DNA of 50,084 nt, taken from Candidatus Azobacteroides sp. Lineage in GTDB: Bacteria > Bacteroidota > Bacteroidia > Bacteroidales > Azobacteroidaceae. Numbering within the stretch: the stretch's first letter is position 1; each line of letters opens with the position of its first letter. The position numbers and the translations under genes are program-made. This document shows, piece by piece, positions 1 through 50,084 of this stretch. The stretch is taken from the NCBI GenBank assembly GCA_009778655.1, contig WRFZ01000175.1, forward strand, positions 1 through 50,084. Reading direction: 5' to 3'. The notes below the pieces were generated by a model that saw only the letters and a program-made list of their open reading frames with translations, made no database searches and was not told the DNA's origin.

Positions 1-30
1 ATTATAAGCGCAAAAATAAGTTATTTGTCG

Positions 31-38
31 TACTTTTG
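31..38 (+). promoter_or_regulatory. -7 promoter element for alaS
   Basis: TACTTTTG matches the Bacteroidota -7 consensus TAnnTTTG exactly. It lies 45 nt before the ATG at 84, which supports that ATG over the upstream in-frame TTG at 36 that sits inside the element. No clear -33 TTTG is visible at the usual 19-21 nt spacing. Confidence 0.65.
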
Positions 39-83
39 CAAATTATTTTCAGTAAAATTTTAAAAATACAAGCTTATAATGCT

Positions 84-2726
84 ATGACAGCAAAAGAAAT
101 TCGTCAATCGTTCAACCGTTTTTTCGAAGAAAAAAATCATAAAATCGTTCCTTCCGCCCCGATGGTTATTAAAGGCGATCCGACGCTGATGTTTACCAAC
201 GCGGGAATGAATCAATTCAAAGACATCATTTTGGGAAATGTTCCCATTCAATATCCGCGGATAGCCGATTCGCAAAAATGCTTGAGAGTAAGCGGAAAGC
301 ATAATGATTTAGAAGAAGTCGGTCACGATACCTATCATCATACCATGTTTGAAATGCTTGGCAACTGGTCGTTTGGCGATTATTTCAAAAAAGAAGCAAT
401 CGAATATGCTTGGGAATATCTGACCGGCGTATTGAAATTAGATAAAGACCGGTTGTACGTAACCGTTTTCGAAGGAAGTCTGTCGGAAAATTTAAGTCGC
501 GATGACGAAGCTGCCTCTCGGTGGGAAAATTATTTGCCCAAAGAGCGGATTATAGACGGAAATAAAAAAGACAATTTTTGGGAAATGGGAGATACCGGAC
601 CTTGCGGACCTTGTTCCGAAATTCATATTGATATTCGTTCCGAAGAAGAACGAGCAAAAACGGACGGGCTGACTTTGGTAAATCAAAGTCATCCCCAAGT
701 GATTGAAATCTGGAATCTTGTCTTTATGCAATTCAACCGGAAGGCCGACGGTTCGCTCGAAAGTTTGCCGAACAAGGTGATTGATACCGGTATGGGATTC
801 GAACGTTTGTGTATGGCGGTTCAAGGAAAAACATCCAATTACGATACCGATGTTTTCCAACCGATTATTTCGGAAATCGGAAAGATGACGGATACCGAAT
901 ACGGAAAGGATCCGAAGAAAGACATTGCCATGCGGGTAATAGCCGATCATATTCGTACCATCGCTTTTTCGATCACCGACGGACAATTGCCTTCCAACGT
1001 TAAAGCCGGCTACGTGATTCGCCGGATTTTGCGACGCGCCGTTCGCTACGGATACACTTTTCTGGATCGAAAACATGCTTTCATGTATAAATTAATACCG
1101 GTATTGGTTGAAACGATGGGTGAAGCTTATCCGGAACTGATTGCTCGGCAATCGCTGATTGAAAAGGTGATGAAAGAAGAAGAAGAATCTTTTTTGCGTA
1201 CTTTGGAAAACGGTATTAAATTATTGGATAAAATCGTCCGGGAAACAAAATCGAACCATCAAACGCAAATTTCGGGAACGGATGCATTTGTTTTATACGA
1301 TACTTTCGGATTTCCTTTGGATTTGACCGAATTGATTTTGCGCGAAAATCATTTGGAACTCGATAAAGAAGGTTTTGAAATCGAAATGCAAAAACAAAAG
1401 GAACGCGCTCGAAATGCCACGGCGATAGAAACCGGCGATTGGATCGCCGTTCGTGAAAGCGCCGAATCTCTTTCGGTTGATCCGGTTCAATTTGTCGGTT
1501 ATGATGAAACTTCCGGTTATGCAAAATTACTGCGTTATCGAAAAGTGAAGCAAAAAAATACGGAGTTCTACCAGCTTGTTTTCGACCGAACGCCTTTCTA
1601 TGCCGAAATGGGAGGACAAGTCGGCGACAGCGGAACATTTACGGATTCGGAAGGAATCCGCACGGAGATTTTCGACACTCATCGGGAAAACAATTTGATT
1701 GTCCATTTGACCCGACAACTTCCGGCCGATCCGAACGATGAATTTTACTTGGAAGTAAATTGCGCCAAGCGACGGGCCACGGAATGCAATCATACGGCGA
1801 CTCACTTGTTACACGAAGCCTTACGAGAAGTATTAGGAACGCATGTGGAACAAAAAGGTTCTTTTGTTTCTCCGGATATTCTCCGTTTTGACTTTTCTCA
1901 TTTTCAAAAACTGACGGATGAAGAAATTCGGGAAACGGAAAAACGGGTAACGGCAAAAATCCGGGAAGATATTTTGCTTGACGAATCCCGACATGTTCCT
2001 ATTGTCGAAGCAAAAAAGATGGGAGCAATGGCGCTTTTCGGCGAAAAGTACGGCGACGATGTGCGTGTCGTTAAATTCGGTTCGTCCATAGAGCTTTGCG
2101 GAGGAACGCATATTGCTTCGACCGGGCGTATCGGTACCTTTCGTATTATCGGGGAAAGTTCGATTGCTGCAGGAATACGCCGTATCGAAGCTATATCGGC
2201 TGAAGCCTGCGAAGATTATTTCTATGCCCAACAGGATTTAATGCGGGATGTTCGCTCGTTCTTCCATAATGTGCCGGATTTGAAACAAGCCGTTCGCAAG
2301 TTTTCCGAAGAAAATCAAGAATTGAAAAAACAGGTGGAGGAATTTCTCAAAGAAAAAATGCAATTAATAAAAAAGCAAATCATCAACGAGAAACAGGTAA
2401 TCAACGGAATCGGTTTGTTTACAATCAAAGGACTTTGCCCGGCTGAAGCCGTGAAAGAAATCGCATTTCAATTACGGGGCGAGTTTCCGGAGAAAATGGT
2501 TTTTGTCGGCGCTACCGTATCGAACGAAAAGCCTGCGCTTACCTTAATGATTAGCGACGATTTGGTGAAAAACGGATTAAACGCTTCACTGATCGTGAAA
2601 GAAGCAGCCAAGCAAATTCAAGGCGGCGGCGGCGGACAAGCCTATTTTGCTACGGCCGGCGGTAAAGATACCGCCGGATTAGCAAACGCTTTAGAAATTA
2701 TGATTGAAAAAACAACGGTTGCTTAG
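84..2726 (+). CDS. alaS: alanyl-tRNA synthetase
   Basis: This cytoplasmic class II aminoacyl-tRNA synthetase charges tRNA-Ala. The 880-residue length is normal for the family. The N-terminal catalytic domain has the [17 protein letters not shown] stretch typical of AlaS. The editing domain carries HTATHLLHE (HxxxH zinc site) and later CGGTH. The C-terminal domain ends with the glycine-rich [14 protein letters not shown] segment. I chose the ATG at 84 ([10 protein letters not shown]) because translation from the upstream TTG at 36 would begin inside the promoter. The gene converges with the lipoprotein gene downstream, leaving only 3 bp between the two stop codons. No frameshift or missing motif is seen. 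Confidence 0.97.
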
Positions 2727-2729
2727 CGA

Positions 2730-3176
2730 TTACCACATGAACCGAACCCTGAATGTGTAATTGTAATGCGGCGGTTCATTTGTTGCGTGATCGCTGTATT
2801 TCAGAATAAAAGTAACAAAACCCGGGCGAAATTCGCAAGTGACCTGTTCCGTCCACATATAATCGGGATTAGACTCATCTATCCAATAATCATTGAAAGG
2901 TAAGGGGGTGATGTTTTCTTCATCCATGAACAAGAAGGCTTGCATGATACCGTTCTCATAGATATATTGAGTCAGATTCGATTCTCTAAACTCATAATAA
3001 AAATATTCGCCGGAATCATCTTTTCCGACACTCCAATCCCCTTTTTGTACGGTATAGTCTTGCGTATAAGAATCTACATACTCTTCTTCATAGTACTTAT
3101 CTCCTTCGCAAGAAGAAAGAAGTGCGATCATTACGAGAACAAAAACCGAAACTGTCCATTTTTTTAATATTACCAT
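2730..3176 (-). CDS. small putative lipoprotein, function unknown
   Basis: A 148-residue exported protein. Its N terminus has a basic start (MVILKKW), a hydrophobic stretch and a lipobox LLSSC with the cysteine at residue 23, so it should be lipidated and anchored to the cell envelope. The next residues, EGDKYYEEEYVDSY, are acidic, fitting Bacteroidota lipoproteins exported toward the outer membrane or surface. The remainder is rich in aromatic and charged residues and contains no motif I recognise. It is the last gene of a minus-strand run after the LPG-synthase-like gene and pepD. A 31-bp spacer with heptamer repeats separates it from pepD. Function cannot be assigned from sequence alone. 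Confidence 0.8.
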   Translation of the reverse strand: MVILKKWTVSVFVLVMIALLSSCEGDKYYEEEYVDSYTQDYTVQKGDWSVGKDDSGEYFYYEFRESNLTQYIYENGIMQAFLFMDEENITPLPFNDYWIDESNPDYMWTEQVTCEFRPGFVTFILKYSDHATNEPPHYNYTFRVRFMW

Positions 3177-3188
3177 AGTCTATAATGT

Positions 3189-3209
3189 TATAATTCATAA
3201 TTCATAATT
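3189..3209. repeat. heptanucleotide tandem repeat, 3 units
   Basis: Three consecutive 7-nt units (TATAATT, CATAATT, CATAATT) fill the spacer between pepD and the lipoprotein gene and overlap the pepD stop codon. The same heptamer recurs at 6633-6681 and, inverted, at 18751-18778. Confidence 0.7.
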
Positions 3210-4686
3210 ATTTTCTCGGCGCTTCTTTCAAAATATCAATCAGATAATTCCAAAACTTTTGAACGGAAGCAATTTCCAATCGTTCATCCGGCGAATGGGG
3301 AAATTGAATGGTAGGCCCGAACGAAACCGTATCCAATCCGGGAACATTCGATAAGATAATGCCGCATTCCAATCCGGCATGCATCACTTCCACTTTCGGA
3401 GTATATCCGCGTTGCTTTTCGAATACTTTTTTCATGATTTGCAAAATGGTTGAATCCGGATTCGGATTCCAACCCGGATACCCGTTTTCGCTACTTGCTT
3501 GATTGGCGCCGGCAATGATAAACAGGCTTTCGATGCTGCCGCAAATCGCGCATTTTTTTGTTTCGGATGAACTGCGCGCTAAAAATTTAACTTCAGCCGA
3601 TCGTTCGCCGACTTGTACAATCGCCATATTAACGGAAGTTTCAACCGTTCCGGGAATTTTCGCAAATCTATTGATAACTCCGTTCGGACAAGCCACAATC
3701 GCATGCGTCAGTTTTTGTTGTATGTCAACCGGAATCAGCCGGAGATGGTCTGTCGGAGAATCCTGTCTTTCGGCTTTCAATTCAACGGCATCTTCAATCC
3801 CGTCGAACTCTTCGATGAATACATCGCGATAATAATCAACCAGCGATAACAAATCTTGATAATTCGCTTCACCGTCCACCGCAATCGTTGCAAAAGCTTC
3901 ACGAGGAATTGCGTTCCGCAATGTTCCTCCTTGAACGGAAATCAAACGGGCGTTTTGTTTCAGCATCGCCTCTTTCAGCAATCGGAACATCAACTTATTG
4001 GCGTTGGCGCGTCCCAAGTGAATATCCACTCCGCTGTGACCGCCTTTAAGTCCCGTCAAGGAAATCCGTACAACAATCGCTTTTTGAAATGCAGCTGTTT
4101 CACTTTTGTATTGGAAAGAAACATTTACATCTTTGCCTCCGGCACATCCGATGTACAGTTCTCCGTCTGATTCGGAATCGAGATTCAGCATAATTTTACC
4201 GTCAATAAAGCCCGGACGGATAGCAAAAGCGCCATACATACCGGTTTCTTCATCGGTTGTAAACAAACCTTCCAACGGTCCGTGTTGTAAATCGGTTGCC
4301 GCCAAAACCGCCATTGTCGTAGCCGCTCCGATTCCGTTGTCGGCTCCCAAAGTAGTACCTTTGGCTTTTACCCAATCGCCGTCAATATACGCTTGAATTG
4401 CATCTTGCGTAAAATCGAATTTCAAGTCGGAATTGGCTTGAGGAACCATGTCAAGATGGGATTGCAAAATAATCGTTTGACGGTTTTCATAGCCCGGAGT
4501 CGCCGGTTTACGAATGCAAATATTGCCGGTTGCATCGCGAACGGTTTCCAAGCCTAAGCTTTTTCCGAAGTTTTCAACGAAAGCGGTTATCTTTTCCATG
4601 TGTCCCGAAGGACGAGGAATTTGTGTCAGAGCATAAAAATGTTTCCAAACATTGCCCGGTTTTAAATCTGAAATTGTGTTTGTCAT
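3208..4686 (-). CDS. pepD: aminoacyl-histidine dipeptidase (M20 family)
   Basis: A cytosolic metallodipeptidase that hydrolyses Xaa-His and other dipeptides. At 492 residues it matches PepD length. Dinuclear metal ligands are visible in family order: SHLDM (H77, D79), GADNGIG (D116), TTDEETG (E146/E147), LDSE near 174, and HAGLECG near the C terminus. The LDSE-x-IGCAGG region and the C-terminal HSPDERL are typical of the M20C subfamily. It starts 12 bp after the LPG-synthase-like gene on the same strand, so the two are probably co-transcribed. The C-terminal NYLIDILKEA is the normal family end. No defect seen. Confidence 0.93.
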   Translation of the reverse strand: MTNTISDLKPGNVWKHFYALTQIPRPSGHMEKITAFVENFGKSLGLETVRDATGNICIRKPATPGYENRQTIILQSHLDMVPQANSDLKFDFTQDAIQAYIDGDWVKAKGTTLGADNGIGAATTMAVLAATDLQHGPLEGLFTTDEETGMYGAFAIRPGFIDGKIMLNLDSESDGELYIGCAGGKDVNVSFQYKSETAAFQKAIVVRISLTGLKGGHSGVDIHLGRANANKLMFRLLKEAMLKQNARLISVQGGTLRNAIPREAFATIAVDGEANYQDLLSLVDYYRDVFIEEFDGIEDAVELKAERQDSPTDHLRLIPVDIQQKLTHAIVACPNGVINRFAKIPGTVETSVNMAIVQVGERSAEVKFLARSSSETKKCAICGSIESLFIIAGANQASSENGYPGWNPNPDSTILQIMKKVFEKQRGYTPKVEVMHAGLECGIILSNVPGLDTVSFGPTIQFPHSPDERLEIASVQKFWNYLIDILKEAPRK

Positions 4687-4698
4687 AATTATTATGTA

Positions 4699-5700
4699 TT
4701 ATTTATTTTTTTTATTGGCAATAGGCAACGCCATTATACCGAACAAACCGATTATGGCGGTAAAAACGATTGCTTGAATGGTATGTACACAAACAGCAAA
4801 AGCTCCCGCATCAACACTGCTCAATCCGAAGCCCGTCAATACGGCAATTACCGCAGCATGCCATGCTCCTATACCTGCTTGAACCGGAATGGTTACCGCG
4901 ATGCTGCTTATTCCGAAAGCAATCAATCCGCAATTCCATCCCAAGTTTTTCGTGAAAGGAAAAGCATAAAAACAGATGTAAAAGTACAAAAAATATCCTA
5001 ACCAAATTAAAAATGTATAAAAAATAAACATTCGGTTGGCTTTCATTTGACTGATACTTCGAATGCCTTTCCAGATATTCAGCAAGGTCATTTTGGTTTT
5101 TCGGATAAACGTATGTCTTTTTAAAAAGGTGAAGCTAAACCAAATAACAATCCCGATGATTGCAAGAAACACATACAACCAAACAGAAGTTGATATTGCA
5201 TGCAATTGATCAAATATTACCGGATTTTGAGCAAAAAACAGTTTGAAATAGGGAACGTTCAAAATAAACGCAATAACGACGATCAAACCGATCGGAAACA
5301 AATCAAACAACCGATCGGTAATCATGGTTCCGATCAGAGCCGTAAAAGGTATTTTCTCGTAACGACTGATCATCGTGCATCGCCAGATTTCTCCCACCCT
5401 CGGAATCGCTAAGTTTACTGCATAATTTCCCAGAAACGAATAAATCAAATTGGATGTTTTCGGACGATAACCCAAAGGATGTATCAATAATCCCCAACGA
5501 TAAGCCCGCATAATATTGGCAAATAGTCCGAAAGGAAGTGATAAGGCGATAATCCGGTAATTCACATCCTTCCGTACAATGAACATAATTTGATTAAAAG
5601 GCAACGTTCTGAATATCAGCCAAAAGACAAATAAACCAAAGGCCAGAGGAATAAATATTTTTAAAATTTGTATAGAAATGGGCTTAATCTTTTCGAACAT
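4699..5700 (-). CDS. lysylphosphatidylglycerol synthase-like integral membrane protein (LPG_synthase_TM family)
   Basis: A polytopic inner-membrane protein of 333 residues with about eight hydrophobic segments. It has the features of the LPG synthase transmembrane/flippase family, including the YRWGLLIHPLGY region after the second segment, a conserved PRVGEIWR and a late GIGAWHAAVIAVLTG helix. It lacks the soluble aminoacyl-transferase half of MprF, so a role in lipid or polyprenyl-lipid transport is possible but not shown. The frame is open to 5787, but I start at the ATG at 5700 (MFEKIKPISI) because a minus-strand promoter box lies at 5741-5748. It heads a run with pepD. Confidence 0.85.
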   Translation of the reverse strand: MFEKIKPISIQILKIFIPLAFGLFVFWLIFRTLPFNQIMFIVRKDVNYRIIALSLPFGLFANIMRAYRWGLLIHPLGYRPKTSNLIYSFLGNYAVNLAIPRVGEIWRCTMISRYEKIPFTALIGTMITDRLFDLFPIGLIVVIAFILNVPYFKLFFAQNPVIFDQLHAISTSVWLYVFLAIIGIVIWFSFTFLKRHTFIRKTKMTLLNIWKGIRSISQMKANRMFIFYTFLIWLGYFLYFYICFYAFPFTKNLGWNCGLIAFGISSIAVTIPVQAGIGAWHAAVIAVLTGFGLSSVDAGAFAVCVHTIQAIVFTAIIGLFGIMALPIANKKNK

Positions 5701-5724
5701 TCTTTTTGTTACATTATTTTTTAC

Positions 5725-5732
5725 TACTTTTG
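5725..5732 (+). promoter_or_regulatory. -7 promoter element for rsmA
   Basis: TACTTTTG fits TAnnTTTG and lies 55 nt before the GTG start of rsmA. It sits only 8 bp from the opposite-facing element for the LPG-synthase-like gene, so the two divergent promoters overlap. Confidence 0.55.
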
Positions 5733-5740
5733 TTTGTTTG

Positions 5741-5748
5741 CAAAGATA
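5741..5748 (-). promoter_or_regulatory. -7 promoter element for the LPG-synthase-like gene
   Basis: The minus strand reads TATCTTTG, an exact TAnnTTTG match. It is about 40 nt upstream of the ATG at 5700 and decides that start. Confidence 0.6.
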
Positions 5749-5787
5749 AGTAATTTTTTTAAGTATAGAGTAAACAGCTAAACGCAA

Positions 5788-6588
5788 GTGAGAAATAAAT
5801 TACGGTATCATAGGGAAGTTCGGCCCAAAAAATCAATAGGACAGCATTTTCTGAAAGATTTTTCCATAGCGGAACGAATTGCCGACGTTTTATCGCCTTT
5901 TCCCGGTTTGCCGGTTTTGGAAATCGGGCCGGGAACCGGCGTTTTAACGCAATTTCTTTTAAAAAATGAACGCGATTTGACGGTGGTGGAATTGGATAAG
6001 GAATCCGTAATTCATTTGAATAAACATTATCCGGCGTTGCAAGGTCGAATTATCGAAGCCGATTTTCTGAAATTGGATTTGAACGATTGGTTTCCCGGCC
6101 GTTTTTGCGTCATCGGTAATTATCCGTACAATATTTCCAGTCAAATTTTCTTCCGAATGCTGGATTTTAAAGACAAAGCGCTTTGTTGTGCCGGAATGTT
6201 GCAAAAAGAAATGGCTGAACGGATAGCGTCCCGACCGGGGAAAAAAGCATACGGAATTATTTCCGTCCTGCTGCAAGCTTGGTATGATATAGAATACCTT
6301 TTTACGGTAGAACCGGAGGTTTTTGATCCGCCGCCCAAAGTAAAATCGGCGGTTATTCGGATTACCCGAAATGCGCGAACCGTTTTGGGTTGCGATGAAG
6401 CTTTATTTAAATCAGTAGTTAAAACGGCTTTCAATCAACGGCGAAAGACCTTGCGAAATTCTTTGAAATCTTTATTGGGAAAAGATAATGCAATTTCCGC
6501 TTTACCGGTTTTCGATCGCCGTCCGGAGCAATTGTCTGTAGAAGAATTTATTGAGTTGACAAATAAAATAGTGACGAGTAACGAGTAA
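5788..6588 (+). CDS. rsmA: 16S rRNA (adenine1518-N6/adenine1519-N6)-dimethyltransferase
   Basis: RsmA/KsgA dimethylates two adjacent adenosines near the 3' end of 16S rRNA during small-subunit maturation, using S-adenosylmethionine. The 266-residue protein has VRPKKSIGQHFLKD at 11-24, the SAM-binding EIGPGTGVLT at 45-54, the acidic VELDK that ends motif II, and the catalytic NYPYNIS at 111-117. The C-terminal RNA-binding part includes FNQRRKTLRNSL. The only start near the expected N terminus is a GTG, giving about nine residues more than usual. The last four codons and the stop lie in a 7-bp tandem repeat, so the C-terminal VTSNE is probably repeat-derived. Confidence 0.95.
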   Translation: MRNKLRYHREVRPKKSIGQHFLKDFSIAERIADVLSPFPGLPVLEIGPGTGVLTQFLLKNERDLTVVELDKESVIHLNKHYPALQGRIIEADFLKLDLNDWFPGRFCVIGNYPYNISSQIFFRMLDFKDKALCCAGMLQKEMAERIASRPGKKAYGIISVLLQAWYDIEYLFTVEPEVFDPPPKVKSAVIRITRNARTVLGCDEALFKSVVKTAFNQRRKTLRNSLKSLLGKDNAISALPVFDRRPEQLSVEEFIELTNKIVTSNE

Positions 6589-6629
6589 CGAGTAACGAGT
6601 AACGAGTAATGAGTAACGAGTAATGAGTC
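6574..6629. repeat. heptanucleotide tandem repeat (ACGAGTA/ATGAGTA), 8 units
   Basis: Seven full units plus one degenerate unit of ACGAGTA or ATGAGTA, with exact 7-nt periodicity. The array begins inside the rsmA coding region and supplies its stop codon. Confidence 0.85.
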
Positions 6630-6632
6630 TCT

Positions 6633-6681
6633 TATAATTCATAATTTATAATTCATAATTTATAATTCATAATTCATAATT
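6633..6681. repeat. heptanucleotide tandem repeat (TATAATT/CATAATT), 7 units
   Basis: Seven 7-nt units alternating TATAATT and CATAATT run up to 4 bp before the lpdA start codon. They form a second array directly after the ACGAGTA array. Confidence 0.85.
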
Positions 6682-6684
6682 TAA

Positions 6685-8040
6685 ATGACCTACGATTTAG
6701 CAATTATCGGCGGAGGACCGGCCGGCTATACTGCGGCGGAATCAGCCGGAAAAAACGGGATACGAACGATTCTCTTTGAAAAAAACAACTTGGGCGGCGT
6801 TTGTCTGAACGAAGGATGTATCCCGACTAAAACGCTGCTTTATTCGGCAAAAGTGTATCATTCGGCGAAAGAATCCGTAAAATACGGTATTTCCTGTGAA
6901 AATATCACTTACGATTTATCTAAAATTATCGCAAGGAAAAACAAAGTCGTCCGAAAATTAGTTGCCGGTATCCGTGCAAAAATGGCGGAAGCCGGCGTAG
7001 AGGTTGTAACCGGAACTGCGATTATTCAAGCGCAAGGAGAGGCGGAAAAAGCCAAAGGCGAATTTTCGATCGAATGCAACGGACAAATTTACGCAGCCCG
7101 AAAATTAGTATTATGTACCGGCTCGGAAACCATTATTCCTCCGATTCCGGGCTTGAAAGAAACCGATTTTTGGACAAGTCGCGAAGCCTTAGACAGTAAA
7201 GAAATTCCGGAGTCGCTGCTGATTATCGGCGGCGGAGTGATCGGCATCGAATTTGCCTCTTTCTTTAACACTTTAGGTAGTAAAGTAATTGTAGTTGAAA
7301 TGTTAAATGAAATACTGCCCGGAATGGATCAATCTTTGTCCGGTTTTTTACGGAACGAATTGTCGAAAAAAGGAATTGAATTTCATACGGGCGCTAAAGT
7401 GGTATCGGTAAATAACCGGCAAGTAGAAATCGAAAAAAACGGCGAAATACAACGAATAGAAGCATCGAAAATTCTGTTAAGCGTCGGTCGCAAACCGGTA
7501 TTAAGCGGTTTCGGATTGGAAAATCTCGCTTTGGAAACCCGGAAAACCGGTTTGAAAGTGAATGAATATATGCAGACTTCACAACCGAATGCGTATGCTT
7601 GCGGCGATATTACCGGTTTTTCTCTGTTAGCGCATACGGCTGTCCGTGAAGCGGAAGTGGCGGTAGCGCATTTGTCGGGGAAAAACGAAAAAATGTCGTA
7701 CAAAGCTATTCCGGGCGTTGTTTACACCAATCCCGAAATTGCCGGAGTCGGACAAACGGAAGAAACGCTGCAAGCGGAAAATATTCCTTATATCGTCAAG
7801 CAACTTCCCATGGCCTATTCCGGTCGCTTTGTCGCTGAAAATGAGCAAGGGAACGGCATTTGTAAAATTCTGGAAGGAACGGACGGAAGCATTCTCGGCG
7901 TTCATATACTGGGAAATCCTGCTTCGGAACTGATTGTTATTGCCGGAATAGCCATGGAACGCGGAATGAAAGCGGAAGAACTGAAAACGATGATTTTTCC
8001 GCATCCTACCGTCGGCGAAATAATCAAAGAAACGTTGTAA
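6685..8040 (+). CDS. lpdA: dihydrolipoyl dehydrogenase (E3)
   Basis: A cytosolic flavoprotein that reoxidises dihydrolipoamide in 2-oxoacid dehydrogenase or glycine-cleavage complexes, passing electrons to NAD+. The 451-residue protein has the FAD-binding IIGGGPAGYTAAE at 7-19, and the redox-active disulfide in GGVCLNEGCIPTK (C40, C45). It also has an NAD-binding IIGGGVIGIEFASF near 178 and YACGDITG. The catalytic pair HPTVGE (H440, E445) lies at the C terminus. No E1/E2 genes are nearby, so the partner complex cannot be told. It could in principle be a related pyridine nucleotide-disulfide oxidoreductase, but every E3 landmark is present. Confidence 0.93.
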   Translation: MTYDLAIIGGGPAGYTAAESAGKNGIRTILFEKNNLGGVCLNEGCIPTKTLLYSAKVYHSAKESVKYGISCENITYDLSKIIARKNKVVRKLVAGIRAKMAEAGVEVVTGTAIIQAQGEAEKAKGEFSIECNGQIYAARKLVLCTGSETIIPPIPGLKETDFWTSREALDSKEIPESLLIIGGGVIGIEFASFFNTLGSKVIVVEMLNEILPGMDQSLSGFLRNELSKKGIEFHTGAKVVSVNNRQVEIEKNGEIQRIEASKILLSVGRKPVLSGFGLENLALETRKTGLKVNEYMQTSQPNAYACGDITGFSLLAHTAVREAEVAVAHLSGKNEKMSYKAIPGVVYTNPEIAGVGQTEETLQAENIPYIVKQLPMAYSGRFVAENEQGNGICKILEGTDGSILGVHILGNPASELIVIAGIAMERGMKAEELKTMIFPHPTVGEIIKETL

Positions 8041-8048
8041 ATCAGTAA

Positions 8049-8135
8049 AATTATACCGTTCCTTTGTGCCTGTTTTTTCCAAATTATACCGTTCCTTTAT
8101 GCAAAAATTCTATTAATTATACCGTTCTTTTGTAC
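8049..8135. repeat. three 21-bp direct repeats with exact 33-bp period
   Basis: Copies at 8049-8069, 8082-8102 and 8115-8135 share AATTATACCGTTC followed by CTTTGTGC or a close variant. Starts are 33 bp apart and the spacers are 12 bp of unrelated sequence. The array occupies the space between the lpdA stop and the -7 box of the AAA ATPase gene. The third copy carries a TTTG where a -33 element would be expected (23 bp before the -7 box). Confidence 0.85.
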
Positions 8136-8155
8136 TAAAATTAAAAAAATAATTG

Positions 8156-8163
8156 TATCTTTG
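8156..8163 (+). promoter_or_regulatory. -7 promoter element for the AAA ATPase gene
   Basis: TATCTTTG matches TAnnTTTG and lies 20 nt before the ATG at 8184. TTTG at 8129-8132, inside the third direct repeat, may be the -33 element. Confidence 0.65.
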
Positions 8164-8183
8164 CTTGAAAATATTTTGCAGAT

Positions 8184-9518
8184 ATGATACAGCGGAGAGC
8201 AATAGAATTTTTACTTCAATGGAAAGAGCGTTCAGACCGCAAACCATTAGTAGTCAGGGGAGCGAGGCAAGTAGGAAAAACCACTTTGGTAAAAGAATTT
8301 GCAAAAAACTACGATGTTTTTTTGCATTTGAATCTCGAAAAAACAGACGATTGCAGTCTGTTTGAACAATACGATGATGTACACGAACTGATAAAGGCTG
8401 TTTTTTTACAAAAAAGTCGGGTAAACAGGGGTAGTGTTTTACTCTTTATTGATGAGATTCAAAATTCAAAAAAAGCGGTTGCCCTGTTGCGTTATTTCTA
8501 TGAAGAAGCAAATTATATTCATGTGATTACGGCAGGTTCGTTACTTGAAACGGTAATGGATGTACGTAAAATTTCGTTTCCTGTCGGTCGAGTTGAATAT
8601 TTGGCTGTTCGTCCCTGTTCGTTTCTTGAGTTTTTGGATGGGACGGGCAACGGTTTTGATGCAGATTTAGTCTTGAATTTGAATGCTTCGCCGGTTCATA
8701 ACAAAATTATAAAACATTTCAACGATTATACGCTCGTTGGCGGAATGCCTGCGATTGTTTCAAAATATGCCGAAAACCAAGATATTCTTACACTTAATCG
8801 AGTATATAATTCACTTTTTCAATCGTATAAAGACGATGTGGAAAAATATACGAAAAGTGTCGGTACAATAAAAATAATCCGTGAAATTCTTGAAACAGGC
8901 TGGGCGCAAGCAGGTGGTATTATTACATTTGAAAAATTCGGCGGTACAAACTTTTCGTCAAAAGAGATGAGTTTGGCATTCCAAACCATACAGAAAGCAA
9001 TGCTTCTGGAGTTGGTTTTCCCTACGTCGAGTACACAAATGCCGTTGATACCCAATCACAGACAGCGACCTAAACTGATTTGGCTTGATACCGGATTGGT
9101 AAATTACGGAGTAGGGATTCAAAAAGAAGTTTTTTCGACAAAAGATATTCAAGATGTATGGCGAGGAAGAATAGCCGAACAAATTACGGCGCAGGAACTT
9201 TTGACGCTTGACGATAGTTTGCTTACCAAACGGATTTTTTGGAAACGCGATAAACACGGCTCCGAAGCCGAAGTAGATTTTGTGTATAAATATGAGAGTT
9301 TGGCAATCCCGGTAGAAGTAAAATCAGGGCATAATTCAAAACTGAAATCGCTGCATTTGTTTATGGATTCCGCACCGCACAATTGGGCTGTTCGGGTGTG
9401 GTCAAATCCGTTTTCGGTTGATGAGGTCAGTACTCCAAACGGTAAAAAATTTAAACTAATCAATCTGCCGTTTTATTATGTCGGCGTATTGAATAAAATA
9501 TTAAAAAGCGTATTATGA
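8184..9518 (+). CDS. AAA_14/DUF4143 family ATP-binding protein
   Basis: A 444-residue protein of the multi-copy prokaryotic AAA_14-plus-DUF4143 family; its cellular role is not established. The Walker A motif is GARQVGKTT (26-34), and Walker B is VLLFIDEIQ (85-93). TAGSLLE near 118 fits sensor 1, and FPVGRVEYLAVRPCSFLEFL follows. The C-terminal domain holds EAEVDFVYK and later PVEVKSG, a D...EVK pattern like PD-(D/E)xK nuclease folds, common in DUF4143. Codon choice and the AT-rich sequence differ from lpdA upstream, fitting an accessory gene. It overlaps the next, convergent gene by 6 bp at the 3' ends. Confidence 0.85.
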   Translation: MIQRRAIEFLLQWKERSDRKPLVVRGARQVGKTTLVKEFAKNYDVFLHLNLEKTDDCSLFEQYDDVHELIKAVFLQKSRVNRGSVLLFIDEIQNSKKAVALLRYFYEEANYIHVITAGSLLETVMDVRKISFPVGRVEYLAVRPCSFLEFLDGTGNGFDADLVLNLNASPVHNKIIKHFNDYTLVGGMPAIVSKYAENQDILTLNRVYNSLFQSYKDDVEKYTKSVGTIKIIREILETGWAQAGGIITFEKFGGTNFSSKEMSLAFQTIQKAMLLELVFPTSSTQMPLIPNHRQRPKLIWLDTGLVNYGVGIQKEVFSTKDIQDVWRGRIAEQITAQELLTLDDSLLTKRIFWKRDKHGSEAEVDFVYKYESLAIPVEVKSGHNSKLKSLHLFMDSAPHNWAVRVWSNPFSVDEVSTPNGKKFKLINLPFYYVGVLNKILKSVL

Positions 9519-10751
9519 ATAACTTGCATTCTTGCGCAAGGCTTTTTCCGCCACTATATACGCATGATAATTCGTTGAATCCGTAATCGGGCAAAGACTG
9601 AAGTAGCCGCTCCGGATGCGTCCGTCTTCGATAATCAAAGGATATTGTTTTTGCAATTGCCGGTGATTTTGTGTCGTATTTTGAAAATCGGAGTTAAATT
9701 TCATAAAAAATTCTCCTTGCGAATCGGGATGCAGATATTTTTCGGTGAAGCGAATCGCTAAATACCCCATGCTTTTTCGCATGTTAATTTCTACGCAAGG
9801 ATGTAAACGGTATGAATTATCGGATTGGTAAATCAACATATCAACGCCGACAGTTCCTATATAATAAGGAGTATATATTTCTTGTATTTTTTTAGTTAAA
9901 ATCGTCCGGATTTGCAATATTAAATTCGAACTAATCCGGCAGGTAATTTGCTTTTCCAAACGATCTTGTCTGTCTAATCGGCTTTTTTCATAAGCGCCTT
10001 TGGCATTGGTTTGAAAAATCGAATAACCGATAAATCGCGTTTCTCCTTCGGCTGTGTTTTCGAAGTGCATGGAAAAATCCGATTGTTTATTCAACACTTT
10101 TTCAATCGAAACCTGGTCTTGCTTTTTTAACATTCCGGTGAGTACTTGCCTTTCCGACTGCGCCAATTTTCCCGGAGGCAACCAAATTAAACCGCGTCCC
10201 GATGACGAATAAGGCGATTTAATTAAAAGCGATTCCGGGCTTTGAGCGATTTGTTGTTCTATCGTTTCAATGTCGGAAACAAAACGGGGAAGAATCTCCC
10301 GTTCCAATTCGGGAATGCAATTCAAAAGCTCGGCAAGTAATTTTCGGGAAGCAAACCGGCTTCCCAAAAAGCGATACTCTTCTTTCCATTGGGGAATGAC
10401 AAGCGAAAGATTCCGGTGCAGGTTTAATTTTTCAAAAAAATGAATGCTTTGCGGAGAGATTCCCCATAAATCAATAACCGAATGTTGAAACATTTCCGGA
10501 TTTTCGGAAAAATCGGCGGGAGTTACCGGTTTTACCGACAGATTTAACGGTTCGCAGGAGCGGACAAAATCGTCCGGTAACGGAGTTTCCATAAAAACAA
10601 AATCGCCTTCGGATGCATACCAAGCCGGAAGAAAAGCCAAATCGGCCTGCATTTTGACTACATGCGACGGCGGATAGTAATGTTTGGAAGCATTCAGAAC
10701 GGCTGTTTCGTGACCCGGATTGAAATAATGAATCACTTTTCCTTGATTCAT
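9513..10751 (-). CDS. ATP-grasp-like protein, function unknown
   Basis: A 412-residue soluble protein. Its central LLIKSPYSSSGRGL (about 194-207) resembles the ATP-grasp nucleotide-binding loop, and HPCVEINMRKSMGY (about 317-330) resembles the metal-binding strand of ATP-grasp ligases with its E...N pair. That suggests an ATP-dependent carboxylate-amine or similar ligase; the substrate is not evident. The N-terminal HYFNPGHETAV is distinctive and I do not recognise it from a characterised enzyme. The start overlaps the ABC ATPase stop by 4 bp (ATGA), so translation is probably coupled and both follow dnaA. I place it in the ATP-grasp superfamily from these motifs only. Confidence 0.7.
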   Translation of the reverse strand: MNQGKVIHYFNPGHETAVLNASKHYYPPSHVVKMQADLAFLPAWYASEGDFVFMETPLPDDFVRSCEPLNLSVKPVTPADFSENPEMFQHSVIDLWGISPQSIHFFEKLNLHRNLSLVIPQWKEEYRFLGSRFASRKLLAELLNCIPELEREILPRFVSDIETIEQQIAQSPESLLIKSPYSSSGRGLIWLPPGKLAQSERQVLTGMLKKQDQVSIEKVLNKQSDFSMHFENTAEGETRFIGYSIFQTNAKGAYEKSRLDRQDRLEKQITCRISSNLILQIRTILTKKIQEIYTPYYIGTVGVDMLIYQSDNSYRLHPCVEINMRKSMGYLAIRFTEKYLHPDSQGEFFMKFNSDFQNTTQNHRQLQKQYPLIIEDGRIRSGYFSLCPITDSTNYHAYIVAEKALRKNASYS

Positions 10752-11542
10752 AGTTGGGGTTTATGTATTTTGAAAAATCCGGTTTCCCGATCAAATACAA
10801 CGCCGTCGCATCGGAAGAAATTTTCGATGCTTCCGTTCAATCGCAATTCATCGGGCGTACCTATTGTCATTCCGTTTTTCTTATCCATCAGCCAAAGCGT
10901 ATCGGCAATTTGCAGGGCAAGTTCCAAATCGTGAGTGGAAAGGAAAATAGTTTTACCTGCACGGCGAGCCAAATCAAGCAAGAGTTGCATAATTTCCACT
11001 TTACTCGGAAAGTCGAGAAAAGCCGTCGGTTCGTCTAAACAGATGAGGGGCGTTTCTTGTGCCAATGTTTTGGCAATCATCACTTTTTGCCATTCTCCGT
11101 CGCTCAGCGTCAACACTTGACGGTCGGCCAACGCTTCAATTTTTATCCGAGAAATAACGTTGCGGACAACGATTTCATCCCTTGCGTTTAATCGTCCCCA
11201 AAATCCGGTGTAAGGACTTCGTCCCAAACCAATCAATTCGGTAGCAGACAAATCGCCTACATTCGGTCGTTCCGTTAATACTACGCCGATGGTACGGGCT
11301 AATTCTTTGTCGGAATAATCGCCGATTGCTTTTCCGAGGATATGAATTTCTCCCGCTAATTTCGGCAGGAAGCCGGAAAGCGTTCGCAGCAAGGTGGATT
11401 TTCCTACTCCGTTCGCCCCTAACAAGCAGGTTAATTCGCCGCCGAAAAGGTCGGCGGAAAGATTTTCAACGAGTGGTTTAAGGCTGTTTTTTGTTTTATA
11501 GCCGATGGATAAATTCCGGATTTCAACTGTTTTTTCCTTCAT
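10748..11542 (-). CDS. ABC transporter ATP-binding protein (FecE/BtuD-like)
   Basis: A 264-residue nucleotide-binding subunit resembling those of iron-siderophore, haem or cobalamin importers. Walker A is GANGVGKST (42-50). The signature reads LSDGEWQK instead of LSGGQ, Walker B is LICLDEPT, and the switch histidine is in STHDLELA. The segment VLTERPNVGDLSATELIGLGRSPYTG is typical of the FecE-like group. No permease or binding-protein gene is in the window, so partners must be encoded elsewhere. It lies 9 bp after dnaA and overlaps the ATP-grasp-like gene by 4 bp. The substrate is unknown. Confidence 0.88.
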   Translation of the reverse strand: MKEKTVEIRNLSIGYKTKNSLKPLVENLSADLFGGELTCLLGANGVGKSTLLRTLSGFLPKLAGEIHILGKAIGDYSDKELARTIGVVLTERPNVGDLSATELIGLGRSPYTGFWGRLNARDEIVVRNVISRIKIEALADRQVLTLSDGEWQKVMIAKTLAQETPLICLDEPTAFLDFPSKVEIMQLLLDLARRAGKTIFLSTHDLELALQIADTLWLMDKKNGMTIGTPDELRLNGSIENFFRCDGVVFDRETGFFKIHKPQL

Positions 11543-11551
11543 TCGGAAATT

Positions 11552-12979
11552 TTACTTTTTAAGCAAAATTTCAATTTCATTCATGACCGAGCGAAACGAT
11601 TTATCAATGTCAATTTGATCTTGAACGGTGCGGCAAGCATGTAATACGGTCGCATGATCCCGTTTCCCTACTAAACTTCCGATATGGGCAAAAGAATAAC
11701 TCGTGTGTTTTTTGCATAAAAACATGGCAATCTGACGCGCTTTCACTATTTCCTGTTTACGGGATTTGGAGTGAATATCTTTGAGATCAATATTAAAATA
11801 ACCGCTTACCGTATTTTGTATTTTCTCCGGCGTGATGGTTTTATAACTTACCCGAACGAATTTACCCACTACTTGACGGACTAAATCCAAATCAATTTCT
11901 TTGTTGTAAACCAAAGAGTGAGCCACCAAAGAAGTGACGATTCCTTCCAAATCGCGTACATGTTCATTGGCATTTTCAGCGATGTAATCAATTATTTCTT
12001 CCGAAAGATTCAGACCGTCTTGCTTAATTTTATATTGAAGGATTTGTTTTCTCAATTCCAAATCGGGTTTATTCAATTCGGCGGTCATTCCCCATTTCAT
12101 GCGCGTAATCATACGTTCTTCAAGTCCTTGCATATCCATAGGTAACTTGTCGGAAGTTAAAACCAGCTGCTTTCCCAGCAATTGTAAATGATTGAAAATA
12201 TGAAAATAGGCGTTTTGAGTTTTTTCTTTTCCCACAAATTCCTGTATATCATCAATAATCAAAGCATCAACGCTTTGATAGAAATTTACAAAATCGTTGA
12301 ACGTATTGTTTCGGGAAGCATCCGTAAATTGAACCTGAAACAAGTGGGAGGAGATATAAATGACTCTTTTCTCCGGATACAGTTCATGAATCCGGTTCCC
12401 GATCGCATGACACAAGTGCGTTTTCCCGACTCCGGTATTTCCGTAAATATACAAGGGATTAAATGTTTTACCCGGTTGTTCGGCAACGGTTTCACCGATT
12501 CTCCGCGCTAATATATTACTCGGACCTTCGAAAAAATTCCGGAAACAAAGACGATCATTCAGATGCGTAAACCATTCTTGAGTCGGCAGGAGCGGATCCG
12601 GCGCCTTATTCAACCGGGTAACCGGTTTTTTCAAATCATTTTCGCCGTTTAACGTTCGATCGCTTTGAATCGTCGTATGCCCTTTTTTCTCATCGGAATT
12701 ATCAACAAATACCCGATAATAAATAATTAAATTTTTACCGGCGATACGTGTCAACGTTGCATGAATCAAATGAGCGTATTGTTCTTCTATGTATTCATAA
12801 AAAAAATGGGTGGGAACTTGAATTGTAAAATCGTTTCCTTCATATTTGATGGGAACGATCGGTTTGAACCACGTATTGAATGCTTTCTCATTGACATTGT
12901 CTTTGATTATCTCCAAACATTTATTCCATAAACTTTCCGATTCCACGATACTTTTATTTATATTAGCCGAAATGGTCAT
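11552..12979 (-). CDS. dnaA: chromosomal replication initiator DnaA
   Basis: DnaA binds oriC and opens DNA to start replication. The 475-residue protein has domain I at about 15-85 (LWNKCLEIIKDNVNEKAFNTWF), a short linker, and then the AAA+ domain. Walker A is GNTGVGKTH (180-188), Walker B ALIIDDIQ, sensor 1 VLTSDK, and RMKWG lies before the lid. The C-terminal DNA-binding domain carries VGKRDHATVLHA, a close variant of the DnaA signature. It lacks dnaN or rpmH as neighbours, as is usual in Bacteroidota, and is followed by an ABC ATPase. A clear promoter was not found. Confidence 0.96.
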   Translation of the reverse strand: MTISANINKSIVESESLWNKCLEIIKDNVNEKAFNTWFKPIVPIKYEGNDFTIQVPTHFFYEYIEEQYAHLIHATLTRIAGKNLIIYYRVFVDNSDEKKGHTTIQSDRTLNGENDLKKPVTRLNKAPDPLLPTQEWFTHLNDRLCFRNFFEGPSNILARRIGETVAEQPGKTFNPLYIYGNTGVGKTHLCHAIGNRIHELYPEKRVIYISSHLFQVQFTDASRNNTFNDFVNFYQSVDALIIDDIQEFVGKEKTQNAYFHIFNHLQLLGKQLVLTSDKLPMDMQGLEERMITRMKWGMTAELNKPDLELRKQILQYKIKQDGLNLSEEIIDYIAENANEHVRDLEGIVTSLVAHSLVYNKEIDLDLVRQVVGKFVRVSYKTITPEKIQNTVSGYFNIDLKDIHSKSRKQEIVKARQIAMFLCKKHTSYSFAHIGSLVGKRDHATVLHACRTVQDQIDIDKSFRSVMNEIEILLKK

Positions 12980-13277
12980 TCCATTAATTCCGATGCAAAT
13001 TTTGGAAAAAAATAGATATAAAAAAAATGCGTTTTTACTTGTTTTTTTTAATAATTCATTAATACCTGTTTTACAAAGTATTAGAATAAAAAATATAATA
13101 TATTCATTTTCAGCGAAATAGGGAATTTCGGAAAAATGCCGGTTCCGTTTACAAGCGGTTCATTCAAATCAATTATTTCTTGGAATAAGTTATTTTGACC
13201 GATGAAATTTTTTTTTCAACATTACCCGTTGTTTAGAATAAATCTAAATAGGTTTTCCCCCGAAATGCAAAGAAAAT
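12980..13277. other. intergenic region upstream of dnaA, no gene seen
   Basis: This 298-bp AT-rich spacer holds the 3' flank of mlaD and the 5' flank of dnaA. It contains a small perfect inverted repeat, TTTAGA-ATAAA-TCTAAA at 13232-13248. I found no match to the DnaA box TTATCCACA and no open reading frame of note, so I do not call an origin here. Confidence 0.5.
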
Positions 13278-14174
13278 TTATTTTTTCCCGAAAACCGAAA
13301 AATGAACATAACGCTTCGGATTTAGTTTCAAATCAAGCAACAGGTTGGAAGCATTAATAAAAGTAGTATCCAAGTGATCATAGACGGAACGGTCGTTTAA
13401 CAAAAGACCCATTGAATTGTCTTTGCTGTTGAATTGCCCCGTTATTTTGTCGAGATTTTGAACCAGTTCATCCACCCGATGCATCGTAGCGCTCAAATCC
13501 ATTTGTTTGAATTGGGAGCTGACAACCGTAAAATCGGAAGAAGCTTGATTTAAATTAGCCACGATCGGAGGAATATCTTTCGATAAAAGCAGACTCAATT
13601 GACGGGTCGAAGTTTCCAGATTTGCCGTAGTTGCCGATAATTGTTCCAACGATTGAGCAAGCGCCGGATGATTCACCAAGTATTGAATACCCTGTAAAAT
13701 AGAATCAAGGCGAGGCAACATGGTTTCAAATCGAGGCAGTATGTTATCGGAAACTTTTTCCATCATTCCTTTTTCGGAAAGGCCGTCAATGGTATCGTTC
13801 GGTTGATAATACGTACTGACATATTTGTTAAGTCGCAGATTCAGATAAGCTCCGGAAGTCAATCCCGTCTTGATTTCTATCTGAGAACCGGTTTCCACTT
13901 TCATTTTTTTATCTAAACTGATTTGAACAACGATATTTCCGGAATCCTTGAAATAATCGTAGTTAATAGCTCGTACCAAGCCGACCTTGAATCCATCCAC
14001 ATAAACCGGGTTGGAAAGTTGAAGTTCGCTTACATCCGGCATTCGAACGTAATAAAGGTTAGCCGGTTTAAAAATGTTGCTTCCTTTCAAGTAATTCAAA
14101 CCGAAATAAAGGAGACCCAAACTGAGGAGAGTCACTAAACCGATTATAATTTCTTTACTAAAATACTTCTTCAT
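13278..14174 (-). CDS. MlaD family protein (MCE domain)
   Basis: A 298-residue protein with one N-terminal membrane anchor (about residues 8-27) followed by an MCE domain (about 36-120, with VYVDGFKVGLVRAI and IKTGLTSGAYLNLRL). A long helical, probably oligomeric tail comes next. MlaD-type proteins form hexameric rings that carry phospholipids between inner and outer membranes. Bacteroidota versions often stand apart from mlaEF, and none is in this window. It starts 4 bp after the amidase stop, so the two envelope genes are co-transcribed. The general role is confident by family; the lipid handled is inference. Confidence 0.88.
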   Translation of the reverse strand: MKKYFSKEIIIGLVTLLSLGLLYFGLNYLKGSNIFKPANLYYVRMPDVSELQLSNPVYVDGFKVGLVRAINYDYFKDSGNIVVQISLDKKMKVETGSQIEIKTGLTSGAYLNLRLNKYVSTYYQPNDTIDGLSEKGMMEKVSDNILPRFETMLPRLDSILQGIQYLVNHPALAQSLEQLSATTANLETSTRQLSLLLSKDIPPIVANLNQASSDFTVVSSQFKQMDLSATMHRVDELVQNLDKITGQFNSKDNSMGLLLNDRSVYDHLDTTFINASNLLLDLKLNPKRYVHFSVFGKK

Positions 14175-14178
14175 ACAA

Positions 14179-15306
14179 TTAATTATTTACAGATACTTTT
14201 ACTCCATTTTCGAAAGCGACAATAAATGCGCCCTTAAAATCTTTGGAAATTTTTTTTCGCAAATTATCTATTTCGTTCCAATCCGCAGATTCGCCATACA
14301 TATATTTATAATACTTTCCTTCCACATAATAATCCGCCGGATATCCCTTTAATTCCGGCGATTTATCCGGTAATTTTTTGACGGAGGCCAAAATTTGTAT
14401 TTTATAAATCTTTTCGGAAGCAGCCGGTTGTTCCGCCGGGCTCGCTTGTTCGGACGAGTCTTCTTGTACCGGCGGTTGCATTTTATCCGAAAGCGTTTCC
14501 TGTTGCAGCCGGTCGGTATTTTCTTTGGTTGAGCCTTTTTCCACCCGATCAAATTCTTTTTTGTATTCGGTAAAAGCATTACTGATCGCACGCGCCAAAC
14601 TCTTTTGTCCCGCCGAACTCAGCAGGTAATTTTCCGTTTCCGAATTACTGATAAAATCCAATTCAATCAATATGCGAGGCATGGCCGATTTCCGGAGAAC
14701 CAGATAGCCGGCTTGTTTGACGCCTCGATTTTCCCGTTTGGCCGTATTAACCAATTCTCTTTGAACCATAGAAGCAAAGTTAATGCTTTGTTCGGCATAA
14801 AGATTGACCATAAATTCAAACATAATATACGATTCCGCCGAATTGGGATCAAAACCCAAATATTTTTGTTCGTAATTGTCTTCCAACAGAATTACGGAAT
14901 TTTCTCTTTTGGCCACTTCCAAGTTCTCTGCAATGCGCGTAACGCCGAAAGTATATACTTCCGCTCCCCGAATATGCGATTTTTTTTCTACGGAATTGGT
15001 GTGAATCGAAATGAAAAGATTGGCGTTCGCTTTATTTGCAATATCCGCCCGGTCGTCTAAACCGATAAAAACATCCTTCGTTCGAGTATAAATAATTTTC
15101 ACATCCGGATGCTCGCTTGCAATGTATTGACCGACAAGCAGACTAACAGCTAAGTTAATGTTTTTTTCTTTGCCTTTTTTACCGAGCGCTCCGGTATCTT
15201 TCCCTCCATGCCCCGGATCAATAACGAGTACAAAAGCGCCCGCCGATGCGGGAAATACAAAAATATTCAATAGAATAACACATAGTATGTAATCAAACTT
15301 TATCAA
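14179..15306 (-). CDS. N-acetylmuramoyl-L-alanine amidase with C-terminal SPOR domain
   Basis: A secreted zinc amidase that cuts the bond between N-acetylmuramic acid and the stem peptide, used in daughter-cell separation or wall turnover. The 375-residue protein begins with a signal peptide (about 1-24). The Amidase_3 domain shows the zinc ligands in DPGHGG (first His), a Glu in EKNINLAV, and ISIHTN (second His), with a catalytic Glu likely in LIELDFISN. A Q/E/P-rich linker leads to a C-terminal SPOR-like domain (about 295-370, KIYKIQILAS) that binds denuded glycan at the septum. The apparent start is TTG; no nearby ATG would retain the signal peptide. Confidence 0.92.
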   Translation of the reverse strand: MIKFDYILCVILLNIFVFPASAGAFVLVIDPGHGGKDTGALGKKGKEKNINLAVSLLVGQYIASEHPDVKIIYTRTKDVFIGLDDRADIANKANANLFISIHTNSVEKKSHIRGAEVYTFGVTRIAENLEVAKRENSVILLEDNYEQKYLGFDPNSAESYIMFEFMVNLYAEQSINFASMVQRELVNTAKRENRGVKQAGYLVLRKSAMPRILIELDFISNSETENYLLSSAGQKSLARAISNAFTEYKKEFDRVEKGSTKENTDRLQQETLSDKMQPPVQEDSSEQASPAEQPAASEKIYKIQILASVKKLPDKSPELKGYPADYYVEGKYYKYMYGESADWNEIDNLRKKISKDFKGAFIVAFENGVKVSVNN

Positions 15307-15332
15307 GAAATTTTTTTTTGTTATTTCGGAGA

Positions 15333-15340
15333 CAAATTTA
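15333..15340 (-). promoter_or_regulatory. -7 promoter element for amidase-mlaD
   Basis: The minus strand reads TAAATTTG, an exact TAnnTTTG match, 26 nt before the TTG start at 15306. Confidence 0.5.
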
Positions 15341-15424
15341 CATGTTTATTTTTAAATATTCATAAAAATTGCTTTAATTATGTGAATGCTGTCGGATAAT
15401 TTCTCTGAATCTTTGAATTATTTT

Positions 15425-15432
15425 TATCTTTG
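15425..15432 (+). promoter_or_regulatory. -7 promoter element for HD protein-lptD
   Basis: TATCTTTG matches the -7 consensus. Transcription would start near 15439, downstream of the in-frame GTG at 15435, so the ATG at 15450 is the likely start of the HD gene. Confidence 0.65.
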
Positions 15433-15449
15433 CGGTGGTAAATCAACGT

Positions 15450-15989
15450 ATGATACCGGTAGAAATTATCAAAAAATATTATCGGGAAGGGACTGAATTG
15501 TATCGGATTTTGCTTGAGCATAGTTTTTCGGTGGCGGATAAGTCATTATCTATCGCTCAAATGCACCCCGAACTGAATTTGGATATCGCATTTATCTATG
15601 AAGCGGCTATGTTGCATGACATCGGCATTTTCAAGACAAATGCGCCGGATGTTCATTGCTGCGGCGAATTTCCTTACATTTGTCACGGTTATTTGGGCAG
15701 CGATATATTGAAAGCGGAAGGGCTTCCCCGTCATGCGTTGGTTTGCGAGCGACATACGGGTACCGGCTTGAGTTTAGAGACCATTATCAAGAATAATCTT
15801 CCGGTTCCGAAACGGGATATGGTTCCGGAAAGCATGGAAGAGCAATTGATTTGTTTTTCGGATAAATTTTTTTCGAAAACAAATCCGGAAAAAGAAAAAA
15901 CGATTGATAAAATCAAAAAGAATCTCGCTAAGCACGGAGAAGATTCGGTGAAAAAATTCGATAATTGGTGCAAATTATTTTTAGGTTAA
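15450..15989 (+). CDS. HD domain-containing putative phosphohydrolase
   Basis: A 179-residue cytosolic protein with the HD metal-binding pattern: H24 in LLEHSFSVAD, H56-D57 in AAMLHDIG, and a later Asp in FSDKFF. Proteins of this type hydrolyse phosphate esters or nucleotides, but the substrate cannot be read here. GYLGSDILKAEGLPRHALVCERHTG is typical of the small uncharacterised HD proteins related to the YedJ/RNase Y-type HD group. The ATG at 15450 was chosen because the upstream GTG lies before the expected transcription start. It precedes lptD by 13 bp, so both probably form one unit. Confidence 0.82.
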   Translation: MIPVEIIKKYYREGTELYRILLEHSFSVADKSLSIAQMHPELNLDIAFIYEAAMLHDIGIFKTNAPDVHCCGEFPYICHGYLGSDILKAEGLPRHALVCERHTGTGLSLETIIKNNLPVPKRDMVPESMEEQLICFSDKFFSKTNPEKEKTIDKIKKNLAKHGEDSVKKFDNWCKLFLG

Positions 15990-16002
15990 TTGAATCAACC
16001 CA

Positions 16003-18741
16003 ATGAGAAAAATTTCTCTTCAATCATGGATAGTCGTATTTCTATTGTTTTTTATCGGACAAAAAGCAATAGCGCAAGACGTTCTTTCCAATGATTCGGA
16101 AATAACGCCCGGCGATTCAATCGGCGTTGATATAATAATGAGCGATTCAATAATCGTTCCGACCGATTCCGCCAAGCGGAGTTCCCTCGACGCTCCAGTT
16201 CATTTGACGGCAAAAGATTCTATGGTGATGGTTATGGAGGGGGGAAGTATTCTTCATTTGTACGGAAAAAGTTCCGCCAAATACAGGGACGATACGTTAG
16301 AAGCCGAATATATTCGGATGGATGCCGACAGCAGCCTGCTTTATGCGAAATTCGGATTGGATTCGATCGGCGCGAAATTCGGATATCCGGTTTTTAAAAG
16401 TAACGATCAGCAAACGGAGATGGAAGAACTTCAATACAATATCAAAACAAAGAAAATGTTTACCCGCAACGTCATTACCCAGCAAGGGGAAGGCTTTATT
16501 ACAGCCGGAGTTGCAAAAAAGATGCCGGACGACTCTTTTTACATGCAAGACGGAAAATATACGACCTGCGATAATCACGAGCATCCGCATTTTTATTTTA
16601 ACCTGACCAAAGCGAAATTCCGACCGGGAAAAAATACGATTACAGGACCTGCTTATTTGGTGGTGGAAGATGTTCCGTTGCCGATTGCCATCCCGTTCGG
16701 GTTTTTTCCGGCTTCCAAATCGTATTCTTCCGGTATATTGATGCCTTCCTACGGCGATGAGATGGCGCGCGGATTTTCTTTACGGGACGGCGGATATTAT
16801 TTTGCCTTTAACGATTATGTTGATTTGGCTCTCACCGGAGAAATTTACACCAAAGGTTCTTGGGGATTATCCGCCCTTTCGAGCTATACGAAACGATACA
16901 AGTTTTCCGGAAATTTCGATGCGTCGTATTTAGTCACCATAACCGGAGACAAGGATACAAAGAACTATCCCAATTCCGATTACAGTCAATCGCGCGACAT
17001 AAAAGTAAATTGGAATCACAGACAAGACCCGAAATCCAATCCTTACGGCACGTTTACCGCCGGCGTTCAGTTTTCGACTTCTTCTTTTAGCCGGAACGAT
17101 TTCAGATCCATTACATCAAGTCAAATGACGGAAAACACCAAGGCTTCATCGCTCGGTTATTCATATCGTTCTCCGACGCTTCCGCTTTCGATTAATACAA
17201 CCATGTCTATCAATCAACGCTCCAAAGATTCTACTTTAACCGTTTCTTTGCCGGATATGACGATTTCTTTAAGCAGTATTTATCCGTTTAAACGGAAAGA
17301 GCAGATCGGTTCCGAACGTTGGTACGAGAAAATCTATTTGAGTTATACCGGAACGATTCGAAACAGTATCAACGATGTGAAAGAAAACCAATTTTTTAAG
17401 AAAAACATATTTAAGGATTGGAGAAACGGTATAAAACACTCCATTCCGGTATCGGCTTCGTTTAATATATTGAAATATATAACGATAAGCACTTCGCTTA
17501 ATTATAATGAAAATTGGTATTCAAATCGTATTAATTACGGTTACGATAACCGAAGAGGCAGTATCGTCCCGATAGATACCGTTTACGGATTTCATCGAAC
17601 GTATGATTACAATGGAAGTATCAGTCTGAATACCAAATTATACGGAATGTACAAACCCTGGGCGTTATTCGGAAAATGGACCAAAGGCGTACAAATTCGT
17701 CATGTACTGACTCCTTCCGTCAGTTTCAGCGGAGCGCCCGATTTTTCGAATCCGAAATTGGGAATGTATAAAGATATTATTTATATTGACAATTCATACA
17801 GGAAACAAGTAGAACGATATTCGCTTTATCAGAGCCAATTGTTCGGAGGGCCTTCGTCCGGACGAACGGGAGCTGTTTCTTTCGGGATAGATAATAATCT
17901 GGAAATGAAAACGCCGATCGCCGGCACCGATTCTACCCGCAAAACAACGCTTATTGATAATTTAGGACTCAGAATGTCCTATAATTTTCTGGCCGATTCG
18001 TTGAATTGGTCGAATTTAAGCGCGACTCTCCGTCTCAAGATACTGAAATCAACGTTGAGTTTGAGCGGAAACTTCGACACTTATATTTATGATGAAAACG
18101 GCCGCTCGATTAATACTCCCCGATGGAAAGTCGGTAAAGGAATCGGGCGCTTTATGGGGACTTCCACCGGATACAGCTACACGCTCAGTAATGAAACTTT
18201 TAAAAAATTATTAAAAAAAGGCGACAGTAATTCCGCAAAAACCGGAGAAGATACATCGCCACCGGATCAAGAAGGAAATACGGACGAGGAAGGAACGCCG
18301 ACGACTCGCACTTCGTTGTTTCAATCCGAGAAGAAAGAAGGCGATTTCGACTCCGACGGTTATTTGATATTGGCGGTTCCATGGAGTTTAACATTCAATT
18401 ATTCCATCAATGTGGCTTATGACCGACAGCATTTTAATAAAGATAAACGGGAATATCCGTATCGGACCAGTCAAACCTTGGGTTTTAACGGAAATATTTC
18501 GCCTACCAAATCGTGGAAGATTTCGTTTACGGGAAGTTATGATTTTGATAATAGACGTATTGCAAGTATGTTCTGTTCCGTTTCGCGTCAAATGCACTGC
18601 TGGTCAATGAGCGCTTCGATTGTTCCTGTCGGGCCTTATCAGAACTACAGTTTTACCATTGCAGTTAATTCGTCGTTGTTGCAAGATTTTAAATACCAAC
18701 AAAGCAGTACCTCCCGGGATGCGCTTAATTGGGGATACTGA
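16003..18741 (+). CDS. LptD-like LPS-assembly outer membrane protein
   Basis: A 912-residue outer-membrane protein, the likely Bacteroidota counterpart of LptD, which inserts lipopolysaccharide into the outer leaflet. A signal peptide ends near residue 24 (KAIAQ). An N-terminal OstA/LptA-like part follows (YGKSSAKYRDDTLEAEYIRMD, then AGVAKKMPDDSFYMQDGKYTTCDN). Next comes the LptD region with PHFYFNLTKAKFRPG and GFFPASKSYSSGILMPSYG, then a long series of alternating strands forming the barrel. A low-complexity acidic insertion (SAKTGEDTSPPDQEGNTDEE) lies near 740-770. Assigned by domain order and family recollection. No LptE is visible nearby. Confidence 0.88.
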   Translation: MRKISLQSWIVVFLLFFIGQKAIAQDVLSNDSEITPGDSIGVDIIMSDSIIVPTDSAKRSSLDAPVHLTAKDSMVMVMEGGSILHLYGKSSAKYRDDTLEAEYIRMDADSSLLYAKFGLDSIGAKFGYPVFKSNDQQTEMEELQYNIKTKKMFTRNVITQQGEGFITAGVAKKMPDDSFYMQDGKYTTCDNHEHPHFYFNLTKAKFRPGKNTITGPAYLVVEDVPLPIAIPFGFFPASKSYSSGILMPSYGDEMARGFSLRDGGYYFAFNDYVDLALTGEIYTKGSWGLSALSSYTKRYKFSGNFDASYLVTITGDKDTKNYPNSDYSQSRDIKVNWNHRQDPKSNPYGTFTAGVQFSTSSFSRNDFRSITSSQMTENTKASSLGYSYRSPTLPLSINTTMSINQRSKDSTLTVSLPDMTISLSSIYPFKRKEQIGSERWYEKIYLSYTGTIRNSINDVKENQFFKKNIFKDWRNGIKHSIPVSASFNILKYITISTSLNYNENWYSNRINYGYDNRRGSIVPIDTVYGFHRTYDYNGSISLNTKLYGMYKPWALFGKWTKGVQIRHVLTPSVSFSGAPDFSNPKLGMYKDIIYIDNSYRKQVERYSLYQSQLFGGPSSGRTGAVSFGIDNNLEMKTPIAGTDSTRKTTLIDNLGLRMSYNFLADSLNWSNLSATLRLKILKSTLSLSGNFDTYIYDENGRSINTPRWKVGKGIGRFMGTSTGYSYTLSNETFKKLLKKGDSNSAKTGEDTSPPDQEGNTDEEGTPTTRTSLFQSEKKEGDFDSDGYLILAVPWSLTFNYSINVAYDRQHFNKDKREYPYRTSQTLGFNGNISPTKSWKISFTGSYDFDNRRIASMFCSVSRQMHCWSMSASIVPVGPYQNYSFTIAVNSSLLQDFKYQQSSTSRDALNWGY

Positions 18742-18750
18742 TAAAATAAT

Positions 18751-18830
18751 TATGAATTATGAATTATGAATTATGAATTAAAACTTAAAACTTATAACTT
18801 ATAACTTATAACTTAAAATTTAAAACTTAT
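18751..18830. repeat. two heptanucleotide tandem arrays
   Basis: (TATGAAT)4 at 18751-18778 is followed by seven 7-nt units of AACTTAT, AACTTAA or AATTTAA at 18782-18830. They fill almost the whole 95-bp spacer between lptD and ung. Confidence 0.85.
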
Positions 18831-18836
18831 AGCGAT

Positions 18837-19499
18837 ATGGATGTAAAAATAGAACAATCGTGGAAAGAACGTTTGACTCCCGAATTTGAAAAACCCTATT
18901 TCCGGACGTTAACGGATTTTATCAGACAAGAGTACACTGTTCAACGGATTTACCCTAAAGGGAGTCAAATTTTCAATGCGTTCGATAAAACGCCTTTTGA
19001 TCGGGTCAAAGTGGTTATTTTGGGGCAAGACCCTTATCATGAGCCGGGACAGGCGCACGGATTGTGCTTCTCGGTAAACGAAGGCATTGCGCTTCCTCCG
19101 TCGCTTCAAAATATTTATAAAGAATTGGAAGACGATTTGGGTGTTCCTCCAAAAACTTCCGGAAATTTGGAACATTGGGCGGAACAAGGCGTTTTGTTGT
19201 TGAATGCAACATTAACCGTTCGCGCGCATCAAGCCGGTTCGCACCAACGACAGGGGTGGGAGGAATTTACGGACGCTGTCATTCATCGCGTCGCCGAAGA
19301 AAAAGAGCATGTCGTTTTCATCCTGTGGGGCTCTTATGCGCAGAAAAAAGGAGAATTTATAGATACGTTCAGACATCGGGTGTTAAAATCCGCGCACCCT
19401 TCTCCTCTTTCCGCTTATCGCGGCTTTTTCGGAAGTAAGCCGTTCAGTAAAACCAATCAATACCTCATTCAAACCGGTCAGACGCCGATAGAATGGTGA
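18837..19499 (+). CDS. ung: uracil-DNA glycosylase
   Basis: Family 1 uracil-DNA glycosylase, which removes uracil from DNA to start base-excision repair. At 220 residues it is the usual size. The water-activating loop GQDPYH is at 63-68 (catalytic D65). The uracil pocket includes GLCFSV, and the DNA minor-groove loop is HPSPLS near 187. LLLNATLTVR and VFILWGSYAQKK are further family landmarks. The start ATG at 18837 lies 6 bp after the heptamer array. The stop is 6 bp from the converging asnA stop. No promoter with the -7 consensus is visible in the spacer, so it may depend on readthrough from lptD. Confidence 0.96.
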   Translation: MDVKIEQSWKERLTPEFEKPYFRTLTDFIRQEYTVQRIYPKGSQIFNAFDKTPFDRVKVVILGQDPYHEPGQAHGLCFSVNEGIALPPSLQNIYKELEDDLGVPPKTSGNLEHWAEQGVLLLNATLTVRAHQAGSHQRQGWEEFTDAVIHRVAEEKEHVVFILWGSYAQKKGEFIDTFRHRVLKSAHPSPLSAYRGFFGSKPFSKTNQYLIQTGQTPIEW

Positions 19500-19505
19500 C
19501 AAGCG

Positions 19506-20540
19506 CTATAATAAAGCGATTCCGTGCTTCAGCGCCTCTTTCCGCATATCTTCCGGCCAAATACTCGCTTGAATCTCGCCGATATGCGCCTTGCGCAAAA
19601 GAAACATACACAAACGCGATTGGCCGATTCCTCCGCCGATAGTCTGTGGCAGTTCATTATTAAACAGGCGTTTATGAAAATATAATTCTTTCCGGTTTTC
19701 TGTTCCGGATGCAATCAACTGCTTCTCCAACACTTCCGCATTAACGCGAATACCCATGGACGAAAGTTCAACAGCTCTACCCAACACTTCATCCCAAACA
19801 AGAATATCGCCGTTCAATCCCGGAAATCCGTCGGTAATCGTTGTCCAATCGTCATAATCGGGAGCGCGTCCGTCGTGCTTTTCTCCGTTACTCAGCGGGC
19901 AACCGATACCGATAATAAATACGGCCCCCATCTCCTTGGTAATTGCATCTTCTCTTTCTTTTCCGGTGGTTCCGGGATATCTTTGAAGCAATTCTTCGGC
20001 ATGAATAAAATAAATATCGGAAGGAAGTTGGGGTTTAAAATCGGAATATGCCTCGTAAACCGAATACTCGGTGCGAAGAACGGCTCCGTAAATTCGACGG
20101 ACCATATTCTTGAGAAAATCCAAATTCCGTTCGTTTTCTCGCATAACCAACTCCCAATCCCATTGATCAACATAAAGCGAGTGAAGGTTTCCCAACTCTT
20201 CGTCAGCCCGGATGGCATTCATATCCGTATAAATACCATACCCCGGTTCAATGCCGAGATCGGCCAATGTCAGTCGTTTCCATTTAGCCAACGAATGTAC
20301 GATTTCGGCTTGAATATCGCCCAAATCTTTTATAGGAAAAGTAACGGCTCTTTCGGTTCCGTTCAGATCGTCATTGATACCGGTTCCTTTCAAAACAAAC
20401 AGAGGAGCGGTTGTTCGCCGTAATCGCAACTCGGAAGATAAATTTTGCTGAAAAAAATATTTGATTTCTTGGATACCTTTTTCTGTCTCGATTTTATTCA
20501 AAGGAGAATTATATGCTTTCGGAGTTATTAAATAGCTCAT
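19506..20540 (-). CDS. asnA: aspartate-ammonia ligase (asparagine synthetase A)
   Basis: AsnA makes asparagine from aspartate, ammonia and ATP in the cytosol. From the ATG at 20540 (MSYLITPKAY) it is 344 residues, normal for the family. Landmarks of its class II synthetase-like fold include SSELRLRRTTAPLFV, QWDWELVM, the LNGDILVWD segment, and the C-terminal motif GGGIGQSRLCMFLL, which contains the motif 3 arginine. The open frame reaches 20582, but a strong promoter at 20560-20590 lies inside that extension, which excludes it. The gene is divergent from mtaB. No sign of an AsnC-type regulator nearby. Confidence 0.95.
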   Translation of the reverse strand: MSYLITPKAYNSPLNKIETEKGIQEIKYFFQQNLSSELRLRRTTAPLFVLKGTGINDDLNGTERAVTFPIKDLGDIQAEIVHSLAKWKRLTLADLGIEPGYGIYTDMNAIRADEELGNLHSLYVDQWDWELVMRENERNLDFLKNMVRRIYGAVLRTEYSVYEAYSDFKPQLPSDIYFIHAEELLQRYPGTTGKEREDAITKEMGAVFIIGIGCPLSNGEKHDGRAPDYDDWTTITDGFPGLNGDILVWDEVLGRAVELSSMGIRVNAEVLEKQLIASGTENRKELYFHKRLFNNELPQTIGGGIGQSRLCMFLLRKAHIGEIQASIWPEDMRKEALKHGIALL

Positions 20541-20559
20541 ATTATCAGTTTTTTGATTG

Positions 20560-20590
20560 CAAAAGTAGATATAATCTTTCAAATTGCAAA
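20560..20590 (-). promoter_or_regulatory. complete Bacteroidota promoter for asnA
   Basis: On the minus strand TTTG (20590-20587) is followed after 19 nt by TACTTTTG (20567-20560), matching the -33/-7 arrangement closely. The ATG is 20 nt downstream, which settles the asnA start. Confidence 0.75.
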
Positions 20591-20649
20591 AAGAAACGGC
20601 AATAAGATGGAATATTTTTGTGACAATGATACCGTCGAATCGTGACGCA

Positions 20650-20681
20650 TTTGCAAAAGTCCTCGAAACGCTTTAATTTTG
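20650..20681 (+). promoter_or_regulatory. complete Bacteroidota promoter for mtaB
   Basis: TTTG at 20650-20653 and TAATTTTG at 20674-20681 are separated by 20 nt, a good -33/-7 fit. The mtaB ATG follows 16 nt later. It is arranged back to back with the asnA promoter. Confidence 0.75.
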
Positions 20682-20697
20682 CGAGAAATAAACAGGA

Positions 20698-21999
20698 ATG
20701 ATTGATAAAACAATATTCGAAAACAAAAAAGCGGCCTATTTCACGTTGGGTTGCAAACTGAATTTCGCCGAAACATCTGCTATCGGGAAACAATTGGCCG
20801 AACAGGGGATTCGGAAAATACAGCCGGGAGAAACGGCCGATATTTGTATCATCAACACCTGTTCGGTAACGGAATCAGCCGACAAAAAATGCCGTCAAGC
20901 CATCCGGAAAATCGGCAGGCAACACCCCGGAGCATTCGTCGTAGTTGTCGGTTGTTATGCGCAATTGAAACCCGACGACGCGAGCCGGATTGAAGGAGTG
21001 AATTTGGTTTTGGGAACCGGACAAAAAGCGGACATTTTGAGTCATCTGATTCAACATGCCGGCGATTCGAAAACGGTAGTCTCTCCGATAAAAGAAATCC
21101 GTGAATTTATCCCTTCCTGCTCGAAAGACGACCGTACCCGCCATTTCTTGAAAGTACAAGACGGTTGCGATTATTTTTGTTCTTATTGTACGATTCCGTT
21201 CGCACGGGGCAGAAGCCGGAACGGCTCAATCGCCGATTTGGTAAAAATGGCGGAGGAAGCCGGAAACGAAGGAGGCAAAGAAATCGTATTAACCGGCATC
21301 AATATCGGCGATTTCGGAAAATCAACGGGAGAAACGTTTTTCGATCTGATTCAAGCCCTTGACCGGGTCGAATCCGTTGAACGCTTCCGGATATCCTCCA
21401 TCGAACCGAATTTACTGAGCGATGAGATGATCGAATTTATTGCTCAATCGCAACGGTTTGCTCCGCATTTTCATATCCCGCTGCAATCGGGTTCCGATGA
21501 AGTACTCCGATTAATGCGAAGAAAATACAATACGGAGCTGTTTGTATCCAAGATAAAAAAAATAAAAGAATTATTGCCGGACGCATTTATCGGCGTGGAC
21601 GTTATCGTCGGCGTAAGAGGTGAAAAAGAAGCGTATTTTGAAGCATCCGAGCAATTAATCGAATCGCTGCCGATTTCTCAATTGCACGTCTTCGCCTATT
21701 CCGAACGACCCGGAACACAAGCTTTAAACATTGATTATGTTGTGCCTCCGAAAATAAAACAGGAACGCAGCCGGCGCTTGCTGGAATTGTCCGACCGGAA
21801 ACTTCGGAAATTTTATCAATCGCAGATCGGAACGACGCACCGGGTTTTATTCGAACATACCCGCCGCGGACATCAAATGCACGGGTTTACCGAAAATTAC
21901 CTCAAAGTGGAAGCCGAATATAACCGCTTTTGGATAAATAAACCGAAATCGGTAACTTTGACCGGATTTAATGAAGAAAAAATGACATTGACCCTATGA
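20698..21999 (+). CDS. mtaB: tRNA N6-threonylcarbamoyladenosine-37 methylthiotransferase
   Basis: A radical SAM methylthiotransferase that converts t6A37 to ms2t6A37 in ANN-decoding tRNAs. The 433-residue protein has the UPF0004 domain with three iron-sulfur cysteines (C19 in FTLGCK, C55 in INTCSV, C86 in VGCYAQ). The radical SAM cluster motif is CDYFCSYC (C157, C161, C164), and a C-terminal TRAM-like RNA-binding part follows. FTLGCKLNFAE is characteristic of MtaB rather than MiaB or RimO. The stretch VGVRGEKEAYF replaces the more common VGFPGE; I see no reason to doubt activity. Its stop overlaps the acyltransferase start by 4 bp. Confidence 0.93.
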   Translation: MIDKTIFENKKAAYFTLGCKLNFAETSAIGKQLAEQGIRKIQPGETADICIINTCSVTESADKKCRQAIRKIGRQHPGAFVVVVGCYAQLKPDDASRIEGVNLVLGTGQKADILSHLIQHAGDSKTVVSPIKEIREFIPSCSKDDRTRHFLKVQDGCDYFCSYCTIPFARGRSRNGSIADLVKMAEEAGNEGGKEIVLTGINIGDFGKSTGETFFDLIQALDRVESVERFRISSIEPNLLSDEMIEFIAQSQRFAPHFHIPLQSGSDEVLRLMRRKYNTELFVSKIKKIKELLPDAFIGVDVIVGVRGEKEAYFEASEQLIESLPISQLHVFAYSERPGTQALNIDYVVPPKIKQERSRRLLELSDRKLRKFYQSQIGTTHRVLFEHTRRGHQMHGFTENYLKVEAEYNRFWINKPKSVTLTGFNEEKMTLTL

Positions 22000-22877
22000 A
22001 TCGTTTCTTGTATGCATTAATGTATGTGCCGGCATTTTTATTGGCGCTTCTGCCGTTCCGTATTTTATTTCTTATTTCCGACGGCTTTTATTTTATTTTG
22101 TATCATATTATTCGCTACCGGAGAAAATTGGTGCGCCAAAATCTGAATAACGCTTTTCCCGAAAAGACGCCGACGGAAATCCGAAAAATCGAAAAGGACT
22201 TTTACCGGCATTTCTGCGATTGTTTTGTTGAAACAATCAAACTGCTGCATATTTCCGATGCTCAAATGAAAAAACGTTTCGTATTCAAGAACATGGAAGC
22301 GGTGCAATCGGTTTTGGATAACCGGCAGTCGGTTGTTTTACTGCTGGGGCATTACGGTAATTGGGAATGGATCACTTCCATTAACCTTTATCTGAAATAC
22401 GATCCGAATACGGTTTACGGGCAGGTCTATCGTCCGTTGAAGAATAAAACCGCCGACCTTTTCTTTCTGAATCTGCGAAAACGCTTTCATACGGTCGGGT
22501 TTACGAAACATAATATTTATCGCGACATTGTCAATATCCGAAGAGAAAATAAAATTTGGATCATCGGATTCATCTCCGACCAAAAACCATCCGGTAACCA
22601 AGTCCCTCACCGTATGCAATTTCTGAATCAAGAAACCCTGGTATTGACCGGAACCGAAAAAATCGCCCGACACACCGGAGCCGCTGTTTGTTATTTAGAT
22701 ATAACTTGTTTGAAAAGGGGATATTACGAAATATATGCCGACATCATTTTCGACAATGCGGCAACAACGACCGAATTTGAAATTACCGAAAAATACATAC
22801 ATCGCTTGGAACAAACCATCCTAAGAAATCCTTCCGCCTATTTGTGGTCGCACAATCGGTGGCGCTTAAAAAGATAA
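21996..22877 (+). CDS. LpxL/HtrB-like lipid A biosynthesis acyltransferase
   Basis: A membrane-associated acyltransferase of the LpxL/LpxM family that adds a secondary acyl chain to lipid A at the inner membrane. The 293-residue protein has an N-terminal hydrophobic anchor (about 5-40) and the catalytic Hx4(D/E) motif GHYGNWEW (H119, E124). A later conserved block is GFISDQKPSGNQ, and it ends with LWSHNRWR, a common family C terminus. Its ATG overlaps the mtaB stop (ATGA), indicating a two-gene operon. Whether it acts early or late, and its chain-length preference, cannot be read from sequence. Confidence 0.9.
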   Translation: MNRFLYALMYVPAFLLALLPFRILFLISDGFYFILYHIIRYRRKLVRQNLNNAFPEKTPTEIRKIEKDFYRHFCDCFVETIKLLHISDAQMKKRFVFKNMEAVQSVLDNRQSVVLLLGHYGNWEWITSINLYLKYDPNTVYGQVYRPLKNKTADLFFLNLRKRFHTVGFTKHNIYRDIVNIRRENKIWIIGFISDQKPSGNQVPHRMQFLNQETLVLTGTEKIARHTGAAVCYLDITCLKRGYYEIYADIIFDNAATTTEFEITEKYIHRLEQTILRNPSAYLWSHNRWRLKR

Positions 22878-23051
22878 TTTTCGGAATGTTTCAGAGAATA
22901 AATGCCAATAAACGTGCGGCTTGTCAGATAATTCCGGCGTCGTTCGTGCATTTTGTTCCCTTTATCATTGTTTGAGGTGCAGCGAAAAACGCCGTCGCTG
23001 AATCTGAAAATTATAATCAAAAAAAGACTTTATTTCAACACTCTTGTGTCA

Positions 23052-23059
23052 TAATTTTG
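23052..23059 (+). promoter_or_regulatory. -7 promoter element before a small exported protein
   Basis: TAATTTTG matches the -7 consensus 43 nt before the ATG at 23103 and is the main support for transcription of that gene. Confidence 0.45.
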
Positions 23060-23102
23060 TATTGTCTAAAATTAAACAGTAAAATTGTAAGTTTTAATAA
23101 AT

Positions 23103-23462
23103 ATGACAAACATGAGAGAAAAGAAATTAAAACAAAGTATCACAATTATCGCGCTTTTTTTATTATTGAGCGGATATTACTCATTCCCGCGGTTAACCGC
23201 CGGCAATCCGGCAGAAAATTCGGTACCGGAAAGCCTCGAAAAATATGACAATCTTCGGTCAATTCAGAGGCAATCGGCGAGTTTCGGCTATTTTGATGAA
23301 GCATATCCGGTTGAATATAGGATTTCAAAAAAGCAAATTATCACAAAAACTCAAAATGACAACCCGAATCAAGAGCAACTTCGGCAATTTAACCGTTATT
23401 TTGCCTTCGACAGTATCAATTTGGCATTATTCTATGCTTGCGAAGAGCCTGTTCGACGGTAA
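23103..23462 (+). CDS. small exported protein, function unknown
   Basis: A 119-residue frame whose N terminus (MREKKLKQSITIIALFLLLSG after a possible MTN) has a basic region and a hydrophobic stretch like a signal peptide or single membrane anchor. The rest is polar and glutamine/asparagine-rich with no motif I recognise. A matching -7 promoter box is upstream, and the sequence has no competing frame of similar length with a better start. It could be a decayed or lineage-specific envelope protein. Confidence in the gene being real is moderate only. Confidence 0.45.
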   Translation: MTNMREKKLKQSITIIALFLLLSGYYSFPRLTAGNPAENSVPESLEKYDNLRSIQRQSASFGYFDEAYPVEYRISKKQIITKTQNDNPNQEQLRQFNRYFAFDSINLALFYACEEPVRR

Positions 23463-23614
23463 ATGAACGAACCGGCGACTGCGTTTGACTGATAATCGTG
23501 TTTTCGTCAATCGGCGCCGTTCTTCACGTGAGATTTGAAACTATTCGAAAGTTTCCTTATCTGAATTAGAAAAACAAAAACAAAAAATGATTTTAAATAA
23601 AAGAATATGTATTT

Positions 23615-23622
23615 TAATTTTG
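23615..23622 (+). promoter_or_regulatory. -7 promoter element for the secreted surface protein
   Basis: TAATTTTG matches TAnnTTTG. A 68-nt AT-rich leader separates it from the ATG at 23691. Confidence 0.55.
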
Positions 23623-23690
23623 CAGCTCAAAAATTCTCTATGAAATATACCTATTAAATATAAATTAATTAACAAACATAAAAAAAGAAA

Positions 23691-24752
23691 ATGAACAAAA
23701 GTATGAAAAGAGTCAAGAATGTTACGCTTATTTTATTACTATGTGCGTTTTTCACGGCGCCTTTGCAATCGCAAGTGACTATCGGAGCATTATCCGAACC
23801 CCAAAAGGGAGCGCTTTTGGATTTAAAAGAATCGGACGTATCGAACGGCGGAAGCAATACAACAAAAGGTTTGATGTATCCGCGCGTATCTTTGAGTGAC
23901 TTAAACAAACTTCGCCCGATGCTTTCAGAGTCAGATGCCAATGATCCGGCTCTCCAATCAAGTCATACGGGTTTGACCGTTTATAATGTGAATGAAGCGA
24001 CCCCGTTTGAAAAAGGATTATATACTTGGGATGGAGCTAAATGGATTCGTACCGGTACGATTACGGGAGCAAAGAACGGACTGTCTCTCACGGCGGAAAA
24101 TGATACCGTAAAATTGGGCGGCCTTTTAGAAGAAAATACTACGATTGACTTGGATGATAACGATTTAACTATCGGAAGATCTGACGACGGAAAAAGCGGG
24201 AGATTAAGATTTAAATCGGTTCCCGACGCCGATACCGGAAATGATACCAAGATTGCTCAATTAGCTGTGGATGAAGGAACAGGAGAGGTAGTTGCCGTTC
24301 GATCCTCAACCGGAAATACCAAACCGTTTAACTATGTCAGCTACGTTATTACATGTGCCTCTACTCAGCCTGAATATATAGCTGACTTTGATACAAAAAT
24401 TCCGGCAAATGAATATACTGTCTTTATAGTCGGATCCAAGTTTACATCAACTGATCCGGGAAATATAGGATTGAAAATGAAACCGGGAAATGGCGGCATT
24501 ACTAGTACCACCGGTTCTTTTGGTCCCCAAAATGTATACGCATTTCCTAATGGTACTCCTGCTACATGGCGCTTATGTGCCGACTTTGGAGTTGCTACTA
24601 CAGGAAATGATCTAGCAGGTAAGTGGGAGATTCACTGCGTAATTATTAACAATGCTCTTGTACAACAATTGAATGGCGGAGGTCCTATCACTTATACGAT
24701 GCCCGGTTCAAATAGCGGAAACAATGTTCCCGACATGCCTGCCGGTTTATAA
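23691..24752 (+). CDS. secreted Bacteroidales surface protein, function unknown
   Basis: A 353-residue exported protein. The signal peptide spans about residues 1-27 (hydrophobic ILLLCAFFTAPL, cleavage near QSQ). The mature N terminus, QVTIGALSEPQKGALLDLKE followed by TKGLMYPRVSLSDLNKLRPM, is a block I associate with secreted protein families common in Dysgonomonadaceae-like genomes. The middle is Gly/Asp/Thr-rich, suggesting beta-structured repeats (LSLTAENDTVKLGG, IDLDDNDLTIG). The C-terminal part may be a small separate beta domain. No catalytic motif is seen. It has its own promoter and a terminator hairpin, so it is monocistronic. A surface or adhesive role is inference. Confidence 0.75.
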   Translation: MNKSMKRVKNVTLILLLCAFFTAPLQSQVTIGALSEPQKGALLDLKESDVSNGGSNTTKGLMYPRVSLSDLNKLRPMLSESDANDPALQSSHTGLTVYNVNEATPFEKGLYTWDGAKWIRTGTITGAKNGLSLTAENDTVKLGGLLEENTTIDLDDNDLTIGRSDDGKSGRLRFKSVPDADTGNDTKIAQLAVDEGTGEVVAVRSSTGNTKPFNYVSYVITCASTQPEYIADFDTKIPANEYTVFIVGSKFTSTDPGNIGLKMKPGNGGITSTTGSFGPQNVYAFPNGTPATWRLCADFGVATTGNDLAGKWEIHCVIINNALVQQLNGGGPITYTMPGSNSGNNVPDMPAGL

Positions 24753-24812
24753 AAAACGCCTAACCCTCATTATATTACATAGAAATTGATAAAACGACAA
24801 TCAATTCACAGG

Positions 24813-24849
24813 AAAGCCGAGAAATGAAATAAAAATCATGCTCGGTTTT
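24813..24849 (+). terminator. rho-independent terminator after the surface protein gene
   Basis: The 9-bp stem AAAGCCGAG (24813-24821) pairs with CTCGGTTTT (24841-24849) with one G-U pair. A T run through 24854 follows. It lies 60 bp after the stop codon at 24752. Confidence 0.75.
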
Positions 24850-24904
24850 TTTTTATGGGAAAGCGCCGTTGCGTTCCGGATAAGTAATTAATGCCGTGTA
24901 GCCG

Positions 24905-25130
24905 ACAAAAAGTCCCGCAGGGACAACACTTTATTAACCGTAGGTAAAGCGATAGCGCAACCTACGGTATAGCAAGGAATCAATTCCCGTAAGTCCCGCC
25001 GGGGCGGCACTATAAAACGCAAAGTGTCGTCACTGCGTGACTTAGGGTTACGGCGCATATTGTTCGTTTTTCCGTAGATTTCATCTACGGTTAATAAAGC
25101 GTCGTCACTGCGTGACTTTGTCACGGATAA
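24905..25130. repeat. array of short perfect hairpins (dispersed-repeat-like element)
   Basis: Consecutive palindromes include GTCCC-GCA-GGGAC (24912-24924), ACCGTAGGT/ACCTACGGT (24937-24968), GTCCCGCC/GGCGGCAC with one mismatch (24993-25010), and CCGTAGAT-TTC-ATCTACGG (25072-25090). GTCAC-TGC-GTGAC occurs twice (25029-25041 and 25104-25116). The second copy is chained to GTGAC-TTT-GTCAC (25112-25124). The 16-nt GTCGTCACTGCGTGAC-type segment is a direct repeat 75 bp apart. A 78-codon minus-strand frame across it is better explained as repeat-derived than as a gene. It lies between a terminator and the flx-like promoter. Confidence 0.75.
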
Positions 25131-25180
25131 ACTTTTTTTTAATCGGCGCTTTTATTGCTTCGATTTAAAATTATTTATAT

Positions 25181-25188
25181 TATCTTTG
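25181..25188 (+). promoter_or_regulatory. -7 promoter element for the flx-like operon
   Basis: TATCTTTG matches the -7 consensus and precedes the first gene by 74 nt. The predicted leader contains a small TGCG/CGCA hairpin; no known riboswitch was recognised in it. Confidence 0.6.
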
Positions 25189-25262
25189 TAGCTCTGTGCG
25201 GATATTATTTCGCAGGAAAGGTAAAAATTTACTTTATAATTAGTCATTATAATTAATGAAAT

Positions 25263-25742
25263 ATGTCTAACGAATTTGAACCTAAAGTATTAGCCTTTGT
25301 ATGCAATTGGTGTACTTATACCGGAGCCGATTTGACCGGTACGAGTCGCATTAAATATGCTTCGAATGTGAAAATCCTTCGTCTTCCATGTACGGGCCGA
25401 ATTGATTTTTTGCTGATACTTAAAGCATTTGCTACCGGAATGGATGGCGTAATCGTTTCGGGTTGTCATCCCAACGATTGCCACTACACTTCCGGTAATT
25501 TTCATGCCCGTCGCCGGTGGATTTTGTTCCGAAGTTTACTCGACTTTTTGGGAATAGACACCCGGCGAATCCGTTTCTCTTGGGTATCGGCGGCCGAAGG
25601 GGCGAAATGGGCGGAAGTCGTAAACGAAACAGTCGCTCACTTACGGGAATTAGGTCCTTATACCGAATATCATAAGGTTGCCGATTTTTTGTCTGAAAAC
25701 CCGACGAAAGAAAAGAAAGAAACGGAGGTACTACATGAATGA
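25263..25742 (+). CDS. MvhD/FlxD-like iron-sulfur electron-transfer subunit
   Basis: A 159-residue protein of the methyl-viologen-reducing hydrogenase delta (MvhD) family, which carries an iron-sulfur cluster and passes electrons to HdrA-type flavoproteins. All family cysteines are present: CNWC (C14, C17), LPCTGR (C43), SGCHPNDCHY (C68, C73). YTGADLTGTSRI and WVSAAEGAKWAEVV are further landmarks. It is first in a four-gene operon whose other products match FlxC, FlxB and FlxA, so FlxD is the better comparison than a hydrogenase subunit. No hydrogenase or HdrA gene is in the window. Its last 8 bp overlap the next gene. Confidence 0.87.
   Translation: MSNEFEPKVLAFVCNWCTYTGADLTGTSRIKYASNVKILRLPCTGRIDFLLILKAFATGMDGVIVSGCHPNDCHYTSGNFHARRRWILFRSLLDFLGIDTRRIRFSWVSAAEGAKWAEVVNETVAHLRELGPYTEYHKVADFLSENPTKEKKETEVLHE
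25724..25729 (+). promoter_or_regulatory. strong Shine-Dalgarno site for the second flx-like gene
   Basis: GGAGGT lies 5 nt before the ATG at 25735, inside the 3' end of the preceding coding region. Good Shine-Dalgarno sites are uncommon in Bacteroidota. This one fixes the start at 25735 instead of the upstream in-frame codon at 25678. Confidence 0.65.
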
Positions 25743-26523
25743 TATAATAAGTCAAGCCCGATCCTTATTGGAAAATAAGACCGTTGATATCTTTATCGGA
25801 TACGAAAAAGGCACACGCGGGCCGCGACCGGCTTTTATTTCTAAGTCGGAAGATGCCGACAAATTGATTTTCGATGAAAGCTGTTCGGGAAATCTGGCGG
25901 TTTATCTGACACGGAAAGATTTAACGGAAGGGAAAAAAGTCGGAATATCAGCTTCTTACTATGCACTGAAAAATCTGGCGCTTCTATTTGACGAATGTCA
26001 ATTGAAAGAAGAGAATCTTCGGGTAATTGCATTTTCGGGGAATGGCGATCTCAAACTGCTTCAATCTGCCGAAGAAATAAAACAACACGTGGAAGGAATG
26101 CCGGCGCCGGTAAATCCGGCTGTGGAAGAGCAAATTCGGAAAATCGAAGCGATGACCCTTTCCGAACGCTGGGCGTTTTGGACGGAAGAATTATCGAGAT
26201 GCTTCAAATGTTACGCTTGTCGCTGGGCGTGTCCGATGTGTTATTGTACGAAATGTATCGTCGAAGTCAATCGTCCGCAGTGGGTACAACCTTGGGCCGG
26301 TACTTTAACTAATATCGAGTGGCAAATCAATCGCGTGATGCACATGGCGGGACGTTGTTCCGAATGCGGCGCTTGCGGAGCCGCCTGTCCGTTGGGGATT
26401 CCCATTTATTTGTTGAACAAGCGGATGGCGGATCAAGTGAAAGAAAACTTCGGAAAACCGGGCGAAGAAGGTAATGTGCTATCTACATTTAAACCGGATG
26501 ATAAAGAAAATTTTATTGTGTAA
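25735..26523 (+). CDS. FlxC-like 4Fe-4S dicluster protein
   Basis: A 262-residue cytosolic iron-sulfur protein. The N-terminal 150 residues resemble no domain I can name. The C-terminal half holds two ferredoxin-type sites: CFKCYACRWAC (C156, C159, C162, C166) with extra cysteines in PMCYCTKC (C169, C171, C174), and CSECGACGAACP (C208, C211, C214, C218). The extra cysteines suggest a more complex first centre. Position between MvhD-like and AsrA/HydB-like genes matches FlxC of flavin oxidoreductase complexes. The ATG at 25735 was chosen from its Shine-Dalgarno site. Electron flow within the complex is inferred. Confidence 0.8.
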   Translation: MNDIISQARSLLENKTVDIFIGYEKGTRGPRPAFISKSEDADKLIFDESCSGNLAVYLTRKDLTEGKKVGISASYYALKNLALLFDECQLKEENLRVIAFSGNGDLKLLQSAEEIKQHVEGMPAPVNPAVEEQIRKIEAMTLSERWAFWTEELSRCFKCYACRWACPMCYCTKCIVEVNRPQWVQPWAGTLTNIEWQINRVMHMAGRCSECGACGAACPLGIPIYLLNKRMADQVKENFGKPGEEGNVLSTFKPDDKENFIV

Positions 26524-26526
26524 TCT

Positions 26527-27540
26527 ATGGAACGAAAATATATCAATCGCCATTCGCTGATGAATTGCTTGAAAAAAGTGCAAGCAGACGGCGTTTCTCT
26601 TTACGCGCCGGTCGCCCGCGGGGAACAAACGGATTTCCGATTCATTACCTCCGTTGACGAAATATCGTTCGGTCACATTCAAACCACGCGTTCGGCTAAA
26701 GCCGTCGTTTTTCCCTGTACCGAAAAACTGTTTTCTTACAAAAAAGAAAAAAACGACGTCAAACTCCGGGATTATGATGCGGACGAATTGCCCGACATAT
26801 TAGTCTTCGGAATTCATCCCTGCGATGCCGTCGGGTTCGGCCCGTTGGCCGGTATTTTCAACTGGGATACGCAGGATAAACCCTATAACGAACGTCGAAA
26901 ACGGATTACGCTGATTTCTTTAGCTTGCAACCGAGCCGATGAATATTGCTTCTGCACTTCGGTAGGCGGCGGTCCGGGAAATACCGAAGGAAGCGATATA
27001 CAACTGACTCCCGTTAAAGAGGACGGTTATTTGGTTGAAATCATTACCGATAAAGGAAACGAATGGTACGAAAAATACGGCTCTTTTTTTGAAAATGCAG
27101 CGGAAGACATTCGTAAAGAAGATTATTTGGTTGAAATTCCGGTTAAATTCGACATGGAAGACATCATCCGAAAAGTGTCGGGCGTATTTGAAAACGATAC
27201 TTGGCGATTGCAATCCGAACGGTGCATCGGTTGCGGCGCCTGCGCTTTTGTTTGTCCTACCTGCGCTTGTTTTGATATTCAAGAAGATGCTCACGGAAAA
27301 ACGGGAAACCGGATTCGTTGTTGGGATTCCTGCGGATTTGCCCTCTTTACGTTGCATACCTCCGGACATAATCCGCGTCCGAAGCAAAGCCAACGATGGC
27401 GTCAACGCATTATGCACAAATTCTCGTACATGCCCGAACGCCTGTCGGTAGTAGGATGTACCGGTTGCGGCCGTTGTTCGCGCGCCTGCCCGGTTGATAT
27501 GAATCTCAGTGATAATTTAAAAATGCTCAATTTATTATGA
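26527..27540 (+). CDS. FlxB-like (AsrA/HydB family) 4Fe-4S protein
   Basis: A 337-residue cytosolic electron-transfer protein of the family including anaerobic sulfite reductase subunit A and sulfhydrogenase beta. Landmarks are FGIHPCDAVGFGPL (about 95-108) and LACNRADEYCFCTSVGGGP near 138-156. The first cluster site is CIGCGACAFVCPTCACFD (about 232-249). Next comes RCWDSCGFALFTLHTSGHNP, and a second cluster site CTGCGRCSRACP lies near 317. It probably passes electrons between the FAD subunit encoded next and the iron-sulfur subunits. It starts 3 bp after the FlxC-like stop and overlaps the next gene by 4 bp. No catalytic sulfite reductase or hydrogenase subunit is near. Confidence 0.86.
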   Translation: MERKYINRHSLMNCLKKVQADGVSLYAPVARGEQTDFRFITSVDEISFGHIQTTRSAKAVVFPCTEKLFSYKKEKNDVKLRDYDADELPDILVFGIHPCDAVGFGPLAGIFNWDTQDKPYNERRKRITLISLACNRADEYCFCTSVGGGPGNTEGSDIQLTPVKEDGYLVEIITDKGNEWYEKYGSFFENAAEDIRKEDYLVEIPVKFDMEDIIRKVSGVFENDTWRLQSERCIGCGACAFVCPTCACFDIQEDAHGKTGNRIRCWDSCGFALFTLHTSGHNPRPKQSQRWRQRIMHKFSYMPERLSVVGCTGCGRCSRACPVDMNLSDNLKMLNLL

Positions 27541-28370
27541 ATAATATTTATCTTCCTTATCTCATGACTATTGAGAAAATCACGGAGGAAGCCCCCGGAG
27601 TAAAAACCTTTCGGTTAAAATTTAAAGATGAAGGAGAAGCGCAAGCATTTAGATTCAAAGCGGGACAATTTGCCGAATATTCTTCATTCGGCGAAGGCGA
27701 ATGTACGTTTTGCATTGCTTCTTCACCCACTCGCGAAGGATATGTGGAATGTACCTTCCGTGAAGCCGGCAAAGTAACGTCGGCGCTTACCAAAATGGAA
27801 GAGGGACAAACGATGGGCTTTCGAGGCCCATTCGGAAATACCTTCCCAATGGACGAATGGAAAGGCAAAAACCTGTTGTTTATTGCCGGCGGGATTGCTT
27901 TGCCTCCCATGCGTTGCGTCATTTGGAATGCGCTGGATACACGGGATAATTTCAAAAATATCCAAATACTTTACGGCGCCAAATCGGTTGCCGATTTAGT
28001 GTATAAACACGAACTGAAAGAATGGGAAGACCGTCCGGATGTAAAATTCACCGTAACGGTTGATCCCGGGGGCGAAACGCCCGACTGGAAAGGTGAAATC
28101 GGATTTATTCCTTCCGTATTGGAAAAACTCGCTCCTTCGGCGGAAAATACCATCGCTATTGTTTGCGGTCCTCCGATAATGATTAAATTATCCTTCCCGG
28201 TACTGGATAAGTTAGGATTTAAACCCGAAAATATCTATACTACACTTGAAAACCGCATGAAGTGCGGGGTCGGAAAATGCGGACGATGTAATGTCGGGAA
28301 AATGTACGTTTGCAAAGACGGCCCCGTATTTTCAAAAGAGCAATTGGACACTTTACCGCCGGAATACTGA
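27537..28370 (+). CDS. FlxA-like FAD/NAD(P)-binding oxidoreductase with 2Fe-2S site
   Basis: A 277-residue flavoprotein of the ferredoxin-NADP reductase fold, like AsrB, sulfhydrogenase gamma and FlxA. The FAD domain is at about 8-105 (FKAGQFAEYS, CIASSPT), and the NAD(P) domain begins at LLFIAGGIALPPMR near 120. A C-terminal DHODB-type 2Fe-2S motif is CGVGKCGRCNVG followed by VCKDGP (about 241-262). It would be the NAD(P)H entry or exit point of the complex. Overlap with the preceding gene is ATGA. It ends the operon; the next elements are an inverted repeat and a terminator. Confidence 0.87.
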   Translation: MNNIYLPYLMTIEKITEEAPGVKTFRLKFKDEGEAQAFRFKAGQFAEYSSFGEGECTFCIASSPTREGYVECTFREAGKVTSALTKMEEGQTMGFRGPFGNTFPMDEWKGKNLLFIAGGIALPPMRCVIWNALDTRDNFKNIQILYGAKSVADLVYKHELKEWEDRPDVKFTVTVDPGGETPDWKGEIGFIPSVLEKLAPSAENTIAIVCGPPIMIKLSFPVLDKLGFKPENIYTTLENRMKCGVGKCGRCNVGKMYVCKDGPVFSKEQLDTLPPEY

Positions 28371-28401
28371 TCCGGGGTTTGAGGTAAAAAAAATCGCAAA
28401 A

Positions 28402-28478
28402 GTAACAGGTTAGCGGTTCACTAAAAAAACTGTTCGCTCTTCTCTATCACGTATAAGTGAACCCCTAACCTTTGTTAC
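28402..28478. repeat. large imperfect inverted repeat downstream of the flx-like operon
   Basis: Left arm GTAACAGGTTAGCGGTTCAC(T) at 28402-28422 pairs with AGTGAACCCCTAACCTTTGT(TAC) at 28456-28478, with one mismatch and a 2-nt bulge, around a 33-nt loop. It could be a hairpin acting on mRNA ends or a miniature mobile element. Confidence 0.65.
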
Positions 28479-28492
28479 CTCTGCGGTCAAAT

Positions 28493-28531
28493 TAAAAATC
28501 CGATTTTTTGTCTTTTCAAATCGGATTTTTA
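28493..28531. terminator. bidirectional terminator hairpin
   Basis: A perfect 14-bp stem, TAAAAATCCGATTT (28493-28506) and AAATCGGATTTTTA (28518-28531), with an 11-nt loop and T runs on both strands. On plus it would end the flx-like operon; on minus it lies 18 bp after the stop of a possible 40-residue gene. Confidence 0.75.
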
Positions 28532-28549
28532 CTTCTTGTTCAACAAGGA

Positions 28550-28672
28550 TTAACCTCTTTTTCGCCCTAAATCAACTTGAATACGCATCGGCCCCGCAGT
28601 CATAGCTTCATAGCGCCATTTCAACCTATATGCAAACCGAATAATTGCTCTAAAAAACTTTTTTTTCCTCAT
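28550..28672 (-). CDS. possible 40-residue basic protein
   Basis: A short ATG-to-TAA frame of 40 residues, beginning MRKKKFFRAIIRFAYRLK and ending GPMRIQVDLGRKRG. It is strongly basic (11 Arg/Lys), with an amphipathic-looking first half and a less AT-rich sequence than the surrounding gap. The terminator hairpin directly downstream on the same strand supports expression. I could not find an exact TAnnTTTG box upstream, and I do not recognise the protein. Nucleic-acid or membrane binding is only a guess from charge. Confidence 0.5.
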   Translation of the reverse strand: MRKKKFFRAIIRFAYRLKWRYEAMTAGPMRIQVDLGRKRG

Positions 28673-29136
28673 AATCCAAAATTTATTATATACTTAATTT
28701 ATTATTTATATTTGTATTTTGACCTTTTAATAGTTTCTATACTGTTTAAGATTTCTATCTGAATAAAAATCTATTTTTTTTGTTTTTAATTATACAAAAA
28801 TACAACAGAACCTATTTTATTTATAGCAAAATTGCATTTTTTATTTTCAAATTTATCAATAAGATAAACAATGTTTTATCCGATAAACGATAAATCTCGT
28901 TCAAAAAACGACTAATTATCGAAAAGCGATATACATATTTATTTATTCCGCATTTTTAACCCTCTTCTTTATTTTACTTCAAAAATTAGAAGCAAAAAAT
29001 GATATGAAAGAATCAATTTCCGATTGTATTATTTGTTTTACGAGTCATTCAATTCATAAGCATATCCTTTTTATACAATAACAAAAAAAACAGATTAAAA
29101 GTTTAATCTTGTTTCATGAAATTGAAAGATAATTTG
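28673..29136. other. AT-rich gene-free stretch with a GATAAA cluster
   Basis: About 460 bp without a credible gene. Five GATAAA/TTTATC hexamers occur within 28852-28894, including the 13-bp palindrome TTTATC-C-GATAAA at 28875-28887. Nothing else was recognised. Confidence 0.45.
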
Positions 29137-29144
29137 TAATTTTG
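29137..29144 (+). promoter_or_regulatory. -7 promoter element for the PagL-like gene
   Basis: TAATTTTG matches TAnnTTTG. It lies 87 nt before the ATG at 29232, giving a long 5' leader. Confidence 0.5.
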
Positions 29145-29231
29145 CATTCGCAAACAGTCAAAAAATGAGAAACAAATTACGCTTATCACCCGTATAACAT
29201 TTAATTAAAGCCAATTAAACTTCCAAAAACG

Positions 29232-30350
29232 ATGAGAACGGTTATCCCTATACTATGTGTATTCATTTTAAGCTTTCACTCGGTAAGAGCATCCGAAGAC
29301 GATAAAGAAAAAGCGATTGCGCAGGAATGGAAAATAGGAGGAGCGGTTCATGTCGGAAAAGGAATTAAGCACACTACCTTAATGGATCCGATTATTGAAC
29401 GTTCTGCCGTAGGCGGCGAGATTTTTTTATCTAAACAAACATACGGAGCCTATCGTTGGAACGCTTTTTTCAATTACCCCGAATACGGCATTAGTTACAC
29501 CTTTTTCGATTTAGGCAGTCCCGATTATGCGGGAACCGCTCATTGTTTATTTCCTTATCTGAATTTTCATTTCTTCAACAATCAAAGTCGGATGAATCTC
29601 AATTTGAGAACGGGAGTCGGACTTGCCTACGTGGAAAAAATATACGATGCCGAAACCAATCCGGAAAATTTTGCTTTCAGTACGCATCTCAATATTGTGC
29701 TTAACGCTCAATTACAAGGCGTATATAAAATGAGCAACGCTTGGTCTTTGTCGGCGGGCGTGGGAATAATCCATTTTTCAAACGGCGCTTACCGAATGCC
29801 TAATTTAGGAATGAATACCGTCAGCCTTTTTACGGGAGTCAGTCGGTCATTCGGAAAAGGAAATCGGTACATCGCTTCGGAAAACAAAACCAATGAGAAA
29901 AATAAAAATTGGGCTTGCACCGTTTTTCTTTTGGGCGGAGTAAAAGAAATAAACCCGATCGGAGGTAAAAAATATTTTGCCGGCGACTTCAATGTGGAAA
30001 TAACCAAGAAACACCTTCAATACACCCGTTTCGGAGTCAGCATGGATGTTACTTACGATACATCCGAATATGATTGCATCATTTTTCAAGCCTTACCGCC
30101 GGTTGACCGATTGAAAACGACAAGGATAGGTATTTCCGGCGGATATGAATGGTTATTCGGCGATTTTTCTTTGGATTTATTTCTGGGTACTTACCTGCAT
30201 GAATCCAACCCGCTGTACGGAAGGATTTATCAACGTTCAAGCCTGCGCTATCCTCTATCCGACAGAGTAAAATTATCGGTAACTTTTCGGAATCATAAAG
30301 GGAAAGCCGATTACATCGGATTGGGATTCGGTTACCGACTCACAAAATAA
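29232..30350 (+). CDS. acyloxyacyl hydrolase / lipid A deacylase (PagL-like)
   Basis: A 372-residue exported outer-membrane enzyme. A signal peptide covers about residues 1-20. [17 protein letters not shown] (H181, S183) matches the PagL catalytic signature HxSN. PagL-type proteins remove the 3-O-linked acyl chain of lipid A from within the outer membrane. At 372 residues it is about twice the length of classical PagL. The extra C-terminal half (from about residue 220) reads as a second set of beta strands and is common in Bacteroidota members as far as I recall. It has its own promoter and ends just before the J-protein promoter. Confidence 0.82.
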
Positions 30351-30351
30351 C

Positions 30352-30382
30352 TTGGAATTTTGTCAAAATTCATGTATATTTG
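30352..30382 (+). promoter_or_regulatory. promoter with operator-like palindrome for cbpA-cbpM
   Basis: TTG (30352-30354) and TATATTTG (30375-30382) are 20 nt apart, a good -33/-7 pair. The spacer contains the perfect palindrome GAATTTTG-T-CAAAATTC (30355-30371), a likely protein-binding site. The box position fixes the downstream start at 30403. Confidence 0.65.
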
Positions 30383-30402
30383 CAGAACAAATTATTGTAC
30401 CC

Positions 30403-31311
30403 ATGGCTTATATTGATTACTATAAAGTGTTGGAAATAAGCAAAACAGCTTCACCGGAAGAAATTAAAAAAGCTTACCGGAAACTGGCGAGAAAATATCA
30501 TCCCGATCTTAATCCCAAGGATGTATCTGCTCAGCGGAAATTCCAAGAAATTAACGAAGCAAACGAAGTGTTGAGCGATCCCGAAAAGCGCAAAAAGTAT
30601 GACGAATACGGTGAAAATTGGAAACAGGCCGACCAATTCGAACAAGCTCGCCAACAACAAGGCGGCGGTTTTGGCGGCGGCGGAGGTTATACTTATCATG
30701 ATTTCGGCGAATTTAGCGGCTTCGGCAGCAGCGGCTATTCCGATTTTTTTGAAAATCTGTTCGGACAGGCGACGGGCAGAAAGAGCCGCCGGCCGACGGC
30801 TTTCAAAGGGCAGGATTATTCCGGCGAAGTGCATCTGACTCTCCGGGAAGCCGCGAAAACGCATCAACAAACCATCGAAGTTAACGACAAGAAGTTGCGA
30901 ATCACGGTTCCTGCCGGTATTGCCAACGAACAACAAATCAAGCTCAGCGGACATGGAGGCCCCGGCGCTAACGGCGCTCCTGCGGGCGATTTGTATCTGA
31001 CGTTCATCCTCCAACCCGACCCTGTTTTCAAACGCAACGGCAACGATTTATATATGGATGTCAACGTGGATTTATATACCGCGGTATTGGGCGGCGAATT
31101 ACCCGTTAACACGTTGGACGGCCAAGTCAAAATGAAAGTGAAACCGGGTACGCAGCCGGGTTCTAAAGCCCGCCTAAAAGGAAAAGGCTTTCCCGTTTAT
31201 AAAAAAGACGGACAGTTCGGCGATTTAATCGTAACTTATCTTGTAGAGATTCCGACCAATTTAACGGAAAGGCAGAAACAATTGTTTAAGGAGTTACAAC
31301 AAAATAAATAA
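30403..31311 (+). CDS. CbpA-type DnaJ family co-chaperone
   Basis: A 302-residue cytosolic J-domain protein that stimulates DnaK. The J domain (about 4-68) has the HPD motif in KYHPDLNP (33-35). A Gly/Phe-rich linker follows ([12 protein letters not shown]...[17 protein letters not shown]), then the C-terminal substrate-binding and dimerisation domains (about 125-300). The cysteine-rich zinc finger of DnaJ is absent, so it is the CbpA type. The ATG at 30403 ([10 protein letters not shown]) was chosen because the open frame upstream covers the promoter. A CbpM-like gene starts 9 bp downstream, the usual pair. Confidence 0.92.
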
Positions 31312-31320
31312 CCGTAAGTT

Positions 31321-31605
31321 ATGGAAGAATTTATTATCATCGAAGAATATATCCGACATTCCCATATCGAACCTCAATTCATTGCTTTATTGGAAGAAAA
31401 CGATTTAATTCATCCGAAAGCAATCGAGAATAAGCGGTATTTGCACCCCGATGAGCTGAGCGATTTGGAGCGTTACGCCCGTTTGTATTACGATTTGTCT
31501 ATCAACATCGAAGGGATTGACGCCATTCATCATTTATTGGAGCGTATTCGAGCCTTGCAAGAAGAAATGCAGGATTTGCGGAATCGCCTGCAATTGTGGG
31601 AATAA
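31321..31605 (+). CDS. CbpM-like chaperone modulator
   Basis: A 94-residue MerR-like helical protein. CbpM binds the J domain of CbpA and inhibits its co-chaperone activity. The sequence shows the family pattern: IIIEEYIRHSHIEPQFIALL at the start, then LHPDELSDLERYARLYYDL, and a C-terminal coiled coil (HLLERIRALQEEMQDLRNRL). Its position 9 bp after the CbpA-type gene supports the call. Divergence within this family makes the name family-level only. Confidence 0.85.
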   Translation: MEEFIIIEEYIRHSHIEPQFIALLEENDLIHPKAIENKRYLHPDELSDLERYARLYYDLSINIEGIDAIHHLLERIRALQEEMQDLRNRLQLWE

Positions 31606-31612
31606 ATAAAAA

Positions 31613-31650
31613 CCTGTCATTGCGGCATAGCATAAGTCCGCAATGACAGG
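31613..31650. terminator. bidirectional terminator between cbpM and the lipoprotein gene
   Basis: A perfect 13-bp stem, CCTGTCATTGCGG (31613-31625) and CCGCAATGACAGG (31638-31650), with a 12-nt loop. On the minus strand it is followed by TTTTTATTTATT, making it a good end for the gene stopping at 31659. It also sits 7 bp after the cbpM stop. Confidence 0.75.
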
Positions 31651-31658
31651 ATACTTTA

Positions 31659-32525
31659 TTATACATTAACTAAAACGACCAAATATTTGCTTAAACTCCA
31701 GAAATTAGCCGGATCCAAAATATGCAACTCTACTTGGTTATTCGAATCTTTAACAAATTCATAAGAACCGTCGGGATGTTTCGAGACTAATTTCCCTTTT
31801 TTAGCCCACAATTGAATGGTATGTAATTTGTTAAAATCATAGACCGGGATAAAATAATCGCGATTAAAATTAGCTCCCAATTGGTCGTCAACCAATATTT
31901 TTTGTTTCTTCAGTTCATTAGACGTTCCGAAACAATAGTAAACCGTCTTGATTACTTTTTCCTGTTTGCTGATCGTTTGTTGTTGTGCGCTCGATTGTAT
32001 TCTTAAATCCTGCACATCTTTGGAAAGATTACTTACGTTTGCGCTTAATTCGGAAATTTGTTGATTTTTACGTTCTAATTCCTCATTCATCGTTACCAGC
32101 GCCATCGTTTTTTGATCCAATTCTTCCCGAAGTTTATTTACGGTTTGCTGCAATTGGGCTGATTTTACGGAGGAATTTTTCAATTTACCTTCCAATTCGG
32201 CAATTTTTTGTCGGTTTTTTTCCAAAGTTTCGGTAACAAATTTCATATCCGCATGAATTCTATCCTTCGTCGTAGGCGTTAATTCGCCGGGGTTATTGGA
32301 TTGTACGGACAAATAATTTTCAGCCGTCTTGATACTTCTGAAATTATCTTCCACTTCGTTCAAAAGCGAAAGAATATCTTCCGTTTCGGCTGTACTCTTC
32401 GCGCTGACTAACGCTAAAGAATCTCTTTCAGCTTGAAGTTTCTTATATTCCGACGAATTTTTTACGCAGGAAGAAGAAAAAATCAAAGCGAATACTGCTA
32501 AACCAAATAATACTAATTTTTTCAT
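31659..32525 (-). CDS. coiled-coil lipoprotein (Cbp1-like)
   Basis: A 288-residue envelope lipoprotein. The signal peptide ends with SSSC (lipidated Cys near residue 20). Residues about 25-200 are charged and rich in heptads (KLQAERDSL, KLREELDQK, QEKVIK), so a long coiled coil is expected. The C-terminal part (about 200-288) is a compact domain including YCFGTSNELKKQKIL and ending LSKYLVVLVNV. It resembles the Bacteroides protein described as the collagen-binding adhesin Cbp1, but I recall that only loosely. It overlaps the rsmI stop by 4 bp and is third of a three-gene operon. Confidence 0.75.
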   Translation of the reverse strand: MKKLVLFGLAVFALIFSSSCVKNSSEYKKLQAERDSLALVSAKSTAETEDILSLLNEVEDNFRSIKTAENYLSVQSNNPGELTPTTKDRIHADMKFVTETLEKNRQKIAELEGKLKNSSVKSAQLQQTVNKLREELDQKTMALVTMNEELERKNQQISELSANVSNLSKDVQDLRIQSSAQQQTISKQEKVIKTVYYCFGTSNELKKQKILVDDQLGANFNRDYFIPVYDFNKLHTIQLWAKKGKLVSKHPDGSYEFVKDSNNQVELHILDPANFWSLSKYLVVLVNV

Positions 32526-33244
32526 TGTTCTTGTAAATTAAGATATTCAACATTTTTTTTATTCTCTTTTTCCCCCGCTACGACGAGGACAAATTCGCCG
32601 CGCGGTTCATTTTTTGTAAACCAATGAATCAACTCTTCCAAACTGCCGTGAACGGTTTGCTCGTACAATTTGGAAATTTCTCTCGACACGGAAGCCTTCC
32701 GTTCGAGGCCCAAACAAGCTGCCAATTGCTCCAGCGTTTTAAGTACGCGAAAAGGAGATTCGTAAAAAACCATGGTACGACTTTCGGTTGCCAATTCTTT
32801 CAAACGGGTTTGCCTTCCCTTTTTTTGAGGAAGAAAGCCTTCGAATGTAAAACGATCCATAGGAAGACCTGAATTTACCAGCGCCGGAACAAAAGCGGTT
32901 GCACCCGGAAGACATTCCACTTCAATCCCTTGTGCAACGCATTCGCGCGCCAGCAAAAATCCCGGATCGGAAATGCCCGGCGTTCCCGCATCGGAAACAA
33001 TCGCAACGCTTGCTCCCGTTTTTATCCGCGACACAATCCAATCAACGGTTTGATGTTCATTGAATTTGTGATGCGATTGCATGGAATTTTTAATATCAAA
33101 ATGCTTCAGCAGAAATCCGGTAATCCGCGTATCTTCCGCTAAGATGAAATCAACTTCTTTCAGAATACGCACCGCTCTGAAAGTCATATCTTCCAAATTT
33201 CCCACCGGCGTGGGAACTACATAAAGTTTATTCGCTTCAGCCAT
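32522..33244 (-). CDS. rsmI: 16S rRNA (cytidine1402-2'-O)-methyltransferase
   Basis: RsmI methylates the ribose of C1402 in the decoding centre of 16S rRNA. The 240-residue protein has VVPTPVGNLEDMTFRA at 9-24, AEDTR near 36-40, and the SAM-binding SDAGTPGISDPG at about 84-95. LPGATAFVPALVNSGLP and FYESPFR follow in the normal order. It is somewhat shorter than the E. coli enzyme because the C-terminal tail is reduced. It starts 3 bp after the conserved hypothetical gene and overlaps the lipoprotein gene by 4 bp. Confidence 0.93.
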   Translation of the reverse strand: MAEANKLYVVPTPVGNLEDMTFRAVRILKEVDFILAEDTRITGFLLKHFDIKNSMQSHHKFNEHQTVDWIVSRIKTGASVAIVSDAGTPGISDPGFLLARECVAQGIEVECLPGATAFVPALVNSGLPMDRFTFEGFLPQKKGRQTRLKELATESRTMVFYESPFRVLKTLEQLAACLGLERKASVSREISKLYEQTVHGSLEELIHWFTKNEPRGEFVLVVAGEKENKKNVEYLNLQEQ

Positions 33245-33247
33245 TCC

Positions 33248-33799
33248 TCAAGTAAATCGTTTATCTAATAATTCCTTAAAAACAATTCCCGAATCGCTGT
33301 TCCAAGGAATGTCATACTTTTCATCCAAAAATTCCAAAACTTCATTCAACGATTGAAATGCGTTAAGTTGTGAAAACGCCCGGTTCATTTCATTGGCATC
33401 CCCTTGAAACAAATCGCGTTGGAACATAAAATGATCATTCAGACTTAACGATTTCCCGAAATCCGCATTCATTTTTCGACCGATGGTATCGGCTAAAATA
33501 CCGGGTGCCGGAATCGGCATCGGTTTCTCTTTCCTTGTTTCCCATTCGATAGGTTCTTCGGATTCCTTGATTTCATTTACCTCGCTCCGGTCGTTTTCGC
33601 TATTTTTCAAATGTTTCTGCATCAGTTGCAATTGTGCCGCTTCGATTTCATAAATTCCCGTTTTCAACCGATTAAGAATATCAATGGAAGAACTGAAAAA
33701 CGACAACGGAAGAATCTCCTTGCTTTGAGCCTCAAGGAAAAATTGCTCCAATGCCCGTACTTCTTTCAAATATTGCTCTATTTTATTCCCGAACGCCAT
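33248..33799 (-). CDS. conserved hypothetical protein (KSLSLNDHFMF motif)
   Basis: A 183-residue soluble protein. The first 60 residues form likely helices (KEVRALEQFFLEAQSK, RLKTGIYEIEAAQLQLMQKH), followed by an acidic linker. The C-terminal part has DFGKSLSLNDHFMFQRDLFQGD and LNEVLEFLDEKYDIPW. I recall this block from unnamed proteins next to RNA-modification or topoisomerase genes in Bacteroidales, but know no function. It heads an operon with rsmI and the coiled-coil lipoprotein and has its own -7 promoter box. No membrane segment or signal peptide is present. Confidence 0.8.
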   Translation of the reverse strand: MAFGNKIEQYLKEVRALEQFFLEAQSKEILPLSFFSSSIDILNRLKTGIYEIEAAQLQLMQKHLKNSENDRSEVNEIKESEEPIEWETRKEKPMPIPAPGILADTIGRKMNADFGKSLSLNDHFMFQRDLFQGDANEMNRAFSQLNAFQSLNEVLEFLDEKYDIPWNSDSGIVFKELLDKRFT

Positions 33800-33819
33800 A
33801 AGTCTTCAAATTGCCGGGA

Positions 33820-33827
33820 CAAATTTA
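33820..33827 (-). promoter_or_regulatory. -7 promoter element for the hypothetical-rsmI-lipoprotein operon
   Basis: The minus strand reads TAAATTTG, an exact consensus match, 20 nt before the ATG at 33799. Confidence 0.6.
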
Positions 33828-33945
33828 AGTAAATATTTTATTTATTCGCTCAATTGGAGGAATCTTTTTGTAAAGCAATCAAAAAAAAATAAAAAAGTTA
33901 TTATTTTTACAACTTATTCTTTACTATTTCTTTCTTAAATTTTTC

Positions 33946-33953
33946 TAAATTTG
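33946..33953 (+). promoter_or_regulatory. -7 promoter element for the outer-membrane barrel gene
   Basis: TAAATTTG matches TAnnTTTG and lies 26 nt before the ATG at 33980. Confidence 0.55.
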
Positions 33954-33979
33954 CACTAATTTTATTTTGTATATTGCAC

Positions 33980-36376
33980 ATGAAGAAAATAATGGCAGTA
34001 TTTATTTTTGTTGATTTAGCGTTAGCAAGCAGTGCGCAAGTATTTCAATTATCCGGTAAAGTAATTGAAAACAATAGCACTCCCGTTGAATTTGCAGAAA
34101 TATTACTTATGCAAAATAATACGATGATCGGGTATCAATTAACCGATGAAGACGGCAAATTTTCATTGGATACGGAAGCTGGTAAGTTTTTACTGTTAAT
34201 CAGACAATTAGGCGATACGCTTTATAATAAAGATATTGATGTTACTCATGATATTGACTTGGGGATTATCAATATACAACCGAAATCAAAACTATTGCAA
34301 GAAGTAACCATCGTTGCAAAGAAAAAACTTATGGAACGTAAAGCAGACCGAATGATTTTTAATGTAACCAATCTGCCAAGTACCGACGGCGGGGATGCGA
34401 TGGATATTCTTCGCATCACTCCGAGAATTATTATAGACGACAATACGATAACCATTGCAGGGAAAAGTTCGGTTAATGTGATGATTAATGATCGTCCCGT
34501 TAATCTTTCCGGCGACGAATTGGTTAATTTTCTGAAATCATTGCGAGCGAACGATATTCAAAGCATTGAAGTAATAACGACACCGCCGGCTAAGTATGAA
34601 GCAGAAGGTAATAGCGGACTGATAAATATTGTAATGAAAAAAACTGCCATTGATACATGGAGCGGCTCTGTTTTCGGCAATTACCTGCAAGCAAAATATG
34701 CGAGCGGCACACTTGGCGGCAATTTTAATTACAACAAAAAAGCGCTCTCATTTTATGCCAATGCCTCATACAACGACGGAAAGTCTTATATGGATGATGC
34801 GGGCTCTATTTTTTATCCGAGTTTAAAATGGGAAAGTAAAGGAGATTATACGAATAACTCTCATTCATTCAACGCGAGAACCGGTTTTGATGTGAATATT
34901 ACCGATCGTTGGACAATGGGAGCGCAATATATAGGAAGTCTAAGCAATTCAAAATCAAACAATCACAGTCTCGTAGATTTGTTTGATAGTACCAATAATA
35001 GCGACGCCGGTTTAATAGATACCCAAACGGGCGGAAAATCAAACTACGACATGCATTCGGGAAATTTTCATTCCGTTGTTCAATTGGATTCTTTGGGCCG
35101 GAAAATCAATTTCGACTTTGATGTATTAACATACGACGCCAACTCCAATGCCACTTATAAATCGAATACCGAAGGCTCAAACGACAATCAAATACCGAAC
35201 GGTTTTGCAAGCCAAAATAATATTCTTGACAGAAAAATAAACAACTATGCCGTACAAATAGATGTTGAACATCCGATTAATAAAATCAGTTTAAACTATG
35301 GGGCAAAACTTTCTTTTACTCATACAAACAACAATATACAGGTATATAATCTTAGTTCGGGAACGCCCGTAAACGATCCGAATCAAACCAATCGGTTTCT
35401 TTATGACGAAAATACGCAGGCTTTGTATGCATCGGGAAGTACTCAATTAGGTAAATGGGAATTGCAAGCAGGCTTGCGCGCCGAAGACACGCAATTTACG
35501 GGAAATTCGGTAACAATGGATACCATTTTTAAGAAATCGTACCTCGAAATTTTCCCTACCGCCTATTTGACTTACAGTTACAATGAGAAAAGTACCTTCT
35601 ATTCCGAATACGGCAGAAGAATTAACCGCCCCGGTTTTGATCAGCTGAATCCGTTCCGTTCTTATTCAAGCCCGTATTATTATTTTGCGGGAAATCCCGA
35701 ACTGCGTCCCTTTTTTACCAATAATTTATCGGTAGGATATGTTTACAACAGTCAATTTCAAGTGACGCTTGACTATTCAACGGAGAAAGATAATTTTGGC
35801 GGAGGAATATCAATACTCGATAAGGACGGATATACGCAAGTAGGTACCCGTTTGAATTATTTTGATGATTACAGCATGGGGACAAGTCTGGTTTATATTT
35901 TCAATAAATGGAGTTGGTGGACAAGTCAAAGCAGCGGCGTTCTCTATTATCAACATTCGGATTCAAAAATTTATCCGCTTACTCCCAAATCAGCAGAAGG
36001 TTGTTTTATCTATTTTCAAACAAACAATATTTTTTATCTGAATAAAAAACAAACGCTATCCGCTGGTTTTGACTTTACGATTATTCCGGAAAACAATTCA
36101 ACAATGCTAACGCATAATTATACGCAAAAGAATCTGAATGCGTTTATTAAGATACTGTTTTTAGATAAATCCCTTGCGGTTACGCTTACCGGAAATAACC
36201 TCTTGAAAGAATATTCATTTAATTGGCGCAGCGAGTCGAACGGGATTTTGCAATATTCGAAAGGATACTATAACCCCTTATTTGTAAGATTGGCGGTTTC
36301 CTATAATTTCGGCAGTAAAAAAGTGAATGTGCAACAACACAAGGTAAGTAATGAAGAGGAAAAAAGCAGATTATAA
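33980..36376 (+). CDS. outer membrane beta-barrel / TonB-dependent receptor-like protein
   Basis: A 798-residue outer-membrane protein. A signal peptide (about 1-20, ending SSAQ) is followed by a carboxypeptidase-regulatory-like beta domain (about 22-100, LSGKVIENNSTPVEFAEILL). A plug-like domain comes next (about 105-215, with VTIVAKKKLMERKADRMIFNV, SVNVMINDRPVNLSGDELV and IQSIEVITTPPAKYEAEGNSG). The rest is a large barrel with many alternating aromatic strands. This fits the Bacteroidota outer-membrane barrel family related to TonB receptors. The substrate is unknown and no SusD partner is present. A WG-repeat protein follows 21 bp later. The ATG at 33980 is preferred over a TTG two codons upstream. 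Confidence 0.87.
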   Translation: MKKIMAVFIFVDLALASSAQVFQLSGKVIENNSTPVEFAEILLMQNNTMIGYQLTDEDGKFSLDTEAGKFLLLIRQLGDTLYNKDIDVTHDIDLGIINIQPKSKLLQEVTIVAKKKLMERKADRMIFNVTNLPSTDGGDAMDILRITPRIIIDDNTITIAGKSSVNVMINDRPVNLSGDELVNFLKSLRANDIQSIEVITTPPAKYEAEGNSGLINIVMKKTAIDTWSGSVFGNYLQAKYASGTLGGNFNYNKKALSFYANASYNDGKSYMDDAGSIFYPSLKWESKGDYTNNSHSFNARTGFDVNITDRWTMGAQYIGSLSNSKSNNHSLVDLFDSTNNSDAGLIDTQTGGKSNYDMHSGNFHSVVQLDSLGRKINFDFDVLTYDANSNATYKSNTEGSNDNQIPNGFASQNNILDRKINNYAVQIDVEHPINKISLNYGAKLSFTHTNNNIQVYNLSSGTPVNDPNQTNRFLYDENTQALYASGSTQLGKWELQAGLRAEDTQFTGNSVTMDTIFKKSYLEIFPTAYLTYSYNEKSTFYSEYGRRINRPGFDQLNPFRSYSSPYYYFAGNPELRPFFTNNLSVGYVYNSQFQVTLDYSTEKDNFGGGISILDKDGYTQVGTRLNYFDDYSMGTSLVYIFNKWSWWTSQSSGVLYYQHSDSKIYPLTPKSAEGCFIYFQTNNIFYLNKKQTLSAGFDFTIIPENNSTMLTHNYTQKNLNAFIKILFLDKSLAVTLTGNNLLKEYSFNWRSESNGILQYSKGYYNPLFVRLAVSYNFGSKKVNVQQHKVSNEEEKSRL

Positions 36377-36397
36377 TAAAATAACAAAAGAAAAGAA

Positions 36398-37501
36398 ATG
36401 AAAGCGACGATATTATTTTTATTAATTATTTGGACAGGAATGACGTTTGCGCAAACTGCAAAACAGTATAACGGCATAGAAATGAAATATGATTCACTGG
36501 GGGCCTTTAGCGAAGATTTTGCAAAAGTGAGATTGAATAATAAATGGGGTTTTATTGATTTCAACGGAAAAGAAGTTATTTCGCCGAAATATGACGATGT
36601 GCAAGATTTTAATGAAAATCATGCTGCGGTGAAATTAAACGGCAAATACGGCCTCATTGATAAAAGCGGAAAAGAAATCACACCCTGCAAATACGATTAT
36701 GTATGGACATTTTGGAATGGCCGTTCAATAGTTAAATTAAACGGCAAGTACGGTTTTGTTGACGGAAACGGGGAAGAAGTTATTCCGTTGAAATATGATA
36801 AGGCCGGATATTTTACGGATAATCGAGCATTAGTTGAATTAAACGGTAAATACGGCTTTATAGACCCGAAGGGAAATGAAATTATTCCGATTAAATACGA
36901 CGATGCCGCACAAATGGCTTTCAGCTCTTTCGTCGAAGGTCTTACTTGGGTTAAATTAAACGGCAAATACGGTTTTATTGATGAAAACGGAGAAGACGTA
37001 GTTCCTTTTAAATACGACGGCGCAGGAAATTTCAGCAATGATCGTGCGTGGATTAAATTAAATGATAAATACGGGTTCATTGATAAAACCGGAAAAGAAA
37101 TTACTCCCGTGAAATATGACGAGGTAAAAGATTTTCAAGAAAATCGGGCGATAGTAAAATTAAACGCTCTATACGGTTTCATTGATAAAACCGGAAAAGA
37201 AGTGATACCGATTAAATTTGACAAGGTAAATCGGTTTAATGGTATGAACAGTACGATTGTCGTATTCAACGGAAAATATATACTTATTGACAAGAACGGG
37301 AAAATTCTTTCCAAGAAATACGATTATGCCGACGACGGTTTTGCCTGCAATTGCATAAGAGTAAGATTAGGTAATAAGTGGGGCTTTATCGGTGAAAACG
37401 GAGAAGAAATTATTCCCTTAAAATACGATGATGCGGAAATGTTTCGCAATTGTCACGCATCGGTAACATTGAACGGTAAAAAAATGAATATAAACCGATA
37501 G
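36398..37501 (+). CDS. exported WG-repeat protein
   Basis: A 367-residue protein with a signal peptide (about 1-18, ending FAQ) and about nine WG (KWG/YGFID) repeats covering almost the full mature length. Typical units are WGFIDFNGKEVISPKYDDV, YGLIDKSGKEITPCKYDYV and YGFIDENGEDVVPFKYDGA. Each ends with a KYD turn; the seventh and eighth are more degenerate. WG repeats probably form a beta-propeller or superhelix used for binding; no enzyme motif is visible. It follows the barrel protein by 21 bp and is probably co-transcribed with it. Its stop faces the exporter stop, 9 bp away. Confidence 0.88.
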   Translation: MKATILFLLIIWTGMTFAQTAKQYNGIEMKYDSLGAFSEDFAKVRLNNKWGFIDFNGKEVISPKYDDVQDFNENHAAVKLNGKYGLIDKSGKEITPCKYDYVWTFWNGRSIVKLNGKYGFVDGNGEEVIPLKYDKAGYFTDNRALVELNGKYGFIDPKGNEIIPIKYDDAAQMAFSSFVEGLTWVKLNGKYGFIDENGEDVVPFKYDGAGNFSNDRAWIKLNDKYGFIDKTGKEITPVKYDEVKDFQENRAIVKLNALYGFIDKTGKEVIPIKFDKVNRFNGMNSTIVVFNGKYILIDKNGKILSKKYDYADDGFACNCIRVRLGNKWGFIGENGEEIIPLKYDDAEMFRNCHASVTLNGKKMNINR

Positions 37502-37510
37502 AAAAAAATC

Positions 37511-39718
37511 TCAATTTCCCAACTCCAATTGATTTCTTATCAAATGATAATACTCTCCTTTATTGGCTATCAGTTGAGCATGAGCGCCTTGTTCTACTAA
37601 TTGTCCGTTTTTCAAAACGATAATTTGATCGGCATTCTTTACGGTTGAAAGCCGGTGGGCAATGATTAGAACCGTTTTCCCGACAAAAAATTCCTGTAAA
37701 TTGGTGTGAATAATTTTTTCGTTTTCCGCATCAAGCGCACTCGTAGCTTCATCGAGAAAAATAAATTGAGGATTTTTGTATAAAGCTCTTGATATAAGGA
37801 TCCGTTGAGTCTCGCCACCGCTTAACTGAATACCGGAATTACCGATTTTTGTATCGAACTTCATGGGTAAATTGCCGATAAAGTCTAAAATATTAGCCAA
37901 TTTGCAAACATGAATTAACCGGTCAAAATCTATTTCATCGTCTGACAGAGCAATATTTTCGGCGATTGTTCCGCTGAAAATTTTTCCGTCTTGCAATACA
38001 ATGCCGCAATTACTTCTCCATTCAGATGCAAAAATATCATTAATGTTTTTGTCGTTCAAATAAATACTTCCATGTTCAATGGAATAGTATGCCAAAAGCA
38101 ATTTCAGTAAAGTGGTTTTTCCGCTCCCGCTTGCTCCCACAATGGCTGTGACCGTATTTTTTTTAATTGAAAAACCGATATTTTGTAATACATAGGGACT
38201 GAATTTACCGGGGTACTTGAACGATAAATTTCGAATATCTATCCGATTAATCGGGGTATTCTTGATGTGATCCCTTTTCCCGGCATCTTCGTCTTCGTTA
38301 TGATGAATTTCGCCAATACGTTCGTTTGCAATCTTTGCATCTTGAGCATCTTTTACGAAATAAGTCAAATTATTAACAGGTACAAGCAATTGGCCGATAA
38401 CGTATGAAACGCTTAATAAAACGCCTAACGACATTTGTCCGTTAATAATGAAATAGGCACAAATAGCGATAGAAATCAGTTCCTTGAATTTCGATAAGAA
38501 ATTGACGCCTATCAATTGATACATATTCAAGAACAAAGACCGTAATTCTAATTCATTTAATCTTTCTTGCAATTTAGTAATACGGCTGATGGTTTTATCC
38601 TGAGCATTGTTTATTTTAATCTCAGGCATATTCATTATAAATTCGTAAGTAATGTTGTTGTTTTCCGATTGTTTAAGAAATTTGGCATATTCCAATACCG
38701 CTCTTTTACTTAGAAACAAAAACGCCCATACTATCGACAGAGCCGTTAGTATCAAATAGACAGAAAATATGATTATATTGTAATACAAAAGAATTGAACC
38801 GAAAATCAAAATATTCAATATGCTCAACAATAATTCAATCCCTTTCCATGTGACAAATTGTTGAATGGTGTTTTGGTCTTCGATACGCTGTAATGTTTCG
38901 GTATTTAGGCGTGTATCAAAGAAATTTACAGGCAATTTCATTAATTTTTTCAGCAACGTTTGTTTTAAATCAACGCTCAATATAAAATTAAACTTCGTTA
39001 GTATTAAATTGCTGAAAAAATTGGAGATAAAGTAAGAAATAAACAAAACAAACTGTGCTAAAAGAAAATATAGGACTATCCCGATTTGTTTTGAACTTAT
39101 ACCATCATCAATAACTCGCTGAAAAATAAAAGGGATTGCCCAATTTGCAGCCAATCCGATAATTATTAAAAATAGTGCAAGCAGGTATCGTAATTTGTTT
39201 TTTTGTAAAAAGCTCCTTATTTGCGCATAGATCGTAAAAGATGACCACGACTTTTTACCGGCATCCGGTAAATATGTTTTTTCAAAATTTTCATCAGGTT
39301 GTAAAACGATGGCAATACCTTTGGGATTTGCTCCTTTCCAAGCAGATTCAAAATCGTCTTTGTGAAGTTTTACACGTCCGTAGGCAGGGTCGGCGAGATG
39401 GAATAAATCATCACTTTTTTGTTCGGTTACACGCTCGTAAACCAAAAAATGTCCTTGTTGCCAGTACAAAATTACGGGAAACGGAAACGTTTGCAATTCT
39501 TCCGTAGTTAATTTCAAAACATTTGCGCTAAAACCTATTTTGGAAGCATTGTCTGCAATATCCTGCACCGTGATGCCAATTCTCGTAAATTCGAACAGCG
39601 CTTTAACTTGCCGTAAGTGATATTTTTTCTTGAAAAAACTTGCAATCATGGCAAGACACGCCGCACCGCAATCGGTACTTGTAAGTTGATGATAAAAAAT
39701 CATTTTATCTTGTTTCAT
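37511..39718 (-). CDS. C39-peptidase ABC exporter (PCAT) for a GG-leader peptide
   Basis: A 735-residue exporter that cuts a double-glycine leader and exports the peptide. The C39 domain (about 1-130) retains its catalytic residues: Cys in STDCGAAC (C17), His in GHFLVYE (H90) and Asp in LADPAYG (D110). A six-helix membrane domain follows (about 155-450). The nucleotide-binding domain has Walker A GASGSGKTT, signature LSGGETQR, Walker B FIFLDEATSALD and IAHRLSTV. The GTG two codons upstream is a less likely start than the ATG at 39718. It overlaps the radical SAM gene by 14 bp. No HlyD-type adaptor gene is nearby, so the route across the outer membrane is unclear. Confidence 0.92.
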   Translation of the reverse strand: MKQDKMIFYHQLTSTDCGAACLAMIASFFKKKYHLRQVKALFEFTRIGITVQDIADNASKIGFSANVLKLTTEELQTFPFPVILYWQQGHFLVYERVTEQKSDDLFHLADPAYGRVKLHKDDFESAWKGANPKGIAIVLQPDENFEKTYLPDAGKKSWSSFTIYAQIRSFLQKNKLRYLLALFLIIIGLAANWAIPFIFQRVIDDGISSKQIGIVLYFLLAQFVLFISYFISNFFSNLILTKFNFILSVDLKQTLLKKLMKLPVNFFDTRLNTETLQRIEDQNTIQQFVTWKGIELLLSILNILIFGSILLYYNIIIFSVYLILTALSIVWAFLFLSKRAVLEYAKFLKQSENNNITYEFIMNMPEIKINNAQDKTISRITKLQERLNELELRSLFLNMYQLIGVNFLSKFKELISIAICAYFIINGQMSLGVLLSVSYVIGQLLVPVNNLTYFVKDAQDAKIANERIGEIHHNEDEDAGKRDHIKNTPINRIDIRNLSFKYPGKFSPYVLQNIGFSIKKNTVTAIVGASGSGKTTLLKLLLAYYSIEHGSIYLNDKNINDIFASEWRSNCGIVLQDGKIFSGTIAENIALSDDEIDFDRLIHVCKLANILDFIGNLPMKFDTKIGNSGIQLSGGETQRILISRALYKNPQFIFLDEATSALDAENEKIIHTNLQEFFVGKTVLIIAHRLSTVKNADQIIVLKNGQLVEQGAHAQLIANKGEYYHLIRNQLELGN

Positions 39719-41024
39719 CTTCACGCACCATTAATTCAACCATTGCTTTTATTACATTGTCTTTTTCTTTTTCGTCAAAAGAGTGAATACAGAAATCACG
39801 TTTACCTAAATTTTCTAATGCTATTTGTGAACAAGCTCCATTACAGATGGGTAATAATCGGCAACTTAAGCAAGGCTGATTATGAAATTTAGCTTTCATT
39901 CTACGCTCAAGCGAATTGTTTTCCCAAACAATTTCACCCTCATCGGTTAAAAAACCTTCTCTATTCTCTGTCTTAAAATCTCTTGCAGTGCATTTAAATA
40001 CATCGCCGTTGTAATTAATGACTGCGCTGTTTCGTTTATCGGCATAACATGACCCTCTGACCGTATCGTTAAGGTATTTGCTGCTTTTTGCATTGAATCC
40101 TTTTTTTCTTATCATTTCTACATTTCTATTCACAATAATTTCTATATCATCCGGTTTGGTATTTTGCCAAACCCTGTGAAAATCAATTAACAGATGTTTT
40201 TTTGCCGGTTCTTTTTCTATAATTAACAAATCATCTGCAATTTTGTAGGTATCTTTTATGTTTTCATCCGTGAAATTGATTCTGACTCTAACAAACATTT
40301 CATTTTCCACCAATTTTTTAATGTTATCTATAATCGTAGAATACGAACCTTTTGTTTGAGTGGCAAAACGAACTTTATCATGATTTTCACGATAACCGTC
40401 CAGCGTAATATGAAAATGCGGTTTTAGCTGCTTTTCATTAAAAAAGTTTATAAATCTATCGTTTATCAAATATCCGTTTGTTGTAAATCCAATAGTGAAT
40501 TGTTTATTGAAGCTTTTCATTATTGGAACGAAGTTATTAATAATAGGAATTACTGTTTTTTCAAAGTACAGCAATGGTTCTCCGCCAAAGAAAGCAAGAT
40601 TAAATTCTTCTATATCGTCTTCTTGCGCTATTTTTAAAATGAGTTTATTAATCCTGTTTATGATGTCTGTATTCATTTTTGATTGTTTTATATGCGTTTC
40701 ATAACAGTACCAGCACTTAAAATTACAATTTATGGTAGGATTAATTGTTAAATAAAATGTGTTTTTATTCTCATCAATAGCGTAAACTATTTTTTTTACC
40801 TCCTCTACTTCGTTAATATCATCTTTAACAAGAAAATTATTTTCTAATAAATAATTATAGAAATCGGGATGTATATTGATTAAATTGTCTATTCCACTTT
40901 GCGTTTCGCGAACCAAAATATTTTTAAGTTCCGGGTCTAGAAAAATCATTTTTTTTTCAAAGGCATTATATAATGCATATTTGTCTCTATATGGAATAAT
41001 AGAATTATATTGACTGTATTTCAT
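39705..41024 (-). CDS. radical SAM/SPASM peptide maturase
   Basis: A 439-residue radical SAM enzyme likely to modify the small peptide encoded upstream. The N terminus (about 1-85) resembles the precursor-recognition regions of these maturases. The radical SAM motif is CNFKCWYC (C100, C104, C107), followed by FFGGEPLLY and TTNGYL. The C-terminal SPASM region has GSCYADKRNSAVINYNGDVFKC and CLSCRLLPICNGACS plus a final FCIHSF, enough cysteines for auxiliary 4Fe-4S clusters. The ATG at 41024 is preferred to a TTG five codons upstream. The gene is very AT-rich. Thioether (Cys to alpha-carbon) chemistry is a reasonable guess from the Cys-rich target but unproven. Confidence 0.9.
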   Translation of the reverse strand: MKYSQYNSIIPYRDKYALYNAFEKKMIFLDPELKNILVRETQSGIDNLINIHPDFYNYLLENNFLVKDDINEVEEVKKIVYAIDENKNTFYLTINPTINCNFKCWYCYETHIKQSKMNTDIINRINKLILKIAQEDDIEEFNLAFFGGEPLLYFEKTVIPIINNFVPIMKSFNKQFTIGFTTNGYLINDRFINFFNEKQLKPHFHITLDGYRENHDKVRFATQTKGSYSTIIDNIKKLVENEMFVRVRINFTDENIKDTYKIADDLLIIEKEPAKKHLLIDFHRVWQNTKPDDIEIIVNRNVEMIRKKGFNAKSSKYLNDTVRGSCYADKRNSAVINYNGDVFKCTARDFKTENREGFLTDEGEIVWENNSLERRMKAKFHNQPCLSCRLLPICNGACSQIALENLGKRDFCIHSFDEKEKDNVIKAMVELMVREDETR

Positions 41025-41094
41025 AATGATAAAATTCAATTTATATTTTTCGCCAAAACATCAAGGAAATATTTAACTTTATTTTTTAAATAAA

Positions 41095-41217
41095 GCTGTC
41101 TTAAAATCCTGTCATTGTTTGTGAAACTTAGCGAATATCAGCTATCTCCTTATAATTAAAGGTCGGTTTTTGGGGGAATGGCGGGTCAAACATACAATGA
41201 CAGGATTTTAAGACAGC
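41095..41217. repeat. 24-bp perfect inverted repeat with 75-bp loop
   Basis: The 24-bp left arm at 41095-41118 starts GCTGTCTTAAAATCC and contains CCTGTCATTG. It is repeated exactly inverted at 41194-41217. The element lies between the precursor peptide gene and the maturase gene. The arm start (GCTGTCTTAAAA) resembles ends of some Bacteroidota insertion sequences. The 10-mer CCTGTCATTG also forms the stem at 31613-31650. Confidence 0.85.
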
Positions 41218-41310
41218 CTCTCAATCATAACAATAATTTCTTCTACACTACTCTATGTTTATTGGAGCATATAGTTTTTTTATTAAGCCGTTCCACCACC
41301 CAATTTTTTA

Positions 41311-41541
41311 TCACAGCGTACTTTTTACAGCAGTACTAGAACAACCACATCCCGCAACCGCATTAATCGTACAACCACATCCTGCAACTATATTGTTGAC
41401 GACAGGAGAACTCTTTCCTCCGAAAACTAAATTTTCGTCATAAACGGGAGAAAAACCACCTTTTAATAAGACATTCCCCTTTGAATCTAAAACTTCAAAT
41501 TTTGAAATGTCAAAATTTGTTTTTTTAATCTCTTTTTTCAT
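41311..41541 (-). CDS. GG-leader precursor peptide with two VAGCGC repeats
   Basis: A 76-residue peptide, the likely substrate of the adjacent maturase and exporter. The leader (1-29) ends in a double-glycine site: LDSKGNVLLKGG, with leucines at -12 and -4 relative to G29, as C39 peptidases expect. A second Gly-Gly occurs at 41-42 (VFGG). The core ends with VAGCGC-TINA-VAGCGC-SS, so the four cysteines C55, C57, C65 and C67 form two identical six-residue repeats. The DNA repeat is also visible. The peptide fits the Bacteroidales GG-leader natural-product precursor type as I recall it. The modification and bioactivity are unknown. Confidence 0.85.
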   Translation of the reverse strand: MKKEIKKTNFDISKFEVLDSKGNVLLKGGFSPVYDENLVFGGKSSPVVNNIVAGCGCTINAVAGCGCSSTAVKSTL

Positions 41542-41633
41542 CTTAAAAACATTTTAATTTATTAATCCATTAATTATTTATAAAAAAACTTTTTTTATAT
41601 TGCGCACTACGAAATACTCTCACTTCTATAATA

Positions 41634-41641
41634 CAAAAATA
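41634..41641 (-). promoter_or_regulatory. -7 promoter element for the precursor peptide operon
   Basis: The minus strand reads TATTTTTG, matching TAnnTTTG, with a 93-nt leader before the ATG at 41541. It is back to back with the element at 41647-41654. Confidence 0.5.
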
Positions 41642-41646
41642 ATTCT

Positions 41647-41654
41647 TACCTTTG
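41647..41654 (+). promoter_or_regulatory. -7 promoter element for the divergent XRE regulator
   Basis: TACCTTTG matches the consensus, 121 nt before the ATG at 41776. TTGTACAA (41659-41666) and TTGTATAA (41693-41700) lie downstream and could bind the regulator. Confidence 0.45.
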
Positions 41655-41775
41655 CAAATTGTACAACAAAAATGTTTATAATAACTAACCTATTGTATAA
41701 AACGGTTTTATTTTTATAGCTTTTTTGTGTCGCTAAATAATAAAATATCTTTATAGAACAAAAAAATACCACTTC

Positions 41776-42162
41776 ATGGCATCACTGGGTACGAAATTAT
41801 TGAATTTAAGACATGAACGGCGGTTTTCCCAAACAGAAATTGCCGATATTTTAGGCATTTCGCAAAATGCGTACAATAAATGGGAAGCCGACAAATGCAT
41901 GCCTTCTGCCGTTCACTTGTCTAAAATTTCCCAATTTTATAAAATTGATATTATGAAGTTATTAGATAATAATGAGAAACCCATTCAGATAAATAATGAC
42001 ATAAACGGCGAAAATACTGTCATCGCCAATACAAATTCTACTATCCACATTCAATCTTCTACATCATTAATGGAACAAGCGCTTCAGATACAAGAACAAA
42101 TTTCAAAATTGTCGGAATTACAACTTCATTTAATAGAAGAATTATTGAAGAAAAACCAATGA
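41776..42162 (+). CDS. XRE-family transcriptional regulator beside the peptide cluster
   Basis: A 128-residue DNA-binding protein. The N-terminal helix-turn-helix (about 5-62) has LLNLRHERRFSQTEIADILGI and SQNAYNKWEADKCMPS, typical of the XRE/Cro group. The middle is polar and Asn/Thr-rich, and the C-terminal 30 residues form a likely coiled coil (EQALQIQEQISKLSELQLHL), probably for dimerisation. It is transcribed away from the precursor peptide, with facing promoters, so regulation of the peptide genes is plausible but not shown. Its last 43 bp are duplicated at 44333-44376 downstream of the HipT-like gene. Confidence 0.85.
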   Translation: MASLGTKLLNLRHERRFSQTEIADILGISQNAYNKWEADKCMPSAVHLSKISQFYKIDIMKLLDNNEKPIQINNDINGENTVIANTNSTIHIQSSTSLMEQALQIQEQISKLSELQLHLIEELLKKNQ

Positions 42163-42163
42163 T
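42120..42163. repeat. 44-bp direct repeat, copy A
   Basis: It covers the 3' end of the XRE gene plus one base. It matches 44333-44376 at 42 of 44 positions. The two copies flank the HepT remnant and the HipB-HipS-HipT-like genes. Confidence 0.9.
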
Positions 42164-42419
42164 CTATCCTCCGATTCATGCACAATCCGATTTTTAAATC
42201 CCCTTATTCGAGCCCATTCTATCTCCGGATGTAAATCTTTGTATTCTTCCGGTAAACGATTAGCCGCTTCTCTGATTATTTCAAAATTCCGAATGACAGC
42301 GTCTCTTGTTTTTGATCAGAAACAAAATCAACAAAAGAGAGATCTTTCGTATAAGTCATTATTTTATTACAACTATCGAGAATATCTTCAATCAATAACT
42401 CAGATGTTCGTTTAGACAT
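42164..42419 (-). pseudogene. HepT-like (HEPN) toxin remnant, frameshifted and truncated
   Basis: Reading minus from the ATG at 42419 gives MSKRTSELLIEDILDSCNKI and continues to FVDFVSDQK. A one-base loss in an A run near 42316 then shifts frame. The second frame continues as TRDAVIRNFEIIREAANRLP and ends with IEWARIRGFKNRIVHE. This is the HepT family order, including the HEPN RNase motif R-x4-6-H. The frame ends at the border of direct repeat copy A, where the normal YFG-type C terminus is missing. With the frameshift and truncation it is almost certainly inactive. It belongs with the MNT fragment immediately upstream. Confidence 0.75.
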
Positions 42420-42434
42420 AAATAATCTCTTTTT

Positions 42435-42520
42435 CTATTTTTTTAAATATTTTTCTTTAATACCTTTACGAGAAACAACATCTACTTTTCTTTTTAATTG
42501 AAAAACACATGCTGCTAATA
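42435..42520 (-). pseudogene. MNT-type nucleotidyltransferase antitoxin remnant (C-terminal end)
   Basis: The minus strand encodes QLKRKVDVVSRKGIKEKYLK followed by a Lys and a stop at 42435-42437. This is the usual C terminus of the minimal nucleotidyltransferase paired with HepT (KVDLVS...). The upstream coding part is gone, replaced by the 47-bp hairpin at 42520-42566. It precedes the HepT remnant by 15 bp, so this was an MNT/HepT module. Confidence 0.6.
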
Positions 42521-42566
42521 ACTACGTTTTCGTTGCGTGCGCAGCACGTACAATGAAAACGTAGTT
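42520..42566. repeat. 47-bp near-perfect hairpin
   Basis: AACTACGTTTTC (42520-42531) pairs with GAAAACGTAGTT (42555-42566). Inside this are TTG/CAA, a 2-nt bulge and CGTGC/GCACG closed by a GCA loop. No T run follows on the plus strand. It sits where the MNT gene is broken. Confidence 0.8.
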
Positions 42567-42645
42567 GAACCAAGCGGACGACAGTGCATTCTTAAACCGA
42601 CAGTTTGAAACTCCCAAATAAAAAATGAATAACGACAAGACATAA

Positions 42646-42743
42646 ATACCCTTTCGGGTATAAATTATTTTTTCAATTGCTATTTTATACCCGATTTGAT
42701 ATATTATTAAAATAATTCATTATCTTTGCACCCGAAAAGGTAT
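42646..42743. promoter_or_regulatory. three phased 16-bp operator-like sites upstream of hipB-like gene
   Basis: ATACCCTTTCGGGTAT at 42646-42661 is a perfect 6-4-6 palindrome. Degenerate copies ATACCCGATTTGATAT (42687-42702) and GCACCCGAAAAGGTAT (42728-42743) follow, each starting exactly 41 bp after the last. The third overlaps the end of the -7 box and the expected start of transcription. E. coli HipB binds TATCC-N8-GGATA, which is similar in form. Autorepression by the HipB-like protein is inferred. Confidence 0.7.
42721..42728 (+). promoter_or_regulatory. -7 promoter element for the HipBST-like operon
   Basis: TATCTTTG matches TAnnTTTG. A TTTG at 42695-42698 lies 22 nt upstream as a possible -33. 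The ATG is 27 nt downstream. Confidence 0.65.
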
Positions 42744-42755
42744 AGTTTTTAAGTT

Positions 42756-42971
42756 ATGAGTTGTAGTTTATCGTCGTTTGTAAAAGGAAAACGCAAGCAG
42801 TTTGGATTGACACAACAGGATTTATCTGAGAAATCGGGTGTGGGACTGCGTTTCGTTCGCGAACTTGAACAAGGTAAAAACACTTTGCGAATGGATAAAG
42901 TAAATCAAGTGTTAGCGCTTTTTGGGGCTGAACTTTCGGCTACGGCAATCAATAAAAATAATGAATTATGA
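42756..42971 (+). CDS. HipB-like XRE antitoxin/regulator
   Basis: A 71-residue helix-turn-helix protein: FVKGKRKQFGLTQQDLSEKS, then GVGLRFVRELEQGKNTLRM, the pattern of HipB/y4mF-type regulators in HipA modules. In such systems the protein binds operators as a dimer and represses its own operon. Its promoter carries three operator-like 16-bp sites. It lies 79 bp upstream of the HipS-like gene with the same orientation. In known three-gene HipBST systems HipB enhances neutralisation while HipS is the main antitoxin. Confidence 0.85.
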   Translation: MSCSLSSFVKGKRKQFGLTQQDLSEKSGVGLRFVRELEQGKNTLRMDKVNQVLALFGAELSATAINKNNEL

Positions 42972-43050
42972 AACCCTCATGCGAAGATTGCACCCAAGCG
43001 CAAAACATGTTGCGGGTTCCATATGACCTTTAAAAACAAGTTATGTACAT

Positions 43051-43380
43051 ATGAAACAGGCAAAAGTGTTTTTCCAGGAAAATTTTGCAGGCGTTTTGAC
43101 TGAAGATGAAAATGGCTATACTTTTGTGTACAATGTCGATTATTTGCAAAAAAAGGATACCGGAGCCATTAGTTTAACGTTGCCTTTGAGTGAAAAACCA
43201 TACAATTCACAAGTTTTGTTTCCGTTTTTTGACGGACTGATTCCTGAGGGTTGGCTTTTGGAGATTGCCGAACAGAGTTGGAAAATCAATTCGCGCGACC
43301 GAATGTCGCTCTTGCTTGCTTGTTGCAAAGACTGTATCGGTGCAGTTAGTATTGTCCCTTTGATAAAAGAAGAAATATGA
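43051..43380 (+). CDS. HipS-like protein (HipA N-terminal subdomain)
   Basis: A 109-residue protein matching the N-subdomain 1 of HipA kinases (couple_hipA): FFQENFAGVLTEDENGYTFV, then YNVDYLQKK, LPLSEKPY and FPFFDGLIPEGWLLEIAEQS. In E. coli HipBST the equivalent separate HipS protein is the antitoxin that neutralises HipT. Here the order HipB-HipS-HipT and the 4-bp overlap with the kinase gene are the same. The reading frame ends cleanly with its own stop and the kinase has its own ATG, so this is a split gene and not a frameshifted hipA. Antitoxin activity is inferred from the arrangement. Confidence 0.82.
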   Translation: MKQAKVFFQENFAGVLTEDENGYTFVYNVDYLQKKDTGAISLTLPLSEKPYNSQVLFPFFDGLIPEGWLLEIAEQSWKINSRDRMSLLLACCKDCIGAVSIVPLIKEEI

Positions 43381-44327
43381 AATGCCTTTTTTGTTATAAA
43401 GAATTGAATAGTAGTGAAATTGATTTTCACACAGTTTGTTCAAAAAAGTTTTTTGGGACTTCGACACCGCCGACATTGCCATATACTCGCTCAAAAATCA
43501 AAGAATTAGCCGAACAAATTATCCGTTCGCAAACCACAGTTACAGGCGTTCAGCCTAAACTTTCGCTTGATATTGAAAGGATAAATAACAATAGTCGTTT
43601 CACCATCGTTGGCTTGTGGGGAAAATATATTTTGAAACCACAAACAGAACAATACAGCCATCTTCCTGACAATGAAGATTTAACAATGCGTTTGGCTGAA
43701 GTTGCAAAAATAAATACTGTGCCCCATTCACTTATTCGTTTTGCTGATGGCGAACTCTGTTATATCACAAAACGTATTGACCGCACAAAAAACGGCGTAA
43801 AACTGCCTATGGAAGATTTTTGTCAATTGACTGAGCGACTTACCGAACACAAATATCACGGTTCTCACGAACAAATAGCAAAGGCAATATTGAAATTTTC
43901 GACTGTGCCAAAACTTGATTTAGTGAATTTTTGGGAAATTATAATCTTCTGTTTTCTGGTAGGAAATGCCGATATGCACTTGAAAAATTTTTCTCTTTAC
44001 AGTCCTCCTTCGAGAGATATAGGGAGCTTTGATTTTCAATTAACGCCTGCATATGATTTACTTTCCACAGTTTTGGTTATACCCGAAGATAAAGAAGAAC
44101 TTGCACTTACGTTGAACGGTAAAAAAAACAAATTAACTCGTAAAGATTTTGAAACTGCCGCACTAAATTCAGGTTTGGAACAAAGAGTGATTGAAAATAT
44201 ATTTGTAAAATTTCAAAAAACAGTCCCTAAGTGGGATTTGTTGATAGACAATTCATTTTTATCATACGAAATGAAAGAAAATTTCAAGAACCTTATACAA
44301 AAAAGAAAGGACAGAATATTGACGTAA
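43377..44327 (+). CDS. HipT-like Ser/Thr kinase toxin (HipA C-terminal domain)
   Basis: A 316-residue HipA-family kinase without the N-subdomain 1. The first 25 residues have CLFC and HTVC, a possible zinc-binding knuckle. A Gly-rich loop TVTGVQPKLSL (54-64) is followed by an ATP-binding Lys in YILKPQ (K87). The catalytic loop is GNADMHLKNFS (D199, N204) and AYDLLS supplies the metal-binding Asp (D227). HipA phosphorylates GltX and HipT phosphorylates TrpS; the target here is unknown. The loop has T-V-T where E. coli HipT has S-I-S autophosphorylation sites. It ends 5 bp before direct repeat copy B. Confidence 0.87.
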   Translation: MKCLFCYKELNSSEIDFHTVCSKKFFGTSTPPTLPYTRSKIKELAEQIIRSQTTVTGVQPKLSLDIERINNNSRFTIVGLWGKYILKPQTEQYSHLPDNEDLTMRLAEVAKINTVPHSLIRFADGELCYITKRIDRTKNGVKLPMEDFCQLTERLTEHKYHGSHEQIAKAILKFSTVPKLDLVNFWEIIIFCFLVGNADMHLKNFSLYSPPSRDIGSFDFQLTPAYDLLSTVLVIPEDKEELALTLNGKKNKLTRKDFETAALNSGLEQRVIENIFVKFQKTVPKWDLLIDNSFLSYEMKENFKNLIQKRKDRILT

Positions 44328-44332
44328 AATGC

Positions 44333-44376
44333 ACAATTTCATTTGATAGAAGAATTATTGAAGAAAAACCAATGAT
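44333..44376. repeat. 44-bp direct repeat, copy B
   Basis: A second copy of the XRE gene 3' end (42 of 44 identical to 42120-42163), starting 5 bp after the HipT-like stop. It has no coding role here and marks the right border of the island. Confidence 0.9.
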
Positions 44377-44396
44377 ATTCTTAAAAATACAAGAAT

Positions 44397-45815
44397 TTAC
44401 CCTGTCGTTAATTCTTTGACGGGACTGATTAAGTAAAGCCGCTCCGTAGCGCGAGTAAAAGCGGTGTAAAGCCAGCGATAAAAATCAAGGCCCAACTGCT
44501 CTTGAGGGATATAAGACAAATCCAAAAAAACATTTTTCCATTGTCCGCCTTGCGCTTTGTGGCAAGTTACGGCATATGCGTATTTTACTTGAACGACATT
44601 GTAATGCGGATTTTCTTTCATCAGTTTCATTTTTTCCCGTTTTCCCAGAATATCGGCATAATCTTCCAAAATAGAATAGAACAGTTTATCGTTCAATTCT
44701 TTCGGTAAAGCCGGAGAATCGGTGTGAAGCGTCTCCAATAGAATTTTCAAATCCAATTCCGTATCATAATCGGGAAAACGAGCCGTGACATCGCAAAAAC
44801 GAAATCCGTATAATTCTTGTATCCGTCTGACCCGACGGATTTCCAATAAATCGCCGTTAGCGATAAAATCCATGGATTCTTCTTCTTTTGCCCAATGATA
44901 ATTATTTTTGACGACCATCAACATGTCGCCGGCAGTTAATTCTTCTTCCCGATAAAGAATCCGATTACGAATGGCGTTATTGAATCCGTTTGCCCGTTTG
45001 TTGGAACGGGTAATCACAATGGTTTCCGCCAAACCGTCGCGATGATAAGCCTCTTGAATCGCTTCGAGTAAATCTTCTCCGTTGACAATTTGCACATCGT
45101 CGTTCTTCCGGATGCTGAGTTTCGGGAAATCATTCGTTTGACCGGTTTCCATTTTTTCCCGCAAAAGCGTAGCATTTGTCAGAATGCCGGAAGTTTTTGC
45201 TTGACGCACCACTTCCGTTAAAGTCATGCCGTGGACTTCCAAACCATAGCCTTGTAAAACGGAAAGATCCAACGCCGGACTTTCCGGTTGAGATACCGGC
45301 GGAAGCTGCGCCGAATCGCCCAGTAAGACCAACCGACAACCCTCGCCGCTGTAAACATAATGAATCAAATCGTCCAATAATCTTCCTGAGCCGAAAAAAG
45401 AAAAATCCAATCCGTCGTTTGAAATCATTGACGCTTCATCAACAATAAATAAAGTATGCTTATGCAGATTATCCGCAAGGACAAAACCCGTCGGTTCGTT
45501 GGAAAATTCTTTTTGTCTGTAAATTTTTTTATGAATAGTATAAGCGCTTTGCCCCGAATAGGCGGAAAAAACTTTAGCGGCGCGTCCGGTCGGCGCCAAT
45601 AAAACGGACTTTTGTTTCAATTCATTCAATGTTTTCACAACGGCTCCGACCAACGAAGATTTTCCGGTTCCGGCATATCCTTTCAATAAAAATAGTGAAT
45701 TGTTATTTCGGGCAAAAAGAAAATCGCTCCATTTTTCCAAGACTTCATACTGCTCTTGCGTAGGTTCGAATCGGAAATTTTTTTTTATTTGTTCCAAAAA
45801 GAATTTGCTTAACAT
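44397..45815 (-). CDS. RecD-like superfamily 1 DNA helicase
   Basis: A 472-residue ATP-dependent helicase of the RecD/UvrD-C type found in many Bacteroidota. Motif I is GYAGTGKSS (46-54). APTGRAAKVF is motif Ia, FIVDEASM motif II, LLGDSAQLPPV motif III and EVVRQA motif IV. The C-terminal YAVTCHKAQGGQWKNV (motif V) and YTAFTRATERLYLI (motif VI) complete the set. It has no nuclease domain and is smaller than RecD2. A role in repair or recombination is inferred. The ATG at 45815 is preferred over a TTG three codons upstream. It follows the ART-like gene on the same strand by 20 bp. Confidence 0.9.
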   Translation of the reverse strand: MLSKFFLEQIKKNFRFEPTQEQYEVLEKWSDFLFARNNNSLFLLKGYAGTGKSSLVGAVVKTLNELKQKSVLLAPTGRAAKVFSAYSGQSAYTIHKKIYRQKEFSNEPTGFVLADNLHKHTLFIVDEASMISNDGLDFSFFGSGRLLDDLIHYVYSGEGCRLVLLGDSAQLPPVSQPESPALDLSVLQGYGLEVHGMTLTEVVRQAKTSGILTNATLLREKMETGQTNDFPKLSIRKNDDVQIVNGEDLLEAIQEAYHRDGLAETIVITRSNKRANGFNNAIRNRILYREEELTAGDMLMVVKNNYHWAKEEESMDFIANGDLLEIRRVRRIQELYGFRFCDVTARFPDYDTELDLKILLETLHTDSPALPKELNDKLFYSILEDYADILGKREKMKLMKENPHYNVVQVKYAYAVTCHKAQGGQWKNVFLDLSYIPQEQLGLDFYRWLYTAFTRATERLYLISPVKELTTG

Positions 45816-45835
45816 AAGTTTCAAAAGTGATGCAA

Positions 45836-46444
45836 TTATGGCATAATGAATCTTGAATCAAATTCTCGCGGGATGAAAAAACCTTTAATACAATTCGGAT
45901 TACGAACACAAATTTGAATATGATTTTTTTCTTTAAATCCGGCATTCGGATATAAGTCGTCCCCTTCCCAAAATACACCTCGTACAGAATCAAATTCCTG
46001 CTTATTGTTATTCTTGTTGAATGTATGAACGGATTCTATTACAGCGCAGTCGAGATTACGAAGTAAAAGGTCAAATGAGCCTCCGACCGGTCTGTTCATT
46101 GGAATTTCAATACCGCGAATTTCATAAGTTTCTATTAATAAGGAATAAAACTCTTTTATTAAGACAAGATAAACGGAATCCAATAAATCAAAACAATATC
46201 CCAAATCAATAAAAGCGCCTAAAACGGCAGGTTTTGTTATTTTACCCGGATCTCTTTTTTGTTTTTCTTCCGCAAAATGCTTGGCTCGTAATATGTTGTT
46301 CTCCCAAAAGTAAAAACCGTTTCCTAACCAATCGTAATCATTATTGCTTTTCTTCATAAAAGATTTCCCCGATACAATTTCATCTCTTACTGATTCATCG
46401 CAACCGTGAAATCCTATGACAATATTTTGACATTTAGAATACAT
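45836..46444 (-). CDS. putative ADP-ribosyltransferase-like toxin of a two-gene module
   Basis: A 202-residue protein with the block IGFHGCDESVRDEIVSG (10-26), then NDYDWLGNGFYFWENN (35-50). Such FHG...YFWE patterns recall ADP-ribosyltransferase-like folds (DUF3990-type and relatives), with a possible H13 and the aromatic YFWE strand. Further conserved-looking pieces are LDCAVIESVH, GVFWEGDDLYPNAGF and IQICVRNPNCIKGFF. I remember relatives widely spread in bacteria without a named function. It overlaps by one base the 66-residue gene upstream, the usual order of antitoxin then toxin. Enzyme activity and target are inference. Confidence 0.7.
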   Translation of the reverse strand: MYSKCQNIVIGFHGCDESVRDEIVSGKSFMKKSNNDYDWLGNGFYFWENNILRAKHFAEEKQKRDPGKITKPAVLGAFIDLGYCFDLLDSVYLVLIKEFYSLLIETYEIRGIEIPMNRPVGGSFDLLLRNLDCAVIESVHTFNKNNNKQEFDSVRGVFWEGDDLYPNAGFKEKNHIQICVRNPNCIKGFFIPREFDSRFIMP

Positions 46445-46644
46445 TATTTTTCATTATCACAGCCCCACCGATAAGAGACTCTGGACTTGTCTTCTCTATA
46501 AGGAGGGGTAAGTTTTCCATTTTTGATAATACCTACCTGTTCCAGAAATTTTTCGGAAGCTTCTTTACTTGATGTCACGAGGGCTTTGTATGCTCTTATT
46601 TCTTCAATAGTAATTTCATTTATCTTTATTGTTTTTTTTTTCAT
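46444..46644 (-). CDS. small protein paired with the ART-like gene (putative antitoxin)
   Basis: A 66-residue, mostly helical, Lys/Glu-rich protein: KINEITIEEIRAYKALVTSS, then KEASEKFLEQVGIIKNGKL and TPPYRE. The ending 'GI.KNGKLTPPYR' resembles short antitoxins that precede toxins. Its stop and the next start overlap (TAATG-like, sharing base 46444), so the two are translationally linked. It has a -7 promoter box of its own. No DNA-binding domain is evident, so it may act by protein contact only. The role is inferred from size, order and coupling. Confidence 0.65.
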   Translation of the reverse strand: MKKKTIKINEITIEEIRAYKALVTSSKEASEKFLEQVGIIKNGKLTPPYREDKSRVSYRWGCDNEK

Positions 46645-46668
46645 AATTACAATTTATTTGCTATGCTA

Positions 46669-46676
46669 CAAAGTTA
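46669..46676 (-). promoter_or_regulatory. -7 promoter element for the ART-like module
   Basis: The minus strand reads TAACTTTG, an exact consensus match, 24 nt before the ATG at 46644. The same octamer precedes the VapC-like pair at 48860-48867. Confidence 0.6.
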
Positions 46677-46689
46677 ATAATTTATTTCT

Positions 46690-46697
46690 TACATTTG
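46690..46697 (+). promoter_or_regulatory. -7 promoter element for the small TM protein-DUF3822-rsmD operon
   Basis: TACATTTG matches TAnnTTTG and lies 21 nt before the ATG at 46719, back to back with the element for the ART-like module. Confidence 0.55.
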
Positions 46698-46718
46698 CAT
46701 AATAAAAAAGGCTTTCGT

Positions 46719-46799
46719 ATGAAGCGAATCATTAGAGTAGTTTTGTTTGTTATTGTTATCTTGTTGATATATATGTGTATAAAAAGTATTTTTTCATGA
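46719..46799 (+). CDS. possible 26-residue single-span membrane peptide
   Basis: A short ATG-to-TGA frame: MKRIIRVVLFVIVILLIYMC then IKSIFS. It is a basic start followed by one hydrophobic span of about 17 residues. Its stop overlaps the next start as ATGA, and the promoter box at 46690-46697 sits a normal distance upstream. It could be a regulatory leader peptide or a small membrane protein. AT-rich sequence produces such hydrophobic frames by chance, so confidence is moderate. Confidence 0.45.
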   Translation: MKRIIRVVLFVIVILLIYMCIKSIFS

Positions 46800-47623
46800 G
46801 AACAATTCTTCCGGAAGATCGAAATATAAAACATCCCGACCGAACGATTCTGACGATTTATACCGGCGCGGAATATTTTTCTTTTTCTTTGTACGATCCG
46901 GAAGAAACAGGCTCTTATTTTTACAAAGAACTTATCGGTGAAAATCACTTCGACGCCTTTTCCGTTTTCAAAGAAGCGTTTTTCAAGCGGGACTTTTTTT
47001 CTTTGCCTTTCCGAAAAGTTTGGATAATGAATCATACACCGAATTTTACATTTGTTCCCGGTTCGATTTACAAAGATCAATACCGAGAAGATTTTATACG
47101 CTTCCTGTTTTCAGATCAACAAGGGATAATTTTGAACCGCTCCCTTTCTTCCGCCGGAATCACGATCTTACATCAATTGCCCGAAACGGTTTACCAATTT
47201 ATGCTTCATTCATTTACCGAACCGGAATTTATTCATTATTCGGCGCCGGTGATTACGTATTTTTTAAAAACGAGCAAAAAAGTCAATGCACGACAGATGA
47301 TAGTCAATTTGCATGAGAAGGGTTTGGATATTTTTTGTTTTTCGAAAGAAACTTTTTTATTGGGGAATTATTTCCCGTGTAAAGGCTTGTCGGAAGCGCT
47401 TTATTATATCCTTTTTACATGGAAGCAACTGCAAATGGATCAGTTGGATGATTGTTTGCTTATTACCGGAAATATTGCATTCAAAGAAGAACTGATCGGT
47501 AAATTAGCGCTTTACGTCCAACAAATCCGATTCCCGACAATTCCTCCCGAAATTTATTTCGAAGGGGTCGAAACCGACCGTATTCCTTTCGAATTAGCGA
47601 CTCTTTCCTTATGCGAATTATAA
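46796..47623 (+). CDS. DUF3822 family protein
   Basis: A 275-residue cytosolic protein of a Bacteroidota-specific family that regularly precedes rsmD. Visible features are LTIYTGAEYFSFSLYD near the start, MNHTPNFTFVPGSIY in the middle, and CLLITGNIAFKEEL near the end. The fold may be of the actin-like ATPase (PilM/FtsA-like) type from the pattern of two similar halves, but this is speculative. The ATG at 46796 is used in place of an earlier in-frame codon because it overlaps the upstream peptide stop. It overlaps rsmD by 13 bp, so the two are coupled. Confidence 0.82.
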   Translation: MRTILPEDRNIKHPDRTILTIYTGAEYFSFSLYDPEETGSYFYKELIGENHFDAFSVFKEAFFKRDFFSLPFRKVWIMNHTPNFTFVPGSIYKDQYREDFIRFLFSDQQGIILNRSLSSAGITILHQLPETVYQFMLHSFTEPEFIHYSAPVITYFLKTSKKVNARQMIVNLHEKGLDIFCFSKETFLLGNYFPCKGLSEALYYILFTWKQLQMDQLDDCLLITGNIAFKEELIGKLALYVQQIRFPTIPPEIYFEGVETDRIPFELATLSLCEL

Positions 47624-48144
47624 GCGGAAAATACAAAAGCCGGCGATTTGATATTCCGAAAAATTTCAAAGCTCGCCCGACCACCGATTTTGCCAAAGAA
47701 AATATTTTTAACGTTATCGGAAATCTGATTGACTTGGAAGAAACAAGTGCATTGGATTTATTCGCCGGAACCGGCAGCATCGGTTTTGAACTGATCTCAA
47801 GAGGCTGTAAAGAAGTCGTTTGCGTAGAAAAAGATCCTGTCCACCATGCTTTTATCAAAAAAGTAAAAGACGAACTGAAAGCCGATCCACTACTAACCGT
47901 CAGAACCGACGCCTTGAAATACATCGTATCTGTTCATCGGACATTCGACTTTATCTTTGCCGATCCGCCTTATACTTTAAAGGAATTGCCGCAAATTCCG
48001 GAAAGCATCTTATCGCATCATTTGTTAAACCCGAACGGGATTTTCGTGATGGAGCATCCGAAAGAACACGATTTTTCGCATTTACCCGGTTTTTTGCAAC
48101 GTCGGGTTTACGGAGCGGTTAATTTCAGTATTTTTAAGCAATAA
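47611..48144 (+). CDS. rsmD: 16S rRNA (guanine966-N2)-methyltransferase
   Basis: RsmD methylates G966 of 16S rRNA in the 30S subunit. The 177-residue protein starts MRIISGKYKSRRFDIP. Next comes RPTTDFAKENIFNVI (22-36), the SAM-binding ALDLFAGTGSIGFEL near 48-62, and the catalytic FADPPY (about 114-119). These are all RsmD landmarks. Its start lies inside the DUF3822 reading frame, and both share the promoter near 46690. A weak AT-rich inverted repeat, ATAATGAC/GTCATTAT at 48141-48178, follows the stop without a T run. Confidence 0.93.
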   Translation: MRIISGKYKSRRFDIPKNFKARPTTDFAKENIFNVIGNLIDLEETSALDLFAGTGSIGFELISRGCKEVVCVEKDPVHHAFIKKVKDELKADPLLTVRTDALKYIVSVHRTFDFIFADPPYTLKELPQIPESILSHHLLNPNGIFVMEHPKEHDFSHLPGFLQRRVYGAVNFSIFKQ

Positions 48145-48208
48145 TGACTGAGAGTAGATAATCATAATTCGTCATTATAAACTCGAAAGGATATGATTAT
48201 AAAGCGAT

Positions 48209-48622
48209 TTACAAAAACGGATTTACTATTTTTAACTTTCCTTCTATAAGTTGATTGTGCTGCATATCTTCGGAATATAATAATGAACAGCCACTTTCGA
48301 TAGCGGCTGCTATTATTAAGCTATCATAAAAAGAATAACCGTATTTTTGGGTAATGTCGCAAGCATATATAACCGTTTGTTGCGTATTGACATGTATTTC
48401 ATTAACAACAGATGCACATTCTAAAAGCGTGTTTTTTACATCAACAAAATTTTTCCCAAATTTTCTATGCAGAATATTAGCTATTTCTTGCAACACTTGA
48501 ATACTTATTACCGAATATGATTGAGAAATAATCGTTTCGGAAATATTCTGTTTGTTCTTTTCTGTAACAGAATATGCATATATAATGATATTGCTGTCAA
48601 TAAAAGATTTAATGTTTTGCAT
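48209..48622 (-). CDS. PIN-domain RNase toxin (VapC-like)
   Basis: A 137-residue PIN-domain protein with the acidic residues of the active site: D9 in SFIDSN, E46 in VLQEIAN, D100 in YSFYDSLI and D119 in LYSEDMQ. VapC-type toxins cleave tRNA or rRNA and are blocked by a small antitoxin from the preceding gene. Here the 71-residue gene upstream overlaps it by 14 bp. Target and activity are unknown, but no catalytic residue is missing. Confidence 0.87.
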   Translation of the reverse strand: MQNIKSFIDSNIIIYAYSVTEKNKQNISETIISQSYSVISIQVLQEIANILHRKFGKNFVDVKNTLLECASVVNEIHVNTQQTVIYACDITQKYGYSFYDSLIIAAAIESGCSLLYSEDMQHNQLIEGKLKIVNPFL

Positions 48623-48824
48623 TCGCTTCTTCTCTGTCGAATTTAAAATTACGAGTGTCTAATGATACTGCATTGAATTTTACTCTTTTCGCTTCGGGCA
48701 CAGCATAATTGACAGCAATTTCATTTTCCTGCATTATTGTTATTTCCAATCGCTTGCCAACATATTCGTCGGGTAAAATAAAAAGAAAGCGATTACTCTC
48801 CGGAACACAAATTGTTCTTATCAT
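48609..48824 (-). CDS. putative antitoxin of the PIN-domain pair
   Basis: A 71-residue protein: MIRTICVPESNRFLFILPDE, then YVGKRLEITIMQENEIAV, and a charged tail (KFDREEANAKH). The first half is predicted beta strands; it may be AbrB/SpoVT-like or of the Bacteroidota VapB-like type. The tail could wrap the toxin. The gene overlaps the PIN gene by 14 bp and has a promoter flanked by a perfect 10-bp inverted repeat. Antitoxin function is inferred from context. Confidence 0.72.
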   Translation of the reverse strand: MIRTICVPESNRFLFILPDEYVGKRLEITIMQENEIAVNYAVPEAKRVKFNAVSLDTRNFKFDREEANAKH

Positions 48825-48837
48825 AAATGTTATTTTC

Positions 48838-48890
48838 TATGATTTATAAGTTTATATTACAAAGTTAAGTATTTTAATTCATAAATCATA
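48838..48890 (-). promoter_or_regulatory. promoter and operator-like inverted repeat for the VapC-like pair
   Basis: TAACTTTG on the minus strand (48867-48860) is the -7 box. TATGATTTAT (48838-48847) and ATAAATCATA (48881-48890) form a perfect 10-bp inverted repeat centred on it at 48864, as expected for an autorepressed toxin-antitoxin operon. Confidence 0.6.
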
Positions 48891-48930
48891 TAATCTGACT
48901 ATTTAAAAAATCTCGGCAGATTCGATAACC

Positions 48931-50084
48931 TTATTTCAATCCCGCAAGCGTTTTTTTCACCCTGTGCATGGCTTCAATCAATTGATCGTCGGAAGCGGCA
49001 TAAGAAAAACGAACGCACTCGGGTGCGCCGAATGCCAAACCGCCTACCGAAGCTACATGACCTTCTTCCAAGAGATACATAGCCAAGTCGGCCGAATGTT
49101 CAATTTTCTTCCCTTTGAACGATTTTCCGATGTAAGCGCTACAGTCGGGAAACAAATAAAAAGCGCCGCTCGGACGATTTACTATCAGTCCGGGTATATC
49201 TTCGGCTAATTCCATCATCAAGTCGCGCCGGCGTTGAAAAGCCTCACGCATTGCTGCCACGCAATCCTGCGATCCGAGGTAAGCGGCTTCGGCTGCCTTT
49301 TGTGCAATGCTGCTGGGAGCGGAAGTATATTGCCCTTGCAACTTATTGCAAGCCGATGCAATCCACAGCGGAGCGGCAATCCAGCCCAAACGCCAACCGG
49401 TCATCGCGTAAGCTTTGGAGACGCCGTTCACAATCACGACCCGATCGCGAACAGATGCAAATTGAGCGATGCTTTCGTGTTTACCGATATAATTGATATG
49501 TTCGTATATTTCATCGGAAATAATCGTGATATTCGGATAAGCGGCGAGAACATCCGCTAAACCTTTCAATTCTTCCCGAGAATAAACGCTTCCCGTCGGA
49601 TTGGAAGGCGAACAAAGGATAAGCGCTTTGGTCTTCGGAGTAATGGCAGCTTTCAATTGTGCGGGCGTAATCTTGAAATCTTGGTCAATTCCGGCGGTAA
49701 TAATCACATTGGTTCCGGCGGCTAATTTGACCATTTCCACATAGCTTACCCAATAAGGAGCGGGAACAATCACTTCGTCGCCCGGTCCGACAATGGAGAG
49801 AAGTACATTACAAACCGATTGTTTGGCGCCGTTGGAGCAGACAATTTGTCCCGCAGTATAATCCAATTTATTTTCCCGTTTTAACTTATCAACAATTGCA
49901 TTTCGTAGCGAAAGGTATCCCGAAACCGGAGGATAAAAAGAAAAATTGGCGTCAATCGCTTTGCGAGCCGCTTCCTTAATAAAGTCCGGAGTGAAAAAAT
50001 CGGGTTCGCCTACACTTAAATTGATTACATCAATTCCTTGCGCTTTTAATTCATCGCTTTTCTGCGACATCGCCAAGGTTTCCG
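48931..50084 (-). CDS. aspartate aminotransferase (class I PLP), 5' end beyond window
   Basis: A cytosolic PLP enzyme that transfers the amino group of aspartate to 2-oxoglutarate. About 383 residues are visible; the frame is open to the window edge, and normal family members have some 15-20 more residues before the MAMSQKSDELKAQGI block. Landmarks are LSVGEPDF, SNGAKQSVCNVLLS, PAPYWVSYVEM, CSPSNPTGSVYS, and the PLP-binding lysine in VNGVSKAYAMTGWRLGW. The C-terminal part includes the substrate arginine region VRFSYA. The first in-window Met should not be taken as the start. Other class I aminotransferases are possible but less likely. Confidence 0.9.
   Translation of the reverse strand, partial: ETLAMSQKSDELKAQGIDVINLSVGEPDFFTPDFIKEAARKAIDANFSFYPPVSGYLSLRNAIVDKLKRENKLDYTAGQIVCSNGAKQSVCNVLLSIVGPGDEVIVPAPYWVSYVEMVKLAAGTNVIITAGIDQDFKITPAQLKAAITPKTKALILCSPSNPTGSVYSREELKGLADVLAAYPNITIISDEIYEHINYIGKHESIAQFASVRDRVVIVNGVSKAYAMTGWRLGWIAAPLWIASACNKLQGQYTSAPSSIAQKAAEAAYLGSQDCVAAMREAFQRRRDLMMELAEDIPGLIVNRPSGAFYLFPDCSAYIGKSFKGKKIEHSADLAMYLLEEGHVASVGGLAFGAPECVRFSYAASDDQLIEAMHRVKKTLAGLK

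Follow-up and report, generated by a model that had tools for sequence, protein, structure and literature searches.

The flxDCBA operon described here is very probably the NAD(P)H-input arm of a FlxABCD–HdrABC flavin-based electron-bifurcating complex, the Hdr half of which is encoded in trans. Support for the complex comes from the gene set, the relatedness of the proteins, their co-occurrence, the conservation of cluster ligands and the ancestral linkage of the genes. The operon lies in a stretch of 50,084 nucleotides (the window), contig C175 of a 182-contig, 2.91-Mb MAG of Candidatus Azobacteroides (G000; 90% complete, 1.6% contamination). Comparisons draw on a survey of 198 genomes of the order Bacteroidales, in which FlxC occurs in 24 genomes from 21 families; the co-occurrence statistics of this survey ignore phylogeny.

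The flx operon of the window

Four contiguous open reading frames on the plus strand (25263–28370) form a tight operon, flxD-flxC-flxB-flxA, and candidate transcription signals lie on either side.

25181..25188 (+), TAnnTTTG box TATCTTTG, a consensus match and putative Bacteroidota −7 promoter, 82 nt before the flxD ATG
25263..25742 (+), flxD, 159 aa, MvhD/FlpD-like [2Fe-2S] subunit, the predicted electron link to HdrA
25735..26523 (+), flxC, 262 aa, with two C-terminal iron–sulfur cluster motifs, akin to the C-terminal part of FdhB
26527..27540 (+), flxB, 337 aa, iron–sulfur subunit resembling sulfhydrogenase HydB and AsrA
27537..28370 (+), flxA, 277 aa, FAD/NAD(P)H/[2Fe-2S] reductase resembling sulfhydrogenase HydG and AsrB
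28493..28531 (+), approximate, A/T-rich hairpin with A and T runs on its flanks, about 120 bp after flxA

The overlaps between reading frames, 8 nt at the first junction and 4 nt at the last, are compatible with a single flxDCBA transcript. For flxC we chose the ATG at 25735, which overlaps the flxD stop, as it does in an independent Azobacteroides MAG (G193), over the TTG at 25678 given by the ORF tool.

A preliminary description of this DNA had named the products FlxD, FlxC, FlxB and FlxA, and family and PDB matches support these names. FlxD is full length (PF02662, FlpD/MvhD; E = 1.3e-48 in the Pfam scan) and its nearest PDB chain is 7bkb_F (E = 2.5e-47), the MvhD of an Fdh–HdrABC complex. 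FlxC, for which the Pfam and NCBIfam scans returned no specific family model, ends in a 4Fe-4S dicluster region, and its C-terminal half aligns with FdhB (7bkb_E; E = 2.3e-16). FlxB matches Fer4_22, NF040833 (E = 1.1e-51) and 9nez_B (E = 3.3e-44), and FlxA matches PF00175, PF10418, PF00970 and 9nez_C (E = 3.1e-60); for none of the four products did the two scans return an Flx-specific model.

The first motif of FlxC holds seven cysteines (C156, C159, C162, C166, C169, C171 and C174), including the three extra ones to which the preliminary description drew attention. With the four of the second motif they make up a cluster region of eleven cysteines, all invariant in 22 of 22 aligned sequences from the order, and the spacing of the seven is that of FdhB in 7bkb. 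We rejected the idea that the extra cysteines are a novelty because they are invariant in the 22 FlxC proteins and present in solved FdhB proteins; judged by these alignments, they are a family trait and no peculiarity of the window protein. A structure prediction for FlxC with two sequences as input had a pLDDT of 43, too low for the model to be of use.

The operon had also been described as closed by a promoter and a terminator, which we would soften to plausible for both: the first is a consensus box, with no good −33 box seen in the region upstream of flxD, and the second is a hairpin (17-nt arms, 94% complementary; folding energy −13.1 kcal/mol) that is not among the matches of a generic terminator scan. 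It is a possible terminator, maybe a bidirectional one. The generic terminator scan of the window gave 11 matches against a background of 5.7 ± 2.8, moderately above background and mostly inside genes, and the corresponding promoter scan gave 10 against 7.3 ± 3.0, near background. Just upstream of flxD, between 24896 and 25132, an imperfect inverted repeat of 53 nt is accompanied by two pairs of short direct repeats; one of these pairs has a 20-base core with no other copy in the window. The region may be a small mobile or palindromic element.

A catalytic subunit of hydrogenase or sulfite reductase is absent beside the operon, and within the window there are no HdrA or HdrB/CCG matches except FlxD itself, which bears out the earlier statement that no hdr gene is near.

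The Hdr half on two other contigs

The step from that local absence to an operon "without HdrABC" fails at the level of the genome. A search of the same assembly places HdrA on contig C182 and HdrC–HdrB on contig C160, with the cluster cysteines kept.

C182, L011 7667–9649 (minus), hdrA, 660 aa, full length
C160, L012 7130–7717, hdrC, with two 4Cys motifs
C160, L012 7745–8587, hdrB, adjoining hdrC, with two CCG (noncubane cluster) motifs
C160, L012 8599–9957, rmuC, after hdrB

HdrA scores 778 bits to HdrA2, and its residues 3–659 align with methanogen HdrA (5odc_A; E = 4.4e-210). The FAD domain and the ferredoxin-like C-terminal clusters are present and no MvhD is fused to the protein, which makes FlxD necessary as a separate subunit. 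The gene stands alone between rplS (a 117-aa ORF) and a gene for a TPR protein (both our own readings). In HdrB, all ten cysteines that align with the solved HdrB are kept, and they are invariant in 20 sequences. An extra cysteine, C145, four residues before the ligand C149, is also invariant in the 20 Bacteroidales HdrBs, and the solved HdrB used as alignment reference (8rvv_B) has no cysteine at that position. The seven flx and hdr genes of the window genome sit at three loci, and hdr–flx clustering is absent here.

Proposed electron flow

In the scheme that we favour, electrons from NAD(P)H would enter at the FAD of FlxA, pass from its [2Fe-2S] cluster to the iron–sulfur clusters of FlxB and then FlxC, and reach the [2Fe-2S] cluster of FlxD, which would dock on HdrA. 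The FAD of HdrA would then split them: one electron would reach ferredoxin by way of the C-terminal HdrA clusters, and the other would pass HdrC, enter the two noncubane clusters in HdrB and end on a disulfide-like acceptor. We infer the physical assembly of the seven products and the direction of flow; either NADH or NADPH may be the donor, and the scheme assumes co-regulation across the three loci.

We know of no disulfide substrate of HdrB in Bacteroidales, and no constant neighbour of the cluster that might be a candidate acceptor was seen in the relatives. A dihydroorotate-dehydrogenase-like gene (PRK07565) adjoins the hdr/flx cluster in three genomes only, and its product is a possible redox partner.

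L074 7129–8163, PRK07565 gene
L066 2195–3229, PRK07565 gene
L067 4147–5184, PRK07565 gene

Nitrogenase is the feature behind the genus name Azobacteroides, and the complex might mainly feed its reduced ferredoxin to that enzyme, as the presence of both nifH and Flx–Hdr in G091, probably A. pseudotrichonymphae CfP2, would allow. We consider this quite unlikely and reject nitrogenase as the ferredoxin sink, because NifH matches are absent from the window genome and from G193, and because the association that would be expected is missing: NifH is found in 2 of the 24 FlxC genomes and in 13 of the 174 others.

Co-occurrence and gene order in the order

HdrB is present in 24 of 24 FlxC genomes, as against a comparable HdrB in 5 of 174 others (Fisher P = 2e-26, phylogeny ignored). 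HdrA at 867 bits or more and FlxA at E ≤ 1.4e-56 likewise occur in all 24, and none of the 198 genomes has FlxC without HdrA and HdrB. The genes hdrB-hdrA-flxD-flxC are collinear in 16 of these 24 genomes, within contig reach; wherever the surroundings were read, hdrC and flxB/flxA are in the cluster too, which gives the complete order hdrC-hdrB-hdrA-flxD-flxC-flxB-flxA. Two of the remaining genomes have a complex I operon in mid-cluster, contig ends interrupt the cluster in two more, and in four (the window genome, G193, G057 and G091) the genes are scattered in part or altogether. The HdrA of the window genome is 70–87% identical to most flx-linked HdrAs and 58–60% identical to two distant ones, compared with at most 46% for HdrAs outside flx clusters. 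Clustering is typical of the Flx–Hdr family and is no requirement for the enzyme; dispersal does not exclude membership.

The preliminary description had left two options, HdrA encoded elsewhere or another partner altogether. On the second, Flx would work with something other than HdrABC and the Hdr genes would belong to an unrelated system, a reading that gains from the lack of linkage between flx and hdr in the window genome. It is nevertheless very improbable, given that the genome's own HdrA and HdrB are orthologous to those inside hdrCBA-flxDCBA clusters and that all seven genes are kept even in the 1.1-Mb A. pseudotrichonymphae; the 24 of 24 co-occurrence of FlxC with Hdr, together with linkage in most relatives, leads us to reject it. 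The first option was the right one. The description itself had named the finding that would tell against its account, namely hdrABC genes at other sites of the genome and their joint presence with flx in relatives; the assembly and the survey contain just this.

Break-up of the operon in Azobacteroides

G193 has the same three-way split into flx, hdrA and hdrCB. In G091, of the same genus and with a chromosome of 1,114,206 bases, only flxA stands apart, at a distance of 120 kb from the other genes. All seven Flx–Hdr genes and the complex I genes nuoB to nuoN are retained in these 1.1 Mb, with both sets split; nuoLMN lie far from nuoB–K (L057, L088, L089 and L098). Operon splitting is general in the genus, and the genes are kept.

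The gene rmuC follows hdrB in the window genome and precedes hdrA in G193 (L061 4279–5631), the two copies being 81% identical. These positions suggest an ancestral hdrC-hdrB-rmuC-hdrA string that was later broken, stepwise and at different places. A true genome with a single cluster, falsely separated by assembly or binning of a fragmented MAG (182 contigs, completeness and contamination as above), is hardly credible: each of the three pieces has other genes on both sides, the window extends about 25 kb to one side of flx and 22 kb to the other, the nearer contig end is 20 kb away from hdrA, hdrCB is within 5 kb of one end yet has rmuC and one more gene after it, the independent G193 is split identically, and the rmuC positions in the two MAGs fit stepwise break-up.

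The Hdr half of the FlxABCD–HdrABC complex thus lies elsewhere in the window genome because an operon that is intact in most relatives broke up here. A single-contig reading can mislead in such a case, in which the partner is in the genome and the operon has come apart. The 1.1-Mb A. pseudotrichonymphae also indicates which redox modules survive as the genomes of termite-gut symbionts shrink, namely the Flx–Hdr and complex I genes.

A possible link to complex I

In several relatives the hdr–flx cluster lies next to genes of complex I. In G069 (L084), nuoA-B-C-D-H-I-J-K-L-M-N comes straight after the seven hdr–flx genes; in G129 (L074) the PRK07565 gene comes after the cluster, and nuoA–D and nuoH after that. 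The nuo operon stands between hdrA and flxD in G094 (L065), and the same two junctions occur on two contigs of G196 (L068/L069). In G100 (L085/L086), hdrC and nuo share a contig, nuo being some 10 kb past hdrC. A rough post hoc estimate for linkage in four of 23 genomes is P of about 2e-4, or 2e-3 when each family counts once. NuoD is found in 23 of the 24 FlxC genomes (G057 is the lone exception) against 53 of 174 others (P = 4e-10, phylogeny ignored).

The window genome has its own set of these genes:

Contig C180, nuoB to nuoN, including a nuoC–nuoD fusion and preceded by a NuoA-like reading frame

NuoD and NuoL are present in the window genome, G091 and G193, and NuoF (TIGR01959, E ≤ 1e-20) is unmatched in all three (90% complete for the first, 99% for both others). 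NuoF is above the cut-off in 13 of the 24 FlxC genomes, several times beside a second NuoD-like gene, so FlxC genomes do not all lack NuoEFG. The complex I (NUO) of Bacteroides fragilis is without NuoEFG and its electron donor is described as unknown (PMC7002350); this is the state of the window genome and its two genus relatives, in which NuoF is unmatched.

We tentatively suggest, as a lead that could well prove wrong, that in those Bacteroidales that carry it Flx–HdrABC provides the electron input to the NuoEFG-less complex I, through ferredoxin or, less likely, by direct docking. Electrons would pass from NAD(P)H through Flx–Hdr to reduced ferredoxin and from there to the 11-subunit complex I, with menaquinone reduction and ion pumping. 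Flx–Hdr cannot be the sole donor, since FlxC is unmatched in 53 genomes of the order that have NuoD, and others must exist. We found no paper tying Flx–Hdr to Nuo in Bacteroidales in the open-access literature, which leaves out most subscription journals. If the suggestion is true, it names one electron source for a complex I without its NADH module, and it makes testable which donor reduces the NuoEFG-less complex I in Bacteroidales.

Comparison with known systems

FlxB and FlxA resemble the subunits of sulfhydrogenase HydBG (9nez) and AsrAB, with HydB/AsrA as counterparts of FlxB and HydG/AsrB as counterparts of FlxA. Both proteins score far below all the curated equivalog cut-offs of those families: 175.8 bits against 750 (HydB) and 150.4 against 323 (AsrA) for FlxB, and 206.5 against 650 (HydG) and 194.8 against 288.6 (AsrB) for FlxA.

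In the FdhAB–MvhD–HdrABC complex of methanogens (7bkb and related structures), MvhD, HdrA, HdrB and HdrC are homologous to FlxD, HdrA, HdrB and HdrC. The C-terminal cluster region of the FdhB of that complex is homologous to FlxC and has the seven-cysteine spacing in common with it, but FlxC corresponds to that C-terminal part only, and the donor of the methanogen complex is formate or F420H2 instead of NAD(P)H.

Ramos et al. 2015 is reportedly the original Flx paper. The FlxABCD–HdrABC systems of Desulfovibrio (Nitratidesulfovibrio) vulgaris and Bilophila wadsworthia, to which we liken ours by description, have the same seven-gene content. The gene order reported for Bilophila is hdrCBA-flxDCBA, as in the relatives of the window genome, and the bifurcation scheme was proposed in sulfate reducers, with DsrC as the acceptor in N. 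vulgaris (PMC12125255). The window genome differs from these bacteria in its three loci, and several Bacteroidales differ from the Desulfovibrio and Bilophila system in that the cluster adjoins an operon for an 11-subunit complex I. The flx operon of the window is very probably a further case of FlxABCD–HdrABC, with a dispersed gene arrangement.

Follow-up and report, generated by a model that had tools for sequence, protein, structure and literature searches.

A putative RiPP cassette with a linked TonB-dependent-transporter-like barrel in Candidatus Azobacteroides

How a small modified peptide is matured, trimmed and carried through a Gram-negative envelope is the question raised by a gene row in a 50,084-nucleotide stretch of DNA from a gut bacterium, Candidatus Azobacteroides sp. 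(contig WRFZ01000175.1), here called the window. Its minus strand shows a gene encoding a 76-aa precursor with a Gly-Gly leader; a radical SAM/SPASM enzyme is encoded next, and after it an ABC exporter with a C39 peptidase domain (Table 1). The coordinates agree with the row described in the original prediction, including the 14-bp overlap between the maturase and exporter genes (39705-39718); the span then assigned to the cluster ended at 41654, which is 113 bases upstream of the precursor start codon. The SPASM/C39 core of that description stands, but not its limitation to three genes: an outer-membrane barrel, an HTH regulator and a WG-repeat protein accompany it. Judged by its sequence, the window holds an intact RiPP cassette with all catalytic and cluster-binding residues in place, and the gene set probably makes, cross-links, trims and exports a small Cys-rich peptide. 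The earlier interpretation of a modified, leader-cleaved and exported product is supported, since the precursor gene adjoins those of the SPASM maturase and the C39 exporter. The palindromic element between precursor and maturase has inverted arms of 28 nt, a fold z of -8.45 and diverged copies in the genome, and is probably an insertion outside the ancestral cassette.

Table 1. Position, strand and supporting evidence of the features of the cassette region in the window.
Feature	Coordinates	Strand	Evidence
RiPP precursor, 76 aa, leader 1-29, core 30-76	41311..41541	-	leader motif common to 145 candidate precursors; alignment A4
Radical SAM/SPASM maturase, 439 aa	39705..41024	-	Pfam Radical_SAM; conserved Fe-S Cys; model
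C39 peptidase/ABC exporter, 735 aa	37511..39718	-	Pfam Peptidase_C39, ABC_membrane, ABC_tran; PCAT1 match
TonB-dependent-transporter-like outer-membrane barrel, 800 aa	33974..36376	+	Pfam OMP_b-brl_3; locus linkage; model and fold search
WG-repeat protein, signal-peptide-like N-terminus	36398..37501	+	Pfam WG_beta_rep; tblastn
HTH (Cro/C1-type) regulator, divergent from precursor	41776..42162	+	Pfam HTH_19/HTH_3; tblastn
Palindromic MITE-like element, between precursor and maturase	41095..41217	.	inverted arms; genome copies; fold z

The cassette is common to 80 related loci, nearly all of them in Bacteroidota. At 72 of these loci, which is more than chance, there are candidate precursors, 145 in all, with the same leader motif (E-14, E-10, L-4 and GG/FS, the slash marking the likely cut). 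The window precursor contains two Gly-Gly sites, 28-29 and 41-42, and the predicted cut at G29 is supported, because LxGG/F(S) is near-universal among family precursors and a second GG ahead of the first Cys is found in only 74 of the 145; the conserved L-4 GG/F supports cleavage after G29 as the likely event. The site at G41-G42 was set aside as less likely: about half of the precursors, including those of loci L029, L033 and L040, have no second GG, and second sites of the canonical KIKGG type are largely confined to a distant subgroup (e.g. L048, L053, L057 and L064). Membership in the GG-Bacteroidales family (TIGR04149), which had also been suggested, found no support: the precursor matches no family in Pfam or in NCBIfam, the latter up to E 1. 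No second copy of the precursor was found elsewhere in the genome. In the core, VAGCGC stands at residues 52-57 and 62-67 with TINA between the two units, which provide C55, C57, C65 and C67; their DNA (18 bases each) is the same at 17 of 18 positions, with one synonymous difference. This doubling, originally taken as the organising feature of the core, is present in the window, but alignment A4 rules it out as a conserved repeat: the second copy alone is conserved, and the pattern in relatives is CxC-T-x-N-x-VAGCxC.

The maturase carries the SAM-cluster motif CNFKCWYC. Its Fe-S cysteines C100/104/107 and C326/345/385/388/394/398 are present in all 60 aligned homologues and C412 in 59 of them; these Cys make up the CX3CX2C motif and a seven-Cys SPASM domain, although the Pfam SPASM profile itself scores below its cut-off for the window protein. 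Among the matches listed, the enzyme falls below every NCBIfam family cut-off: the highest scores, 125-157 bits, are those of the TIGR04463, CefB, Clo7bot and geopeptide maturases (cut-offs 525, 600, 600 and 400), and the PapB ranthipeptide maturase (NF047865) gives a significant score of 118 bits, far under its cut-off of 340. No curated family covers the enzyme, and its chemistry therefore cannot be deduced from these scores. The structural model (pLDDT 90.6) finds its best PDB match in CteB, the SCIFF ranthipeptide maturase (5WGG, 5WHY; E 3.9e-16, TM 0.70), which shows the same full-length fold, including the N-terminal domain and the SPASM region. Model residues 7-61, three strands with helices, align inside this match and may form a leader-binding, RRE-like region. 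The two proteins share 18% identity, and CteB is without an outer-membrane partner, unlike the window cassette. The substrate of CteB is a clostridial SCIFF peptide.

From fold and family we infer thioether formation. The enzyme may grip the leader through the N-terminal RRE-like domain, and SAM with two SPASM iron-sulphur clusters would join core Cys sulphurs to nearby residues as thioethers. PapB joins Cys to Asp or Glu within Cys-X3-Asp/Glu motifs (PMC9413430); such acceptors are scarce here, Asp and Glu each making up about 2.5% (together about 5%) of the cores of the candidate precursors and residues 43-76 of the window precursor containing neither, and the acceptors would most likely be Thr or Asn. 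That the maturase makes another radical SAM change (epimerisation, a C-C link or a cyclopropane), leaving the Cys free or metal-binding, is quite improbable. The sub-threshold NCBIfam scores fit such a change, as does the presence of TigE, SuiB and sulfatase maturases among the other fold matches, but the best fold match is a Cys-thioether enzyme, the profiles that score highest belong to maturases acting on Cys-rich peptides, and Cys is the commonest core residue after the first Cys.

The exporter shows C39, ABC membrane and ATPase domains, that is, the PCAT architecture, with the Gln/Cys/His/Asp residues Q11, C17, H90 and D110 invariant in 60 homologues. PCAT1-type C39 ABC exporters (PDB 4RY2 and others) give a near-full-length match of 324 bits and share the C39 catalytic residues; in contrast with them, the window host has an outer membrane and the cluster has no adaptor gene. 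Published Bacteroidales RiPP clusters (PMC10352776) likewise combine rSAM/SPASM enzymes, GG precursors and PCAT exporters; in the portion of that report available, one maturase groups with CteB, the SAM-cluster motif of the BGC8 enzyme differs from that of the window maturase, and no TonB-dependent partner was found. Neither the window cluster nor most of the related loci show a gene encoding HlyD or TolC. The earlier statement that no outer-membrane adaptor is encoded is correct for HlyD/TolC, but it overlooked the barrel gene.

The barrel, with a likely start at 33980, scores above the cut-off for OMP_b-brl_3; Pfam Plug is above cut-off in the L006 barrel and below it in the window. Its model is that of a TonB-dependent transporter with a plug, matching receptors such as PhuR, PfeA and FhuE over 700+ columns, and a disordered LQEVTIVAKK, a candidate TonB box, lies between the N-terminal domain and the plug (the L.EV pattern is common, not universal). 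Of the 64 loci whose flanks both reach 5 kb, 59 have a barrel homologue within these flanks, whereas chance would give about 2% (from a background of some 0.024 per 13 kb). In 62 of 70 loci it lies upstream and on the same strand. In 18 of 32 genomes, the protein most similar to the window barrel genome-wide is the one encoded in the cluster. At E <= 1e-120, a close barrel is confined to two of the 393 genomes of the order, both with a close maturase at the same locus, and no orphan barrel was found at this threshold in the cassette-less genomes among them. The distances of the three proteins (maturase, exporter and barrel) are correlated (r 0.63-0.79, 0/999 permutations), in part a reflection of shared species history. 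An accidental neighbour beside a plain three-gene RiPP cluster would agree with the window, where barrel and cassette lie on opposite strands with the WG-repeat gene between, and with the five well-flanked loci without a barrel (in L029 and L040 its place is taken by a secreted protein that matches CarbopepD_reg weakly); given the frequencies above and a linkage that outlasts rearrangement in L003 and L006, this is very improbable. The relatives show, by strong genomic linkage, that the barrel belongs with the cassette.

The barrel could instead be the outer-membrane exit, the C39 exporter delivering the peptide to the periplasm and the TonB-dependent transporter secreting it in place of HlyD/TolC. 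The scarcity of HlyD/TolC genes and the usual position of the barrel directly upstream of the precursors would suit this role, and Oar, which is needed for PopC secretion, is a precedent (PMC6434023). Nevertheless, the fold is that of importers with a plug, and TolC and adaptors may sit elsewhere in the genome. Eight HlyD-bearing loci retain the barrel, so that a plain HlyD substitute is disfavoured, although the test is weak because no TolC was seen in those loci. An exit function is accordingly considered unlikely.

The distribution of the cassette is patchy. The closest relatives (65-75%) are MAGs apparently from termite gut, and cultured hosts among the related loci include Tenacibaculum, Flavobacterium, Chryseobacterium, Mucilaginibacter and Pedobacter. 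The closest relatives also keep the two accessory genes: by tblastn, an HTH regulator homologue is kept in L003, L004, L006, L007, L008 and L043 (58-71% in most, in two pieces in L003), and a WG-repeat homologue in L004, L005, L007 and L008 (49-53%). Cores vary widely, with up to ten precursors per locus (L033). TonB-dependent transporters serve as bacteriocin receptors, e.g. FhuA for microcin J25, and FhuA with microcin J25 is among the fold matches of the barrel. Together with the patchiness and the variable, multiplied cores, this would fit a bacteriocin whose barrel is an immunity part or an entry receptor on kin, the core variety being an arms race; no immunity gene was recognised, and this reading is rather doubtful.

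The reading considered reasonably probable is a horizontally mobile Bacteroidota RiPP cassette whose product is modified, cut and exported, the barrel being most likely a dedicated receptor. The HTH protein would control the divergent precursor gene. C39 domains cut after Gly-Gly, and the ABC part carries the product to the periplasm; here the C39 domain would cut after G28-G29 and the ABC part would move the product into the periplasm. The TonB-dependent transporter, as a fourth standard component, may recognise or take up again the peptide after its secretion, or the cargo that it has bound. Methanobactin operons share this theme, since there the RiPP is re-imported by the specific TonB-dependent transporter MbnT (PMC9601215); their modification chemistry is unlike that of the window cassette, and metal binding by the window peptide is hypothetical. 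Such variable cores, with as many as ten precursors at one locus, are unusual for a metallophore and count against the receptor reading. A wider view, possible but tentative, is that a family of cross-linked peptides spans the phylum, every member being produced alongside a dedicated TonB-dependent transporter so that secreted ligand and receptor form a matched pair (signal, metallophore or weapon), and that the SPASM maturase belongs to a new subfamily.

A literature search restricted to open-licence papers found none on this cassette or its barrel, and the family, being under all NCBIfam cut-offs among the matches listed, may be overlooked by annotation. Bacteroidota RiPPs are largely uncharacterised, and little is known of how small modified peptides pass the Gram-negative outer membrane when their cluster has no HlyD/TolC pair. 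With its TonB-dependent transporter linked at most loci, the cassette is a genetic handle on both questions, and the cultured hosts among the related loci allow it to be tested.

The window shows a RiPP cassette of three genes in a row, encoding a precursor, a radical SAM/SPASM maturase and a C39-peptidase ABC exporter, and the ORF coordinates bear out both this arrangement and the 14 bp overlap of the last two genes described in the original prediction. The positions it gave for the Gly-Gly pairs (28-29 and 41-42), the two VAGCGC units and the four Cys of the precursor are also confirmed; the 18-base units encoding VAGCGC differ at a single base, and this change is synonymous. The maturase contains a CNFKCWYC motif and seven SPASM Cys, and of these ten Cys nine are present in every one of 60 aligned homologues and the other in 59. 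In the exporter, Gln11, Cys17, His90, Asp110, the Walker A Lys, the Walker B Asp-Glu and the H-loop His are invariant in 60 homologues, and the Pfam domains Peptidase_C39, ABC_membrane and ABC_tran score well over cut-off. Judged from these residues and domains, the window cassette is intact. The gap that separates the precursor gene from the maturase gene holds a MITE-like palindrome (28-bp arms, RNA fold z -8.45), which has diverged copies on four other contigs of the same genome and could damp read-through into the maturase gene.

Coordinates of the cassette genes and neighbouring features in the window (L numbers, related loci)
Feature	Coordinates	Strand	Remark
Outer-membrane barrel	33974-36376	+	70% identical to L006 homologue
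WG-repeat gene	36398-37501		homologues in L004, L005, L007, L008
C39-peptidase ABC exporter, 735 aa	39718-37511	-	third in transcription order
Radical SAM/SPASM maturase, 439 aa	41024-39705	-	second in transcription order
MITE-like element	41095-41217
RiPP precursor, 76 aa	41541-41311	-	first in transcription order
HTH gene	41776-42162		homologues in L003, L004, L006, L007, L008, L043
Small HTH gene, then ORFs of 109 and 316 aa	42756-44327		resembles, by sequence alone, a HipBA-type toxin-antitoxin module
ORF pair, 202 and 66 aa	45836-46644	-	laid out like a two-gene module; no Pfam match

One scan of the genome collection found 80 loci, almost all in Bacteroidota, and on this count the cassette is widespread, without a curated family. 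The nearest relatives, at 65-75% identity, are MAGs that bear the names Prevotellaceae and Candidatus Azobacteroides. The second of these names is in use for termite-gut symbionts, the habitat of the MAGs being read from their names. Further hosts belong to Tenacibaculum, Flavobacterium, Chryseobacterium, Mucilaginibacter, Pedobacter and Chitinophaga. The maturase is sporadic among 120 relatives (10 with an E-value of 1e-30 or lower, the best other copy just 38-40% identical), yet it reaches 74% identity in a genome of another family, which suggests spread by horizontal transfer. Locus L049, in a MAG labelled Limnohabitans, outside Bacteroidota, contains the whole cassette with a 55% identical maturase, by mis-binning or transfer. 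In L003 (7301-9514) the exporter is broken into two ORFs, and in L006 (5570-5749) the precursor ends shortly past CGC, while maturase, exporter and barrel there look intact.

A shared leader is found in 145 candidate precursors at 72 of the 80 loci, these being small ORFs of which a few may be spurious. Its preferred residues are E (-14 and -10), L (-4) and G (-2/-1), followed by F and S. The original prediction placed the cut at G29, with the second Gly-Gly as alternative; since the latter precedes the first Cys in just 74 of the 145 and is missing in L029, L033 and L040, cleavage after G29 is favoured. The second Gly-Gly of a distant subgroup (L048, L053, L057 and L064 among others) is of canonical form, LSxxQLxKIKGG-like, and may be the true site in those loci. 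L033 also shows ten paralogous precursors in tandem (3051-5905), with near-identical leaders and differing cores.

The VAGCGC repeat does not hold as the organising feature of the core. The nearest relatives show CxC-T/S-x-(x-G-C)-N-x-V-A-G-C-x-C, the middle Cys missing in the window, L007 and L043; of the two units only the second shows conservation, which makes the exact repeat a local trait of the window precursor. From the first Cys on, cores contain 16% Cys, 14% Gly, 13% Asn and 10% Thr, and about 2.5% each of Asp and Glu, a composition which makes PapB-type Cys-Asp/Glu links unlikely. The maturase model (pLDDT 90.6, pTM 0.88) begins with a small RRE-like strand-helix domain and fits best to CteB (E 3.9e-16, TM 0.70), followed by TigE and SuiB; the top NCBIfam scores are maturases of Cys-rich peptides, all far under cut-offs. 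The best guess for the product is Cys-Thr linkage of the CteB type, or linkage to Asn.

A Bacteroidales RiPP survey reports clusters of the SPASM and PCAT kinds that have GG precursors, one maturase grouping with CteB (PMC10352776), and according to another survey Flavobacteriaceae, Tenacibaculum and Aquimarina are rich in predicted RiPPs (PMC11118758). No paper found in a search of one library describes this cassette; the RiPP class is already known, and the cassette family with its linked transporter appears undescribed within that literature.

This transporter, missed by the original prediction, whose precursor, maturase and exporter stand, is a roughly 800-aa outer-membrane protein encoded at 70 of the 80 loci according to clustering of surrounding proteins (upstream on the same strand in 62 of the 70), and at 59 of the 64 loci that have 5 kb or more of flank on each side. 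Counts from 34 genomes give a chance expectation of about 0.024 barrels per 13-kb stretch, a lower bound with the best 30 candidates per genome scored. The genome-wide best match of the window barrel is the cluster copy in 18 of 32 genomes, and the remaining copies in the window genome resemble it only distantly, at 24-29% identity across most of their length, with a single short match in addition. Among 393 genomes of the order, a close barrel occurs in only two, the window's and one matching that of L006 in coordinates and identity, and both also have a close maturase. Maturase, exporter and barrel distances correlate, shared ancestry contributing. The barrel lies on one side of the cassette in L003 and on the other in L006, so the set persists through rearrangement. 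By these counts the TonB-dependent transporter is strongly linked to the cassette.

Pfam assigns the barrel to OMP_b-brl_3 and finds a carboxypeptidase-regulatory-like domain in it. In the model (pLDDT 84, pTM 0.72) this domain spans about 22-98; the other parts are a disordered segment at 103-113 that includes the TonB-box-like LQEVTIVAKK, a plug and the barrel. Its Foldseek matches, over the whole length, are siderophore and haem receptors, which are TonB-driven importers. The ~235-aa secreted proteins straight after the exporter in L029 (9583-10296), L040 (9559-10257) and L033 (9652-10365) include weak CarbopepD_reg matches in L029 and L040, both without the barrel. Loci L055, L060, L063, L065, L066, L074, L079 and L082 show an added ORF of about 290 aa (without Pfam match in L060), an HlyD-like protein and a lantibiotic-dehydratase-like gene, and are possible radical SAM/lanthipeptide hybrids. 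For export there is Oar, a TonB-dependent transporter needed for PopC secretion (PMC6434023); for uptake, there is a specific TonB-dependent transporter that takes methanobactin back (PMC9601215). Because eight related loci encoding an HlyD-like protein still keep the barrel, a role as receptor is mildly favoured.
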